From: Allobaculum mucilyticum
Lineage (GTDB): Bacteria; Bacillota_I; Bacilli_A; Erysipelotrichales; Erysipelotrichaceae
Length of the DNA stretch: 64,000 nucleotides
Direction: 5' to 3'
NCBI RefSeq assembly: GCF_022701195.1
Contig: NZ_CP078089.1
Location: 2,728,001-2,792,000 of the forward strand
Below are positions 1 to 64,000 of the stretch, piece after piece. The position numbers and the translations under genes were made by a program. The notes beneath the pieces were generated by a model. The model ran no database searches. It saw only the letters and a list, made by a program, of their open reading frames with translations, and was not told the origin of the DNA. The first letter of the stretch is position 1. Each line of letters opens with the position of its first letter.

Positions 1-1
1 C

Positions 2-829
2 GCCGACGCCATCTACCAGAACATTGACTTCATCGATGAATTCAATCCTGGTTACGTACTGATTCTTTCAGGCGACCACATCTACAAAATGAACTACGAC
101 AAGATGCTCGCTGATCACCGCCGTAACGACGCTGACCTTACGGTGGCTGTCCGCCCGGTACCATGGGACGAGGCACCGCGTTTCGGCATCATGAACTGCG
201 ATATGAACAATCGCATTCTCGAGTTCGAAGAAAAACCGAAAGAGCCCAAATCCAATCTGGCATCTATGGGTATCTATATCTTTGACTGGGATCTGCTCCG
301 CTCGATCCTGATCGAAGATGCTAAAAATCCTGAGTCCAGCCACGACTTCGGTAACGACATCATCCCGAGACTTCTCAATGAGAAAAAACGTCTGTTTGCC
401 TATAACTTCAACGGTTACTGGAAAGACGTTGGAACCATTGACTCCCTCTGGGAAGCCAACATGGACCTGATCAACCACAACGATGAGCTCGACCTGGGCG
501 ATCTGCAGTGGAAGATCTACACATCCGACATTCCATCCCTGCCGCAGTATGTATCCCCAACCGGCCGGGTTGAACACTGCTACATCAACCAGGGCGCAGT
601 CATCCGCGGATTCGTTAAGAACAGCGTACTGTTCAACAACGTTAAGATTCAGGAAGGCGCTACGGTTGTTGATTCAGTTCTGATGCCGGGCGTAGTTGTC
701 GAAGAAGGTGCTACTGTCAACCGGGCGATCGTTGCAGATAAAGTCATCATCGGCAAAAACGCTGTCGTCGGCTCAGCTGATTCTGAAAAGATTCTTCTTG
801 TCTCCGAAGACGTGAAAGGAGAGAACTAG
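2..829 (+). CDS. glgC: Glucose-1-phosphate adenylyltransferase, catalytic subunit GlgC (5' end outside window)
   Basis: GlgC makes ADP-glucose from glucose-1-phosphate and ATP, the first committed step of bacterial glycogen synthesis in the cytoplasm. The reading frame is already open at base 2, where the conserved nucleotidyltransferase block [17 protein letters not shown] is readable, so the N-terminal part with the GGxGxRL site lies upstream of the window. The visible part then gives the sugar-binding strand [15 protein letters not shown] and [16 protein letters not shown], followed by a C-terminal left-handed beta-helix with hexapeptide-like repeats (from about codon 185 of the visible part). 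It ends with TAG one base before glgD, and the glgD ribosome binding site AAAGGAGAG lies inside its last codons. This tight spacing indicates one operon glgC-glgD-glgA. Family assignment is secure; only the start is missing. Confidence 0.95.
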
Positions 830-830
830 A

Positions 831-1979
831 ATGGTTAACGCACTTGGTATCGTTTCCTTCACATCCCCGAATATCTACGTTCGCGGAATTGGCAAATATC
901 GTCCTGCAGCTGCCTTCTCTTATGTAGGCCGCTACCGCCTTGTCGATATTCCAATTTCCAACATGACAAACTCCGGTTTGCAGAAAATTCAGGTTTACAC
1001 AAACGGCGATCCGAAAGTTCTGTTCGATCATATCGGAAGCGCCCGCCACTACAACATCAACAACAAGCACGGCCACGTATCGATTATTCCGGTACGCGCT
1101 GACCGTTACTCTCAGGACTATGTCTCCGATCTTGAGGCTTACTACACCAACCTTGACGAAATCAAAGACGATGTAAATGAATATGTCATCATTGCTCCGG
1201 TCAACTGGATCTACAAAGCCAACTTCGCAGACGTTCTCCAGCAGCATATTGATTCGAAAGCAGGCATCTCTGTTCTGATTCACCATGAAGACAATGTCCG
1301 CAACCAGTCTGAATACCTCAACGCTAACATCGTTTTCCGTAAAGAGAACGACAAAGACGCCCTTGAGCGCATTGAGACTTACATCGGACAGCCAGAAGCC
1401 GGCAACGGTTCGAAATTCGATATTTCTCTGGACACCTATATCATGTCCAAAGATAAATTCATCAAAATGGTTGAAGAAGGACATGAATATTCCAAACTGT
1501 ACTGGATGACTGACATGATCAATCACCTTATCTCTCAGGATAAGCTTTCGGTCAACCTGATCAACTACGATCATCCTGTATTCCCGATTCTTGACCTGGC
1601 TACCTACTACCGTTCCAACATGGCCATGCTCAACGAATTCAACATGACATTCTTCAATGACCCGAACTGGCCAATCTATACCCGTACCAACGATTCGCCT
1701 CCGACAATCTACCTTGGTGAAGGATCCGCTTCCGGCGCTTTAATCTCCAACGGATGCGAAATCTCCGGTATGGTTAAAGGCTCCATCCTTGGTCGTGGCG
1801 TTAAAGTCGGCAAAGGCGCTCTGGTTGATGCCTGCGTCGTTCTGCCTGGTGCAGTCATCGGCGACGGTGTTTACCTGACAAACGTTATCGTAGACAAAGA
1901 CGCTCAGATCATCCGCAAGAAAGAGCTGACTGGTTTTGACGATCTGCCAATCTACATTGACAGGAGAGGAATCATCTAA
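831..1979 (+). CDS. glgD: Glucose-1-phosphate adenylyltransferase, GlgD subunit
   Basis: GlgD is the GlgC paralogue found in Bacillota; it associates with GlgC and modulates ADP-glucose synthesis. The 382-residue product starts MVNALGIVSF and has the characteristic altered N-terminus: where GlgC carries the nucleotide loop, this protein has a relaxed YRPAAAFSYVGRYRLVDIP stretch. That is the usual reason GlgD is considered weakly catalytic or regulatory. The C-terminal 90 residues (after STIYLGEGS-like sequence) form a beta-helix with ISNGCEISG, SILGRGVKVG and VVLPGAVIGDG hexapeptide repeats. The ATG follows glgC by one base, with an AAAGGAGAG ribosome binding site, and the stop codon overlaps the glgA start by one base (TAATG). 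Translational coupling in a glycogen operon is therefore very likely. Confidence 0.95.
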   Translation: MVNALGIVSFTSPNIYVRGIGKYRPAAAFSYVGRYRLVDIPISNMTNSGLQKIQVYTNGDPKVLFDHIGSARHYNINNKHGHVSIIPVRADRYSQDYVSDLEAYYTNLDEIKDDVNEYVIIAPVNWIYKANFADVLQQHIDSKAGISVLIHHEDNVRNQSEYLNANIVFRKENDKDALERIETYIGQPEAGNGSKFDISLDTYIMSKDKFIKMVEEGHEYSKLYWMTDMINHLISQDKLSVNLINYDHPVFPILDLATYYRSNMAMLNEFNMTFFNDPNWPIYTRTNDSPPTIYLGEGSASGALISNGCEISGMVKGSILGRGVKVGKGALVDACVVLPGAVIGDGVYLTNVIVDKDAQIIRKKELTGFDDLPIYIDRRGII

Positions 1980-3415
1980 TGGCATCGATCTTAATGTGCG
2001 CTGCCGAAGGCCTTCCTTTCATCAAAACCGGAGGCCTTGCTGACGTAATCGGCTCGCTGCCTCAGGCGCTGGCGGAAATGGGACATGAGGTTAAAGTCGT
2101 TCTTCCTCTGTATAAGAAAATTGCAGAAAAGAACTTCCAGGATCTCACGTTCTGCGCACGCTATACCGTAAACATCAACTACCACGAAGTTCCGGTTTCG
2201 ATCTATTCGCAGACAATCGGAAAAGTCGCTTATTTCTTTGTTCAGCACCAGGGCTACTTTGAACGCGACACGCTGTATGGATACCAGGATGACGGCGAAC
2301 GTTTTGCTTTCTTCCAGAAAGCCATCATCGAAATGCTCAACCAGCTGAACTACTGGCCAAACATCATCCACTGCCATGACTGGCAGACTGGAATGATCCC
2401 CTGCATGGTCAAGGAAACGCATTCTTCGGATTCCCGCTACTCGAACATCAAGTTTGTCTACACGATCCACAACCTGCTGTTCCAGGGCAACTTCGGTCCG
2501 GAAATGACTGACTCCTGCCTGGGTCTGCCGTACTATCTGCTCGACAACGGAAACATCCGTTTCGACGGCGGCATCTCCTTCATGAAGTCCGGCATCCTCT
2601 ATGCAGACAAGATCTCGACCGTATCGCCGACCTATTCCCAGGAAATCCTGACTCCGGAATACGGCGAACATATGGAAGCTGTTCTTAACATGCGCCGCTA
2701 TGACCTGTGGGGCATCGTAAACGGCATCGATATCAACTTCTGGAACCCGAATACCGACCCGGCTCTTCCGCATCACTACAACAAGATCACCATGTCCAAA
2801 GGCAAAGCCGAGGACAAAGCTGCTCTGCAGAAAGAGCTAGGCCTTACGGTTAATCCGAAAGTCATGCTCGTCGGCGTAGTTTCCCGTCTGACTTATCAGA
2901 AGGGCTTCTACCTGATGATGGAAAAGCTTGGCGAACTTGCGGGAGCTCCGATTCAGCTTGCGATTCTGGGAACCGGCGAAAATGCCATCCAGAACGCATT
3001 CCGCGATCTGGAAAACCAGAACAAAGGCAAAGTCTGCTTCTATCAGGGCTACAACGAAGACCTTGCTCACCGTATTTATGCCGGCAGCGACCTCTTCCTG
3101 ATGCCTTCGCTCTTTGAGCCATGCGGACTGAGCCAGCTGTGCTCGCTGCGTTACGGCACTCTGCCTCTCGTTCGCGAGACCGGCGGTCTGAAAGATACCG
3201 TTACTCCGTACAATCAGTACGACAAAACCGGCAACGGCTTCAGCTTCACCAACTACAGCGCGGACGAAATGATGAACACGCTAAACACAGCGATCAATGT
3301 TTATTACAACCGTCCAGAAGACTGGAAGATTCTTCAGATGAATGCCATGAACAAAGATGTTTCCTGGCAGAATTCCGCACTGGTGTACGACCGCCTGTAC
3401 GACATTCTGATGTAA
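1979..3415 (+). CDS. glgA: Glycogen synthase GlgA (ADP-glucose type, GT5)
   Basis: GlgA transfers glucosyl units from ADP-glucose to the non-reducing ends of alpha-1,4-glucan. The 478-residue length is normal for the family. The N-terminal domain shows the ADP-glucose-binding signature KTGGLADVIGSLPQAL (residues about 16-31) and HCHDWQTGM/YTIHNLLFQG. The C-terminal Rossmann domain shows GVVSRLTYQKG and the retaining GT-B signature PSLFEPCGLSQL with RYGTLPLVRETGGL. The start ATG overlaps the glgD stop by one base and is preceded by AGGAGAGG. It is the last gene of the operon, since a strong hairpin follows the stop. A branching enzyme or phosphorylase is not seen in the window and may lie upstream. 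Confidence 0.97.
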   Translation: MASILMCAAEGLPFIKTGGLADVIGSLPQALAEMGHEVKVVLPLYKKIAEKNFQDLTFCARYTVNINYHEVPVSIYSQTIGKVAYFFVQHQGYFERDTLYGYQDDGERFAFFQKAIIEMLNQLNYWPNIIHCHDWQTGMIPCMVKETHSSDSRYSNIKFVYTIHNLLFQGNFGPEMTDSCLGLPYYLLDNGNIRFDGGISFMKSGILYADKISTVSPTYSQEILTPEYGEHMEAVLNMRRYDLWGIVNGIDINFWNPNTDPALPHHYNKITMSKGKAEDKAALQKELGLTVNPKVMLVGVVSRLTYQKGFYLMMEKLGELAGAPIQLAILGTGENAIQNAFRDLENQNKGKVCFYQGYNEDLAHRIYAGSDLFLMPSLFEPCGLSQLCSLRYGTLPLVRETGGLKDTVTPYNQYDKTGNGFSFTNYSADEMMNTLNTAINVYYNRPEDWKILQMNAMNKDVSWQNSALVYDRLYDILM

Positions 3416-3446
3416 TCAGCCCATCCGATCTGAATTGAATAAAACA

Positions 3447-3480
3447 CAATTCCCTCTGACCGATTGTTCAGAGGGAATTG
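3447..3480 (+). terminator. Hairpin after glgA
   Basis: A perfect 13-bp stem (CAATTCCCTCTGA / TCAGAGGGAATTG) with an 8-base loop lies 31 bases after the glgA stop. The U-tract on the plus strand is weak (CTGTATAT), so termination may be partial. On the opposite strand TGTTTTATT follows the stem. Confidence 0.7.
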
Positions 3481-3575
3481 CTGTATATCGAAAGCCTGTG
3501 CAAATTTGCAGCGGTTCACTCTGCAATGCCACAGACGACAAAAAATGAAGAAGAGCACAGATCAGGAGGAAGACC

Positions 3576-4001
3576 ATGAAAATTGCAGTCAGTGCCTGCC
3601 TTCTTGGAGAAAACTGCCGGTATGACGGCAAAAACTGCAGAGACGAAGAACTGCTTCGTTTTCTGGAAGGTCATGAAGTCATTCCAGTCTGTCCTGAATG
3701 CAAAGCCGGACTTCCTACGCCAAGGACTCCGATCGAGCTTGTTGACGGCAAGCCGTTTGACAGAAACGGAACAGACCTCAGTGAGCAGCTCGAGCTGGCG
3801 GTCGACCAGACCGTAAGCGCTTTGAAAGAGCAGGGATGTGAACTGGCGATCCTGATGGAACGCTCCCCAACGTGCGGTGTCAGCACAATCTATGACGGGA
3901 CGTTCACTTCGAAACTGATTGACGGACAGGGGCTTCTTGCCCATAAGCTTTGCGAAGCGAACATACCAGTCATGTCTAAAAAATCACTTCACAGTTGTTA
4001 A
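3576..4001 (+). CDS. DUF523 family protein
   Basis: A 141-residue protein of the DUF523 family (YbbK-like), whose biochemical role is not established. The typical features are all visible: an N-terminal MKIAVSACLLGENCRYDGK with the paired cysteines, VIPVCPECKAGLPTPRTPIE in the middle, and CELAILMERSPTCG plus YDGTF in the second half. Conserved cysteines (CLLGxxCRYDG, CPE, SPTCG) suggest metal or Fe-S/thiol chemistry, but this is inference. A good AGGAGGA ribosome binding site sits about 6 bases before the ATG. It is preceded by the glgA hairpin and followed 53 bases later by ptsH with its own ribosome binding site, so it may be a single gene or share a transcript with ptsH. Confidence 0.88.
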   Translation: MKIAVSACLLGENCRYDGKNCRDEELLRFLEGHEVIPVCPECKAGLPTPRTPIELVDGKPFDRNGTDLSEQLELAVDQTVSALKEQGCELAILMERSPTCGVSTIYDGTFTSKLIDGQGLLAHKLCEANIPVMSKKSLHSC

Positions 4002-4054
4002 AAGTATTTGATTGCTTTAAAATTGTCGATGTAAGGATTCAGGAGGAATCAATC

Positions 4055-4321
4055 ATGAAACAAGCTACAGTTAAGGTTATTGATCCAGTAGGACTTCACG
4101 CTCGTCCTGCTACAGTTGCAGTAAACGCTGCAAGCGAATGCAAATCTGACATCAGCGTCGCTTTCAAAGGCCGCGAAATGAACATGAAATCCATCATGGG
4201 TGTTATGTCTCTCGGTATCCCGACACAGGCTGAAATCGTTATTTCCGCTTCCGGTGAAGACGAAGACCAGGCGATCGACAAAATCGTCAACGCACTGCGC
4301 GCTCAGAAAGTCATCGAATAA
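4055..4321 (+). CDS. ptsH: Phosphocarrier protein HPr
   Basis: HPr is the 88-residue soluble phosphocarrier of the sugar phosphotransferase system. It receives phosphate from enzyme I on His15, and in Bacillota it is also phosphorylated by HPr kinase on Ser46 to become the CcpA corepressor. Both sites are visible: GLHARPA with the histidine at position 15, and NMKSIMGVMSLGI with the serine at position 46. The ATG at 4055 is chosen over the longer upstream in-frame ATG at 3995 because AGGAGGA precedes it by 7 bases and it yields the exact family length. No ptsI follows; instead there is a strong terminator and then an IS element. Several cre-like operators elsewhere in the window fit an HPr-Ser-P/CcpA circuit. 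Confidence 0.97.
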   Translation: MKQATVKVIDPVGLHARPATVAVNAASECKSDISVAFKGREMNMKSIMGVMSLGIPTQAEIVISASGEDEDQAIDKIVNALRAQKVIE

Positions 4322-4377
4322 TCGGACAATACAAAAAGAGCTGCCAAATAACCAATTACAATTGAGCTGAATATTTT

Positions 4378-4424
4378 ATGGTTTTGAAACTTCAGGCACT
4401 GAGGTTTCAAAACCATATTTTTTT
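4378..4424 (+). terminator. Rho-independent terminator after ptsH
   Basis: An 18-base stem arm (ATGGTTTTGAAACTTCAG) pairs with CTGAGGTTTCAAAACCAT across a 3-base loop, with one mismatched position, and is followed by ATTTTTTTA. The downstream IS element starts only 14 bases past the T-run. Confidence 0.93.
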
Positions 4425-4428
4425 ATAT

Positions 4429-4438
4429 CCTGGTCTCT
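4429..4438. repeat. 10-bp target-site duplication, left copy
   Basis: CCTGGTCTCT directly abuts the left inverted repeat of the IS4-family element; an identical copy abuts the right end at 6089-6098. Confidence 0.95.
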
Positions 4439-4529
4439 CAATGTCATTAAGTTAAGGAGGGATAAAAATCGTATACCCTGTTCATGAGCGTTGTCATTTC
4501 TTATATTTTGCGTCTCAGGCATGACGAAA

Positions 4530-4563
4530 AGGATGATTTTCTACCTGTTGAAAAAATCATCCT
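4530..4563 (-). terminator. Hairpin downstream of IS4-family transposase
   Basis: An 11-bp stem AGGATGATTTT / AAAATCATCCT with a 12-base loop lies just past the transposase stop on the minus strand. A clear T-run is absent on the minus side, so strength is uncertain. Confidence 0.6.
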
Positions 4564-4588
4564 GATGACTTTTCGGTTTTCAAATCTG

Positions 4589-5899
4589 TCACTTCTTCTT
4601 TCTGGTATCAGCTCTTCCTTCTCTGATCGGAGATATCCTGGCCAGAAGAAGATCTTCCAGTGTACTCAAGCTGATTCTGGCTTTTTTGAACAGCCACTGT
4701 TGAATCGTTTTGATGATGAATCCGAAATCTGCCTTCTGCTTGTGCTTTTTGGCCTGAGCGATGCGCTTCTGGTGCTGACGAGATCTTTCTACCTTGTTGC
4801 GCAAACGGGAACAAAGATTGTAGAGAGTCATTTTGGCATAGATCTCTGCCTGGACCAGATCAAGCTTCCTTGAATGAGTCCATTCAAGATCGGTGTTTCG
4901 TTTCAGTCCCCTGAAGCCGACTTCAACCTGCCAGCGCAGACGGTAGATCTGCTTGATGTCCTCGGTCCCAAACTCAGCTTCCGACAGATTGGTGCAGACG
5001 GTAATGAATGATTCATTCCCTTCGCAGGCAGCTTTGAACCTCACAACCCTGATATTTAAAGGGAGTTCAGTCGTTTGACCGTCAAATTCAGGCTGCTTCC
5101 TGTACGAAGAGATGTACTTATAGACATCCCAATGGTCTTTGACATGCCTGTTGTTTTTACTGGTCAGAATCACATTGAAAGGAATGTCATACTCTTCTGA
5201 CTCGGGAGTCTTATAGTACTTGAGAATGCTTGTAGATGATGTCTCGTCTTTGATACGTATGACAAAAGGGACATGTTCCTTCTGCAGGCGATAGAAAGAC
5301 ATAAGAGCTTCGTATCCCCGATCAGCGATGAAGATGGCTTTCTGAAATGAAGAACGCTGAGCGAGTTCAAGAAGAGCTGAATCTTCATTCTTCTCAGAGC
5401 CGGGTTGAAGCAGCGCGTCAGTAAAGACGGAGTTGAGGGCGTCGAATTCGGCATTCAAATGAACAAAGTGCCTCTTCTTGCCTTTTTTAGAAGCGCCATA
5501 GGTGATGTCATTGTCCTGTTCAGGAAGAACTTGAATCTCGCTTCCATCTACAGCGAGGAGGCGATAACCCTTGAAGGTTTTAACATCAGAGCTGGAAGTT
5601 GCCTTGTTAAACCGATTGAAGACGTTTTTATAAAGTGAAGAGTTGATTTTGGAACGGGCCTGAGACACAGCAGAGGCTGAAACAGATGATCCGCCCTTAA
5701 ACAGGATCCAGGGAAAGGAAGCAGCGAGGGATTCCTCTGTCAGCTGAAACGGAAGAAGGACAAGCTCATGCAGGTCAATCTGCCGCTTACGGGTGAAGGC
5801 GGACTGAGAAGTAAAATTGGCAGGGTTCGCCGTTTCTGAGCTGATGATATTGAGGAAGGTGTTTCTGAAGAAAGAACATTCTTTGGCGATAGCAGTCAT
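4589..5899 (-). CDS. IS4 family transposase
   Basis: A 436-residue DDE transposase that would cut and rejoin the 18-bp ends of the surrounding element. Visible family features are a helical N-terminal region (about 1-90), LLAVDGSEI with the first catalytic aspartate, AIFIADRGYEALMSFYRL with the second aspartate, and the IS4 YREK-type block IYRLRWQVEVGFRGLKRNTDLE with the catalytic glutamate, followed by RKLDLVQAEIYAKMTLYNL. The C-terminus is rich in basic residues. The ATG at 5899 is preceded on the minus strand by AAAGGAG, and a small hairpin (5928-5944, CGGCTGC/GCAGCCG) sits just upstream in the leader. The frame is uninterrupted, so the enzyme is probably active. Confidence 0.95.
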   Translation of the reverse strand: MTAIAKECSFFRNTFLNIISSETANPANFTSQSAFTRKRQIDLHELVLLPFQLTEESLAASFPWILFKGGSSVSASAVSQARSKINSSLYKNVFNRFNKATSSSDVKTFKGYRLLAVDGSEIQVLPEQDNDITYGASKKGKKRHFVHLNAEFDALNSVFTDALLQPGSEKNEDSALLELAQRSSFQKAIFIADRGYEALMSFYRLQKEHVPFVIRIKDETSSTSILKYYKTPESEEYDIPFNVILTSKNNRHVKDHWDVYKYISSYRKQPEFDGQTTELPLNIRVVRFKAACEGNESFITVCTNLSEAEFGTEDIKQIYRLRWQVEVGFRGLKRNTDLEWTHSRKLDLVQAEIYAKMTLYNLCSRLRNKVERSRQHQKRIAQAKKHKQKADFGFIIKTIQQWLFKKARISLSTLEDLLLARISPIREGRADTRKKK

Positions 5900-6030
5900 A
5901 GGGAAAACTCCTTTAAGTTCTCCCCATCGGCTGCGAAGCAGCCGCGCGGCGGCAGAAATTTGTCAATAGATTTTTAGAAAAAAGTGAAAAAACTCGAATC
6001 ATTCGAGATTTGACTTGAAGAGTAGAAAAA

Positions 6031-6063
6031 AGACCACATCACTGCTTAACGCTGATGTGGTCT
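6031..6063 (-). terminator. Inward-facing terminator inside the IS, upstream of its transposase
   Basis: A perfect 11-bp stem (AGACCACATCA / TGATGTGGTCT) is followed on the minus strand by TTTTTCTACT. It lies between the right inverted repeat and the transposase start and is oriented to stop transcripts that enter the element from the right flank. Confidence 0.85.
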
Positions 6064-6088
6064 GAGAAATCTTAACTTAATGACATTG

Positions 6089-6098
6089 CCTGGTCTCT
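6089..6098. repeat. 10-bp target-site duplication, right copy
   Basis: CCTGGTCTCT, identical to 4429-4438, directly outside the right inverted repeat of the IS4-family element. Confidence 0.95.
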
Positions 6099-6122
6099 AT
6101 ATGAGATCCGATATGAGATCCG
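6099..6122. repeat. 12-bp tandem duplication
   Basis: ATATGAGATCCG occurs twice in perfect tandem right after the IS target duplication. The rest of 6123-6197 shows no gene or structure I can support. Confidence 0.85.
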
Positions 6123-6197
6123 AGATCTGCTAGCTCAGGGCAGAGCGACTTCTGTTCAGGAAAGGTCTGTCTGTTCAGATACCGGCGAGAAGGGATG

Positions 6198-6232
6198 AAA
6201 AAGGCTCTATCTGACGAAGGCCAGAAAGAGCC
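6198..6232 (-). terminator. Terminator for the LysR gene
   Basis: Read on the minus strand: GGCTCT, a T:T mismatch, TCTG, an 8-base loop, CAGA, AGAGCC, then TTTTT. It lies about 100 bases past the LysR stop. Confidence 0.75.
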
Positions 6233-6328
6233 GGCCCGGACGGAGTCTGAAAGAAACAGTTAAGAGTCAATCTGCCAGAAAAGCTGCAGACTGCTATCGA
6301 CGTCCAGGCCGCAAAACAGAATACATGA

Positions 6329-7222
6329 TCATCCTGCAGACTGAAGAATCATCTGCTCAAGTTCTTTTCCAGCAAGACTGAGAGGAAAGTCTCTGTTTTT
6401 AGCCAGAAAGATCGAACGGACTGGGATCGGATCTTTTAAAGGCAGACGATTTACACCGCTGCTTTCTGCAGAATCATCAAGAAAGTCAGAGGGAACAAAG
6501 CCGATCCCCAGATTACTGCGAACCATAGGCAGAATCTGATCCGAAGTTGCTGCCTCCAAGTCGGGACAGAGTTCCAGACCATATGAAGCAAAAAGATCTT
6601 CATAGAACCGGCGAGTTGCCGTCTGTGAGTTGAGGGCAATCAGCGGAAAGTGACAGAGATCAGAAAAGCTGAGCGGGGAAGAGATCTGTTCAAGGAAAGC
6701 CTGCCCGCAGACAGCACATTCCTGAACATCTCGCAGGCGGATGACTTCCGTTTTTGAAGAATGGGTCGATGGAGTTGTTACAACGGCCAGATCCGCGAAC
6801 CCGTTTTCCAAAGCTTCAAGTGCCTGAGGAGTGGAGTGGTTGGAAATGCGGATCTGAATCTTGGGATAAGTAGACCGGAACTGCTTAAGGACCGGAAGCA
6901 GAAGACAGCGAAGAGCGACTTCGCTGACCGCAATTGAGACAACGCCAGTCTGAATGCTTCGCATCTGGCGGACTTCCTGCTCGCCCGTTTCGATATGTTC
7001 GACTGCTATCCGGACATGAGCGAAGAGTGCTTCGCCTTCAGGTGTAAGCTTTACGCCTTTATGAGAGCGCATAAATAATTCGCATCCAAGACTGTGCTCC
7101 AGAGATTTGATAACACGGGAGACATTTGGCTGATTGCTCATCAGAAATTCCGCTGCTTTGGTTACACTTTGAAACTTTGCTGTGTAATAAAAAACTCGAT
7201 AATAGTCATAAGAAATATTCAT
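6329..7222 (-). CDS. LysR family transcriptional regulator
   Basis: A LysR-type activator/repressor. The N-terminal winged helix-turn-helix is clear: YYRVFYYTAKFQSVTKAAEFL, then QPNVSRVIKSLEHSLGCELF and KGVKLTPEGEALF (about residues 4-62). The rest is the substrate-binding domain, with IAVSEVALRCLLLPVLKQF and a late LGIGFVPSDFL segment. The open frame extends to 7261, but the ATG at 7222 gives the usual start just before the DNA-binding helix and a length of 297, normal for the family. The extra 13 residues would also overlap the palindromic operator at 7233-7261. The gene is divergent from a MATE efflux gene, the classic arrangement in which the regulator controls its neighbour. The inducer is unknown. 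Confidence 0.93.
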   Translation of the reverse strand: MNISYDYYRVFYYTAKFQSVTKAAEFLMSNQPNVSRVIKSLEHSLGCELFMRSHKGVKLTPEGEALFAHVRIAVEHIETGEQEVRQMRSIQTGVVSIAVSEVALRCLLLPVLKQFRSTYPKIQIRISNHSTPQALEALENGFADLAVVTTPSTHSSKTEVIRLRDVQECAVCGQAFLEQISSPLSFSDLCHFPLIALNSQTATRRFYEDLFASYGLELCPDLEAATSDQILPMVRSNLGIGFVPSDFLDDSAESSGVNRLPLKDPIPVRSIFLAKNRDFPLSLAGKELEQMILQSAG

Positions 7223-7232
7223 GTTCCACACC

Positions 7233-7261
7233 ATATCAAATATGTATCGAATTGATATCAA
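7233..7261. promoter_or_regulatory. Palindromic operator between LysR and MATE genes
   Basis: ATATCAA (7233-7239) and TTGATAT (7252-7258) form an inverted repeat with a 12-base spacer, and TTGATATCAA (7252-7261) is itself a perfect palindrome. Position in an AT-rich divergent intergenic region, just upstream of the likely LysR start, fits a LysR-type T-N11-A binding site; this is inference. Confidence 0.5.
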
Positions 7262-7348
7262 TTATACATTTTACATATAGCCTTCTCTGACGATAATGAA
7301 TAACGGTTTGAAATAAGTCTTGAACATATCGATCAGAAAGGGGACTTT

Positions 7349-8776
7349 ATGAATAAAGACCTGACTGTCGGAAAGCCTTCAAAGGTTCTCTGGCAATTCT
7401 GCCTTCCACTGTTTGGAAGCATCATTTTTCAGCAGCTCTACAACATTGCGGACAGCTTTGTCGCCGGACGCTTTATCAGTGAAAATGCGCTGGCTGCTGT
7501 CGGTAACAGTTTTGAAATCACGCTCATCTTCATTGCATTTGCGTTTGGCTGCAACATCGGCTGCTCGGTTGTCGTCTCCCGTCTTTTTGGCGCGAAGCAG
7601 TACCGGGATCTGAAAACCGCAGTCACAACAACGATTATTGCGAGCGGTGTCGTCTGCATTCTGCTGATGGCGGTTGGTTTTGCGTTCAGCCGCAATCTTC
7701 TTGAGCTGATCAATACACCGGAAAACGTCATGGCAGATTCGATGCTCTATCTGCAGATCTATTGCCTGAGTCTGCCCTTTGTCTTCTACTACAATGTTGC
7801 GACAGGTATCTTCTCAGCAATGGGCGACTCAAGGACTCCGTTCCTGTTTCTGGCTGCCTCTTCCTTGTCTAACATCGCAGCCGATATCTTCTTTGTAACG
7901 GTTCTGAATATGGGTGTTGCCGGTGTAGCCTGGGCAACACTGATCTGTCAGGGCGTAAGCTGCGTTCTCGCCGTCTCCTATGTCCTCAGACGGCTCAGAA
8001 CAATCCCGACCTATTCAAAAGCACCGCTGTTTTCATGGAGACTGCTCAGTCAGATCTCAGTCATCGCAATTCCAAGCATTCTGCAGCAGAGCTTTATTTC
8101 GGTTGGCAACATTGTGATCCAGGGAGCGATTAACTCGTTTGGATCCAGTGTCATGGCCGGCTATTCGGCTTCGATCAAGCTCAATAACCTGGTCATTACG
8201 TCTCTGACCACACTGGCTAATGGAGTATCCAACTATACAGCGCAGAACATCGGTGCCGATAAGCTTAACCGTGTCAAAGCCGGATTCAATGCCGGACTGC
8301 GGATGGTCTGGAGCATTGTTACGCCTCTGTTTCTGCTGTACTTCTTTGCAGGAAGCTGGTTGCTTCTGATCTTCCTTCAGCATCCAAATGGAGAAGCTAT
8401 GCAGACCGGACTTGAAATTCTGCGGATCCTCTCTCCGTTCTACTTTGTCGTATCCGCAAAACTGATTGCGGATGGTATTCTGCGCGGTGCCGGCATGATG
8501 GGAAAATTCATGGTTTCGACCTTCATTGACCTGATCCTGCGTGTTTCACTGGCACTGATCCTCTGCCAGACAGCTCTTGGTTCTACCGGAATCTGGCTGG
8601 CATGGCCGGTCGGCTGGGGCGTTTCGACCGTTCTTTCTCTGCTGTTCTACCGTACCGGTGTCTGGTTAAAAAAAGACGGAAGCAGGGAAGTTGAAAACGA
8701 GGGAGAAGAAATTCTTGAAGAAAACGAACTGCTTGCCGAAGCGGAAGAACACGAACTCGAAGAGCAGGCAGCCTGA
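7349..8776 (+). CDS. MATE family multidrug efflux transporter
   Basis: A 475-residue integral membrane exporter of the multidrug and toxic compound extrusion family (DinF/NorM type), which pumps cationic drugs or metabolites out using a Na+ or H+ gradient. About 12 membrane spans are readable in two homologous halves. The first half starts PSKVLWQFCLPLFGSIIFQQLYNIADSFVAG, with the typical ALAAVGNSFEITLIFIAFAFGCNIGCSVVVSRLFGA; the second starts SVIAIPSILQQSFISVGNIVIQG. The C-terminus is an unusual acidic cytoplasmic tail rich in Glu (last about 30 residues). AAGGGG precedes the ATG by about 7 bases. The LysR gene next door probably regulates it. The substrate cannot be read from sequence. Confidence 0.93.
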   Translation: MNKDLTVGKPSKVLWQFCLPLFGSIIFQQLYNIADSFVAGRFISENALAAVGNSFEITLIFIAFAFGCNIGCSVVVSRLFGAKQYRDLKTAVTTTIIASGVVCILLMAVGFAFSRNLLELINTPENVMADSMLYLQIYCLSLPFVFYYNVATGIFSAMGDSRTPFLFLAASSLSNIAADIFFVTVLNMGVAGVAWATLICQGVSCVLAVSYVLRRLRTIPTYSKAPLFSWRLLSQISVIAIPSILQQSFISVGNIVIQGAINSFGSSVMAGYSASIKLNNLVITSLTTLANGVSNYTAQNIGADKLNRVKAGFNAGLRMVWSIVTPLFLLYFFAGSWLLLIFLQHPNGEAMQTGLEILRILSPFYFVVSAKLIADGILRGAGMMGKFMVSTFIDLILRVSLALILCQTALGSTGIWLAWPVGWGVSTVLSLLFYRTGVWLKKDGSREVENEGEEILEENELLAEAEEHELEEQAA

Positions 8777-8820
8777 TCCGGGTTCATCGTTGGTCTGCGG
8801 TTCAACTGAATAAAAAACAG

Positions 8821-8885
8821 TCCTGGACGATACTGATTCGTTTCCTGATTTCTTCAGGAAGAAGTCGTACTGTCCAGGATTTTTC
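8821..8885 (+). terminator. Terminator after MATE gene
   Basis: A long two-part stem: TCCTGGAC (8821-8828) pairs with GTCCAGGA (8872-8879), with an inner TTTCCTGA/TCAGGAA hairpin, followed by TTTTTC. The rest of the 343-base gap to the next gene holds only the inverted repeat and promoter listed below. Confidence 0.88.
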
Positions 8886-9036
8886 TGTTCTGAAAAACTC
8901 GTCAGAATTGATGTGATCAGTGATAAATCCAATCCGGATCTGATTTCTTTCTGATTGGAAAGCACTTATAAATCAGTGACTGAAAACGCTTTGTTTTTCA
9001 GCACTGAAAAAATGGGCATACAGTCTGAAACTCTTT

Positions 9037-9065
9037 GCCAAGCTTTCAATGAACGAAAGTTTGGC
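9037..9065. promoter_or_regulatory. Inverted repeat overlapping the pgm promoter
   Basis: GCCAAGCTTTC (9037-9047) and GAAAGTTTGGC (9055-9065) form an 11-bp imperfect palindrome with one mismatch and a 7-base centre. It spans the -35 region of the phosphoglucomutase promoter, so it is a candidate operator; it does not match the cre consensus. Confidence 0.5.
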
Positions 9066-9085
9066 GTAATGTTTCATGCTATAAT
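9057..9085 (+). promoter_or_regulatory. Promoter of phosphoglucomutase gene
   Basis: TATAAT at 9080-9085 is preceded by TGC, an extended -10 element. The -35 region 17 bases upstream (AAGTTT) is poor, as is common with extended -10 promoters. The start codon lies 34 bases downstream. Confidence 0.6.
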
Positions 9086-9119
9086 TTCCGGGAAGTACAT
9101 GAACTGGAGGAAATAAAAA

Positions 9120-10829
9120 ATGTCCATTGTAGATGAACGTTTTGGAAAATGGGTCAACAGCCCCAACCTTGATCCGCGTTATAAAGAAGAGCTCGAAAAG
9201 ATGACTCCTCAGGAAAGAAATGACGCGTTCTACACAAATATTGAGTTTGGAACTGCCGGAATGCGCGGCGTTCTCGGCCCCGGAACAAACCGGATCAACC
9301 TTCACACCATTCGCAAAGCTACTCAGGGCTTCGCTGATTACATCAAAGAACAGGGCGAAAAAGCATGCCAGGAAGGTATCGCAATCGGCTACGACAACCG
9401 CCACATGTCGCAGGAATTCGCCTATGACTGCGCAGATCTTCTTGCAAAGAACGGCATCCGTGCCTATGTATTTGAAAGCCTGCGTCCAACTCCTGAACTG
9501 AGCTTTGCAGTTCGTCACCTCGGCTGCTTTGGCGGCATCATGATTACAGCAAGCCACAACCCCCGTCAGTACAACGGCTACAAGCTGTATGACTCCAAAG
9601 GCTGCCAGCTGATCCCGGATCTCGCTGCTGCAGTTACCGAAAAAGTAAATGCAATCGAAGACGAACTGTCCATCGATACAGAGATCACTGATGAGCAGAA
9701 AGAACTCATCAAAGTCATCGGCGTTGACGTTGACCGTCCTTACTACGATGCAGTTGAAAGCATTCAGCTGAACCCGGATGTCAAAAAAGATATCCGTATC
9801 GTATTCTCCCCTGAACACGGAACCGCAAACATCCCTGTCCGTACGATCTACGAAGAAACTGGCTACCACTGCATTCCTGTTGAAGAACAGTGCACACCGG
9901 ACCCGGACTTCTCCAATACTCCGACTCCAAACCCTGAACAGCCAGGCGCATATGAACTCGCTCTGAAATATGCCAAAGAAAACGATGCTGACATCATCCT
10001 CGTCTGCGACCCGGATGCTGACCGCATGGGTGTAGGCGTTAAACACGATGGCGAATACGTTGTCATGACTGGTAACCAGTCTGGTGCTGTTCTGCTCGAG
10101 TACATCCTCGAACAGCTCGACCGTCAGGGCAAAATGCCGGAAAACCCAGTTATGTTCAACACGGTTGTAACTTCTGACCTTGGTGAAAAAGTTGCTTCCG
10201 CTCATGGCGTTGAAACCGAAAAAACACTGACTGGCTTCAAGTTCATCGGTGAAAAGGTTGCTAAATACGAGCAGAACCATGCGAAAAACTACGTCTTCGG
10301 CTATGAAGAGTCCTATGGATCTCTGATCAAACCGTTCGTACGTGACAAAGATGCTCCTCAGGCATGCCTTATGCTTGCTGAAGCTGCTTCCTGGTACAAA
10401 GAAAACGAAGGCAAAGACCTCGTCGATGTCCTCGAAGATCTGTACAAGAAACACGGAACATATGAGGAAAGCCAGATTGCGATCGAACTCGACGGCGAAG
10501 CCGGCGCAAACCGCATCAAGAAAATCCTCTCCGATCTTCGTGAAGACAGCCCGGCTGAAATCGAAGGTGTACCTGTAGTCCGTTCTGAAGACTTCAAAGA
10601 ATCCCTCATCAGAGAAAACGGAAAAACAGAAGAACTCAAAGGCTTCGTTAAGTCTGACGTTCTCAAATACTTCCTGGAAGACGGCAGCTGGATTGCAGTC
10701 AGACCTTCCGGAACCGAGCCAAAATGCAAATTCTACTATTGCATCAAAGGTGAAAACCATGCTGATGCCAAAGAGAAAACCGCAAAATACCAGAAGGCTA
10801 TGGCTGAGCTGACTGGTACTGCTGAATAA
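9120..10829 (+). CDS. Phospho-sugar mutase (phosphoglucomutase/phosphomannomutase)
   Basis: A 569-residue alpha-D-phosphohexomutase of the PgcA type found in Bacillota, interconverting glucose-1-phosphate and glucose-6-phosphate. It links glycogen and oligosaccharide breakdown to glycolysis and supplies glucose-1-phosphate to GlgC. Domain features in order: FGTAGMRGVLGPG near the N-terminus, the phosphoserine loop GIMITASHNPRQYNGYK (about residues 139-155), the metal-binding loop LVCDPDADRMG (about 293-303), the sugar-binding loop GYEESYGS (about 396), and the phosphate-binding C-terminal RPSGTEPKCKFYY. All key residues are present and the length is normal. CTGGAGG precedes the ATG. It is flanked by its own promoter and terminator, so it is monocistronic. 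Confidence 0.95.
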   Translation: MSIVDERFGKWVNSPNLDPRYKEELEKMTPQERNDAFYTNIEFGTAGMRGVLGPGTNRINLHTIRKATQGFADYIKEQGEKACQEGIAIGYDNRHMSQEFAYDCADLLAKNGIRAYVFESLRPTPELSFAVRHLGCFGGIMITASHNPRQYNGYKLYDSKGCQLIPDLAAAVTEKVNAIEDELSIDTEITDEQKELIKVIGVDVDRPYYDAVESIQLNPDVKKDIRIVFSPEHGTANIPVRTIYEETGYHCIPVEEQCTPDPDFSNTPTPNPEQPGAYELALKYAKENDADIILVCDPDADRMGVGVKHDGEYVVMTGNQSGAVLLEYILEQLDRQGKMPENPVMFNTVVTSDLGEKVASAHGVETEKTLTGFKFIGEKVAKYEQNHAKNYVFGYEESYGSLIKPFVRDKDAPQACLMLAEAASWYKENEGKDLVDVLEDLYKKHGTYEESQIAIELDGEAGANRIKKILSDLREDSPAEIEGVPVVRSEDFKESLIRENGKTEELKGFVKSDVLKYFLEDGSWIAVRPSGTEPKCKFYYCIKGENHADAKEKTAKYQKAMAELTGTAE

Positions 10830-10863
10830 TTCGACAGTTACAGCGCCAAATCATATCCAGTAC

Positions 10864-10903
10864 ACCGGACAGATCCCGAAATCGGGCAATCTGTCCGGTT
10901 TTT
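10864..10903 (+). terminator. Terminator after phosphoglucomutase
   Basis: ACCGGACAGAT pairs with ATCTGTCCGGT, extended by CCCGAAATCGGG in the centre, followed by TTTTTC. 10904-11092 shows no further gene. Confidence 0.92.
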
Positions 10904-11092
10904 CATTTGTCCTTAGAAAAGGCATACCCGACTCAGATGGATCTGTTATGTTTAATGCGTATTAAAGCGGTTTGATTATACGGAACGTAGCTTCTTCATT
11001 ATCCTTAAAAGATGATAAGGGCACCAGAAGGTGGGGAAGTCCCAGATCTTCAAGCCGTCTGTTGGGAGCATTCACAGAAAGAAGGAAAAATC

Positions 11093-12193
11093 GTGGAATA
11101 TAGAACAAACAGAAGAACGGGAGATAAGTTCAGCGAAATTGGAATCGGAACAGCGGAAATCGGCTTTGCCAGTCACGATGAAGCGATTGCAGCAATACGC
11201 GCAGCCTATGATCGAGGCGTTCGTGTGGTTGATCTGGCTGGCGGTCATCAGAGAATCTTCGATTATGTTGGTGAAGCGTTTGAAGATGTCCGTGATCAGA
11301 TGATTTACCAGGTTCATTATGGAGCCAATTATGAGCAGGGCGATTATGGATGGACGACGAATCTGAATAAGGTCAAAGAACAGACTGCCGATATGATGAA
11401 GCGTCTTCGTACCGACTACATTGATTACGGATTCATTCACTGCCTGGATGAAGACAAAGATCTTGATGCCTATATTAAAGGCGTATCAAAGGCGGTGTTC
11501 TCGATTATCTTCTTGAAAAACAGTAAGACGGAACAGTCCGACATATCGGCCTTTCGTCGCATTCTCCAGAACTGGTTAACCGGGTGCTGGATCAGAATCT
11601 TATCGATCAGCTGATGTTCTCGATTAACCCGGCTTATGATTTTGAATCCGGTGACTATGCAAACGGATCCCCGGTTCAGCGTCAGGAAATGTATCGCCGC
11701 TGTGAAGAACTTGGTGTCGGTATTACTGTCATGAAGCCATTAGCCGGCGGAACGCTGATCGATGAAAAACGGACTCCGCTTTCCCGTCCGCTTACAGTCG
11801 GACAGTGTGTTGAATATGCACTGTAACAGCCAGGCGTTCTCTGTGTTGTCAGCGGTATTGCCTCGCAGAAACAGGGAAAGGAACTTCTTGATGCCTATGA
11901 AGAACCGGCTGCAGATAAAGAACTGCCGGATCATCTCTATGATGGATATTACAAAAGGTGTCCGCCATTGTGTCTGCTGTTCTCATTGCCATCCGTGCCC
12001 GGCAGGTCTGAACATTGCGCTGATCAATAAGTATTACGATCTGGCAAGAGCCGGCGATGATATGGCAGCGGATCACTACATGAAACTTGAAAAGCATGCT
12101 GAAGACTGTGTTCAGTGCGGTCATTGCTCTTCAAGATGTCCTTTCCATACAGATCCGATGAACCGGATGATGGATATCAAAGAGTACTTTTGA
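11093..12193 (+). pseudogene. Aldo/keto reductase with C-terminal ferredoxin-like domain, decayed
   Basis: Three frames together spell one aldo/keto reductase of the type that carries a C-terminal double 4Fe-4S domain. Readable pieces: EIGIGTAEIGFAS and AYDRGVRVVDLA (NADPH barrel start), TDYIDYGFIHCLDE (substrate strand), GVLDYLLEKQ and RHIGLSSHSPELV, VGITVMKPLAGGTL, PGVLCVVSGI, and the cysteine motifs CVCCSHCHPCP and CVQCGHCSSRCP. At least four lesions are visible: a frameshift near 11480, an in-frame TAA near 11524 where KDG is expected, a TAA at 11824-11826, and a frameshift near 11955. The GTG at 11093 after AAGAAGG is the likely original start, though an in-frame ATG exists at 11012. Two nonsense codons make genuine decay more likely than sequencing error here. 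Confidence 0.85.
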
Positions 12194-12491
12194 AAATAGC
12201 AGTTTTTAGATCGTCCAAAGCAAGAAGATCGGAAGAAAGAGTATTGAATGAAACAGCGAGGACCTGCATCTCCTTCAAAAAGAGAGCAGGTCCTCTGTCT
12301 GTTATGTAGGAAAAGCAGAAACAGCACCGGATAAACCGGCAGGCGGGCACCTGATCGAAAAAAATGGGTGACCCAGAGTGCAAACAATTTGACCCATATG
12401 GATTCTGGTGCTTTAATTAGGAAGCTGTTTTCGAAATAAAGCAGTACTGAAAGCAGCTCGTGAAATTCTTAAAGAAAATCACAAATAATGC

Positions 12492-12520
12492 TTGCATCCT
12501 TTCTGGAGCGGTGTTATTAT
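12492..12520 (+). promoter_or_regulatory. rRNA promoter P1
   Basis: TTGCAT, a 17-base spacer and TATTAT lie about 300 bases upstream of 16S. The stretch 12194-12816 otherwise holds a T-poor hairpin (12258-12295, GAGGACCTGC/GCAGGTCCTC), a second promoter and the leader; no gene is seen. Confidence 0.65.
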
Positions 12521-12622
12521 AGTTGAGCGCTGAGGGAAATCGCTTCTCTCAGACATCAAATCATCTTGCTTATCGCAGAAAACGCTAATTGTGAAAATGT
12601 TAAAAAAATTCACATAAAAGTG

Positions 12623-12651
12623 TTGACGGCAGATAGTCAGGGTGATATGAT
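12623..12651 (+). promoter_or_regulatory. rRNA promoter P2
   Basis: TTGACG (12623-12628), exactly 17 bases, then TATGAT (12646-12651), located 165 bases before the 16S gene. Twin promoters are usual for Bacillota rrn operons. Confidence 0.85.
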
Positions 12652-12692
12652 AAACAAGCCTTGTGAGTCACATCGAGTGATTCACAAATGAT

Positions 12693-12707
12693 GGCTCTTT
12701 GAAAACT
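12693..12707 (+). promoter_or_regulatory. rrn leader boxA-like antitermination site
   Basis: GGCTCTTTGAAAACT in the leader closely resembles the Bacillota boxA element; a similar ATCTTTGAAAAAC occurs in the 16S-23S spacer near 14458. A leader hairpin TTGTGAGTCA/TGATTCACAA (12661-12687) precedes it. Confidence 0.6.
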
Positions 12708-12816
12708 TTACAGACAGACAAAGAAATTCGAATATACATTCAAACGTCGATTCTTAAAATCACTGAAAGTACTCGAACAATCATAATCACAAAACGCAAT
12801 AGCGTTGAGTCAATAT

Positions 12817-14343
<1,527 letters not shown>

Positions 14344-14617
14344 CTAAGGAGAAAGTACAAGGAAGTCCAGAACTGGTTAATGATCAGATCTGGCAAATGA
14401 GTATTGAAGTGAAGTCTGTCTGTGAGGTTTTGGAAGAGCGATCTTCCAGAAGAATGGATCTTTGAAAAACGAGCATCAGTAAGAAGACATAACAGTAAGG
14501 TCTGACGAAAAGTTGTAAAGATAACCGAAAGTCAAACGAAACAGTTAGAAAACAGTTCTTACGTAAATAAATATCTCGAAACAAGCATAACTAGTAACCA
14601 TAAGTTATAGAGAACTA
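14344..14617 (+). other. 16S-23S spacer without tRNA genes
   Basis: The 274-base spacer contains no tRNA: no T-loop GGTTCGA sequence or CCA-preceding acceptor stem is seen. It carries a boxA-like TCTTTGAAAAAC near 14459 that mirrors the leader element. Confidence 0.8.
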
Positions 14618-17493
<2,876 letters not shown>

Positions 17494-17599
17494 AAGATTC
17501 GAGAGAGAAAGCAGCGTAAGCGAAGTTGAATAACTGTAAGCCTGAAGAAGTGTCGGACGACTGATGTTTGTTTTTGAAAGATCCATTCAATCAACTAAA

Positions 17600-17709
17600 G
17601 TGCAGTGGCGATAGCGAGCAGGATATACCTGTAACATCCCGAACACAGCAGTCAAGCTGCTCAACGCCGACGATAGCCGCAAGGCAAAAATAGGAAGCTG
17701 CTGAACAGA
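17600..17709 (+). rRNA. rrf: 5S ribosomal RNA
   Basis: About 110 bases beginning GTGCAGTGGCGATAGCGAGC and containing the universal CATCCCGAACACAGCAGTCAA loop and GCCGACGATAGCC. The 3' end GCTGCTGAAC can pair with the 5' end. It sits 106 bases after 23S and is followed at once by the operon terminator. Confidence 0.95.
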
Positions 17710-17710
17710 T

Positions 17711-17755
17711 AAGCCCGATGTCAGAGAAGCAATTCTCAAGACATCGGGCTTTTTC
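17711..17755 (+). terminator. Terminator of the rrn operon
   Basis: AAGCCCGATGTC (17711-17722) pairs with GACATCGGGCTT (17740-17751) and is followed by TTTTC, directly after 5S. No tRNA cluster follows. Confidence 0.95.
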
Positions 17756-17840
17756 TATTTGACGGGCGCCGCTGAAAACGAACTTCTGCAGGTTTCAGCG
17801 ATTTCAGCGGTTTCAGAGTTTTCAGAATTTCCAGGGCATC

Positions 17841-17874
17841 AAAAAAACTGGACTGCAGAAGAGAGCCCAGTTTT
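17841..17874 (-). terminator. Terminator of the antiporter gene
   Basis: On the minus strand AAAACTGG pairs with CCAGTTTT and runs into a seven-T tract, 24 bases after the stop. It faces the rrn terminator across a short gap. Confidence 0.85.
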
Positions 17875-17897
17875 GAGGTTAATCAGGATTGAACAGC

Positions 17898-19154
17898 TTA
17901 TTCATCGTTCAGGTTTTTCGGTTTGATTTCGCCGGCTTTAGTCAGAGCGTATTTGGTCAGCGATGGACCGAGCAGTTCATAGACGAGAACACCAAACAGA
18001 ACAACATTTCGAATCATCATGCCGTTTTCACCCATACGGGCTCCAACAGTTGCAGCCATGCCAAGGGCAACGCCGGCCTGCGGGAACAGGGTAAAGCCAA
18101 GCCATTTGCGGACTGTTTTTGGCGAACCGGCAATAACAGCGGAAAGAGAACCGCCAAGATACTTACCGACGCAGCGGGAGATGATATAGGTCAGACCAAC
18201 GGCCAGAACAAGAACATTGCCAAATGCGAAGAGATTCAGTTCTGCGCCGCTTAATACGAAGAACAGGGTAATCAGCGGAGCAGACCAGCGGTCCGCACGA
18301 CTCATCAGATCGGCAGAACTCTTGCAGCAGTTGCAGAAGAGAGTACCAAGCATCATGTTTACGAGCAGGGAAGACAGGCCAAAGTGGAGAGTTCCAAGCT
18401 GAATCTCCATAGTCGAAATCGTAACGCCCAGGATAACAAATCCGACAATCAGCGTGTTACGGTTCCGGTTGGAATGGAAAATTCTGGCGGTATGGGTCAG
18501 GATCCAGCCCAGGATCGCACCGATGCCTAACGAGAAGACGATTTCCATTAACGGTTCAACAAACAGAGCGACTGGATTTGCCCCGGCAGGTGAATCAAGA
18601 TGCATCGCCACACCATAAGAGATCGCAAACAGGATCAGACCGACCGCATCATCCAGTGCGACAACCGGAAGCAGTGTCGATGTGACATCGCCTTTTGCTT
18701 TATACTGACGGACAACCATCAGAGTAGCTGCCGGAGCGGTTGCTGCGGCAATGGCACCGAGTATCAGTACATCAGCGAGTGTCAGAATATCCGGAACAAT
18801 CAGATGGGCAACGAACAGAACACAGTCAACGACAATCGTAGTGATGATACCTTCAAGGATACCAATTGTCAGAGCCTGTTTTCCGGTCTGTTTCAGTTCA
18901 CTCAGACGGAATTCGCTGCCGATCGCAAACGCGATAAATCCAAGAGCAACGTTATTAAAGGGCTGGAGTGCTTCAACATCTTCAAAGGTATGGAAACCAA
19001 GACCTGGAATCTGAAGCATGCCAATACAGCACGGACCAAGAATAAGACCCGCGATTAAATAGGAGGTTACATCAGGCAGACGGAACTTGTTTCCTAGCCG
19101 GGTCAGCAGAAGACCCGCTAAAAGTGCAGTTCCAACACTTAGCGCATAATTCAT
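17898..19154 (-). CDS. Cation:proton antiporter, CPA2/Kef-type membrane domain
   Basis: A 418-residue membrane protein of the CPA2 family that exchanges Na+ or K+ for H+ in pH and salt homeostasis. About 12 hydrophobic spans are visible. Typical CPA2 features are the N-terminal LPDVTSYLIAGLILGPCCIG, the span-5 block LALGFIAFAIGSEFRL-like sequence, GAIAAATAPAATLMVVRQY, and the ion-binding LLPVVALDDAVGLILFAISYG with the paired aspartates. The C-terminus is short and hydrophilic, with no TrkA-N/RCK domain, so ligand gating by a fused domain is absent. The ribosome binding site is an AGAAAGGA-like stretch before the ATG. It is convergent with the rrn operon, with a terminator for each side. Confidence 0.9.
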   Translation of the reverse strand: MNYALSVGTALLAGLLLTRLGNKFRLPDVTSYLIAGLILGPCCIGMLQIPGLGFHTFEDVEALQPFNNVALGFIAFAIGSEFRLSELKQTGKQALTIGILEGIITTIVVDCVLFVAHLIVPDILTLADVLILGAIAAATAPAATLMVVRQYKAKGDVTSTLLPVVALDDAVGLILFAISYGVAMHLDSPAGANPVALFVEPLMEIVFSLGIGAILGWILTHTARIFHSNRNRNTLIVGFVILGVTISTMEIQLGTLHFGLSSLLVNMMLGTLFCNCCKSSADLMSRADRWSAPLITLFFVLSGAELNLFAFGNVLVLAVGLTYIISRCVGKYLGGSLSAVIAGSPKTVRKWLGFTLFPQAGVALGMAATVGARMGENGMMIRNVVLFGVLVYELLGPSLTKYALTKAGEIKPKNLNDE

Positions 19155-19770
19155 GGAATTAATCCTTTCTCAACATTCAACAGATGTCTGCTAACCCATT
19201 TGTCAATCTGAAGGAAAGGGAAGAAATTGCTTTTCAGCCCCAATCTGGCCCATGAAAAAGAAGATGCAGACACCTGAATCATCCTGAATGTATACCTGAG
19301 TATCAAAAATGGAAAATCTCCTGCCTGCTTCCCTGCTTTTTGGATAAATTCAGAATTCTGATGCAAGTCATTCCGGCAAAATAACCAAAAGATGGATCAA
19401 AAAAGACAGAAATAATAAGAAAATTCTCCTGCAAAATAAACTACAGGATAAAAAAAGCTGAAGCGCGTGATGAGCGTTCAGCTTGGTGGTTGTTGATGAT
19501 ATTCAGGAAATTGCAGTGCATAGAAGAGCAGAATTTTGCATTCTCAATGAAGTAAAACTCCAGCAGAAAGTTCAGGAGCTGCTGATTTGAAAGAAAGAGC
19601 TGTCGAAGACCTGGACTCAGGGAACAGGTTTGTGTTTTCTGCAGTCCGGACTTGATCAGGATGCAGAAATGGAATGTCTGTATGAGGTCAGACCGGTCCG
19701 CTCGAATGTTGCGATAAATCATGGGCGGTACGGACCGCGTTTGGACACCATTTGGATTTATACTTACTTT
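19155..19770. other. Gene-free stretch with a minus-strand terminator
   Basis: No convincing gene is seen. At 19449-19484 AAGCTGA/TCAGCTT with an inner GCGC/GCG stem is followed on the minus strand by a T-run, a terminator-like structure without an obvious gene ahead of it. The segment just before 19771 contains TTTGGATTTATACTTACTTT, an AT-rich stretch that may hold the AraC-gene promoter. Confidence 0.5.
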
Positions 19771-20793
19771 ATGAAGAAAAATCTGACTACACCATTTTCA
19801 ACAAGACAGACGATGCAGAAGCAGAAATTCGAACTGTTTTTTTATTCGGATAAAAAGCTCTCACACGTCGAAATGCATAATCATGACTTCTTTGAAATGA
19901 CCATTTTCCTTTCCGGAAAAGTTCATCTGAGTATTAACGGCAAGCGGTATACCTGTACTCGCGGTGATATCGCGATTATTCCCCCTGGAGTCGTCCACGA
20001 AAACGCGATTGAAGCGACAGAGAACTATGAGCGCTTTGTCATCTGGCTTTCCAAAGAATACATTGCAGAACTCTCCACGAGCGCAGACTTCAAGAAAATC
20101 TTTGAAGCTGCCCAGAATCCCCCAACCTATGTAAAACACTTCGAGTTTGCTCTGTTCTCTACGATGTGCCAGCTGGTCGGCGCCATTCTTGAAGAACAGG
20201 TTCGCTTTGGCTTTGGTTCCAGAGAGATTCAGGAATGCTCGCTCGCCATTATGCTGCTGTGGTGGAGCCGTTACTTCTTCGACTTTACAGAAGAAGTAAA
20301 ACCGGACAGACAGAATGTTCTGATCAATGGTCTGCTTGCCTATATTGACGATCACCTTGGAGAAGATCTGTCTCTGGACAGCCTGGCGGCAAAGTTCTTC
20401 GTTTCCAAATACCATCTGTCCCATCTGTTCCGCTCTGCCATGGGAACATCGATTCATCAGTACGTTCTGAAAAAACGTCTTCGTGCCGCTTCAGCAGCTG
20501 TTCTGGAGGGAACGGATCTGAACAAGGCGGCTGTAGACTGCGGATTTGAAGAGTATTCGAGCTTCTACCGGGCCTTCTGCAGAGAATATGGAATGTCTCC
20601 ATCAAAATGGCGGGCTCTTCAGATGGAACGCTATGCAGAACTGGATGCGAGGTCGACCAAATCCAGAGAGGAATTCCTCCAGGAAAACGAGGAAAATACA
20701 GCCAGTACTGAAAACCGCAATTCTGAGGACGATTCCTCTGATCGCGGATCCATTCTTGACTCGCTTCCATCGGATGCAGCCAGCAGAATCTGA
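19771..20793 (+). CDS. AraC family transcriptional regulator
   Basis: A 340-residue regulator with an N-terminal cupin sensor domain (about 20-110, with HNHDFFEMTIFLSGKVHLSINGK and DIAIIPPGVVHE) and a C-terminal double helix-turn-helix (about 205-300: YIDDHLGEDLSLDSLAAKF, VSKYHLSHLFRSAMGTS, DCGFEEYSSFYRAFCREYGMSPSKWR). The cupin HxH pattern suggests a sugar-type effector. The frame is open from 19630, but the preceding residues are not family-like and ATG 19771 begins normally; the ribosome binding site is weak, so this start is a judgement. The last 45 residues are hydrophilic, rich in E, N and S, and extend past the usual end. It lies between a transporter and a convergent GH3 glycosidase; which it controls is not shown. 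Confidence 0.9.
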   Translation: MKKNLTTPFSTRQTMQKQKFELFFYSDKKLSHVEMHNHDFFEMTIFLSGKVHLSINGKRYTCTRGDIAIIPPGVVHENAIEATENYERFVIWLSKEYIAELSTSADFKKIFEAAQNPPTYVKHFEFALFSTMCQLVGAILEEQVRFGFGSREIQECSLAIMLLWWSRYFFDFTEEVKPDRQNVLINGLLAYIDDHLGEDLSLDSLAAKFFVSKYHLSHLFRSAMGTSIHQYVLKKRLRAASAAVLEGTDLNKAAVDCGFEEYSSFYRAFCREYGMSPSKWRALQMERYAELDARSTKSREEFLQENEENTASTENRNSEDDSSDRGSILDSLPSDAASRI

Positions 20794-20830
20794 CGGAAAC
20801 AGACATAACTTTAGAATAACGATTATCCTG

Positions 20831-20856
20831 CGAGCACCTTTTGGTGCTCGTTTTTT
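20831..20856 (+). terminator. Terminator of the AraC gene
   Basis: CGAGCACC, a TTTT loop, GGTGCTCG and TTTTTT: a textbook rho-independent terminator. Confidence 0.95.
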
Positions 20857-20945
20857 AGTTGTCCTGCATCAGGCTTTCATTTGGTGCTGACCGGCAGTCT
20901 GGCATCTGATACGACGATGTAAATAGCCGGTTACTCTGCAGAAGG

Positions 20946-20987
20946 GAAACAAAAACGGCTCTCTGTAACTGAATGTACAGAGAGCCG
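20946..20987 (-). terminator. Terminator of the GH3 gene
   Basis: The perfect 12-bp stem CGGCTCTCTGTA/TACAGAGAGCCG (20956-20987) is followed on the minus strand by TTTTTGTTTCC, 74 bases past the GH3 stop. Confidence 0.9.
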
Positions 20988-21061
20988 CAGATGATCATAA
21001 TCACCCTCAGGGATGAATTTGAATTTCGAGAATGTCTGTTACAGGTTCGAATCAGAACGCC

Positions 21062-23314
21062 TTAGAAACGCAGACCGAATCCGTATTCGTAGTAATTGCC
21101 TTCGCTGTCGCGGTAAGCATAGGCTTTGCCGTTTTCGTCTTTCATCTCTTCTGGGAGATAAGCGTCTTTGGCATAGCCTGGGAGGTCGTTGTGGGAAATG
21201 CAGACACCGTCTTTGTTTACAGCGATGACTTCATCGTTCTTCGACAGGGTGATAGGCATTTTGCCAACTGGAGCGAAGCGATTGAAGATGACATCGTAGT
21301 AAGCAGAAGTGTAGGTATCGAAGCCGGCAAGCAGAGCATCGCAGAACGGCTCAAGGTTGCCCGGCATCCATGGCATGGTAATGTTCAGGGTACCGATTAC
21401 TCGTCCGCCATTTGCATGAACTGCTTCGCTGATCGTTTTAACACGGTCAATTCCGGCAGCTGTCGTTTCTTCATGGGTAGTTTCGAGCGGTTTGCCTTCT
21501 TCAGAGAAGTCAGCAACGACTTTCTTGTCGCACAGGTCGATCTCAAGCAGACCTTTGGTAGCCGAGAAGTAGTTGCCCGACTGCGGAGAAACCATCAGGA
21601 TTGCGTAATCCGCTTTTGCATAGTCATCTGTGAGGGTGACGTTTTCTTTTGCGAGTTCTTCGCGCAGAGCAGCAGTCCATTTTTCGCTTGCTTCAGCAGT
21701 CTGGTCGAAGCCTTCGATGTAGAAGAGCTTGCCTTCTGTTTCGACTACCGGCAGAGTGTTGTTTTTATTTTTGAGCAGAACAACAGACTGACGGTGAACG
21801 TTCATGGCTTTTGCCCAGTCATCACTTTCGGTGATGGCTTCAACAGAACCTTTCGGATCACGGTAAGGGTTCTCGAACATGCCAAGAGCGAATTTTTCCG
21901 TCAGTGTTCTTTCAACTGCACGGGTCAGAGCTTCGTCACCGAGCGTAATTTGTTCAAGCGTATAGCCTTCCGGAATCGGATGTGTGTCATAGTAGCCGTT
22001 TGTTGCACGGGCCATTGCTTCTTTTGCGTATTCAATGCCGTAGGATTCGGAGATCAGGTCAACACCGTTGTTCACTGCAAGAGCGATACGTTCTGCACGG
22101 TCGAGTGCTTCAACACCCCAGCCCATGTTGTCAATGATACCGGAGTCGGAGTTGATGTAGCCTTTGAATCCGTGCTGCTTTTTGAGCAGATCGTTGATCA
22201 TGTAGTCATTGAACGCAAAGCCGACTGGAATCCAGTTGATTTCCTTGCCGTCTTTTCCAACCTGAGAAGCCGATTTTTCTTTGGAAGGCTTAGCGTAGTA
22301 AGGCATGATCGAACCTGCGTTATAGCGGACTGCAGGGCCGAAACCTTTTGTGTGGTAGTTTTCCAGAGAATTTTCAGTCTGGTAAACGTTCCACTGACCT
22401 TCTTTATAGTGCGGGTCAAATCCGTTTTCACGGGCTCCGCCGCCTGGCCAGTGTTTGATGGTCAGGGAAACACCATCTGTAGTAACGCCTTCTTTGGAAC
22501 CCTGAACAGCAGGAACGAGTTCTTCGAAGATTGACTCGATCAGTTCAGGATTTTCGCCGAAGGTACCGTAGATACGCTGCCATCTTGGGTCAGAGACAAC
22601 GTCAGCCATGTACATGTAGCCTTTACGCAGACCAGCAGCATTCCATTCTTTGCGGATAGCTTCACCGAATTCTTTTGCGATTCCTGTATTGTTTTCACCA
22701 AGTACCGCAGCCGCAATACCCATGGTTCCTGGCCATGTTGGGAAGACACCGGTCGATTCATTCATACCGAAGACGAATTTGCCGTTCTCGTTACGGGAGT
22801 TTGTGGTCACCATAACAGGGATGAAACGGTCGTTGTTTTCAGCAAGAAGCTGAAGCTGGTTGAGCCAGTCAGTCAGACGTTCAGGATCCGGGTTTGTACG
22901 CAGGATGAAGTTGCGCATACGGTCCTGTCTGATTGCTTCCGTTGTACCAGGCAGTTTGTAGCCGGCGAAGATGGATACGTTTTCGAGAATGTTCTCATCA
23001 AGGAGTCCGGTTTCATCGGAGATGTTCTTGCCGTCCGATCCGCCTGCCGGTCTGCCCATAAATCCTTCAGTGGAATAAGGGTTACGGCTGGTTACGAAAA
23101 TCTGACCGAGCTTTTCTTCTGTGCTCATTTCTTTTGCCAGAGCTTTTGCACGTGTCTCTGGATCAACGCGCCAGTCATCGAATACTTTGAGTTCGCCGCT
23201 GCCGTCGATGTCTTTAAAAGTCAGGCCGTCTGCTTCAATAACAGGCTGGCTGACAGTTGTAATATCAGGGCCGTTCTCGTTGTGGAAGACTCTGATCTGT
23301 TCACTCGCTTTCAT
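21062..23314 (-). CDS. Glycoside hydrolase family 3 (beta-glucosidase-like)
   Basis: A GH3 enzyme of 750 residues from the ATG at 23314, which removes terminal beta-linked sugars such as glucose or xylose. The barrel domain shows MSTEEKLGQIFVTSRNP, KHWPGGGARENGFDPHY with the conserved substrate-binding Lys-His, and GYINSDSGII, whose aspartate (about residue 390) occupies the nucleophile position. The alpha/beta sandwich domain follows (VVLLKNKNNTLPV, and later NITMPWMPGNLEPF). There is no signal peptide, so the enzyme is probably cytoplasmic and works on imported disaccharides. The frame opens at 23368, but 23314 is preceded by GAGAGG and fits the family start. Substrate cannot be fixed from sequence. 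A cre-like site lies 300 bases upstream. Confidence 0.9.
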   Translation of the reverse strand: MKASEQIRVFHNENGPDITTVSQPVIEADGLTFKDIDGSGELKVFDDWRVDPETRAKALAKEMSTEEKLGQIFVTSRNPYSTEGFMGRPAGGSDGKNISDETGLLDENILENVSIFAGYKLPGTTEAIRQDRMRNFILRTNPDPERLTDWLNQLQLLAENNDRFIPVMVTTNSRNENGKFVFGMNESTGVFPTWPGTMGIAAAVLGENNTGIAKEFGEAIRKEWNAAGLRKGYMYMADVVSDPRWQRIYGTFGENPELIESIFEELVPAVQGSKEGVTTDGVSLTIKHWPGGGARENGFDPHYKEGQWNVYQTENSLENYHTKGFGPAVRYNAGSIMPYYAKPSKEKSASQVGKDGKEINWIPVGFAFNDYMINDLLKKQHGFKGYINSDSGIIDNMGWGVEALDRAERIALAVNNGVDLISESYGIEYAKEAMARATNGYYDTHPIPEGYTLEQITLGDEALTRAVERTLTEKFALGMFENPYRDPKGSVEAITESDDWAKAMNVHRQSVVLLKNKNNTLPVVETEGKLFYIEGFDQTAEASEKWTAALREELAKENVTLTDDYAKADYAILMVSPQSGNYFSATKGLLEIDLCDKKVVADFSEEGKPLETTHEETTAAGIDRVKTISEAVHANGGRVIGTLNITMPWMPGNLEPFCDALLAGFDTYTSAYYDVIFNRFAPVGKMPITLSKNDEVIAVNKDGVCISHNDLPGYAKDAYLPEEMKDENGKAYAYRDSEGNYYEYGFGLRF

Positions 23315-23620
23315 GGAGTACCTCTCTTTCAGGATAGAAAGATCCGTATTCATTCTGTTCTTAATCATGGCTTCTGGGCATTTCTGACGCTCATCGTCAG
23401 AAAAAATCTGAGGTTTGCCCCTCCATCAGGACCAGATCAATTCAGAAAAGAACGGACGTGGCAATGGAAGGACTTGACTGCAGATCAGCCGAAAAAGGAA
23501 TGAAAAGATATTTCTTTAACTGTTTCAGTCAGATCGTCCAGGCAGAAGTGCCTGTCTGATTTGGCTGATTTCTTTAATCTGTTCATCTTGCCATTGACAG
23601 GAGAATCAGACGAAACATAT

Positions 23621-23634
23621 TGTAAGCGCTGGCG
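23621..23634. promoter_or_regulatory. cre-like CcpA site upstream of GH3
   Basis: TGTAAGCGCTGGCG matches the catabolite-responsive element TGWAARCGYTWNCW at 12 of 14 positions. It lies in the GH3 upstream region, though 300 bases from the start codon. Confidence 0.45.
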
Positions 23635-24154
23635 ATTTGAACACTTTAAAAAAGCACACTGCAGAGCAAGAAACGCAATGTTTCAAGCAAATTCCGAAAG
23701 CACAGATTCAGCGGGACACGGCCAGAAAATGAGCTTTGAAGATGCGTGACTGCTTCTCTGAATACAGAAACTACTCAATAGGATACTGCAGTGTGAAGAG
23801 CAGAACAGGCAGTGAACAGGATGAAAATAAACAGAGAGATCTGATCAGATCTGCGTCCAGATCTTCTGTCCCGGCAAACCAGTACGGAAAAATCCCCAGT
23901 CAGATTTCCGGCTGTGTGCTGCTGAGTGATGATGCAGAAGAGCGGTTTCAGTGAGATATTCAGAGAACAGAAAGTACTGCATGAGCAGCAGATGCGGCTC
24001 AATACAATCGAAAAGATCGATCCTGAATGCAGGATACCGTTTGCCTGGAGAAGCATTAGAGAAGCCTTGGGGAAGCATACAGTAGATGATCATTCTCTAC
24101 AGACTGCATCACGCTGACCAGCCAGAGGAATGAAATATGCTGACATACGCAGCA

Positions 24155-24198
24155 TAAAAAAGGCCGGCGCTCTGAGTGACATAGAGGACAGTCGGCCT
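24155..24198 (-). terminator. Orphan terminator-like hairpin
   Basis: Read on the minus strand AGGCCG, then CTCT/AGAG inner pairing, CGGCCT and a six-T run. No recognisable gene precedes it on that strand, so it could end an unannotated RNA. Confidence 0.55.
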
Positions 24199-25005
24199 GA
24201 ACGCAAGAGGGAAGAAACAGCAGAATAATAGTCTGCTGTAAACATAATGAAGTTATATATGAATGGATTCAGAGCGCAGAAATGCAATCTGGATCTTTTT
24301 CTATACCCTGGTGCTGAGCAGCAAGGAAAGAAGAGAAGGCTTAAAAGCACTTCGAGTCTGATGTAAAGCAGCCGGAACAGGTGAGAGAACGGCGGCTTTT
24401 GGACCGGTTCCTTATATATGCATGTGACTCTCAGATGTGAATGGAGAGAAAAAACAGGACCGAATTTTGTGGAAATTTGTGCAGAAGATGAGCCCGACGC
24501 AGGACTGTCAGAGCAGAAGACAGAATGGAGAGTTCGCATTTCCTGCTGATACCTGTGAAAAATGTGCGGCGTGTTTTTTATTGCAGATTCTTCGGACATT
24601 GCATTTTGTGTTCTGAAAACAGACGCAGAGCGGGACGCGTTCTTCAGCCGAAAAAGGAATCTTTGGAGCGCGGTGCGGAAGGGAAGAAAAGATGCAACGG
24701 GTTTCATTTTCCGATTCGAACAACAGCCTGACTGTTTTTCAAGTCCTGATTTGTCCGGTCAACCGGGTTGATCAGCCTACTGTTTTTGTTCATTTTAAAA
24801 AATGCATGCGTTTTCAATTCAAATACGTCTATAAAATAATCAAAACAAAAATAATATAAATCCAATACGATTCTTTTATTCGTGAAACCTTTCTCAATAT
24901 AGGTTATTTAAGCGCACGAAATTCAATGTTCAGCGCAAAAATAACAATTTTTAAAAAGCGTTTGTACTTTTAGAATGTGACCATAAAGTTAATGAACAGA
25001 CGAAA

Positions 25006-25019
25006 ACAAAGCGTTTACA
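25006..25019. promoter_or_regulatory. cre-like CcpA site upstream of GH2
   Basis: ACAAAGCGTTTACA matches the cre consensus at 12 of 14 positions and lies 78 bases upstream of the GH2 start. A candidate -10 element TATGAT follows at 25049-25054. Confidence 0.55.
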
Positions 25020-25096
25020 TTGAAGCTTTCAAACGACAGAACGCTTCGTATGATCTGAACTTATTTGCCCGTCAAGGGCTTAGGAAAGGATTTTGA

Positions 25097-27382
25097 ATGA
25101 GAGAGTATCTGACTCTGAACGAGGGCTGGCAGTTCTCCAAAGTAGCACCTGAAAACTTTGCGAATGTTGCTACTGACGCTGCCCTTGTCGATCTTCCCCA
25201 CACTTGGAACAAATTTGACGGAACTGACGGAGGTTCTGACTACGCTAGAGGAACCTTCTATTACTCCACGATTGTTCCGGCATTTGAAACAAAACCAGGC
25301 AGCCGCGTATTCATCGAATTCGAAGGCGCCAACGCAATTGCAACCGTTTATGTCAACGGTAAAGAAGCCGGCAAACACGAAGGCGGCTACTCCACTTTCC
25401 GTTTCGATATCACTGACCTGCTCAACAATCAGCCTGGCGCTGAAAACGTGATCGCAGTTGCAGTAGACAACAGCTTCACCCACGTTTACCCCCAGACAGC
25501 TGACTTCACGTTCTACGGCGGTATCTACCGCAGCGTAAACCTGATCGTTGTTGAAGATACTCACTTCGATCTTGAGTACTACGGCGGTCCTGGCTTTGCG
25601 ATGGACACAGTCATCAACGGCAAAGACGCAATGGTTAACGTAACAACCTACGTTAAAAACCCGAAAGCCATCAACCGCGTAAACGTTGCAGTCTTCGATG
25701 CTGACGGCAAAGAAGTTGCTTCCATGATCAAACCGGCTAAGGAAGTTACAAAATTCGAAATCGAACTGACTGACGCTCACCTCTGGAACGGTATGAAAGA
25801 TCCATACCTGTACACAGTTGTCTGCTCCCTGATGGAAGATAACGAAACTGTTGATGAAGTATCCGGCCGTCTTGGTGTCCGTGAATTCAACGTTGATCCT
25901 CAGAAAGGTTTCTTCCTCAACGGTGTTCTTACTCCGCTGCGCGGTGTATCCCGTCACCAGGACCGTGCTAACAAAGGCAACGCTCTTGATTTCGAGGATC
26001 ATCTCGAAGATGCCCTGCTCATCAAAGAACTGGGCGCAAACACAATCCGTCTGGCTCACTACCAGCATGCTCAGGATTTCTACAACCTGTGTGATGAACT
26101 CGGTTTCGTAATCTGGGCTGAAATTCCATTCATCTCTTCCGAGATTGCTAAAGAAGGCGCATTCGAAAACGCTAAAGAGCAGATGAAAGAGCTGATCATT
26201 CAGAACTACAACCATCCTTCGATCGTTACATGGGGCATTTCCAACGAAATCACCATCAGCGGCGAAAACGAAACCCTCAATGCTCATCTGCGTGAACTGA
26301 ACGACCTCGTTCACGAAATGGATAAAACACGCGTTTCGACCATGGCTCAGGTTTCCATGCTCCCAAAAACAAGCGAACAGAACCAGATGACTGACATCCT
26401 GTCTTACAACCACTACTTCGGCTGGTACGGCGGAAAAGTGGAAGACAACGACGGCTGGTTCGATTCTTTCCACGAAATGTTCCCTGACCGTGCTCTGGGC
26501 ATTTCCGAATACGGCTGCGAAGGCAACATCTCCTTCCACGCTGACAAACCTTGCCGCGGAGACTACTCCGAAGAGTACCAGGCTCTCTACCACGAACACA
26601 TGGCAAAAATGATCGACGAGCGTCCATGGCTGTGGGCTACCCACGTATGGAACATGTTCGACTTCGGTGCTGACAACCGTGACGAAGGCGGAGTTAAAGG
26701 CCGCAACAACAAAGGTCTGATGACTTTCGACCGCAAAACCAAGAAAGACTCCTTCTACCTCTACCAGGCTTACTGGACAGAGAAACCAATGATCCACATC
26801 GCTTCCAAACGCTACTCGATGCGTGCAGCTGATGCTATGGACATCAAGGTTTACACCAACCAGACCGGATCGGTAACACTGTTTGCTGATGGCAAAGAAG
26901 TTGCTTCCATGCCTGCAGGCAAAGTAGTTATCTTCAAAGACGTTGCTCTTCACGATGGCGTTAACCGTTTCGAAGTAAAAGCTGGCGAAGTCAGCGACAA
27001 AGCTGCTTTCGAGAAAGTTGAAACGGCTGAAGAAAGCTACATCTACGTAGACAGCACACCAGGCGGCGTAACCAACTGGTTTGACGAACAGAACCTCGAT
27101 GATGTAGATCTCAACGCTCCGATCAACCCGGACTTCTACTCTTTGGAAGATACCTTCGGTGAAATCCTCGCAAACGAAGAAGCAACTGAAGTTCTCTCCA
27201 ACGGTCTGTCTTCTCTTGCCAACATGAACATGAAACCGGCAATGCTCGGCATGTTCGCTTCGAAGAAATTCAGCGACCTTGGCAACATGATGACTGGCTT
27301 CGGCGGGGGAAGTGTTGATCCTGAAGAAATTGCTAAAAAAGTAGCCTTCATCAACCGCGAGCTCCAGAAAGTTAAAAAGTAA
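25097..27382 (+). CDS. Glycoside hydrolase family 2 (beta-galactosidase/beta-glucuronidase-like)
   Basis: A 761-residue cytoplasmic GH2 enzyme. Domains in order: sugar-binding jelly roll (about 10-165, LNEGWQF and LPHTWNKFDG, GGIYRSVNL), immunoglobulin-like domain (170-270), TIM barrel (about 270-570) and a C-terminal beta domain with an extra tail. The acid/base Glu is in WGISNEIT (residue 384) and the nucleophile in GISEYGCEG (residue 471). RNNKGLMTFDRKTKKD contains N-x-K, a motif seen in glucuronidases but also in many beta-galactosidases, so specificity stays open. The last roughly 100 residues (DVDLNAPINPDFYSLEDTFGE onward) form a hydrophilic helical extension. AGGAAAGG precedes the ATG. 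A GPH symporter gene follows 316 bases later, fitting glycoside import plus hydrolysis. Confidence 0.92.
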   Translation: MREYLTLNEGWQFSKVAPENFANVATDAALVDLPHTWNKFDGTDGGSDYARGTFYYSTIVPAFETKPGSRVFIEFEGANAIATVYVNGKEAGKHEGGYSTFRFDITDLLNNQPGAENVIAVAVDNSFTHVYPQTADFTFYGGIYRSVNLIVVEDTHFDLEYYGGPGFAMDTVINGKDAMVNVTTYVKNPKAINRVNVAVFDADGKEVASMIKPAKEVTKFEIELTDAHLWNGMKDPYLYTVVCSLMEDNETVDEVSGRLGVREFNVDPQKGFFLNGVLTPLRGVSRHQDRANKGNALDFEDHLEDALLIKELGANTIRLAHYQHAQDFYNLCDELGFVIWAEIPFISSEIAKEGAFENAKEQMKELIIQNYNHPSIVTWGISNEITISGENETLNAHLRELNDLVHEMDKTRVSTMAQVSMLPKTSEQNQMTDILSYNHYFGWYGGKVEDNDGWFDSFHEMFPDRALGISEYGCEGNISFHADKPCRGDYSEEYQALYHEHMAKMIDERPWLWATHVWNMFDFGADNRDEGGVKGRNNKGLMTFDRKTKKDSFYLYQAYWTEKPMIHIASKRYSMRAADAMDIKVYTNQTGSVTLFADGKEVASMPAGKVVIFKDVALHDGVNRFEVKAGEVSDKAAFEKVETAEESYIYVDSTPGGVTNWFDEQNLDDVDLNAPINPDFYSLEDTFGEILANEEATEVLSNGLSSLANMNMKPAMLGMFASKKFSDLGNMMTGFGGGSVDPEEIAKKVAFINRELQKVKK

Positions 27383-27465
27383 GACCAGCTCTTACCGCAG
27401 TTTTAAAGAATTCCTGAAATAGAATAGAGATCACTCTGTCTTATAGACACACGAACTGCAGAAAA

Positions 27466-27487
27466 CGGAAAGCCGGATGGCTTTCCG
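27466..27487 (+). terminator. Hairpin after GH2
   Basis: CGGAAAGCC, loop GGAT, GGCTTTCCG: a perfect 9-bp stem, followed by CCTTCTCTTTG, which is only moderately U-rich. The remainder of 27488-27698 holds no gene. Confidence 0.65.
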
Positions 27488-27698
27488 CCTTCTCTTTGAC
27501 TGTGATGATCCGACGCAGATGGCCTTTCTATGAGGTGTGCTGCGGATGGAACCAGATCTGAATGCCTGTTTGAAAGGTGCATCCGTACCTGACAAACCAT
27601 CCCGCAGGAGAACTGCCTGGGCGTTTGGATTGAGACGGAAGTGAGTACTCCGTCAAAAAATCAAAGCAGTTCTTCATTATTTAGAAAGGTAATCTTGC

Positions 27699-29120
27699 AT
27701 GTTACTCCAAAAATCTGCCAACGTTACCCTCAAGCCATTTGGTCTGAAAGACAAAATCGGCTACATGATGGGTGACTTCGGAAACGACTTCTTCTTCATC
27801 ATGGCATCGAGCTTCCTGACGATCTTCTACACGAACGTTCTTGGAATCAGCGGTGCTATTGTCGGAACACTGTTCCTTGTCGCACGCTGTGTCGACGCTT
27901 TCACCGATATCGGTATGGGTCAGCTTGTTGACCGCGCTGTTGCTCACGCTGACGGACGTTACCGCGTCTGGATCAAGCGCATGATGATCCCGGTTGTATG
28001 CTCCGGTGTTCTTCTGTTCGTACCATGGGTAGCTAAACTGCCAATGGTATGGCGTATTGTCTACATCTTCGTCACCTACATCCTGTGGGGCTCCTTCATG
28101 TACACATCCATCAACATTCCTTACGGATCGATGGCTGCTGTTCTGACTGACGATCCTGTACAGCGTTCTTCGCTTTCCACCTTCCGTTCCCTTGGAGCTG
28201 CTTTCGCTGGTGCGATCGTAGGTTCCCTTACACCAATGATCATCTACGACAAACTGCCAAACGGTGATCAGGTAATGAACGGCAACAAAGTGTTCCTGGT
28301 TGCCTGCGTCTTCGCAGTACTCGCTCTGATCTGCTACACACTCTGCTACAAATGGTCCACTGAGCGTGTTGTTGTTGAACAGCCAGAAGGCAAAAAACAG
28401 TCCGCTAAAGAACTGATCACTGCTCTGTTCACAAACCGTGCTCTCGTTTCCATCATTGCAGCTGCTATCCTGCTTCTGCTTTCCATGCTTCTGACACAGT
28501 CCTTCAACATGTATCTGTATCAGGACTACTTCAAAAACATCACTGCTATGTCCGTTGCTGGTCTTCTTTCGACCGCATGCACTCTGATTCTTGCTCCATT
28601 CTCCGGAATTCTGACTAAGAAATTCGGTAAAAAAGAATCTGCTTCTGCAGCTCTTCTGGTTGCTGGTATTCTCTACGGCGTAATGTTCATCCTCAAGATC
28701 GAAAACCCATGGGTATTCATCGGATTCCTGCTGATCGCTAACATGGGTTCCGGTCTGTTCAACCTGATGATCTGGGCTTTCATCACAGACATCATCGACT
28801 ACCAGACTCTCAAAACAGGTCACAACGATGGCGGCACCATCTATGGTGTTTACTCCTTCTCCCGTAAGATCGGTCAGGCTCTTGCCGGCGGTCTTGGCGG
28901 TTTCGTACTGACACTGATCGGCTACCAGTCTTCTGTTGCCGGCCAGGTTGTTACTCAGACTCCTGCAGTTCTCAGCGGCATCTACACCGTTGCAACTCTT
29001 GTACCGGCTGTCAGCTACGTCCTGATCGCTCTGATCCTGATGTTCTGGTACCCGCTGAGCAAAAAGAAAGTTCTCGAAATCAAAGAAGAACTCAACGCTC
29101 GCGCTGCAAAAGCTGAGTAA
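27699..29120 (+). CDS. GPH family glycoside:cation symporter (MFS)
   Basis: A 473-residue transporter of the glycoside-pentoside-hexuronide family (MelB/UidB/XynP type), which imports glycosides with Na+ or H+. The N-terminus reads LKDKIGYMMGDFGNDFFFIMASSFLTIFYTNVLG, the GPH hallmark, followed by FTDIGMGQLVDRA in the cation-binding span. About 12 spans are visible, with the central cytoplasmic loop near STERVVVEQPEGKKQS. The late motif IIDYQTLKTGHNDGGTIYGVYSFSRKIGQ is typical. AGAAAGG precedes the ATG. With the GH2 gene upstream it probably forms a uptake-and-cleavage pair; the sugar (beta-galactoside or glucuronide) cannot be told. Confidence 0.92.
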   Translation: MLLQKSANVTLKPFGLKDKIGYMMGDFGNDFFFIMASSFLTIFYTNVLGISGAIVGTLFLVARCVDAFTDIGMGQLVDRAVAHADGRYRVWIKRMMIPVVCSGVLLFVPWVAKLPMVWRIVYIFVTYILWGSFMYTSINIPYGSMAAVLTDDPVQRSSLSTFRSLGAAFAGAIVGSLTPMIIYDKLPNGDQVMNGNKVFLVACVFAVLALICYTLCYKWSTERVVVEQPEGKKQSAKELITALFTNRALVSIIAAAILLLLSMLLTQSFNMYLYQDYFKNITAMSVAGLLSTACTLILAPFSGILTKKFGKKESASAALLVAGILYGVMFILKIENPWVFIGFLLIANMGSGLFNLMIWAFITDIIDYQTLKTGHNDGGTIYGVYSFSRKIGQALAGGLGGFVLTLIGYQSSVAGQVVTQTPAVLSGIYTVATLVPAVSYVLIALILMFWYPLSKKKVLEIKEELNARAAKAE

Positions 29121-29174
29121 TCAGCAAATCTACTCCTGAATCCAGTATCCATATACTGATTCCACCAAATAACT

Positions 29175-29221
29175 AAGGCATCTTTCACAGGGAATCTTTC
29201 CTTTGAAGAATGCCTTTTTTC
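29175..29221 (+). terminator. Terminator after the GPH symporter
   Basis: AAGGCAT...TTC pairs with GAA...ATGCCTT and runs into TTTTTT. 29222-29368 contains no gene. Confidence 0.85.
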
Positions 29222-29368
29222 CTGTTTCAACCAGCACGCGCAAGGCACATGCTGGTTCAATGGAGAAAACTGCTCGGATCGGGCAGTCCATTTTTCGCTG
29301 AACAAGTACGATCTTAGATTTTCTGGGCTGAAGGACTAAACGCAGCGGGACAGGGTTCTATGGCCGCA

Positions 29369-29454
29369 TTTACTATTTCAATTCAATTCACTTTACTCCG
29401 CAAAGTCGGCAGATCCCCGGGAAAACGGCACCTGTACCCGGCACAAATAGTAAA
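29369..29454. promoter_or_regulatory. Inverted repeat upstream of the two-kinase operon
   Basis: TTTACTATTT (29369-29378) recurs inverted as AAATAGTAAA (29445-29454), and ACTTTACT near 29390 matches AGTAAAGT at 29449-29456. The arms flank about 66 bases just upstream of the first gene, so this could be an operator or promoter-loop site for the operon's own LuxR-type regulator. That is inference. Confidence 0.4.
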
Positions 29455-29482
29455 GTAAGATGAATTAGAAAGGAGGTTCCCC

Positions 29483-31120
29483 ATGACGAAACAGAATCAC
29501 AGAACAGCCCTTCTTGCAGCCACGATGATTTTCTCTGCTGTTTTCTTACGCGTTTTGGGAAAGCTTGGCATATTGGGCGTTCCCAGCGGAATTATTCGCT
29601 CGCTTATTTATATTGCTCTTTATATCGGATGGGGAATTTCCGTCAGCAAACGGATCATTCAGGTAGATGTGCGCCATTATCTGATTGCTGTTTCAGGCTT
29701 AATGGTTTTCTGGTTTATTCTCCGTTCAATGAAATACTATTTCATAACCGATATCGGAATAGCACGGCAGCTTTGGTACTGGTATTACCTGCCCATGCTG
29801 TTTATTCCGCTGTTTTCTTTATTTGTTGCTCTCTCACTGGGAAAGCCTGCAAATGCAAAGTTATCGAAAACGACGCTCCTGTTATTAGCTATTCCTACGG
29901 TGCTTTGTCTGCTTTTTGAGCTTACAAATGATCTCCATCAGCTTGTCTTTTCCTTCCCGGAAGGAGAGGCATGGACGGGCGAAAACAATGGATACAGATT
30001 CGGGTATTATATCGTTCTCGGATGTGAGATATTTTGTGCTTTGGCGGCATTTGTCATCATGCTGATCAAGTGCCGACTCTCCCAAAGGAAAAAATATCTT
30101 CCGTTCTTACTGTTAACGTGCTCTATCGTATATGCCCTGATCTATGTCAGCGGCGCAAAATGGATGCGGCTGATCGGCGGAGACATCACAGCAGCCCAGT
30201 GCCTGATGTTTACCGGAATATTGGAAAGCTGTATTCAGAGCGGGCTGATCCAGACCAATACGGGTTACAAATCGCTGTTTGAAGCCGGTTCCATTGGAGC
30301 GCAGATCGTAGACACGGACTTGCATACCCGTTATGCCTCTTCAAACGCATCGAAGCTGCCGGCGGATGTGATACGCTCGGCCAAAAAGGACGCGACTCTG
30401 CTGGATCACAACACGCTGCTCAGAAGCTGCAGGATCAATGGCGGTCATGTTCTGTGGCAGGAAGATATTACAGACATTACCGCTCTGCTGGAAAAACTGG
30501 AGGAAAACCGGCAAAGGATTTCGGAAAGCAATGATGTTGAGCAGCAAAACTACAAAACCAAGGTAAAGATCAATGCAGTTCGGGAAAAGAGCCGGCTCTA
30601 TGACCGGCTGCAGGCACAGACAGTGCATCAGATCGAGCTGCTCGATCAGCTGCTGATGCAAATTGAAGCGGAAGACAACCCGGAAATTCGCCGCAGTCTG
30701 CTGGCAAAAGCGGCGGTGATCGGCGCGTACATAAAACGCCGGGGCAATTTGATGTTTATCAGTGAAAGATCCAGCGTAACGGATACCGCCGAGCTGTCAG
30801 CCTGTCTGGAGGAATCCTTTGCCAATCTGGAACTGATGAGTGTGGAGTGTGCCATTGATATTCCGGGCAAAAACAGCATTTATACCCAGGATGCAATCCG
30901 TGTCTATGACTTTTTTGAAGCCGTGACGGAAGCGGCATTGGATGACCTTCGTTCTGTCTGGCTGAAAGCCCGCAGTCTGGAAGATGACGTCCTTTTTTAT
31001 CTGCACGCGGAAAGCGAAGGCGATTTGTCGGTGCTGTCTGTTCTTGCCGACACGTGCACCTGTGAGGAAGGTGTATGGCGCTTTTCCCTTCGGATCGGAA
31101 AGGCGGGAGAACAGCCATGA
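29483..31120 (+). CDS. Histidine-kinase-like 7TM membrane protein without ATPase domain
   Basis: A 545-residue protein with about seven membrane spans in residues 9-240 (LLAATMIFSAVFLRVLG, SLIYIALYIGWGI, YLIAVSGLMVFWFIL and others), resembling the N-terminal 7TM sensor region of Bacillota histidine kinases. A PAS-like stretch follows (about 265-340), then a coiled-coil/dimerisation region with REKSRLYDRLQAQTVHQIELLDQL, where a histidine (VHQ) sits in a plausible phospho-acceptor helix. I cannot find a G-box or N-box ATP-binding motif in the last 130 residues, so it probably cannot autophosphorylate alone. AGGAGG precedes the ATG. The stop overlaps the next kinase gene by 4 bases (ATGA), implying coupled synthesis. 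It may be the sensor partner of the downstream kinase. Confidence 0.75.
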   Translation: MTKQNHRTALLAATMIFSAVFLRVLGKLGILGVPSGIIRSLIYIALYIGWGISVSKRIIQVDVRHYLIAVSGLMVFWFILRSMKYYFITDIGIARQLWYWYYLPMLFIPLFSLFVALSLGKPANAKLSKTTLLLLAIPTVLCLLFELTNDLHQLVFSFPEGEAWTGENNGYRFGYYIVLGCEIFCALAAFVIMLIKCRLSQRKKYLPFLLLTCSIVYALIYVSGAKWMRLIGGDITAAQCLMFTGILESCIQSGLIQTNTGYKSLFEAGSIGAQIVDTDLHTRYASSNASKLPADVIRSAKKDATLLDHNTLLRSCRINGGHVLWQEDITDITALLEKLEENRQRISESNDVEQQNYKTKVKINAVREKSRLYDRLQAQTVHQIELLDQLLMQIEAEDNPEIRRSLLAKAAVIGAYIKRRGNLMFISERSSVTDTAELSACLEESFANLELMSVECAIDIPGKNSIYTQDAIRVYDFFEAVTEAALDDLRSVWLKARSLEDDVLFYLHAESEGDLSVLSVLADTCTCEEGVWRFSLRIGKAGEQP

Positions 31121-32406
31121 GGAATTTTTATCTTTCTTCAACTGCGGTACAAACGCCGCTGCTGACTGCCTTGTTCCTTACCCTGATCCTGTCCCTTTTC
31201 GTGATGCTAGCCGCTTACGGCAAATTGCGCGACAAGCGGAAAAGCATTATGCATCTTTCCATATTTGTGTTCGTTCTTATCTTATTGTCCGTATTGGCGG
31301 ATGCTTTTTCAAAGATGACCAAAGGACTGGCGTACAGGGAATGGCTGCCTCTGCCTGTGTGGCTGTTGTGGAGCATCGTATTTGCAGCAGATCTTCTGCT
31401 GATATGGGATATGGCAAGGCTACACAGACTGGGAAAACAGACGCTCAGCCGCGATTCCGTTAAAGAGGCTCTGGATATGCTGCCAAGCGGTATCTGCTAT
31501 TTTACGTCTTCCGGAAATGTGAAACTGTGCAACCGGCAAATGGATTCTCTGTTCCGCACGATCTCACAGAGTGATCTCCAAACACTTGCGGAACTGCAGG
31601 ATGCGCTGTCACTCTGCGACACGTGCAGCGACGTGATCCAGCTCTCTCCCAAGAGGCAGACCTATCTTTTTCCAGACGGCAAAGCCTGGCGTTACCGGAA
31701 GACCGAAGTGAAAGCGTCGGACGGCGCCTTGTATACGGAAGCCGTCTTTTCGGATGTCACGGAACTGTACCATAAAAATCTTGAGCTGAAAGCACAGATC
31801 AAGCGGCTGAAAGCCATTTCGCTCGAATTGAAATGGCTTTCTGACAATGCTTTAATCCTGACAAGAGAAAAGGAAGTGCTGTCTGCCAAGACGAAGCTGC
31901 ATGACGATATGGGAGCGGGACTGATCGCCATACGACGCATTCTTAACCACAACCAGACGGAGGAAGCGGCAAATGCCATTGAGCTGTTCTCCCGTGCTGT
32001 CAGCGCTATAAAATACGATAATGACTATCTGCAGGGGCACAGCGAGCTGGACAGATTCCTGCAGGATGCCAGGACCATCGGTATCAAAGTAAACTTATCC
32101 GGAGAATTGCCTGAGCAGGAGAAGCTTCGCTGTGTGATGATCCTCGCCATGCGGGAATGTCTGACAAACAGCGTGCGCCATGCCGGCTCAACATCACTGC
32201 ATATAATGGTGGAGAAAACGGGCAGCAGCATTTCCATGCAGATCACAAACAACGGAAGACCGCCCGAAACTGAGATTGTTCCCAAGGGCGGACTGCTTAA
32301 CCTGTACCGCCATATTCTGGATTGCGGCGGGACCATGGAAATACAGTCGAAACCGGTCTTTGTGCTGACCGTGGTTCTCCCGGCAGCAAAGGAGAGTACG
32401 AAATGA
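31117..32406 (+). CDS. Sensor histidine kinase (NarX/DesK-like HisKA_3 type)
   Basis: A 429-residue membrane kinase. Three to four N-terminal spans (LLTALFLTLILSLFVMLAAY, LSIFVFVLILLSVLADAF, LPVWLLWSIVFAADLLLIW) precede a PAS-like segment (about 115-215) and a coiled coil. The phospho-acceptor is His262 in KTKLHDDMGAGL, the HD-x-M/G type box of NarL-regulator partners. The ATPase domain shows MRECLTNSVRHAG (N-box) and LLNLYRHILDCGGTMEI with FVLTVVLP near the end. The ATG at 31117 overlaps the preceding stop (ATGA) and is preferred over the in-frame ATG at 31075, which would bury the junction. It overlaps the regulator gene by 4 bases too, so all three are one operon. Confidence 0.88.
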   Translation: MRNFYLSSTAVQTPLLTALFLTLILSLFVMLAAYGKLRDKRKSIMHLSIFVFVLILLSVLADAFSKMTKGLAYREWLPLPVWLLWSIVFAADLLLIWDMARLHRLGKQTLSRDSVKEALDMLPSGICYFTSSGNVKLCNRQMDSLFRTISQSDLQTLAELQDALSLCDTCSDVIQLSPKRQTYLFPDGKAWRYRKTEVKASDGALYTEAVFSDVTELYHKNLELKAQIKRLKAISLELKWLSDNALILTREKEVLSAKTKLHDDMGAGLIAIRRILNHNQTEEAANAIELFSRAVSAIKYDNDYLQGHSELDRFLQDARTIGIKVNLSGELPEQEKLRCVMILAMRECLTNSVRHAGSTSLHIMVEKTGSSISMQITNNGRPPETEIVPKGGLLNLYRHILDCGGTMEIQSKPVFVLTVVLPAAKESTK

Positions 32407-33032
32407 AACAGGTTCTGATCGTAGAGGATCAGCGGATGCCCCGTGAAAACATGGAACGGGCGCTTTCCGACAGCGGCAGATATGAGCTGGCCGCCAGTCT
32501 CAACGGAGCGGATATGGCTATTTTGAAATGCGGTCAGCAGCACATTGACCTGATTTTGATGGATGTCTGTACTTCGGGGTGTAAAGACGGCATTGAAGCT
32601 GCCGCAGAGATCAAGGCGATGTTTCCGGACATCAGGATCGTCATTGTCACATCCATGGTTGAGGTGAGCTACCTGGAACGTGCCAGAGCTGCCGGGGTGG
32701 ACAGCTTCTGGTATAAGGACATCAGCCCGGAAGCACTGATTGACGTGATCGATCGGACCATGGCGGGTGAACATCTTTTTCCGGGCGAAACGCCGAAGGT
32801 AAAATTGGGATTGGCCGAAAGTACGGACCTGACGTCAAAGGAGGTCGAGGTACTGCGGCTGATCTGTGACGGATTGGAAAACGATGAGATCGCTGCCCGG
32901 CTGAATGTTTCGGAAAGAACCATCAAATATCATGTTTCCAACATTTTTTCAAAAACCGGATTTGCGAATAGAACACGGCTTGCCATCGCGGTAACAAAGA
33001 AGAATTTTATCGTTCCGAACCTCCCTGAATAA
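32403..33032 (+). CDS. Response regulator, NarL/LuxR family
   Basis: A 209-residue regulator. The receiver domain has the acidic pair ED at residues 8-9, the phospho-acceptor Asp54 in LILMDVCTSG, the switch Ser/Thr in VIVTSM, and Lys in FWYKDISP. The C-terminal LuxR-type helix-turn-helix reads LTSKEVEVLRLICDGLENDEIAARLNVSERTIKYHVSNIFSKTG. The start at 32403 overlaps the kinase stop (ATGA). Targets are unknown; the small envelope genes downstream and its own promoter with the inverted repeat at 29369-29454 are candidates. A terminator follows within 50 bases. Confidence 0.93.
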   Translation: MKQVLIVEDQRMPRENMERALSDSGRYELAASLNGADMAILKCGQQHIDLILMDVCTSGCKDGIEAAAEIKAMFPDIRIVIVTSMVEVSYLERARAAGVDSFWYKDISPEALIDVIDRTMAGEHLFPGETPKVKLGLAESTDLTSKEVEVLRLICDGLENDEIAARLNVSERTIKYHVSNIFSKTGFANRTRLAIAVTKKNFIVPNLPE

Positions 33033-33079
33033 CAGGTGTTTACCACAACCGAATAACCAGAACCTGTTCTGTCTGTCCT

Positions 33080-33106
33080 GGCTCCCTTTAGAGCCGGGCT
33101 TTTTTT
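33080..33106 (+). terminator. Terminator of the two-kinase operon
   Basis: GGCTC, a 6-base loop, GAGCC, then GGGC and TTTTTTT. The stem is short but the T-run is long. Confidence 0.75.
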
Positions 33107-33177
33107 GAAAATTTTTTCTGAAAAAGAGTCCGAACCTGTACTTAAGGACAGGGCGCGATCGAAAAAAACTCATTACA

Positions 33178-33625
33178 ATGGCGACAGTATCAATCTTTGC
33201 TGTCGATTTTTTCTACTGTGAAGCATTGCCCAACGGTGTACTGATGTGCAAGGGAGAAAAGCGTGTCAGCGGGCGTTCCTCCAACACAAAAGGCAGCGAT
33301 GACATCATCTCCAACGGTTCAGCAGCTGCCTTGCGGACGGTCAGGACATGATTATCGTAGAACAAGGCAAGATCGTGGAGGTCTGCACTGAGCCCGGTGA
33401 ATTTATATTCGATAGCTCCACCGAGCCATCCATCTTTGAAGGCAGGCTGTGCAAAAGCATCGAGAATACATTCAAAACCATCGATAAACGTTTCGCTTAC
33501 GGCGGTGACACTGGCAAGGATCAGCGGATATTTTCAACACCAAAGAATTTTGAGAACACCAAAGAAATTCGGAGCAGCAAATTCGGTAGACCCAATCCGA
33601 TCATATTGGAAGTGGTAAACAAGCA
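33178..33625 (+). pseudogene. Remnant of an SPFH-domain (YdjI/virion-core-like) gene
   Basis: Two overlapping frames carry the N-terminal part of an SPFH-domain protein of the YdjI type. The first frame gives FFYCEALPNGVLMCKGEKRVSG and SSNTKGSDDIISNG; after a shift near 33330 the second gives MIIVEQGKIVEVCTEPGEF, STEPSIFEG, TFKTIDKRFAYGGDTGKDQ and GRPNPI. These match, from memory, the start of intact SPFH proteins that are about 350 residues long; the rest is missing here. An AACACCAAAGAA direct duplication near 33536 and 33555 marks a further lesion. Intact relatives act at the membrane together with LiaH/TPM-type proteins in envelope stress, so the neighbouring kinase operon is suggestive. 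Confidence 0.75.
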
Positions 33626-33768
33626 TCCCCAGCACAACAGCCAGCTCCGGCTGCCCCGATGCAGAAAACTGTTCCACAGCGTCCTGCATGAAAAGGCAAG
33701 GGTGCACCGTCGGACAGGGGAGACGTTGTCCTGCAGCAGGAATCCTCATCAGGAAAAAGGAGGTGGAG

Positions 33769-34300
33769 ATGAAACGGATTCGAAGCGCATTCTTGATTGC
33801 GCTGCCTGCGCTGACGGTTCTGGGCGTGACCGGAGTTAGTCTGTTTCGTTATTTTGCTGCTGAACTGATCATGGAGAATGGCGGCACGATGAATCCGGAC
33901 GATATGGATAGTTCAGAGACTCCCGTAATACTGGATGGCGATCATACATACGCCGATAATGAAATACTGCTTCAGGTGATTTCAGGCACTTGGTCAAGTG
34001 AGGACGGGCACTATGTCATAGAGCTGGACAGCGACTGCCGCATCAGGCTTTCACTGGATGGCGAGCAATTACTGGATGATCATATTCAATTTGTCTATCT
34101 TCAGCCGGGAATCGTCCAGTCTACGGAGTTTTTCCTGGATTCCTGCGTATTGCAGAGGAAAGAAAGATGGATCACCTGCGGGGGAAAACACTTCCTATTT
34201 CCATGAGACCTCTGATAAAGATACTGGCGGCAGATTGATCCTGGAGCTCGACCTTACGGACACCAGCCAAACAGTCGAGTTCAAAAAGCAAGAGAAATAA
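33769..34300 (+). pseudogene. Small envelope protein of unknown function, frameshifted near the end
   Basis: The frame from ATG 33769, with a strong AGGAGG ribosome binding site, encodes MKRIRSAFLIALPALTVLG with an N-terminal hydrophobic segment. A roughly 100-residue extracellular or periplasm-facing domain follows, containing GTWSSEDGHYVIELD and CRIRLSLDGEQLL, a pattern seen in small lipocalin-like or DUF4923-like beta-rich domains; this likeness is weak. It stops at 34206, but a second frame continues with FHETSDKDTGGRLILELDLTDTSQTVEFKKQ to 34300, which reads as the natural C-terminus. A single indel near 34175 would join the two. No family name can be given. Confidence 0.55.
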
Positions 34301-34356
34301 CCAGAGATACCGTGAAGAAACAGCATCCTGAATCAACAAAAACGGAGAAAATTCCA

Positions 34357-34638
34357 ATGACTAACGACAGACAGGAATTTTTGAAGATCACTTCTATCCT
34401 GATGATCGCAGGCGGCATCATCGCCGGCGCAAAAGGTTTCAAGGCGTGCAAAGTCCCTGAGAATGCCAGGAAAGACGTGATCTGGGGCATTCTGAGCGCG
34501 GTTCTGAGCATTGTTTCTACGGTAATCGGTCTGATCGGCGGCGGAGAGTTCAGTATTACGAGTCTGGTGCTCAACATGCTGGTACCCGGACTGTACGTCT
34601 GCGGTGCCCTGAAAACAAAGCCCAATGTAAATGCTTAA
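34357..34638 (+). CDS. Small membrane protein of unknown function
   Basis: A 93-residue protein with two to three hydrophobic segments (FLKITSILMIAGGIIAGAKG, VIWGILSAVLSIVSTVIGLIGGG and ITSLVLNMLVPGLYVCGAL). A GGAG ribosome binding site precedes the ATG at 34357. It resembles small membrane proteins often encoded near SPFH/zinc-ribbon genes in Clostridia-like genomes, but I cannot name the family. It lies between a frameshifted secreted protein and a lipoprotein gene, all on the same strand, so a shared transcript is likely. Confidence 0.65.
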   Translation: MTNDRQEFLKITSILMIAGGIIAGAKGFKACKVPENARKDVIWGILSAVLSIVSTVIGLIGGGEFSITSLVLNMLVPGLYVCGALKTKPNVNA

Positions 34639-34675
34639 CAGCACACTATACCCACTTTTGAAAGGAAAAATTATT

Positions 34676-35143
34676 ATGAAAAAGATTTTAACGACCCTTC
34701 TGTCTCTCACAATGATGCTGGTCCTTGCTGCATGCTCCGGTGGAAGCAACGGCGGAAGTGTGCCCAAAACGACACCGGTTTCCGGCGACAAGGTAACGGC
34801 AGAGCTTCCTTCCGGCTGGAGCCTCGTAACCGGCACCGACATGAACGGTAATGACATGGCGGACTTCATCTGCCATACCGAGGAATTTGAATATGGCGAT
34901 CCCTATCTGCAGGTAGAAGAGTATACGAAGGATCTGGACAGTGCGAAGGCGCTTCTGGAATCCGGCGATCCCTATGGAACCTACGATGGAGAAAAAGAGC
35001 TGGCTAACGGCACCTGGTATCTGGCCAAAAATGCAGCCAGCTCACAGATTGGCGAAAAAGTGTTTATTGTAAAAGGCTACGAGTGTGATTTTGGAAGCGA
35101 TGAAGTACAGAGTATTCTCGGCAGTCTTCAGTGGGCCAAATAA
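34676..35143 (+). CDS. Lipoprotein of unknown function
   Basis: A 155-residue predicted lipoprotein. The N-terminus MKKILTTLLSLTMMLVLAACSGG is a complete type II signal with lipobox L-A-A-C, so the mature protein starts at Cys20 and is anchored on the outer face of the membrane. A Gly/Ser/Thr/Pro linker precedes a roughly 110-residue domain with ELPSGWSLVTG, DPYLQVEEYTKDL and QSILGSLQWAK. GAAAGGAAA precedes the ATG. No family is recognised. It ends the group of small envelope genes and is followed by a terminator. Regulation by the adjacent two-component system would be a reasonable but unproven guess. Confidence 0.75.
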   Translation: MKKILTTLLSLTMMLVLAACSGGSNGGSVPKTTPVSGDKVTAELPSGWSLVTGTDMNGNDMADFICHTEEFEYGDPYLQVEEYTKDLDSAKALLESGDPYGTYDGEKELANGTWYLAKNAASSQIGEKVFIVKGYECDFGSDEVQSILGSLQWAK

Positions 35144-35192
35144 ATCTTATTGTATTGCACTTGCCGTTGGCAGGCACATGAAAACATCTATG

Positions 35193-35228
35193 AACAGGGC
35201 TCTGCTTTAATGCGGCAGCCCTGTTTTT
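35193..35228 (+). terminator. Terminator after the lipoprotein gene
   Basis: AACAGGGCT pairs with AGCCCTGTT across a 15-base loop, followed by TTTTA. Confidence 0.9.
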
Positions 35229-35306
35229 ATTCAGATCGGTCTGGATATATTTCTTTCAGCAATGCTGCAAAACAGCTGCGCTTAGCAGGTACGGGGAAAT
35301 GACACA

Positions 35307-35496
35307 TGAATCTTTTCCAGGAATATAAATGCGCATACTGCGGCGGTGCCATCGAGTTTGACAGCTCTGCGCAAAAATGACATCTCCGTATTCCAGCCCC
35401 GAGTCTGACATGGAGACTCTGCATTGCTATGGAGATGCTCTGAAATTCGAACAGCCCGACAATATGCAGTGGGAAAAGGCGGCGGGCGGTGAATAG
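35307..35496 (+). pseudogene. Fragment of a TFIIB-type zinc-ribbon protein gene
   Basis: ATG 35307 gives MNLFQEYKCAYCGGAIEFDS, the first CxxC of a zinc ribbon, and stops after 24 codons. A shifted frame then continues DMETLHCYGDAL, EQPDNMQWEKAAGGE, the conserved segment that follows the ribbon in these proteins. The second CPYC is damaged (SPYS). Only the first 60 or so residues of a protein normally several hundred long remain. Intact homologues are commonly next to SPFH (YdjI-like) genes, and a fragment of that gene lies 2 kb upstream, so both seem to be relics of one cassette. Confidence 0.7.
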
Positions 35497-35535
35497 CAGC
35501 AAGGTGAGTCGGAGAATTTGCGCAGTTATATGCGC

Positions 35536-35583
35536 TAACTTCCACGATTCCGGGACGCATAAAGCCTGAAATCGTGGAAGTTA
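35536..35583. repeat. 14-bp perfect inverted repeat
   Basis: TAACTTCCACGATT (35536-35549) and AATCGTGGAAGTTA (35570-35583) are perfect complements with a 20-base loop. No T-run follows on either strand, so it is not a standard terminator. It may be a small mobile-repeat (MITE/REP-like) remnant or an RNA structure. Confidence 0.7.
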
Positions 35584-36021
35584 ACACATAAATGCAGACA
35601 CGGACACAGATTTAAATGCGTCTGTAAGAGCATCTGTAAATGCATATATAAATATGGAAAGCACAATCCAGAACAATCTATTTTGCCAGGCCATCATCCG
35701 CCTTCCGGTCGTGAAGCAGAAAGAAGAATCGAGAATCCATAGAAATGTCCATAGAAGAACACGGTAATCAGAAAGATGCCGTCCTTTGACATATTCGCTT
35801 TATTACTGGTTCAAAATCAGGGAAAATAGTTTGGGTTTCATTTTTCTTTAAGCATGCCTGTATTTCTGCCTTTTTTGACTGCCGTCATTACTGCCCCTGC
35901 TGATTTCTCTGGCCAAAAAGCCTGAGAGGGGAGAAGTCTGTAAACTGGTACAGATCAGAGAGGGAACATGCAGCCGCTGTCTTGCTTCATAAAATGAGAT
36001 CCGTTGGATTGAGAGGGAATT
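35584..36021. other. Gene-free stretch
   Basis: About 440 bases with no supported gene. GC falls in places (TATATAAATATGG near 35646). A GAGAGGGAA ribosome binding site at the end belongs to the MBOAT gene. Confidence 0.5.
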
Positions 36022-37443
36022 ATGGTTTTTTCAAGCTTACTGTTTCTGTTTGTATTCCTGTCCATTTCGATGGGAATTTATCTGCTTGTTCCAAAGAAAC
36101 ACCGCAATACAGTTCTTCTGGTCTCTTCACTGATTTTCTATGCATGGGGCGGACCGCGCTATCTGCTGCTTCTGCTAGGTGAGACCGCAATCAGCTGGTT
36201 CTGCGCTCTGGCGATTCAGGCAAGAAAAAAGCAGCCGGCACGCCGGACCTGGCTGGTGATCGAGTGTGTTTCGCTGCTTGGACTGCTTGCTTTCTTTAAA
36301 TACACGCCGCTGATCTCATCGACGATCGAGTCGATCACAGGCGTTCCAACTGAAATTCCACAGATCGTTCTGCCGATCGGCATTTCGTTCTATACATTCC
36401 AGCTGCTTTCCTATGTTATTGATGTCTATCGCAAAGAAGTGAAAGCTCAGCCTTCCTACTGGAAGCTGCTTCTGTATTCTTCGCTGTTCCATCAGTGCAT
36501 TGCCGGTCCGATTGTCCGCTATAAAACCGTTGCGGATGAAATTGATAACCGGTCTGTAACCTTCAATGATGTCTATGCGGGCATCCGCCGCTTCTCGGTT
36601 GGACTTGCAAAAAAAGCCATTCTCGCCAATGGAATCGCGCAGGTCTCCGATGCACTTCTGTCTACAAACGCTGCAACGCTGGAAGCCACACCGGCGTTTG
36701 GTGTCTGGGTTGGTTCCATTGCATTTATGCTTCAGCTTTATCTCGACTTCTCGGCTTACTCCGATATGGCAATCGGAATGGGCCGGATGGTCGGATTCCA
36801 TTACCTGGAAAACTTCAACTATCCCTACATGGCAGTTACTGTCCAGGATTTCTGGAGACGCTGGCATATCTCTCTGTCGAGTTTTTTCAGAGACTACGTC
36901 TACATTCCTCTTGGAGGAAACCGGGTAGGAACGCTGGTCTATGTCCGGAACATGATCACTGTCTGGTTTCTGACTGGTCTGTGGCATGGTGCTTCATGGA
37001 GCTATGTTCTCTGGGGGCTGTATTATCTCTGCTTCCTGCTGCTTGAAAAATTTGTCATCAAGCAGCGGATTCCCAATGGCTGGAACAGGGTTTATACCCT
37101 GTCAGTTGTATTGCTGGCTACTGTAATCTTCCGTTTTGAAGATTTCGATACGCTGCTCATCGCTCTGCGCGGTCTGATCGGACTGAATGCGGGTGGATTC
37201 TTCAGCTGGTCAGCCTGGTCGACTCTGCTTTCCAATATCTTCCTGATTGCTGCATGTATCGTCGCCTGCACGTCTTTAAGTGTATGGGTGGAAAGACTGT
37301 GTGCAGTCTGGGCAAAAAAGAGCACGATCGGCTTTGTCTTCTACAGCTTTGAACAGGCTGCAATCCCGCTCGTTCTGCTTGGTCTGTCTGTGCTTGCACT
37401 GATTGGCAACGCATATAATCCATTCCTTTACTTCCAGTTCTGA
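36022..37443 (+). CDS. MBOAT family O-acyltransferase (AlgI/DltB-like)
   Basis: A 473-residue polytopic membrane protein that moves acyl groups across the membrane onto an extracellular polymer. It has about 11 spans. The MBOAT features are readable: VLPIGISFYTFQLLSYVIDVYR, FHQCIAGPIVRY, FLQLYLDFSAYSDMAIGMGRM-type sequence (MLQLYLDFSAYSDMAIG), NFNYPYMAVTVQDFWRRWHISLSSFFRDYVYIPLGGN, and the catalytic histidine in WFLTGLWHGASWSYVLWG. These place it with AlgI/PatA-type proteins more than with DltB, because no dltA/dltC neighbours are present. It is followed 50 bases later by a DHHW protein, the usual partner. The pair probably O-acetylates a cell-surface polysaccharide. AGAGGGAA precedes the ATG. 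Confidence 0.93.
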   Translation: MVFSSLLFLFVFLSISMGIYLLVPKKHRNTVLLVSSLIFYAWGGPRYLLLLLGETAISWFCALAIQARKKQPARRTWLVIECVSLLGLLAFFKYTPLISSTIESITGVPTEIPQIVLPIGISFYTFQLLSYVIDVYRKEVKAQPSYWKLLLYSSLFHQCIAGPIVRYKTVADEIDNRSVTFNDVYAGIRRFSVGLAKKAILANGIAQVSDALLSTNAATLEATPAFGVWVGSIAFMLQLYLDFSAYSDMAIGMGRMVGFHYLENFNYPYMAVTVQDFWRRWHISLSSFFRDYVYIPLGGNRVGTLVYVRNMITVWFLTGLWHGASWSYVLWGLYYLCFLLLEKFVIKQRIPNGWNRVYTLSVVLLATVIFRFEDFDTLLIALRGLIGLNAGGFFSWSAWSTLLSNIFLIAACIVACTSLSVWVERLCAVWAKKSTIGFVFYSFEQAAIPLVLLGLSVLALIGNAYNPFLYFQF

Positions 37444-37493
37444 TCCTGAACTGAACTGTGAAGCGGCAGAATCCGCTTCTTAGAAAGAACCTT

Positions 37494-38858
37494 ATGAAAA
37501 ATCGATTTTCGAAACAGCAGCGGAAGATTCTCCGTACCGTTCGATTGCTTACGGTTGTTCTGTTCTGCGCCTGCATGGCAATCGGAACGGTCAATGGTCT
37601 TCTGCTGAATCTTCGACCGAAAACTTCTGAAATTGAAAAGCGTGAACTGACGGCGTTCCCGGCATTCACTCTCTCTTCATTTCTTGATGGTTCCTGGTTT
37701 TCTCAGATTTCGACCTGGTATTCAGACAGCTATCCTGGAAGGGATACGCTTGTCGCGATGAATAACGATCTGCAGAAACTGAAGGGAATCGGTCAGGATG
37801 AAGTCATCATCGGCGGCAATGTTACTGCAGATGTCATCGGTGCTGCTGACTCGCTGACTTCTGAAAAAACGCAGGATTCCGGTCAGTCGGCAGACAGCCA
37901 GTTTGGAAAACGGACTGAAGCGCCGGAACTCAATCAGCTTGCTGCGGATATGCAGGATTCCATTCTTGAAGGTCTTCTGATTAAAGATGGCGCTGCCTAC
38001 GGCGGTTTCTACTTTGTGCAGGAAGCCTGTGACACATACACTTCGGCAGTTAATCGTGCAGCTGAAGAGCTGGATGGAACGACCACAGTCTATTCCGTTC
38101 TTGCTCCGGTCAATGCATCGATCATGCTCGATGATGAGACATATAAGAAACTCTCCGGCTCGGATGCTAAACAGGGAATTGAGTACTTCTATTCCAAATA
38201 TAACGATCTGGTTAAACCTGTCGGAACCTACGATATTCTCAAAGAACATTCTTCTGAACCGCTGTACTATCGCACCGACCATCACTGGACAGCTTTAGGC
38301 GCCTATTATGCTTACCTGAACTTCTGTCAGGTCAAAGGCATCAAACCGGTTAATAAAGATGAACTGGAAAAGATTGATCTCTATCCGTTCACCGGTTCCT
38401 ATACGACCATGGTTCCAACCGCAACATTCAACCCGGATCACTTTGAAGCCTGGGTTCCAAAAGGCGGAAACCATATGAAGGTGTTCACCGGCGATTACGG
38501 CAACCCAAACAGCGATCAGTATTATGATGCTCATGTCGTCGAAACATCAGATGGCATCGACCAGAACAACCATTACATGCGCTTTATTGCCGGCGACCAG
38601 CCGTTCATTGAAATCGATAATGAAGATATTAATGACGGCAGCTCTGCTTTAGTCATCTCGGAATCGTACGGCTGTGCGTTCGTTCCATGGATCGTCAATA
38701 ACTATGACAAAGTCTATGCAATGGACCAGCGCTATTCCGATGGCAATTTCGTTACGTTCTGCAAAGAAAACAACATCGATGATCTGATCATCGTCAACAA
38801 CATTCAGCTTGCAAACTCAACCTCGCTTGCCGCGACGATTGACGAAAAGCTCCACTAA
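37494..38858 (+). CDS. DHHW family extracytoplasmic protein (AlgJ/AlgX-like)
   Basis: A 454-residue protein anchored by one N-terminal membrane segment (LLTVVLFCACMAIGTVNGLLL). The outer domain resembles SGNH-hydrolase-fold AlgJ/AlgX proteins and contains the eponymous DHHW in YRTDHHWTALGAYYAY (about residue 263), preceded by YSDSYPGRDTL near the start of the domain and ALVISESYGCAFVPWI with a probable catalytic serine late on. Such proteins accept the acyl group from MBOAT partners and pass it to the polymer. The frame can start at GTG 37458, but the ATG at 37494 has an AGAAAG site nearby. Pairing with the MBOAT gene supports polysaccharide O-acetylation. Confidence 0.88.
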   Translation: MKNRFSKQQRKILRTVRLLTVVLFCACMAIGTVNGLLLNLRPKTSEIEKRELTAFPAFTLSSFLDGSWFSQISTWYSDSYPGRDTLVAMNNDLQKLKGIGQDEVIIGGNVTADVIGAADSLTSEKTQDSGQSADSQFGKRTEAPELNQLAADMQDSILEGLLIKDGAAYGGFYFVQEACDTYTSAVNRAAEELDGTTTVYSVLAPVNASIMLDDETYKKLSGSDAKQGIEYFYSKYNDLVKPVGTYDILKEHSSEPLYYRTDHHWTALGAYYAYLNFCQVKGIKPVNKDELEKIDLYPFTGSYTTMVPTATFNPDHFEAWVPKGGNHMKVFTGDYGNPNSDQYYDAHVVETSDGIDQNNHYMRFIAGDQPFIEIDNEDINDGSSALVISESYGCAFVPWIVNNYDKVYAMDQRYSDGNFVTFCKENNIDDLIIVNNIQLANSTSLAATIDEKLH

Positions 38859-38870
38859 GTAAAACGCATT

Positions 38871-38944
38871 ACAGCTCCAGAATCGGATCTCCATTTCAAT
38901 CGAATGGATTCGAATCCGGAGCTGTTTTCTTTTTGATGCCCCCT
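38871..38944 (+). terminator. Terminator of the MBOAT-DHHW operon
   Basis: ACAGCTCC (38871-38878) pairs with GGAGCTGT (38928-38935), with an inner CCATT/AATGG stem, followed by TTTCTTTTT. Confidence 0.85.
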
Positions 38945-39074
38945 CAGAGAAGTACCTGTCCTTTGAGTCCTCAGGGCATCCGGCAAAGGGCTTTTTCCGA
39001 TCGAATTATAATAAAAACATAGACAGCAATTTTTTTATGCAAACCGGCATGATGCCGGAGAAAGGAAACAGACC

Positions 39075-41819
39075 ATGGACTGGAAAAAAAGTTTTGATCG
39101 GGAAACTCTGATGGACGGGTTTCTCCTTTATAAAAGAGGAAGAGTAAGCCCGCTGCACTGGGCTGGCCATACATGCACCGCAATGATTGATGGCGTAATC
39201 CCTGTAAAAGCCGTAATTGAAAACGGCACTGTCAGCCAGATCGGCTGCGGATGCCGGTATGGCAGACAGGGACATCTCTGTGCTCATGATGCAGCGCTTC
39301 TTTTTGCGATTGAAGCAGAAGAAGCAGCCAGACAGAACCGGTACCGTTCAATGGAAGAGCCGGAAATGCAGGAACCGGATTCAGAACCGGAAAGCTGGCA
39401 GCGCAACGCATTCGATCAGGATGAGCAGCCCGATCGAAACTGGAACTGCATCCCTTCTCAAGCTGACCCATTTGCAGGAGATGAAGAAGAAGGAGCAGAG
39501 GAAGAAGACGAAACAGAAGATTTTGTCGAAGAAGAAACCCTGGATGAGGATCAGCCGGCAGCTGAAACTGTTCAGAACACGGCTGGCCACAGTGAAGATC
39601 CTGCCAACCTGCATCGAAAAGAGCGGATTGATAACGCAGATCTTGGTGCACTCCTCCGTGATTTCTTCGGACTACCATCCAGTCCCTTTGAAGCACCGCA
39701 GAACAATACCCAGACAGAACAGGCTGCAAAAGAGGCTGCTGTAAAAGAACAGTCAGAACCATCTGTTCAGCCTGAAGCAGAAAATACAGCCAGCGACAAT
39801 CAGCCGGCAGAACCATCAGCAGAAACTGAACAGACATCATGGAACAATCCGGATCATCTGCTCTACCGTATTCCTAGACCAGTCAGACCAGCGGTTCAGA
39901 AAGTCAGAGAACCAGCCCGGTCAGAATCTGCATCTGAAACGGCGGAACCTCAGTATGAGACTCCGACATACCAGGCACAGACTTCGAATACAGCTCCAGA
40001 AAACAAAGCAGAGAATCCTGTTCCCGCACCAGCTGCAGAATCAACAGAATCTGCAGAACCATCGGAAACAGTAAAAGCAGTGGTAAAGCAGGATGATCAG
40101 AAACCAATGGCAGAACCGGCAGGACGGAACATGGGATCTGCTTCGATTTTTGATCCAATCTCAAGTGGTTTCCACAGTCTGCTTGACCGCTTTACTCATG
40201 AAGAACTCCTTGAACTGATTCAGCGCTATGCACTTGGCCATCCGGATCTGAAAGACTATCTGATCAGCGCCATGGCCAACCAGGCACCGGAGGAAGTTCT
40301 CTATTATCTGGAACAGGAAGCCGAACGCCGTCTTCTTGTATTCCTCGGACCAGATGCCGTGTTGTCTTCAAGAAGAACCTATGGCGCCGCACAGTCTTTT
40401 ACCGACTGGCTCGGTACGCAGGTTCAGGCTCTTCAGATTGCAGACCGTCCGCAGTATGCTGCAGACCTGCTCGAAGAAATTCTCGAAATCATGGAAGAAC
40501 ATGCAGGAGTACGTACAGAAGAACTGATTCATCAGATTGGCGATTACGCTCTTGAATCGCTTGAACTGCTTCTTGATTCTTCGAATACTGCCCTTGTAAA
40601 AGATGTCTTCTCCTGGATTTCCTTCAGCCTGGATAATCGTCGTCTTCCGGATTTCCGTACGGATCTGATCCGGATGCTTGAAAAGCCGGCTTTTGATATT
40701 ACTGATCTCGCCCAGGCAAAATACGACCTGCTTGTCCGTCTGTATGACGGTATGGAAAAAGAAGGCCGTTCCTGGAGAAGCAAGAGCAAGCTGATCGTCT
40801 CGATTCTCGATCTTGAAGAACAGTGGCCTTCGCTCTCGCAGACCAATCCGCTCTTTAAAACCCGCTATGCCATGCTTCCGGCTGTCCGGATTGAACGCGC
40901 AAGACGGGCTATGGATGAAGGCAGATTCGATACAGCAGCCGCTCATCTTGAAGCAGCAAGACGTCAGGTCATGACTCCAGCCCAGGAAGAAACGCTCGTA
41001 CGAATGCTGATTGAAGCAGACCGGAAACAGAACCATCCGGAAAAAGCCCTGCGCGAACTGAATGAACTGATCTTCATTCTCAATCAGGGAACTGCAGAAG
41101 ATATTGAACTGCTCAGCCAGCTCGAAAGCGAGCAGCAGTGGAAGGAAGATCTTGCCCGTATTGAAAAGATGGCTGATCCGGATGTGCTGATCGAAGTTTA
41201 TGACCGTCTTGGCCTGGACCAGAAACTGCTGGATAAAGTTGAAGAATCCGGACAGATGCATCATCTGCAGCGCTATGAAGACCGCCTGCTTGCAGTCAAT
41301 CCAGAGCGGACCGCAAAACTCTGGATCAAAGCCGCTCAGTCACTGGCAAAGACCGCCCAGATGCGTCATGACTACCGCCGGATCGCTCTTTCACTTTCAA
41401 AAGCTGCTGCAAATGATTCCACCCGTGATCAGGCAAAAGCCATCGCTTCGGATCTGATGAGCGGTGACAGAAGACGGGCACTTACAGACGAACTGAAACA
41501 TGCAGGCTTTTCCGTTCTTTCCAAAGAAGAGAAAGCCGCAAAAGCAGAATCAGAGAAGACCGAGCAGAAAACTGCTCCAGAGCCTGAGTCAGAGACGAAA
41601 CCAGAAACAGTAAACGATTCGACTGCAGAGTCTAAAACAGAATCTGCATCAGAAACAGAAGAAGCCGGAACAGAGAATGCAGAACCGGCAGAAGCTGATC
41701 TGAATAAAGCACCAGAGCAGGACTCTGAAACCGCAAAGGCAGAATCAGCCGAGCTGGGTGCGGTCCGATCTGAATCTGCAAAGAAATTTCAATTCAATAC
41801 AAATTCACAGATCAGTTAG
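39075..41819 (+). CDS. Large SWIM zinc-finger protein with acidic linker and helical repeat domain
   Basis: A 914-residue protein. Near the N-terminus (about residues 53-75) is a SWIM zinc finger: CGCRYGRQGHLCAHDAALL gives C-x-C-x(7)-C-x-H, preceded by the usual beta-strand region with VSPLHWAGHT. SWIM fingers are thought to bind DNA or proteins. Residues about 85-350 are low-complexity, rich in E, Q, P, A and T. From about 360 to 800 the protein is all helical and resembles a TPR-like superhelix (FDTAAAHLEAARRQV, PEKALRELNELIFIL), with no ATPase or helicase motif. The last 90 residues are again E/A/T/S-rich. Usually such fingers precede SNF2 helicases, but none is present here. The function is unknown. 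AGAAAGGA precedes the ATG. Confidence 0.8.
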   Translation: MDWKKSFDRETLMDGFLLYKRGRVSPLHWAGHTCTAMIDGVIPVKAVIENGTVSQIGCGCRYGRQGHLCAHDAALLFAIEAEEAARQNRYRSMEEPEMQEPDSEPESWQRNAFDQDEQPDRNWNCIPSQADPFAGDEEEGAEEEDETEDFVEEETLDEDQPAAETVQNTAGHSEDPANLHRKERIDNADLGALLRDFFGLPSSPFEAPQNNTQTEQAAKEAAVKEQSEPSVQPEAENTASDNQPAEPSAETEQTSWNNPDHLLYRIPRPVRPAVQKVREPARSESASETAEPQYETPTYQAQTSNTAPENKAENPVPAPAAESTESAEPSETVKAVVKQDDQKPMAEPAGRNMGSASIFDPISSGFHSLLDRFTHEELLELIQRYALGHPDLKDYLISAMANQAPEEVLYYLEQEAERRLLVFLGPDAVLSSRRTYGAAQSFTDWLGTQVQALQIADRPQYAADLLEEILEIMEEHAGVRTEELIHQIGDYALESLELLLDSSNTALVKDVFSWISFSLDNRRLPDFRTDLIRMLEKPAFDITDLAQAKYDLLVRLYDGMEKEGRSWRSKSKLIVSILDLEEQWPSLSQTNPLFKTRYAMLPAVRIERARRAMDEGRFDTAAAHLEAARRQVMTPAQEETLVRMLIEADRKQNHPEKALRELNELIFILNQGTAEDIELLSQLESEQQWKEDLARIEKMADPDVLIEVYDRLGLDQKLLDKVEESGQMHHLQRYEDRLLAVNPERTAKLWIKAAQSLAKTAQMRHDYRRIALSLSKAAANDSTRDQAKAIASDLMSGDRRRALTDELKHAGFSVLSKEEKAAKAESEKTEQKTAPEPESETKPETVNDSTAESKTESASETEEAGTENAEPAEADLNKAPEQDSETAKAESAELGAVRSESAKKFQFNTNSQIS

Positions 41820-41845
41820 CAAAACTGAGCTTCTGAAAAAAACAA

Positions 41846-41874
41846 AAAGGACCGGAATTTCCGGTCCTTTTTTT
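41846..41874. terminator. Bidirectional terminator between SWIM and MsmR genes
   Basis: AAAGGACCGGAA and TTCCGGTCCTTT form a near-perfect palindrome with T-runs on both strands, serving two convergent genes. Confidence 0.93.
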
Positions 41875-41898
41875 GATAGCGATAGCTGTCGATGCTGG

Positions 41899-42780
41899 TC
41901 AGTGTTTTGGCGGCTCTGACCATTCAGGAGTGGAAGTCGCCTTGTATTTTGCTCGGTACTCCCTTGGCGGAATACCGAAAAAGGTTCGAAAGGCCCGGGA
42001 AAAATGCAGCTGGTTCTGATATCCAACGCGTCTGGATACTTCCACAATTTTCAGATCGGTCACGCAAAGCAGTCTTGCAGCCTGATTCATCCGGTACTGC
42101 ATCAGAAAATCCCGCGGACTGGTCCCGACGATGCGCAGAAAAATCTTGCTCAGATAATTTCTGGTAATGCCCAATGCGGCTGCAGTGTTCTCAATGGAAA
42201 TATCTTCTGCGTAATGCTGCTCAAAGTAGGATATGGCTTCCTGAACATAAAAATCTGCTAGAGTGGATGCCGGTGCAGGCTGGCCGCGTCTCGAAGACTT
42301 GATCAGACTGGAAAAAAACAGATAGAGCATCCCGACAATTTCCAGAGTGTCCTCCCTGTCATGATGAACAATCCGAAACAGATTGTCCTTCATCTTGTCT
42401 GTAGCCTCTTCGTCATGACTTTTCCAGACCGGATGATCCTGGTCAAGTTCGCTCAGCTCAAGTGCAGCAGACACTTTCAAGCCGTCAAATTCAATCCAGG
42501 AATATTTCCATGGATCTTCAAAATCCGCAATATAGGTTGTAACTTCTCCAGGAAAAATGAGAAACCCCTGACCAGCGCTGATTTCTCTGGTGATATTAGT
42601 ACCGCTTGAGTCGGGAGAAATCAGTTTGCCTCTCCCGGAATGAACGTAGTGAAACAGATAATGATTGCGCACGGCAGGGCCGAACAGATGTCCGGGAGAA
42701 CAGGATTCTTCTCCAGCCTGATAGATTCCAAGGTCAATAAACCGGTCATTTTCGAAGACGGAAAACACTGTATCGCTCAT
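41899..42780 (-). CDS. msmR: AraC family regulator of alpha-galactoside operon (MsmR-like)
   Basis: A 293-residue activator. The N-terminal cupin sensor (about 20-100) includes HYLFHYVHSGRGKLISP and AGQGFLIFPGEVTTYIAD; the C-terminal double helix-turn-helix (about 185-285) includes YFEQHYAEDISIENTAAALGITRNYLSKIF, GTSPRDFLMQYRMNQAARLL and VGYQNQLHFSRAFRTFFGIPPREYR. MsmR/RafR-type regulators of this size sit next to multiple-sugar ABC operons and activate them in the presence of raffinose or melibiose. It is divergent from msmE with 182 bases between them, exactly that layout. The name is by position plus family, not by a specific motif. Confidence 0.87.
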   Translation of the reverse strand: MSDTVFSVFENDRFIDLGIYQAGEESCSPGHLFGPAVRNHYLFHYVHSGRGKLISPDSSGTNITREISAGQGFLIFPGEVTTYIADFEDPWKYSWIEFDGLKVSAALELSELDQDHPVWKSHDEEATDKMKDNLFRIVHHDREDTLEIVGMLYLFFSSLIKSSRRGQPAPASTLADFYVQEAISYFEQHYAEDISIENTAAALGITRNYLSKIFLRIVGTSPRDFLMQYRMNQAARLLCVTDLKIVEVSRRVGYQNQLHFSRAFRTFFGIPPREYRAKYKATSTPEWSEPPKH

Positions 42781-42907
42781 CTGTGAAATCCCTTTCTCAC
42801 AAATATATCTAAGTGTATTCTACTTTGCATTCTATACCTGATAATGCTCAATATGGCATATTTTCTGACTTTTTATCCCATTATGGTTTCTCAATACCTT
42901 TGTTAAT

Positions 42908-42964
42908 ATGTGTTCATCAAGAAGTTAGGCGCCCTCTTTGACAAAAGAAAGGATGTGAACACAT
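42908..42964 (+). promoter_or_regulatory. Leader stem that can cover the msmE start codon
   Basis: ATGTGTTCA (42908-42916) is perfectly complementary to TGAACACAT (42956-42964), and the right arm includes the first two bases of the msmE ATG. The AGAAAGGA ribosome binding site lies in the loop side next to it. Alternatively the 9-bp arms may be a protein operator in the divergent MsmR-msmE region. Confidence 0.4.
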
Positions 42965-43279
42965 GTCTAATGGCTTTATTCAGAAAGCTGCAAAAGCAAT
43001 TCTGGCCTGTACTCTCTTCGGCGGATTATTGACCGGCTGCAGTCAGTCTGAAGAGACAGATAAAGTCGAAATCGAAGTTCTCAGCTACAAGCGTGAAGCT
43101 GCTCAGGTGATGGAAAAAATCGAAGAGCAGTTCAATGAAACGCATGATGATATCCATCTGACCATCAACTCTCCAAACGAAGCCCTGACCATTCTGAAAA
43201 CCAGACTGGTCAGGGAAGATTATCCGAACATCGTGCTGATCGGAGGAGATATCAACTAGAACTTTCCCAATCAGCTAAA

Positions 43280-44803
43280 CTATACGGTCGGATTTTTGCG
43301 TGGACGACCACGTTTCCTTTTGGGCTGGTCTACTGGATCTGGTCGTGGAATCAGATCCAGTTTTTGAAGAATTTCTATCTGACCAGGATTCATCTTGATC
43401 AGTTCCCACTCATTATCATTTTTTATTCTTTTGCCTCTTTGCAGGATATGCATGATTTTCTTATAGCTCATGTCCTCAAGGAGGCCTTTTTCGTCGAACA
43501 GGTTCAAAAGTCTGAACGTGATGACGGTCGACAGAAAATCAATGAATTCGCTGCCGATCACTGAGTAGTCATCATGGACTCTGGTTACATCAAAGCCGAG
43601 GGCGTTCTTGTAGTACCGCATAACGATCTCGATTTGCCAGCGATAACTATAGGTCTTCCAGGCATCTTCCGGAGACAGATCGACATCTGATTCAAAGACC
43701 ACTGTTCCAAATGTACGCTTTTTCTTTTCGTATTCTTCGAAATCGTACTTATCTTTACGATGCTTATCCAGCCAGTCCGTCTCCTCCTGAGCCGCTCTTC
43801 TCGGATCACGGAAACTGTAGAGCCATTTTTCCTTATTAGACAGCTTCTCTTTCTTAAACTGAATCGGTTCCATCTGCCCAAGAAAGCCGCAGCAGCCTTC
43901 GATCACGCCCTCGAAGTTATACATCTCATGATCGAAGGCAAGCTTGGCATTCCGATGAAGCGGGTTGAAGTAATGAAGCTGCGGGCAGTCTTTAAGGACT
44001 TCTTCGATCGATTTGACGGGAAACCCTTTATCACCAACCATAATTCCGCTTTGAATACCGTTCTGTTTCACAAAACTGTCATAGGATGTCAGATCGAGCA
44101 TATTGCCGGGAAAGCACTGCGAACAGATGGGCTCCATTTTTTCCAGATCAAATGCATAAAGTACGGAAATATCCCGTCTTCCTTTCAGTCTGGCCTTTCT
44201 GGAAAACTCCGAGAGCGTGTTTTGTCTGGAGTCGTTCGACTTCAGTGTTCCATCGATCAGAAGATGATCATCAATCCCAACTTTGGCTGCCCGGTTTTTC
44301 ATGAACTTCAGAATTCGGTTGCATGTTTTACCAAGATCTTTTTGAAATGTACTGATCGTATTCTTGCTCATCGCGGTTTCTGGCATCAGCTCCGTCAGAA
44401 ACGACTCATCGTAACTCTCTTTGAGTTCGCAGTCTTTGATATGCGGATAGCAGACGCGAAGAATGGCCATGCACAGAATCTTATCGGCGTCCTGACGGTT
44501 ATAGACCTGAAGCAGTTCTTCCATCAATTCAGCGGACTGCCTGTAACAGAGCTCAACATTGGCCCAGTCCTTAAGAACTGTCTTAGATGTATGAACCGCT
44601 GGAGAAGTCGGTTCTTCAAGAGGTACGAATTTGCCATTAATGATGTGGCCGATAGTAGGACCATCGACTGGATAACAATGGCCATTCTTGCGAACACAGC
44701 CGACTCGCTGTTTGACAGCGTATCGATCTTTGTTTTTTCCATAAGCGTAAACAATCGTATTTTTGGGACGGGCGACGGCCCGGATATCAGCTGGGACGGA
44801 CAT
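43280..44803 (-). CDS. IS1634-like (IS4-superfamily) transposase
   Basis: A 507-residue DDE transposase. Visible features are LLIDGTLKSNDSRQNTLSEF with a first catalytic aspartate, GIMVGDKGFPVKSIEEVL with the second, and YSYRWQIEIVMRYYKNALGFD as the glutamate-bearing YREK-like block. The C-terminus ends in a basic KRKRGRPRKNPTV AT-hook-like tail. The N-terminal domain with YAVKQRVGCVRKNG and the overall length fit the IS1634 group; I assign it by these features, not by a search. The frame is intact. The stop codon lies inside the left inverted repeat region, so the element is compact. Confidence 0.88.
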   Translation of the reverse strand: MSVPADIRAVARPKNTIVYAYGKNKDRYAVKQRVGCVRKNGHCYPVDGPTIGHIINGKFVPLEEPTSPAVHTSKTVLKDWANVELCYRQSAELMEELLQVYNRQDADKILCMAILRVCYPHIKDCELKESYDESFLTELMPETAMSKNTISTFQKDLGKTCNRILKFMKNRAAKVGIDDHLLIDGTLKSNDSRQNTLSEFSRKARLKGRRDISVLYAFDLEKMEPICSQCFPGNMLDLTSYDSFVKQNGIQSGIMVGDKGFPVKSIEEVLKDCPQLHYFNPLHRNAKLAFDHEMYNFEGVIEGCCGFLGQMEPIQFKKEKLSNKEKWLYSFRDPRRAAQEETDWLDKHRKDKYDFEEYEKKKRTFGTVVFESDVDLSPEDAWKTYSYRWQIEIVMRYYKNALGFDVTRVHDDYSVIGSEFIDFLSTVITFRLLNLFDEKGLLEDMSYKKIMHILQRGKRIKNDNEWELIKMNPGQIEILQKLDLIPRPDPVDQPKRKRGRPRKNPTV

Positions 44804-44978
44804 TTTCGGCTCCTTTTTTATATAGTGTATTTATATCATTATTATACCATTAATTGATCTATACAGGGAGGATTTTTATATTCAAAATGAAATTTCTCAA
44901 AATCGAATTGATTTATAATTTTGCTTAATAAAGCTCGTTAATCGTAGTTATGGTCATTGAGCCAGGGGAAAATTAAAA

Positions 44979-45003
44979 AGAGAGCCTCGGGAAAAGGCTC
45001 TCT
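44979..45003 (-). terminator. Inward-facing terminator upstream of the IS1634-like transposase
   Basis: AGAGAGCC pairs with GGCTCTCT across a 9-base loop and is followed on the minus strand by TTTTTAATTTT. It would stop transcripts entering from the msm side on the minus strand. The same layout occurs in the IS4-family element. Confidence 0.8.
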
Positions 45004-46066
45004 GATGGGATGAAATTTCAAAAACGAGCGATTTGTATAGTTAAGCTCATTGGGAAAGTTCTAATCAACTATTCCAATTTTCTCGATGCAGACCTGTTTG
45101 AAAATTTGGAAGGGCTTCCCGTTCTCGATGACGTAAAGGAAGGCTATCTGGAGATCGACAAAGCACTGGAACTGGTTCCAGAAGACGGAGTCTATGCCGT
45201 TCCGGCTGCCGCTAATACAGCCGGCATTCTCTACAACAAAGAGATGTTTGCAGAACATGGATGGCAGATTCCGACAACCTGGGATGAATTCATCGATCTT
45301 TGCAAAACGATCAAAGAGGAAGGTGAAACACCTCTTTACCTGGGGTTCAAGGACACCTGGACAACCCTGGCTCCATGGAATGCTCTTGCGGTAGGCCTCA
45401 GCGATCCGGACACCCCGATGGAGGTTTCTGCCGGTACAGAAACATTCAGCGAAGCGTATGACGAAGTGGCTGCCAAGATCAGGGAAATGCTTGAGTACTG
45501 CGAACCTAATCCATTCGCCTACAACTACAATGATGCGGCAACCGCATTTGCACGCGGAGAAGCGGCCATGTGGCCGATCGGCAGCTATGCCATCCCGCAG
45601 GTACTCTCCGTCAATCCGGATATGCAAATCGGCAGTTTCGTTATGCCCTGTACCAATGATCCTGACGACCGGATTCTGAACTCGGGAATTGATGTTCAGT
45701 ACTCCATCCTCTCCGGCACACCCAATCAGGAAGAGGCAAAGGAAGTTATTGACTACCTGATGTCCGATGAAGTTCTGGAAATGTACCTTGAAGACCAGGG
45801 CGGAGTCAGTACCAAAAAGGGAGACTTCCCGCTGTCGCCATATATGACAGATATGAAGCCGTGGATTGATGAAGGCAAAGTAGCTGACTTCCAGGACCAC
45901 CATTATCCGGCTGAAATGGCAGTGGATGCTCTCATTCAGACGTACCTGCTGGATGAATCACCCGATGCCAGAGAGAAATTCCTGAAAAATTTTGATACGC
46001 AGTGGCAGAGATACAACCGCGATCTGATCCGCCGCCTGCGCGAAAAGGACTGAAACAAGGAGAATT

Positions 46067-46948
46067 ATGATGAAACGCAAAAAAATGTCCAAGAAGCAAA
46101 AGACTTACTGGTCCATCATTATTCCTGTAATTCTTCTGTTTTTTGTGTTCAATACCTGGCCGATGCTTAACGGATTCTTCTACTCCCTGACGAATTACAA
46201 AGGCTATGGCACCTATGAAATGGTCGGCATGCAGAATTACATTGACCTGTTTCAGGATACCCGTGTGCTGAAAAGCTATCTGTTTACCTTCAAGTACGCA
46301 ATCTGCGGAACCATTCTCGTCAACGTGCTTTCTCTGGTGATGGCTCTGGCTCTCAATGCAAAAATCCGCTGTAAATCAGCTCTTCGCGGCATTTACTTTG
46401 TCCCGAATATCCTTGGCGGCTTGGTCATCGGTTATATCTTCAGCTACATTTTCACCTACATTCTGCCTTCTCTTGGCGAACTGTGGAATATCTCATGGCT
46501 GCAGAACTCAATTCTCTCTTCACCGGCTTATGCCTGGATCGGCGTACTGATCGTCGGCGTTTGGCAGGCTGTCGCCATGACCACCATCATTTATATTTCC
46601 GGTTTGCAGACTGTTCCCCAGGATGTATATGAAGCCAGCCGAATTGACGGTTCGAGCAAGTGGACTGAATTCTGGAAAGTTACGTTTCCTCTGATTATTC
46701 CGTTTGTATCGATCAATCTGGTTCTGACGACGAAGAATTTCATGATGGTTTTCGATCAGATTCTCTCCCTGACAGGATGCGGACCGGCTCAGTCGACAGA
46801 GTCTATTTCATTCCTGATTTACAAGAATGGTCTAGACGGCGGACAGTTCGGCTTTCAGTCCGCGAATGCAGTAATTTTCTTCATCGTCATCGTTCTGTTC
46901 TCCATTGTGCAGCAGCAGATCACCAGCAAGAAGGAGGAACAGCTCTGA
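46067..46948 (+). CDS. msmF: Sugar ABC transporter permease MsmF
   Basis: A 293-residue inner-membrane permease of the carbohydrate uptake transporter-1 type, one half of the translocation channel. Six spans are visible, starting WSIIIPVILLFFVFNTWPMLNGFFYSLTNY. The EAA loop that contacts the ATPase is clear: YEASRIDGSSKWTEFWKVTFPLI (about residues 190-213). AAGGAG precedes the ATG by 5 bases, 13 bases after the msmE stop. It overlaps msmG by one base (TGATG). Because msmE is interrupted upstream, expression depends on readthrough or on a promoter inside the IS or the right msmE part. Confidence 0.93.
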   Translation: MMKRKKMSKKQKTYWSIIIPVILLFFVFNTWPMLNGFFYSLTNYKGYGTYEMVGMQNYIDLFQDTRVLKSYLFTFKYAICGTILVNVLSLVMALALNAKIRCKSALRGIYFVPNILGGLVIGYIFSYIFTYILPSLGELWNISWLQNSILSSPAYAWIGVLIVGVWQAVAMTTIIYISGLQTVPQDVYEASRIDGSSKWTEFWKVTFPLIIPFVSINLVLTTKNFMMVFDQILSLTGCGPAQSTESISFLIYKNGLDGGQFGFQSANAVIFFIVIVLFSIVQQQITSKKEEQL

Positions 46949-47823
46949 TGAAAGCAAATACGATGAGTATCAAAAAGGGAAAGAGACAGGGTAAAGAAAA
47001 AACCAACTGGGTTCTGACCATCATCCTGATCCTCGGTACTGTCACCGTCTTCTTCCCGCTGTATATGGCTGTGGTGATTGCGTTTAAGAGTCCTTCTGAA
47101 ATGACAAACTCTGTGGAAGGCGCTCTCGGTCTTCCTTCTTCCTGGAGTTTTGCAAATTTTGCTGAGGCCATGAAAGTCACCGACTTCTGGAACTCTCTAG
47201 GCAACTCACTGCTGATTACCGTAACAACAATCATACTGGCCATTCTGGTCTATTCCCTGGCTGGCTACGTGCTGGGAAGAACTATGTCCAAGCACAAAGG
47301 CTTTAAATGGATCTACCTGTATCTGATTTCCGGCATGTTTGTACCGTTTGCCATCCTGATGATGCCGCTGGTCAAAGAAACGGTTGCCCTTCATCTTGGC
47401 AACCAGCTGGGCGTTATTCTGCTCTACATCGTCTTTTACATGCCGATGAACGTCATGCTTTACGCTGGCTACATGAAAAACGTTCCTGTAGTACTGGAAG
47501 AAGCCAGCCAGGTTGATGGTGCTTCGACCTGGACGACCTTCTGGAAAGTCATTTTCCCGATGATGAAGCCAATGCATGCCACCGTTGCTGTTCTTACTGC
47601 TCTTGGTACATGGAATGACGTCATGACACCGCTTGTCATCATGTCCGGAACCGGCATTAACACACTGCCTATCGCACAGCTGAACTTCCAGACACAGTTT
47701 GGCACCAACTATAACCTGGCTTTTGCTTCCTATATCCTGTCGCTGATTCCAATTCTTGTGTTCTACATCATCTGCCAGAAACAGATCATCAGCGGCATTG
47801 CAAACGGAGCAGTCAAAGGATAG
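46948..47823 (+). CDS. msmG: Sugar ABC transporter permease MsmG
   Basis: A 291-residue partner permease of the CUT1 family, with six spans and N-terminus VLTIILILGTVTVFFPLYMAVVIAFKS. The EAA loop is EEASQVDGASTWTTFWKVIFPMM. The C-terminal FYIICQKQIISGIANGAVKG is the usual MalG-type ending. The ATG at 46948 overlaps the msmF stop and has AAGGAGG upstream within msmF, so it is preferred over the long upstream open frame. Confidence 0.93.
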   Translation: MKANTMSIKKGKRQGKEKTNWVLTIILILGTVTVFFPLYMAVVIAFKSPSEMTNSVEGALGLPSSWSFANFAEAMKVTDFWNSLGNSLLITVTTIILAILVYSLAGYVLGRTMSKHKGFKWIYLYLISGMFVPFAILMMPLVKETVALHLGNQLGVILLYIVFYMPMNVMLYAGYMKNVPVVLEEASQVDGASTWTTFWKVIFPMMKPMHATVAVLTALGTWNDVMTPLVIMSGTGINTLPIAQLNFQTQFGTNYNLAFASYILSLIPILVFYIICQKQIISGIANGAVKG

Positions 47824-47863
47824 AAAAACTTCGCATTTCTTCTATGTAATTGTCTTCCTGTCT

Positions 47864-47944
47864 CTTCAGAGAGTCTGTCTTCTGCTGAATGATATCCATT
47901 TGGTGTTTTGGCGACAATACGACTTTACATAAGGCTCTCTGAAG
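47864..47944. promoter_or_regulatory. Inverted repeat in the msmG-msmK gap
   Basis: CTTCAGAGAG (47864-47873) and CTCTCTGAAG (47935-47944) are perfect complements separated by 61 bases, in a 240-base gap that is unusually long for this operon. It may be a processing or attenuation structure or a promoter region for msmK. Nothing else is seen in the gap. Confidence 0.35.
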
Positions 47945-48063
47945 GGAGTTCGGGAAGAAAAGAAAACTCCTGCAGAGAATGCATCACTGTCTTCTTCTGC
48001 ACCCATCTGCTGCATCCGAAGATTCCCGTCTTGCCTGTTGCAGCAAACAGAAAGGAAAAAACT

Positions 48064-49182
48064 ATGTCTGAAGTTTGTCTTACCCACATTAATAAAACCT
48101 ATCCAAACGGCTATGAAGCGGTGAAGGATTTCAATCTGGATATCAAGGATGAAGAATTCGTCATTTTTGTCGGACCGTCCGGCTGCGGCAAATCCACAAC
48201 TCTTCGGATGATTGCCGGACTTGAGGATATCTCAGATGGCGAACTGACCATCGATGGCAAAAGAATGAATGAAGCCGAACCGAAGGACCGCAATATTGCC
48301 ATGGTCTTCCAGAACTATGCTTTATATCCGCATATGACTGTCCGGCAGAATATGGAATACCCTCTGAAAATTGCAAAGCTTCCCAAAGAAGAAATCAATA
48401 AACGTGTTACGGAAGCCAGCAATATCCTTGGTCTGAACATGCTCTTAGACCGTAAGCCTGCGGCTCTTTCCGGCGGTCAGCGTCAGCGTGTTGCCATGGG
48501 CAGAGCGATTGTCCGCAACCCAAAGGTTCTGCTCATGGATGAACCTCTTTCCAACCTGGATGCAAAACTGAGAGGCCAGATGCGGGTGGAGATTACCCGG
48601 CTGCACAAGCGGCTTAAATCCACCATTGTCTATGTAACACATGATCAGACAGAAGCAATGACTCTTGGAGACCGTATTGTCGTCATGTCTGATGGTGAAA
48701 TTCAGCAGATCGATACGCCTGAAAATCTCTACAGTCATCCCGCAAACAAATTTGTTGCCGGTTTTATCGGAGCGCCGCAGATGAATTTCATGGATATGTC
48801 CATTGAAGAAACAGAGAACGGCATCCTGCTGAAAAAGGAAGGAGCCAGACTGGCTCTCAATACCGAACAGTCCAGAAAGCTGAAGGAAAGAGGATTCAGG
48901 CAGGGAAGTCATATTACGCTTGGCGTCCGTCCGGAAAATCTTTCCATCGACCAGAGTGGAAGTGATCAGAAAAACAGTCTGGAAGGCACCATTGATGTCT
49001 TTGAAATGCTCGGAGCCAGTTCGAACATCTATGTCTCCTGCGGCGATCAGCAGATTGCTGCCATACTGCCTGCCGGAGTCTTCTGTAAAGAAGGAACTCC
49101 AGTCCGGCTTCAGTTTGACCTGGACTATGTTCATCTGTTCGATCCCGACACAGACCGCAATATCATGGCTGACCAGGCCTGA
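48064..49182 (+). CDS. msmK: Sugar ABC transporter ATP-binding protein MsmK/UgpC type
   Basis: A 372-residue ATPase that powers CUT1 sugar importers; in several Bacillota one MsmK serves many transporters. The Walker [17 protein letters not shown] (about 37-52), signature [14 protein letters not shown], Walker [14 protein letters not shown] and switch [14 protein letters not shown] are all complete. The C-terminal regulatory OB-fold domain contains [12 protein letters not shown] and [11 protein letters not shown]. The ATG at 48064 after AAAGGAAA gives the exact family start; the frame upstream of it is not protein-like. The 240-base gap before it could let it be expressed separately from msmEFG. 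Confidence 0.95.
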
Positions 49183-49253
49183 AACAGTTCGAATCACGAT
49201 CACTCAAATTTCAATCAATTTAGATCAACATCGTAACAAGGAGTTTTTAATAT

Positions 49254-51476
49254 ATGCCAATTACCGTTCAGGACGGACTCTTCTCTTTAACAACAAGGGA
49301 CTCTCTGTACCAGATGAAAGTCGACAGCTACGGCGTACTGAATCATACCTGGTATGGTCCAAAAACCGACATGGATATGGAATACCTCGAAGACTATCCG
49401 GAAATCAGCTTTTCCGGCAATCCATGGGAAGCAAAGTTTTCACGCATGTACTCTCTCAACGACCGGACTCTGGAATATCCTGGAGGCGGAATCTCCGATT
49501 ATCGGACGCCAGCTGTTTCGATCATTCACGCCGACGGCTCTTCCAGCCTGGATCTGCGCTATGAATCTTGCAAGATTCTGGATCATAAGTATTCTCTGCC
49601 CGGTCTGCCGTCATCCTTTGAAAGAGAGCATTCTGTCCAGTCGCTGAAGATTACCCTCAAAGACTATGTTCACAACATTTTCGTTCATCTGCTTTATGCG
49701 GTATTTGAAGAAGAAAACGTGATCGCCCGCAGCGTACAGATTGAAAACTGTTCAAATGATCCAGTTATAATTAAAAAAGTCAGCTCGATGAGCCTGGACT
49801 TTCCTACTGGTGATTTTGATGTCATTCACTTTCATGGAAGACACGCCATGGAGAGAATGATGGAGCGTGTTCCGATTGGACATGGAGAATTTTCCATTGC
49901 TTCGAGAAGAGGACACAGTTCTCATCAGCATAATCCGGCGTTTATTCTTGCAGAACCAACGGCCACAGAAACCTGCGGTTCAGCCTACGGCTTTCTGCTG
50001 ATGTATTCCGGAAGTTTTGAAGTGGAAGTTCAGAAAGATCAGCTGGATCAGATCCGGGTAACTATGGGAATTGAACCTTCAACCTTTTCCTGGGTTCTTG
50101 AGAAAAATGAAAGCTTCTATGCCCCGGAAGCACTGATGTCCTACTCGGATCAGGGATTCGGACGTTTATCCAATCAGTTTCATGACATGTTCCGTAATCA
50201 TGTCATCCGCTCTCAGTTTGTAAATAAGAAGCGGCCGGTTCTGATTAATAACTGGGAGGCAACCTATTTTAATTTTGACGGCAAAAAGCTGCTGGAAATA
50301 GCAGATGCCGCCAGAAAAGCCAGACTGGATATGCTGGTGCTGGATGATGGATGGTTTGGCACAAGAAACAGTGATTTTGAAGGTCTTGGAGACTGGGTGG
50401 TCAATGAAGACAAGCTGGGAATGCCTTTCTCTTCTCTCATTGACCAGATTCATGCCAAAGGCCTGAAGTTTGGTCTGTGGATTGAACCCGAAATGGTCTC
50501 TGAAGATTCTGAACTGTTCCGTACTCATCCGGAATGGGTGATGAACAGCCCGGTCAGACTGCCTTCAAGAAGCCGCAGCCAGCTGGTCCTGGATCTGGCC
50601 AATCCGGAAGTGGTTGACTATCTGGATGGCGTGTTTACCAGACTGCTTTCAGAAAATGATATCGACTATATCAAATGGGATATGAACCGTTCTATTTCTG
50701 ATTTCTATTCCAAACTGCTTCCGCCCATACAGCAGCAGGAGACTGGCCATCGGTATATTCTGGGAGTCTATGAACTGGCCGACAGACTGACTTCAAAATT
50801 CCCGGATGTGCTCTTTGAAGGCTGTGCCGGGGGAGGGGGCAGAATGGATGGAGGAATGCTTTATTATTTCCCGCAGTACTGGTGCTCAGACAACACCGAT
50901 GCACACTGTCGAACCTTTATTCAGCACGGCACCAGCTTCTTTTATCCCATTAGTACAAATGGAAGCCATGTTTCTGCAGTACCCAACCATCAGACAGGCC
51001 GTGTGACTTCTCTGAAAACCAGAGGGGTTGTCGCTACACCCGGAACCTTTGGTTATGAACTGGATCTGACGCAGCTGTCAGATGAACAGCTTGAAGAAGT
51101 CAAAGAACAGACAGAAGTTTACAGAAGCCGGCAGAATCTGATCATTCACGGCGATTACTTCCGCCTCTCTGATCCGCAGACCGGAATTGCCTCTTGGCAG
51201 ATTTCTGATAAAGATAGAAACCGGGTTCTGGTGCAGAGCGTTGTTTTTGAAAGACGGCCAAATACCCGGAAGCCCAGAATTCTTTTACGGAATCTGCCGG
51301 CGGGAGCTCTGTACAGAAGAGTCAGTGACGGTACTATCTTCAGTGCGCAGGCACTTATCTATGGAGGCATTCTGCTTGGATGTGAACTGGAGACAGATGC
51401 AGCCTATGAAGAAGAATTCGTACGTATAGAAGATGATTCTTTCCGCCCTGACTGCAATTCTGATTCATCCATTTAA
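49254..51476 (+). CDS. aga: Alpha-galactosidase, GH36
   Basis: A 740-residue GH36 enzyme that releases galactose from melibiose, raffinose and stachyose. The N-terminal beta-supersandwich (1-about 330) is followed by the barrel with LDDGWFGTRNSDFEGLGDWVVN, GLKFGLWIEPEMVS, the nucleophile Asp476 in YIKWDMNRSISD, and the acid/base Asp546 in WCSDNTDAHCR. FEGCAGGGGRMDGGMLYYFPQYWCSDNTDA is the longest diagnostic stretch, split here at its motifs FEGCAGGGGRMD and YWCSDNTDA. There is no signal peptide, so it acts on sugars imported by MsmEFGK. It lies 71 bases after msmK, with AAGGAG before the ATG. Confidence 0.96.
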   Translation: MPITVQDGLFSLTTRDSLYQMKVDSYGVLNHTWYGPKTDMDMEYLEDYPEISFSGNPWEAKFSRMYSLNDRTLEYPGGGISDYRTPAVSIIHADGSSSLDLRYESCKILDHKYSLPGLPSSFEREHSVQSLKITLKDYVHNIFVHLLYAVFEEENVIARSVQIENCSNDPVIIKKVSSMSLDFPTGDFDVIHFHGRHAMERMMERVPIGHGEFSIASRRGHSSHQHNPAFILAEPTATETCGSAYGFLLMYSGSFEVEVQKDQLDQIRVTMGIEPSTFSWVLEKNESFYAPEALMSYSDQGFGRLSNQFHDMFRNHVIRSQFVNKKRPVLINNWEATYFNFDGKKLLEIADAARKARLDMLVLDDGWFGTRNSDFEGLGDWVVNEDKLGMPFSSLIDQIHAKGLKFGLWIEPEMVSEDSELFRTHPEWVMNSPVRLPSRSRSQLVLDLANPEVVDYLDGVFTRLLSENDIDYIKWDMNRSISDFYSKLLPPIQQQETGHRYILGVYELADRLTSKFPDVLFEGCAGGGGRMDGGMLYYFPQYWCSDNTDAHCRTFIQHGTSFFYPISTNGSHVSAVPNHQTGRVTSLKTRGVVATPGTFGYELDLTQLSDEQLEEVKEQTEVYRSRQNLIIHGDYFRLSDPQTGIASWQISDKDRNRVLVQSVVFERRPNTRKPRILLRNLPAGALYRRVSDGTIFSAQALIYGGILLGCELETDAAYEEEFVRIEDDSFRPDCNSDSSI

Positions 51477-51603
51477 ACCAGATCCAGCCGCCGAGCTCAG
51501 CGAAACCGACTTTGTCATTCCTTTCCGGACATTCAGCGGCTGCTATGCATTTCTTTGAAACGAAAATCATAATGATTTACATATCATCGCTTTGTCAGTT
51601 TTT

Positions 51604-51666
51604 AAGCACACTGTCTTTCTCTGTGTCTTTCGTTCTGTTAGAAAGACAGGACAGTGTGCTTTTTTC
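51604..51666 (+). terminator. Terminator of the msm operon
   Basis: AAGCACACTGTC pairs with GACAGTGTGCTT, with an inner TTTCT/AGAAA stem, then TTTTTTC. Confidence 0.93.
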
Positions 51667-51702
51667 ATTCATAAGGCGGGCGTGGTCTCAGAACGAAAAG
51701 CA

Positions 51703-51737
51703 AAAGAAAAAGGAGCTCATATGAGCTCCAGTTTTTG
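51703..51737. terminator. Terminator of the PPi-PFK gene (usable from both sides)
   Basis: GGAGCTCAT/ATGAGCTCC (51712-51729) is a perfect palindrome with TTTTTCTTTT on the minus strand and AGTTTTTG on the plus strand, 28 bases after the pfp stop. Confidence 0.85.
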
Positions 51738-51756
51738 TTTATTTACAGGGGATTGA

Positions 51757-53415
51757 TTATTCCTGTTCGAGTTTCAGTGTCTTGGTGGTCAGATCGCAGA
51801 CTTCTTCTGGTCCATAGTACTGAATAGCACCTGGATAGAGGTAGCATGTTTCAACTGCCCATTTGTCACGGTTAGCTTCGAAGAATTTGAAGGGCTTGCC
51901 ATCGAGTTCAACGAGAGCTTTTTTGATAACCGGTTTGTCTTCGCCATGACGACGCTCAATGTTCATCATCTTGGTGATTGGCATACCGCCGGCAACCCAT
52001 TCTGCGGCAGGTTTGGACAGGTTGGAAATCTTGGAGAGATAGCCAGTGAATCCGTTCTGGATCAGCAGGAAGGCGTTGTAGCCAAGAGAGTAGCAGTAGT
52101 CAGCATCGAAGTTGGATGGGAATGCGCAGCGTCCTTCGTAGCCGAAGAAGTGGTGGAGAGGATTGAATTTGCCAGTGTAGGTTCCTTTAGCAGCGCGGTC
52201 TTTCAGTTCGTTAGCAACCAGAGCGGAGAACAGTTTCTCGGATTCAATCAGAGATACCTGTACGTTTCCGTGCGGGTCACGCTCGAGGAACAGCTGCTGC
52301 TGGATGTTTTCCGGCAGGATTTCGAAGACTTTGAAGGATTCTTCGGACAGACCGTTTTTGATGAATTCGTATTTTTCTTTCCAGGTCGGCAGTTCGTTGA
52401 ATGCATCAGCTTTGCTTCCGGCAAGGAGTTCGTTGATTTCAGCGATCAGAGCGGAGAATTCAGGAACGAATTCAACAACGCCCTCAGGAATGATGACTAC
52501 GCCGAAGTTGTTGCCGTTAGCAGCACGTTTTTCGACAGAGTCAGCAATGTAGTTGGCAATCTGCGAAAGGGACATTTTCTTCGCAGCAACTTCTTCAGAA
52601 ATGAGGCAGACGTTTGGCTGAGTTTCAAGAGCTGCTTCAAGAGCAACGTGAGAAGCGGAACGGCCCATAACTTTGATGAAGTGCCAGTATTTCTTTGCGG
52701 AGTTTGCGTCACGCTCGATGTTTCCGATCAGTTCGGAGTAAGTCTTTGTAGCTGTATCGAAACCGAAGGAGATTTCGATATCGTCGTTTTTCAGGTCGCC
52801 GTCGATTGTTTTCGGAGCGCCGATTACCTGAACGCCAGTGTTGTTTGCAGCGAAGAATTCAGCAAGAACAGCTGCGTTGGTGTTGGAGTCATCACCGCCG
52901 ATGATAACGATAGCGTTAATGCCGTGTTTTTTAGCAACTTCAGCAGCAACTTTGAACTGTTCTTCAGTTTCAAGTTTTGTACGGCCGGAACCGATGATGT
53001 CGAATCCGCCAGTGTTGCGGTAAGCGTTGATGTAGTCGTCATCGAAAACAACGAAATCATCTTCGATCAGTCCGCTTGGACCGTTTCTGAAGCCGATCAG
53101 AACGTTGTCTGGGTTGGCTGCTTTCAGAGCATCGTACAGACCGCTGATAACGTTATGTCCGCCTGGAGCCTGTCCGCCGGAGAGGATAACGCCGACAACC
53201 TGTTTGCCTTCTGGTGCAGTGCTTTCGCCTTTTTCGAAGGTTACTTCTTTTTTGCCATATGTGTTCGGGAACAGTTTCTGGATTGTTTCCTGATCGGCAA
53301 CAGACTGAGTCGGTTCGCCTTCTTTAACTTTGATGCTGGAAATGCCGTGACGCAGCATTCCCGGAAGCTTCGGTTCGTATTTGTAACGAGCTTCCTGTAA
53401 TGGGGAAATGGTCAT
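51757..53415 (-). CDS. pfp: Diphosphate--fructose-6-phosphate 1-phosphotransferase (PPi-PFK)
   Basis: A 552-residue long-form PFK of the plant/spirochaete-like group, phosphorylating fructose-6-phosphate reversibly with pyrophosphate in glycolysis. Motifs in order: [20 protein letters not shown] near residues 73-92, [10 protein letters not shown] with Asp176 where ATP enzymes have Gly, which marks PPi use, the catalytic [21 protein letters not shown], and [13 protein letters not shown]. The length and N-terminal extension of about 70 residues are normal for this clade. AAAAGGAG precedes the ATG on the minus strand. A promoter with near-consensus elements and two cre-like sites lie upstream, so control by CcpA is plausible. 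Confidence 0.95.
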
Positions 53416-53442
53416 GAAATGTACTCCTTTTCAAACGCTCAA

Positions 53443-53471
53443 ATCATAGAATAACCGGTATAAAAAGTAAA
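53443..53471 (-). promoter_or_regulatory. Promoter of the PPi-PFK gene
   Basis: On the minus strand TTTACT, a 17-base spacer and TATGAT, 28 bases before the start codon. No other gene lies in 53416-53880; a weak open frame at 53606-53860 is not credited. Confidence 0.7.
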
Positions 53472-53498
53472 TCCCGGGCCATTCTGACAAGACAGTCC

Positions 53499-53512
53499 TG
53501 TAAGCGCTGACT
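53499..53512. promoter_or_regulatory. cre-like CcpA site 1 upstream of PPi-PFK
   Basis: TGTAAGCGCTGACT matches TGWAARCGYTWNCW at 13 of 14 positions. Its centre is about 65-70 bases upstream of the likely transcription start, a position from which CcpA activates in other Bacillota. Confidence 0.65.
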
Positions 53513-53596
53513 TATACAGATCCGGGGATCATCCGGCCTGTCTATTGTACGATACATAAGTTGCGTTCAACAGGTCTGTTTTGATTCGTTCTTTAG

Positions 53597-53610
53597 GTAA
53601 AGCGCTTACA
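53597..53610. promoter_or_regulatory. cre-like CcpA site 2 upstream of PPi-PFK
   Basis: GTAAAGCGCTTACA has the full palindromic core AAGCGCTT and matches the cre consensus at 12 of 14 positions, about 100 bases beyond site 1. Confidence 0.55.
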
Positions 53611-53880
53611 TAGGGATTCTGCCGCCTTTCTGCCCCGAAAGAGACCTCTGAAAGCTTAGTTCGTTTCTTTTTTTACCCCATGTGTAATAAAAGACACAGC
53701 ATGGTCTATCCTGTAAAGGCAGGAGCAGAGAAGTAAATAGAAATAAATATGGAATGAAAAGCCGGAGCTGGACCAGTCCGCCTGCTGCAAAAGGAAGATT
53801 CGCCCGGTCGATTCCGCAAAGAAAAAGAACTAAAAAAGATGCGTCAGACAAAATACCCAATTTTGCTGACGGCAGATTTG

Positions 53881-55704
53881 GTGTTCATCAATAGTGAACA
53901 CAAACAAAAGCTAAATTGAGTTCAATATGTGAAATTGGGGCATATTTCACATACATAGCTTGAATCAGCGAAGATACAAGAAGATCCAATGCCTGTTTGG
54001 CATCTTCTTGTGCGTATTTCAGCACTCGTCTTACGTTTATTGCCGTAATAGCTAACGTATATCCGAATTTTTGCGCACTAACCCCTGAACGGAAGGGTAT
54101 CAATTTTTTGATTCCTTCTTAGCTGGTTTGGGATAGCTTCAACACCGTTTCTGAACCGGTAATTGGCAATTGCCTCTTCACTTTTCATGGTCCGCTGAAG
54201 GTGTGCTCTTTGGATCTTCTTCTGGGAAATGGTTCCAGATCTGACTCTTTTGTGATTTTTCATCGGGCATCGGCCAGTTGCAGCGAATGGGCAATCTTTA
54301 CAGGTTGTTTCTTTGTGGAATGAGATATTCCAGGAATCGGTTTTCTCGTAGTAGGTTACTCGATCTGCAGTCTTTCCGTTTGGGCAGGTTACCGTTTTTG
54401 TTTCTTCATCGATTTCGAAATCAGCAGTCAAATCGGGTGTTTCTTTACCCGTCATAGCAGTTCCTACAAGTTGAATTCCGTGTTCAGCTGCTTCATTGAT
54501 GTTATCCACGCTGATGTAGGCTCCGTCGGCAACCAAAGTTGTTTCGTCTCCTTCTTCAGCCATCTTCTGAATTTCATCTTTGGCGAACTTGGAATCGCTG
54601 TAGATATTGGGCTGGAAATCAAATGAGTCGATGATCTTTCGGTTGGTATCGAGGTCGACTGTTTCAGCGAAATTGCCAACGTATCCCTGGTGATTTTCAC
54701 CGGCCTTCTTACGGAAAGTCGATTCCGGCTCAACTGGATTGTTCAGGACAGTCGAGTTCAGCTCTTTCCGTCACGAACGGAATGAAAAGAGCCATCGGTG
54801 TTTGTGTTGACCTGCTCGGAAACAAAGCGGATGAGCATCTGTGCTTCTTCACAGTCATTCAGCGTGCCTGGAATCAGATCACGAACGGCACAGGCATCCT
54901 GAAAAGCGGTCTGCAGTTTTAGCCGCAGCCGGAGTATGGGAGTGATAAGTAACCTTATTCTCATCGAAGTCCTCGATATAGTGTTGAAGATTCTCGGGGA
55001 TTGCGATTTTGTTTTCATCCAAAACCATGAGCATGTTTTTAATGACCACATGCGCCAGCTGCAGTCTTGAAAGCTTTCTGGCGCCGTTATCGACCATGAT
55101 GGAGTCCATTCTCCGCTTGAGATTGGTGCCAAGATAGGCGTCTTTAAGAGACTTGGCCAGTTTTTCGGCAAATTCATGGAGAAGATCGATGCCAGTCTGC
55201 TGCATATAAAAGGCATTGGCAGCACGAAAGCGGTTAAGCGTTCTCTGGTTTACCGGCTGATGTTCAAAGGACGTTGTTCCAAGAGCGAACTGATACTCCA
55301 GAGAAAAAGGTAACGCTTCTCTCCAGTTCTTCGTCTGTCAGAGTAAACAGATCTTTCAAAACAAGCATAGCTAAAACGAGGTATGTAGGAGTTGAAGGTC
55401 TGGTGTTGGTGTTCTTTGAGTAAAGAGGCTCAAAAATCGATTCAAGTTTAACCAGCTCAGGAATAATGACACGGTTGAAATAGCCCGGCCAGCCGGATTC
55501 AAGCATTCTGAGCTTTCGATCAGAAAGTGAGTAGGTTAGATCGAAGAGATTCATCTGAATGGGTTTGAACTTGGACTGCGACATAAGAAACACCCTGAAA
55601 TATTCAATTATATTATACTACTAATATTAATTTAATCGAGATTAATTTCAATTAATTGTAGCATTATTTTGAAAAATTCGGATCAGTCCAAGATTTATGA
55701 ACAC
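53881..55704 (-). mobile_element. Degraded IS1182-like element
   Basis: A broken transposase gene (53888-55593) is framed by candidate ends GTGTTCATCAAT at 53881-53892 and ATTTATGAACAC at 55693-55704, which are inverted repeats with one mismatch. No target duplication is evident. The short repeats fit the family only loosely, so the ends are tentative; the identity of the interior is better supported. Confidence 0.6.
53888..55593 (-). pseudogene. IS1182 family transposase, multiply frameshifted
   Basis: The pieces in order on the minus strand are: an N-terminal domain (FKPIQMNLFDLTYSLSDRK, STPTYLVLAMLVLKDLF), then DSIMVDNGARKLSRLQLAHV with the first catalytic Asp region, LNDCEEAQMLIRFVSEQ, TTLVADGAYISVDNINEAAE with the second Asp, the cysteine-bearing KDCPFAATGRCPM segment, and a C-terminal piece with FGYTLAITAINVRRVLKY. 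These follow the IS1182 order, but at least three to four frame changes separate them (near 55240, 54900, 54740 and 54095). It cannot give a working enzyme as written. In view of similar indels in every gene to its right, some may be consensus errors. Confidence 0.8.
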
Positions 55705-55774
55705 ACTTCAGCTATTTGTTACTTTTTGTCGGGCGCATCTAAAAAGAAATGAAAGAAAAAGAGGAGGAAAATTT

Positions 55775-56828
55775 ATGATTGGAAAGAAGAAACTGTTCAG
55801 CCGCATTCTGGCACTCACACTTGCCGGCAGCATTCTGCCTGCAATTCCAATCGCAGCCAAAGAAGCAGAGTTTGAAGATGAAGTAGTCTTCGTTGAAGAA
55901 CAGAAGCAGAATGAACAGGGAAATGTCTGCCCGACTGGCGGTATCGGCATGTATCGTCTGTACAACCCCAACAGCGGTGAACATTTCTATACCAGTTCAG
56001 CCGGTGAGAAGAGCATGCTCGTTTCAATCGGCTGGAACCTGGAAGGATTTGGCTGGAATGCTGCGAAGGATCAGAGCGTTCCGGTCTATCGTCTGTACAA
56101 CGCCAATGCCGGTGACCATCATTACACAACCAGCAAAGCAGAACGTGATCATCTGCTGAGTGTCGGCTGGCGTGATGAGGGAATCGGCTGGTATTCCGAT
56201 CCCAACCAGGGAATCATTCTGTACAGGGAATACAATCCAAATGCCAAAGCCGGTGCGCATAACTACACGACCAGTCTGAACGAACATAAGGGCCTGATTA
56301 AAGCTGGCTGGCGTGATGAAGGAACAGCCTGGTACGGCGAAACATGGAACTGGAAAAACCGTTCAGATATCTGGAACGAATTCCTGACATCCAAAGCGTA
56401 TCGAAAATGGACATCCGCAACCGTCAGAAACGCAAAGGGTCTGGAGTACACCGTCATGGACTATGATGCTGACGGAAGTACGGAACTCTATCTCCGCTTC
56501 AATGACGGCATGGGATTTGGATTCAACTGGCTGTTCTCCTTGATGCAAATCAGCAGCCGTATCTCGTAGATAGCTGCTACGGCTTCGCACCTTATCAGTA
56601 CTGCCGTTCGAAAAATCTGATTCTTGTTCCGAATGAGTTCAAGAACGCTCAATGCTCTGGATGTCGAACCTTGCAGCCATTGAAAATGGAAAACTGGTTT
56701 CAAAACTCACTGTTGTTTTTGATAACGGACAGTACAAGATCAACGATAAACAGGTATCTGCTGCTGAAGCAGATGCAGCCCGTGCCAATTCTCAGTGTGA
56801 TTACCCGAACTTTCACCCAGTCCCTTAA
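55775..56828 (+). pseudogene. Secreted protein with DUF5648-like repeats, frameshifted
   Basis: ATG 55775 starts MIGKKKLFSRILALTLAGSI, a signal peptide with cleavage near AIPIAAKE. It is followed by three copies of a repeat of about 45 residues of the form YRLYNPNSGEHFYT...GW..EG.GW, as in DUF5648 modules that occur on cell-wall hydrolases and surface proteins of Bacillota. The C-terminal domain is split by two shifts near 56537 and 56670: other frames continue with LLDANQQPYLVDSCYGFAPY and then KLVSKLTVVFDNGQYKINDK to the stop at 56828. The intact protein would have about 350 residues. Function is unknown; a surface-binding role for the repeats is an inference. AGGAGG precedes the ATG. Confidence 0.75.
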
Positions 56829-56938
56829 AAGTGAGGAAGTAACTGTCTGCATTTCCTGCGGCAGCTGACTTCGTTCTTATGATCCATACGGAATATCCGC
56901 AAAGCAGAAATCAGAAGCGTGAAGAGATATACGAACAG

Positions 56939-56980
56939 AAATATATACGAAATATATACGAAATATATACGAAATATATA
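56939..56980. repeat. 11-bp tandem repeat, 3.8 copies
   Basis: AAATATATACG repeats at 56939, 56950 and 56961, with a partial fourth copy to 56980. It lies in a gap between genes and before a terminator. Confidence 0.9.
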
Positions 56981-56998
56981 AAGGATAAGAAAAGCAGA

Positions 56999-57036
56999 CC
57001 GGGCGGCTGAGAGTTTACTCAGGCGCCCGGCTTATG
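56999..57036. terminator. Terminator downstream of the aminotransferase
   Basis: CCGGGCG-G-CTGAG pairs with CTCAG-G-CGCCCGG, a 12-bp stem with one internal mismatch; CTTATGTTTTTT follows on the plus side. It can serve the minus-strand aminotransferase or the plus-strand secreted protein. Confidence 0.7.
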
Positions 57037-57096
57037 TTTTTTAATGTTCAGATCAGCAGTCAGTTCTGACTGCTGAATGAGGAAATCCTGTACAGG

Positions 57097-58295
57097 TTAG
57101 AAGATCAGAACTGCTTCCTCGGTCGTGACAAGTGCAGGCCCTCTGACTTCATCCAGGAATGCTTCGATCCGGTCACAGGCTTCCTTAATATTCTCCAGAG
57201 AGGTTGCATAGGAGATTCGAACAAAGCCTTCGCCGTGTTCGCCAAATGCGGTGCCTGGAACGACCGCAACTTTCTGTTTCTCCAGAAGCTGAACGCAGAA
57301 CTGATCAGAGGTAAGTCCTGTCGAAGAGATGTCCGGGAAAACATAGAAGGTGCCATGCGGAACATTCGTGCGCAGACCCATCCGGTTCAGACGGGAGCAG
57401 AGCAGGTTGCGCCGCTGTTCGTACTCCTTTTTCATTTCTTCTGTATCCGGAAGACCGTTCTGCAGAGCTTCAATCGCTGCATACTGCGCAGCCGTCGGTG
57501 CGGACATGATGATGAACTGGTGAACCTTGGTCAGCTGAGAACTGAGTTTTGCATTGCAGAGCAGATAGCCTAAGCGCCAGCCCGTCATTGCAAAGGCTTT
57601 GGAGAAGCCGTTGATGACAAGAACCTGATCTTTTATGGAATCAAAGGAAGCAGGGGAGCAGAACTCGCCGTCAAACAGAAGTTCAGCATAAATTTCATCA
57701 GAAATAATATAGATACCCGATTCTTCAAAAAGCGGAATCAGCTTCTCATAGTCTTCACGGCTCATGGTGCCGCCGGTCGGATTGGAAGGGAAGTTGAGCA
57801 TGATTGCTTTTGTTTTCTCGCTGAGTGCATTTGCAAGATCTTCCGGAGTCAGTTTGAAATCGTTGTCCTGGCTGAGCTGAATGTAGACAGGAGCACCGCC
57901 GGCCATCAGGATGGACGGCTCATAGGCAACATAGTTCGGGTCAAGAACGATGACTTCATCGCCTGGATTGATGAGTGTACGGAAGCACAGATCGACAGCC
58001 TCGGATCCGCCTACAGTAACGAGCGTTTCTTTTGCGGGATCATAGCTGACATGGAAACGGTCTCTGTAGTAGTCGCAGATTGCTTCGCGCAGTTCCATCA
58101 GACCGCGGTTTGCGGTGTAATGGGTGCATCCGTTCTGAAGGATTCAATTGCGGCATTCGAGATATGCCATGGAGTATTGAAATCCGGTTCGCCGATACCC
58201 AGAGAGATGACGCCCTCCATGGAATTGGCAAGATCGAAGTATTTGCGGATTCCGCTTGGCTTCAGATGTTCGATGGTATGGTTGATCGATTTCAT
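57097..58295 (-). pseudogene. PLP-dependent aminotransferase (class I/II), one frameshift
   Basis: A fold-type I aminotransferase of the aspartate/aromatic type. The N-terminal 53 or so residues (PSGIRKYFDLANSMEGVISLGIGEPDF) are in one frame from ATG 58295; the rest from NRGLMELREAICDYYRD onward is in another. The second part has GGSEAVDLC, NPSNPTGG-like FPSNPTGGTMS, SDEIYAELLFDG and the PLP lysine in VINGFSKAFAMTGWRLGYL. A missing base in GAATCCTTCAG near 58140 is all that separates them; restored, the protein has 399 residues, the normal length. One indel in otherwise well-conserved sequence could be an error of the assembly. It is 7 bases downstream of the Lrp gene and probably co-transcribed with it. 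Confidence 0.8.
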
Positions 58296-58302
58296 TAATA
58301 GC

Positions 58303-58792
58303 TCACCACCAGTCTGTTTTCTTTTTATCCGGACGGCCAGCACCGGTGAGAATGCCGCTCTGCTTGTACTGTTTGAGTACGAAAAGCGTTTTGGTGGACT
58401 GTACATCCTGGATGCAGGCAATCTTGTCGGAAACAAAGGAGCAGACTTCAAACATGGTTTTTGCCTTCAACAAGGAGAATGAAGTCTTTATCGCCGGTAA
58501 TTAAATACATGGAATTGACTTCCGGATAGCCGGCCATCAGGTTTGCGGTATAGTCATAGCCTTTATCGCGCATCGGCTTAACACCGACCTCGATAAACGC
58601 CAGAATCTTCTGATCTTTCTGAACCTTGTTGTAGTTGATGACGGTGTGGTAGCCGCAGATGATCTTATCCTCTTCAAGTCTGCGAACTTCGTCTCTCACA
58701 TCGCCTTCTTCTTCGTTCAGAATATCGGCAAGATCGCGGGTGTTGAGCCGCGCGTCTTTTTCAAGCAGTTCAAGAATCGCGTTCGTATTCAT
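58303..58792 (-). pseudogene. Lrp/AsnC family regulator, one frameshift
   Basis: The N-terminal winged helix (ILELLEKDARLNTRDLADIL, DVRDEVRRLEEDKIICGY) and the RAM effector domain (KILAFIEVGVKPMRDKGYD, VNSMYLITGDKDFILLVEG) are intact. After EGK an AAAAA run shifts the frame, producing NHV and a stop at 58448. With one A fewer the frame continues TMFEVCSFVSDKIACIQDVQ, which completes the RAM domain, to the stop at 58303 and gives 162 residues, the usual length. It probably regulates itself and the downstream aminotransferase in response to an amino acid. The promoter is TATAAT-based with an overlapping cre-like site. Confidence 0.82.
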
Positions 58793-58825
58793 AAATTCTC
58801 CTTTTGCCGGAACGGCGTTTTTCCT

Positions 58826-58853
58826 ATTATAAGCGCTTTCCTCTGATTGAAAG
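58826..58853 (-). promoter_or_regulatory. Promoter of the Lrp-aminotransferase operon with overlapping cre-like site
   Basis: On the minus strand CTTTCA, 16 bases and TATAAT (plus-strand 58826-58831). The cre-like TATAAGCGCTTTCC (58828-58841) overlaps the -10 element, which would favour repression. 58854-59047 contains no gene. Confidence 0.55.
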
Positions 58854-59047
58854 AGACAATTCCTGAAAACGTCTCTGGCAGATACTGTTTATAGAAAAGA
58901 AAGCCCTTTCTGTTCGCAAGACATGCATACCTTAAGGGAATCTCATGTCTGTACGGTCAAGAAAAACAAGCGAAAAGGATACTAAAATCAACTTATATCT
59001 GATTGCTTTTCTATAGAGTAAAGATATGCCCGGAAGCATCCTGTTCA

Positions 59048-59076
59048 TTGACAGCCAAAAGCCAGCCCCCTATAAT
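59048..59076 (+). promoter_or_regulatory. Consensus promoter of gapA
   Basis: TTGACA (59048-59053), 17 bases, TATAAT (59071-59076): a perfect consensus sigma-A promoter. AAAGGAGG follows as ribosome binding site. This indicates very high expression, as expected for GAPDH. Confidence 0.92.
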
Positions 59077-59108
59077 TGAAGACGGTATTAAAGGAGGATT
59101 TACTGATC

Positions 59109-60132
<1,024 letters not shown>

Positions 60133-60158
60133 TCCAGCTTTAACCACTTACACTCACT

Positions 60159-60185
60159 GAGAAGGCTTTCGAGCCTTCTCTTTTT
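60159..60185 (+). terminator. Terminator of gapA
   Basis: GAGAAGGCT, a TTCG tetraloop, AGCCTTCTC and TTTTT. Confidence 0.95.
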
Positions 60186-61028
60186 GAGTTTACGGGGATG
60201 AAAAAGCTGAATTGCGAAAAGACAGCAGGCAAATTGGCAGCAAACAAAGAACAATTCAGAGTTATCTAAATTTTCTTATTGCAGAGAAGGGCACTTTCAT
60301 ATGTAAATCAATGTATTTACACAAAGACCTTACGCTCTCTGGATTACCAGATTTAAAGAATGACTGCAGGCGCTTAATGGCGTCTCTTTTCTGCGTCCTG
60401 GAGCGAAGAGAATAATGGTCGGTTGTTGTCAGGTCTGTCCAGAAGCGGCCGCATCAGAAAGAAAAGGTTTGATGATGAGTAATAAATAACGTTTGATGAT
60501 GAGTAATAAATTTTGATAAAGAATAATAAATATGGAAAAGAATTGACCAGAAGTCGTTGAATCTCAGAATTCGAGGACCAGTCAGTCTTGCATCTTTACG
60601 TGCGAGAGACACCTCGCAAACAAAGAGATCCTGAAGGACGAGTATTCCGGTCAGTATCAAAAACCTTCCAATTCTGTCATGAAAAGAATCTGAAAAAGTT
60701 TAATGGTCTATGTGCTGATAGATATGGAACGAATTTAATAAATAGCGTCAATCCTGTAATGAAATTGCCCGAACAACTTAAGAAATTGTGAATTGGAAGC
60801 GTTATAATAAATCGGAATTTACAAAATCATTGCCCGAACTGGTATTTCTTTGGCTGGTTCGCAAAGGGATAATGAATTGTAAACGTATTTGGCTGAAGAA
60901 GGGCAAACTTCAGTCAGAGATTCAGATCCGCGGGCAATTCCGGATCAGTTTATCCGGTAAGACAGACAGCCAGGGCGGGCGTTCTGTCGGATTAAGATCT
61001 GAAGCATTAAGAAGAGAAAGGAATCAGC
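60186..61028. other. Gene-free stretch before the GH20 gene
   Basis: About 840 bases without a supported gene. It holds the direct repeat at 60467-60511, and at 60794-60807 TGGAAGCGTTATAA, which matches the cre consensus at 12 of 14 positions and overlaps a TATAAT at 60803-60808, so it may be the GH20 promoter region. Confidence 0.5.
60467..60511. repeat. Direct repeat with 24-bp period
   Basis: GTTTGATGATGAGTAATAAAT occurs at 60467-60487 and again at 60491-60511, separated by AAC. Confidence 0.9.
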
Positions 61029-64000
61029 ATGAAATTTAGAAAACTCACAGCTTCGCTGCTGTCTGTTGCACTTTCTGGAACAGCTGCAATTTCTGCCGTT
61101 CTTCCTGCTGCATCCATGGCAGTCCATGCCGAAGAAACTTCGTCTACGGACATGTCGCAGTATGGTACCAACCTTGCACTCAACAAAACTGCTACAGCGA
61201 GCTCTATAGAAGCTTCATCAGTCGCAGCTTCCAATGCGGTAGACGGCGATACCACTTCCCATAGTTCCCGCTGGGGTTCTAATGTAGGCAATGGTCCAGA
61301 CTGGATCTATATTGATCTCGCAAAACCTTCTACAGTTAAAGCCGTACGCGTTTTCTGGGAATCGTATAAGGCAACATCGTATAAAATCCAGTACGCAACA
61401 GAAAATCCAGGAGCAGAAGCATCCTGGAAAGACGTAAAAGTGTTTAATGCACGGCCAACCGCTTTAACGGAAGTCATTCCTTTTGATACTCCTGTTAACG
61501 CACGCTATATTCGCCTTTATATTGGCTCGCATACGTCGCATGATCCTCAGAACACAGTAGATGATTGGAATACAGTGTCCATCTTTGAGCTTGAAGTTTA
61601 TGGCGAAATCGATGCGAACTATCAGGATCCAAACGAGAACGTCGCTCTGAATAAAACGGAGCTGCCAATTCGACAGAAACAGCAGATTTTACTGCAGCAA
61701 AGGCATTCGACGGTGATACATCAAGTTCCCGCTGGAGTTCTGCTGAGGCAGACGGACCGCACTGGATTTATGTCGATCTGGGCAAAGAAATGGACGTACA
61801 GACTGTCCGTCTTTACTGGGAAACACGTAAAGCCAATAACTATACTATTTCTACTGCAACTGGTGAACATACAGCTGAAGAACTTGCTGGTGAAGATGTC
61901 TGGACCCAGCAGTATGCCAACGATGGCCGTCCAGCAGAGCTGAAGGATACGATCAGTTTAGAAGCACCAGTTAAAGCCCGTTATGTTCGACTGAAAATCA
62001 ATAGCTTTACTCAGAGGATCCTGATGGCGGCGTAACGTGGAATACCATTTCCATCTATGAAATGGAAGTTTACGGAGGCATCCCTCAGGCACAGAAATGC
62101 AATTCAGTTGCGGACATCAAAGATGCTCTTGAACTGAATCCGATCACAACAGAATCCACAAAAAGTTTCTGCTAAACTTCCGGAATTTGATGCCGAAAAA
62201 TTCTCTGTTGAATACAACGGTACAGACCTCGAACAGGTTGTTGACTCAGATCAGAATATCCTCAAACCATTAGTTGATAAGCAGGTCAAAGTCTCCTATA
62301 AGATCACAGATAAAACGACCAATGCTTACGACTTCAAAGAAATCACTGTCACTATTCCTGGTGAGCATCAGGTAGAAGAAGGCGACAATGATGTTCCAGG
62401 CATTCTTCCTCCAATTCAGGAATGGAAGGGTGCAAAAGAAGGTGCTTTTGCAATTACTGAAAACACGAAAGTTCAGTATGCAGATGATAAATATGCCTAT
62501 GCAGCTCAGGCACTTGTCGATGATTACAAGGAAATGACAGGTACGCAGATTTCTGCAGAAAAAGTGGCTGCCCTTCCGGAAACACCGGCAAAACACTATT
62601 ACCTTTGGTGCAGGTACATCTGAACTTGGTGAAGAAGACTACCGCATGACGATTGGTGCGAAATCAATTCAGATTGGCGCTAATCATTCGACAGCAGCCT
62701 ACTGGGCAACCCGTACCATTCTGCAGGGCATCAACAACAGTTCTGACAAAACTCTGCGCTGCGGTGAAATGCGTGACTACCCGACTATGAAGGTGCGCGG
62801 CCTGATTCAGGACGTTGGACGTAAGACATTTACTCTCGACTACCTGAAACAGCTGGCTAAAGTACTCTCCTGGTACAAGCTGAATGACTTCCAGGTTCAT
62901 CTGAACGATAACTACATCCAGCTCGAACAGTACAAGAACGTTAACGGCGAAGACCGTCGTCTGATCGATCCGTATTCGGCTTTCCGTCTGGAATCGGATA
63001 TCAAAAAAAGGCGGAAATGACGGCAAGAACCAGGCCGACCTGACTGCGACAGACGTCTTCTATACGAAAGAAGAATTTGCGGACTACATCGAAGAATGCA
63101 AGAACATGGGTATTACCATTGTTCCTGAATTCGATATGCCTGCACACGCTCTGGCAATGACCAAAGTCCGTCGGATCTCAAGACGCCGGATTCGGACATG
63201 CCGCACGTAACCACGAACGGCAACCGTTCCCCGGCTGACCATCTCGACCTGAACCATCAGTACGACGATGTCATGGGTTTGTTAAATCCATCTGGGACGA
63301 ATACACAAGCGGAGAGACAAAGTCTTCGATACTCCGTTATTCATATTGGAGCTGACGAATACGAAGCTGGTTCTGCAGCATACCGTAACTATGTGAATGA
63401 TATGTTCAAGTACGCCGAAGACAAAGGCTATACTCCACGTGTCTGGGGTTCTCTGACTCAGCTGAGTCAGGGCGCAACTGTATCTGGTGCAACCTACAAT
63501 CCGGATGGAACGGTCAAATCCCGCCGTCAGATTAACCTCTGGAACTTTGGCTGGTCAAATCCGAAAGCAATGTATGATCTTGGCTTCGAACTGATCAACT
63601 GCTCTGACGGAACATTCTATATTGTTCCGAATGCCGGCTACTACTATGACTATCTTGGTGATTCGCATCTGTTCAATACGCAGATCAACAACATGAGCAG
63701 CTTCAAAGTTCCTGCCGGTGACGAACAGATGGTCGGCGGAGCTTTCGCAATCTGGAACGACATGATCGACAACGCTGAAAATGGCATGTCGGAATACGAT
63801 ATCTACAAACGTACGATCCGTGCTGCAGGTATGATGGGAACCAACCTGTGGGGCAAAGGAAACATTACCCAGGCTGATGCTACGTCAATCATCGATCAGT
63901 ATCCGGAAGTACCGGGAACAAACTTCAACTACAACGTTAAAAATCGGAAAACGGAGCCATTACATCCGTTGATATGGAATCCACTACGGATACAACCGGA
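61029..64000 (+). pseudogene. Secreted GH20 beta-N-acetylhexosaminidase with CBM32 domains, many frameshifts, 3' end outside window
   Basis: A large secreted enzyme that removes N-acetylglucosamine or N-acetylgalactosamine from glycans such as mucins. A signal peptide (LTASLLSVALSGTAAISAVL, cleavage near VHAEE) is followed by two F5/8-type (CBM32) sugar-binding domains (about 61170-61610 with NLALNKTATASS, SRWGSNVGNGPDWIYIDL; about 61640-62075 with DGPHWIYVDLGKEMDVQTV), a GH20b-like domain (TKVQYADDKYAYAAQALVDD), and the barrel with KVRGLIQDVGRKTF, WYKLNDFQVHLNDN, VPEFDMPAHALAM and the catalytic pair in HIGADEYE (Asp-Glu at 63354-63359). At least eight frame changes occur (near 61660, 62025, 62165, 62600, 63008, 63170, 63278, 63325), several in homopolymers. 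AAGAGAAAGGA precedes the ATG. Confidence 0.82.

Follow-up and report, generated by a model that had tools for sequence, protein, structure and literature searches.

Two published accounts come closest to the situation described here. The Polypolish paper, where it deals with repeats, reports that short reads prefer the error-free copy of a repeat, which leaves errors in the other copies (PMC8812927). The present genome resembles that case, as set out there, in that mostly homopolymer deletions break the frames and that some repeat copies are corrected and others not; its two classes of IS copies appear to fit the mechanism. It differs in that a 10.6 kb unique block is also hit, so this mechanism alone would be insufficient. 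In the account given of the Kastor tool, long-read errors make intact genes resemble pseudogenes, as they probably do here, although that tool uses a curated set and our main evidence comes from repeat copies within the genome (PMC12007338).

The DNA analyzed (the window, 64,000 bases) corresponds to bases 2728001-2792000 of a genome assembled as one contig (3,144,153 bases, 92.5% complete), probably that of an Erysipelotrichales bacterium from the gut. Near its end, the window enters a patch in which coding frames are repeatedly broken and which, judging from the sequence, is very probably an assembly artefact consisting of uncorrected long-read consensus error, and not a biological feature. 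What is seen directly is that a single contig contains two quality classes, that homopolymer indels recur in only one of them, and that an IS element stands at each edge of the patch. The stretch of about 14 kb, from 53.84 kb in the window to about 4.1 kb past its end, would have retained the indel errors of noisy long reads, while most of the same contig would have been corrected, presumably by short reads. We infer the sequencing platform. The stretch may have been filled from long reads between short-read contigs ending at the IS elements or, alternatively, the polishing reads may never have reached it.

Frame breaks were located with a reference-free coding-frame HMM trained on the long ORFs of this genome, from the output of which natural gene junctions were filtered out; the rates given below are based only on these filtered counts, mainly at a frameshift penalty of 10. 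At this setting, the coding sequence at 53881-64000, 7.87 kb in all, contained 10 frameshifts, as against three in the 38 kb at 1-53880 (binomial P = 3.6e-6 for 10 of the 13 window events, treated as independent; over 181 four-kilobase bins from 33 stretches plus the window, the variance of the event counts is 2.7 times the mean). Two of the three outside events (3983 and 32342) adjoin separate ORFs, each having its own Pfam domain, and are probably natural gene junctions missed by the filter, while the third (11526) lies within an aldo/keto reductase gene that is truly split. A sample of twenty 20-kb stretches from this genome contained 34 frameshifts in 297 kb of coding sequence. Four congeners were available for comparison: G001 (one contig, 58% complete), G002 (310 contigs, 98%), G003 (66%), and G004 (67%). 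At penalty 10, no frameshifts were found in the 66 kb of coding sequence of 11 control loci of G002, G003, and G004, and two filtered events at penalty 8. Without the filter and at the lowest penalty, the controls reached as many as 3.1 events per 10 kb of coding sequence, vs. 4.7 in this genome. G001 is itself error-rich, with 96 frameshifts in 133 kb of coding sequence in the nine stretches sampled, i.e., 7.2 per 10 kb; since it carries errors of its own, gaps detected against G001 alone were not scored as lesions.

Each of the six protein-coding loci at 53.9-64 kb was found to be frame-broken, based on the ORFs, on the Pfam matches of the pieces, and on the frame detector (Table 1). The initial annotation, according to which every protein-coding locus in the last 10 kb is frameshifted and nearly all the genes at 1-53 kb are intact, is therefore borne out, the DUF5648 gene being broken at a permissive setting only. 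The excess of breaks that it had placed at 53.9-64 kb is also real, and the patch extends about 4 kb beyond the window, up to a second IS element.

Table 1. Features of the putative error patch (coordinates refer to the window).
Feature	Coordinates	Strand	Remarks
Putative error patch, in-window part	53838..64000	.	continues ~4.1 kb past the window, to ~2796.1 kb genome position
IS1182-type element, transposase split over frames	53838..55740	-	one of 26 full-length copies
DUF5648-domain protein, C-terminal part split over frames	55697..56828	+	PF18885 3.4e-51
Class I/II aminotransferase, broken near 58.13 kb	57097..58297 (upper limit approximate)	-	PF00155 2.9e-75
Lrp/AsnC-type regulator, broken near 58.46 kb	58303..58792	-	PF13404, PF01037, PF13412
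gapA, glyceraldehyde-3-phosphate dehydrogenase, three lesions	59109..60132	+	PF00044, PF02800
GH20-type beta-hexosaminidase with F5/8 type C domain	61029..64000, runs past window	+	PF22633, PF00754, PF02838

The IS1182 copy forming the left edge differs from the majority sequence of its family by one substitution, two insertions, and four deletions; its longest ORF encodes 230 aa vs. 573 in the intact copies, and its top NCBIfam match, transpos_IS1182, scores 143 bits, under the cut-off of 270. The gene before it has an unbroken frame of 552 aa and is, as we read its translation, a phosphofructokinase. In the DUF5648 gene, where no relative was used, the events at 56540 and 56651 were called only at the most permissive penalty (7), and the domain itself lies within a single open frame. 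The aminotransferase gene shows an event at 58126 and has lost one base at 58137-58138 in comparison with both G001 and G002. The event at 58464 in the gene of the Lrp regulator, two of the three Pfam matches of which are under the Pfam cut-off, is accompanied by a non-triplet gap at 58462-58463 (two bases vs. G001, one vs. G002). Five events were detected in the GH20 gene (61664, 62008, 62162, 63004, and 63945). Its alignment with G004 (66% identity) contains 51 non-triplet gaps, including many compensating pairs, and since the gaps are so numerous and often compensating, the agreement between G004 and G001 at about eight sites was taken as supporting evidence only.

Past the end of the window, two further events occur in the adjoining stretch L049 (L049:751 and 1092, i.e., up to 2793.1 kb in the genome). 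The transposase of the IS element at the right edge (L049:2401-4145, genome 2794.4-2796.1 kb) is divided between two frames, as two ORFs matching the two parts of the IS1634 model; 1604 bases of the element are 98.3% identical to a copy located near 521 kb. Despite this split transposase, the detector flagged no events inside the element, nor did it flag any in the remainder of L049 or in the next stretch, L050. The ORFs past the element are open, one of them (471 aa) being presumably, from its translation, that of a cysteinyl-tRNA synthetase.

The gapA gene, which encodes an essential enzyme of sugar breakdown, carries three lesions, each of which was found in comparison with both G001 and G002: one base is missing near 59460, one extra base is present at 59489, and two bases are missing near 59615. 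The first two are the minus-one and plus-one changes initially reported, to which the third has now been added. In G001 and G002, the two congeners where a match was found, gapA is one open frame (368 and 364 aa, respectively), a comparison with a close relative being one of the checks initially proposed; searches in the incomplete genomes of G003 and G004 gave no match. A gapA match was obtained in 50 of the 59 genomes searched, including the present one. The suggestion that a second gapA be looked for led to no intact copy: the whole genome contains a single Gp_dh_C match and a single Gp_dh_N match, both in the broken gene. It is most likely that gapA and the other genes in the patch are intact in the cell.

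The dN/dS ratios were computed piece by piece, for each open frame segment, against the congeners. Against G001, they amounted to 0.005 and 0.043 in the gapA pieces, 0.082 in the aminotransferase (214 of 341 codons), 0.027 in the Lrp regulator (68 of 110 codons), and 0.069-0.118 in the four GH20 pieces, as compared with 0.050 in a clean neighbor gene (392 of 551 codons). Against G002, the values were 0.025 and 0.057 for gapA, 0.078 for the Lrp regulator, and 0.130 for the clean neighbor, that of the aminotransferase being left out because of the saturation of dS; the GH20 pieces gave 0.139-0.257 against G004. To judge from these ratios, the broken genes have been under normal purifying selection, apart from a possible very recent loss.

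The IS1182 family served as an internal control. Besides a copy split into two pieces, the genome contains 26 full-length, near-identical copies. In 15 of these 26, the whole transposase frame is present (573 aa, or 577 aa in one case); in the other 11, it is broken. All the full copies were aligned, and the main counts were made over an interior of 1792 bases. The 15 intact copies together show seven substitutions, one insertion, and no deletions there, and the 11 broken ones 13 substitutions, nine insertions, and 55 deletions, which amounts to 64 indels vs. 13 substitutions in the broken class and one vs. seven in the intact class. With wider limits, these figures become 14 substitutions, one insertion, and no deletions (intact) and 51, 10, and 56, respectively (broken), the additional substitutions in the broken copies being mostly located at the copy ends and in two copies that have 13 and 16. 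Real divergence between the copies of a young element is expected to consist mainly of substitutions. The indel pattern observed here is that produced by noisy long reads.

A deletion located in a C5 run is shared by the 11 broken copies and absent from all 15 intact ones, and eight further deletion sites are each common to two to six copies, all of them broken. The substitution markers are distributed differently: 130G occurs in three broken and three intact copies and 1828T in three broken and four intact ones. These two markers cut across the intact and broken classes, and the broken state is therefore not inherited; likewise, since the C5 deletion occurs on every substitution-marked lineage (in the copies with 130G, in those with 1828T, and in the remaining ones), it must be recurrent. 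The substitution 364A is present in two copies, both broken. Of the 55 deletions in the broken copies, 34 are located in five- or six-base runs. Such runs account for 2.6% of the bases, although recurrent sites inflate the statistical significance of this concentration. Read on the + strand of the window, 17 of these are in C5, 15 in T5 or T6, and two in A5, so that A-runs, which had been thought to hold many of the breaks, are not special. The flanks were also checked: internal events were found in nine of the 10 broken copies examined (out of 11) and in none of 14 intact ones, and four of these 10 broken copies show no event in either flank. The flank rates were 2.38 per 10 kb of coding sequence in the case of the broken copies and 0.76 in that of the intact ones.

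The other IS families were counted in the sampled stretches only. Among the 13 copies of an IS4-type family (present at 4.6-6.0 kb in the window, and comprising two of the initially defined families, F2 and F5, counted once), nine show no differences at all; the four broken copies together have 27 deletions, four insertions, and 19 substitutions, with all four insertions and 15 of the 19 substitutions in a single copy. Families F3 (five copies), F6 (six), and F4 (two) are too small, or their copies too divergent, for this comparison of two classes. The longest frame is reached by one of the five F3 copies and one of the six F6 copies, the latter copy itself having 10 substitutions and nine deletions. 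Fourteen of the 15 rRNA operons in the genome were compared. By majority (n = 12), they show no deletions and one insertion, which is common to four operons and is probably a true length variant. Relative to the operon in the window, that at 1196.1 kb shows three gaps, and in that at 2293.9 kb, which lies just past a broken copy of IS1182 and a short unique stretch containing two frameshifts, bases are missing in 21 places; 13 of the 14 operons examined have no gaps of the latter kind. The 51 vs. 14 substitutions obtained with the wider limits, the restriction of 364A to broken copies, and the 13 of 14 ungapped operons are points weighing against a reading of the breaks as errors, as are the lack of flagged events in the right-hand IS element and the uniqueness of the 10.6 kb block described below.

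The distribution of the events was studied in a sample of 0.98 Mb (31% of the genome), partly picked around IS1182 copies and hence not random. Repeats (at least 400 bases and at least 95% identity, rRNA included) make up 15.9% of the sampled bases and contain 59 frameshifts (6.69 per 10 kb of coding sequence), as compared with 43 (0.67 per 10 kb) in the unique sequence, nine of which are in the gapA block. The idea that all the unique intervals bracketed by repeats might be poor was rejected: only one of the 32 sampled, the gapA block, has many events (nine), and the others have 0-3. As this 10.6 kb block stands alone in this respect, the cause must be block-specific, and bracketing by repeats is insufficient. 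The block does not belong to any repeat; most likely, it either was a gap between the two IS elements, filled from long reads alone, or received no polishing reads. Similar patches, probably also of error, are present in other parts of the genome as far as it was sampled (31%), chiefly in IS copies; the local consensus error initially proposed is supported, as far as the error is concerned, by the repeat copies acting as replicates, although the word local was too narrow.

True decay, one of the two alternatives initially named, would make the block between the two IS elements a pseudogene island in a cell that tolerates losing gapA; it seems very unlikely. The genome is indeed rich in IS elements, two of which flank the block, and a very recent loss would be compatible with the dN/dS ratios. 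However, these ratios (0.005-0.118 vs. G001) show no sign of relaxed selection, the lesions are nearly all indels, no in-frame stop events having been flagged by the detector at 53881-64000, and the same class of indels recurs in IS copies and in one rRNA operon. The only GAPDH gene detected is moreover the broken one, no intact second copy having been found in the whole genome. There are three aldehyde dehydrogenase matches, apparently from two genes; the nearest model of the full-length one is a benzaldehyde dehydrogenase, under the cut-off of that model, and none of 25 of its 38 matching models is a non-phosphorylating GAPDH. A real and very recent burst of single-base indels (due to a slippage process linked to IS activity, for example), which would have affected IS copies as well as the gapA block and one rRNA operon, the cell being left without any phosphorylating GAPDH, is highly improbable.

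That programmed ribosomal frameshifting or some other form of recoding might join the frames can practically be dismissed: the frame pieces are conserved in sequence, a point in its favor, but the gapA shifts are absent from both of the matching congeners, six unrelated neighboring genes would each need at least one shift, and recoding cannot explain the gapped rRNA operon, because rRNA is not translated. A chimeric assembly, in which the block would come from another, low-coverage strain with a poor consensus, is an unlikely variant of the error reading and is not exclusive with it. It would account for a discrete, unique, poor block between two shared IS elements, and the gene order, which agrees with that of G001 on both sides of the block (G001 lacks the segment with IS1182 and DUF5648), would also be kept by a haplotype of the same species; strain divergence alone makes no frame-breaking indels, however, and uncorrected error would still be required.

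If uncorrected consensus error is the cause, as we think very probable, claims about gene losses based on this genome or on G001, such as the loss of gapA, would be wrong. In a single-contig genome, multi-copy IS elements and rRNA operons can serve to separate error from decay without recourse to the reads. Lastly, the relatives identified with the gapA piece, among the best 80 matches, include Dielma fastidiosa (86%), Merdibacter (82%), and Holdemania (81%), along with many Lachnospiraceae, and the 16S gene used as a query gave relatives at about 80% among five of the 535 records of a plasmid search.

Frameshifts were found in all nine of the stretches sampled from the single contig of the congener G001, where 86 of the 96 frameshifts detected at a penalty of 10 were scored as deletions. 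The fact that this genome is only 58% complete is probably explained by these frameshifts.

In the source genome, the last base of the single contig is also the last base of an IS1182 copy whose frame is intact, which suggests that the contig may have stopped at a repeat or been cut there. The two pieces of the interrupted IS1182 copy have 10 bases of the query in common, an overlap of the kind expected from a target-site duplication.

Coordinates of two IS1182 copies and of the split gene
Feature	Position	Description
Intact IS1182 copy	G000:C1:3142246-3144153	Last base is the exact contig end
IS1182 copy in two pieces	G000:C1:1368013-1371576	IS4-type element copy located between the pieces
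Aldo/keto reductase with 4Fe-4S part	window 11012-12193	Gene split into two ORFs

The source genome carries 15 near-full-length rRNA operons, which is an unusually high number, and four of them are located within 2.28-2.37 Mb. No tRNA genes were found in the 64 kb window. An rRNA operon lies directly downstream of the split aldo/keto reductase gene, whose break may be either a sequence error or the mark of a true pseudogene. Several overlapping short ORFs, one of them with a weak PA14 match, occupy positions 33348-35143 of the window, and could correspond to either a broken gene or a fast-changing one.
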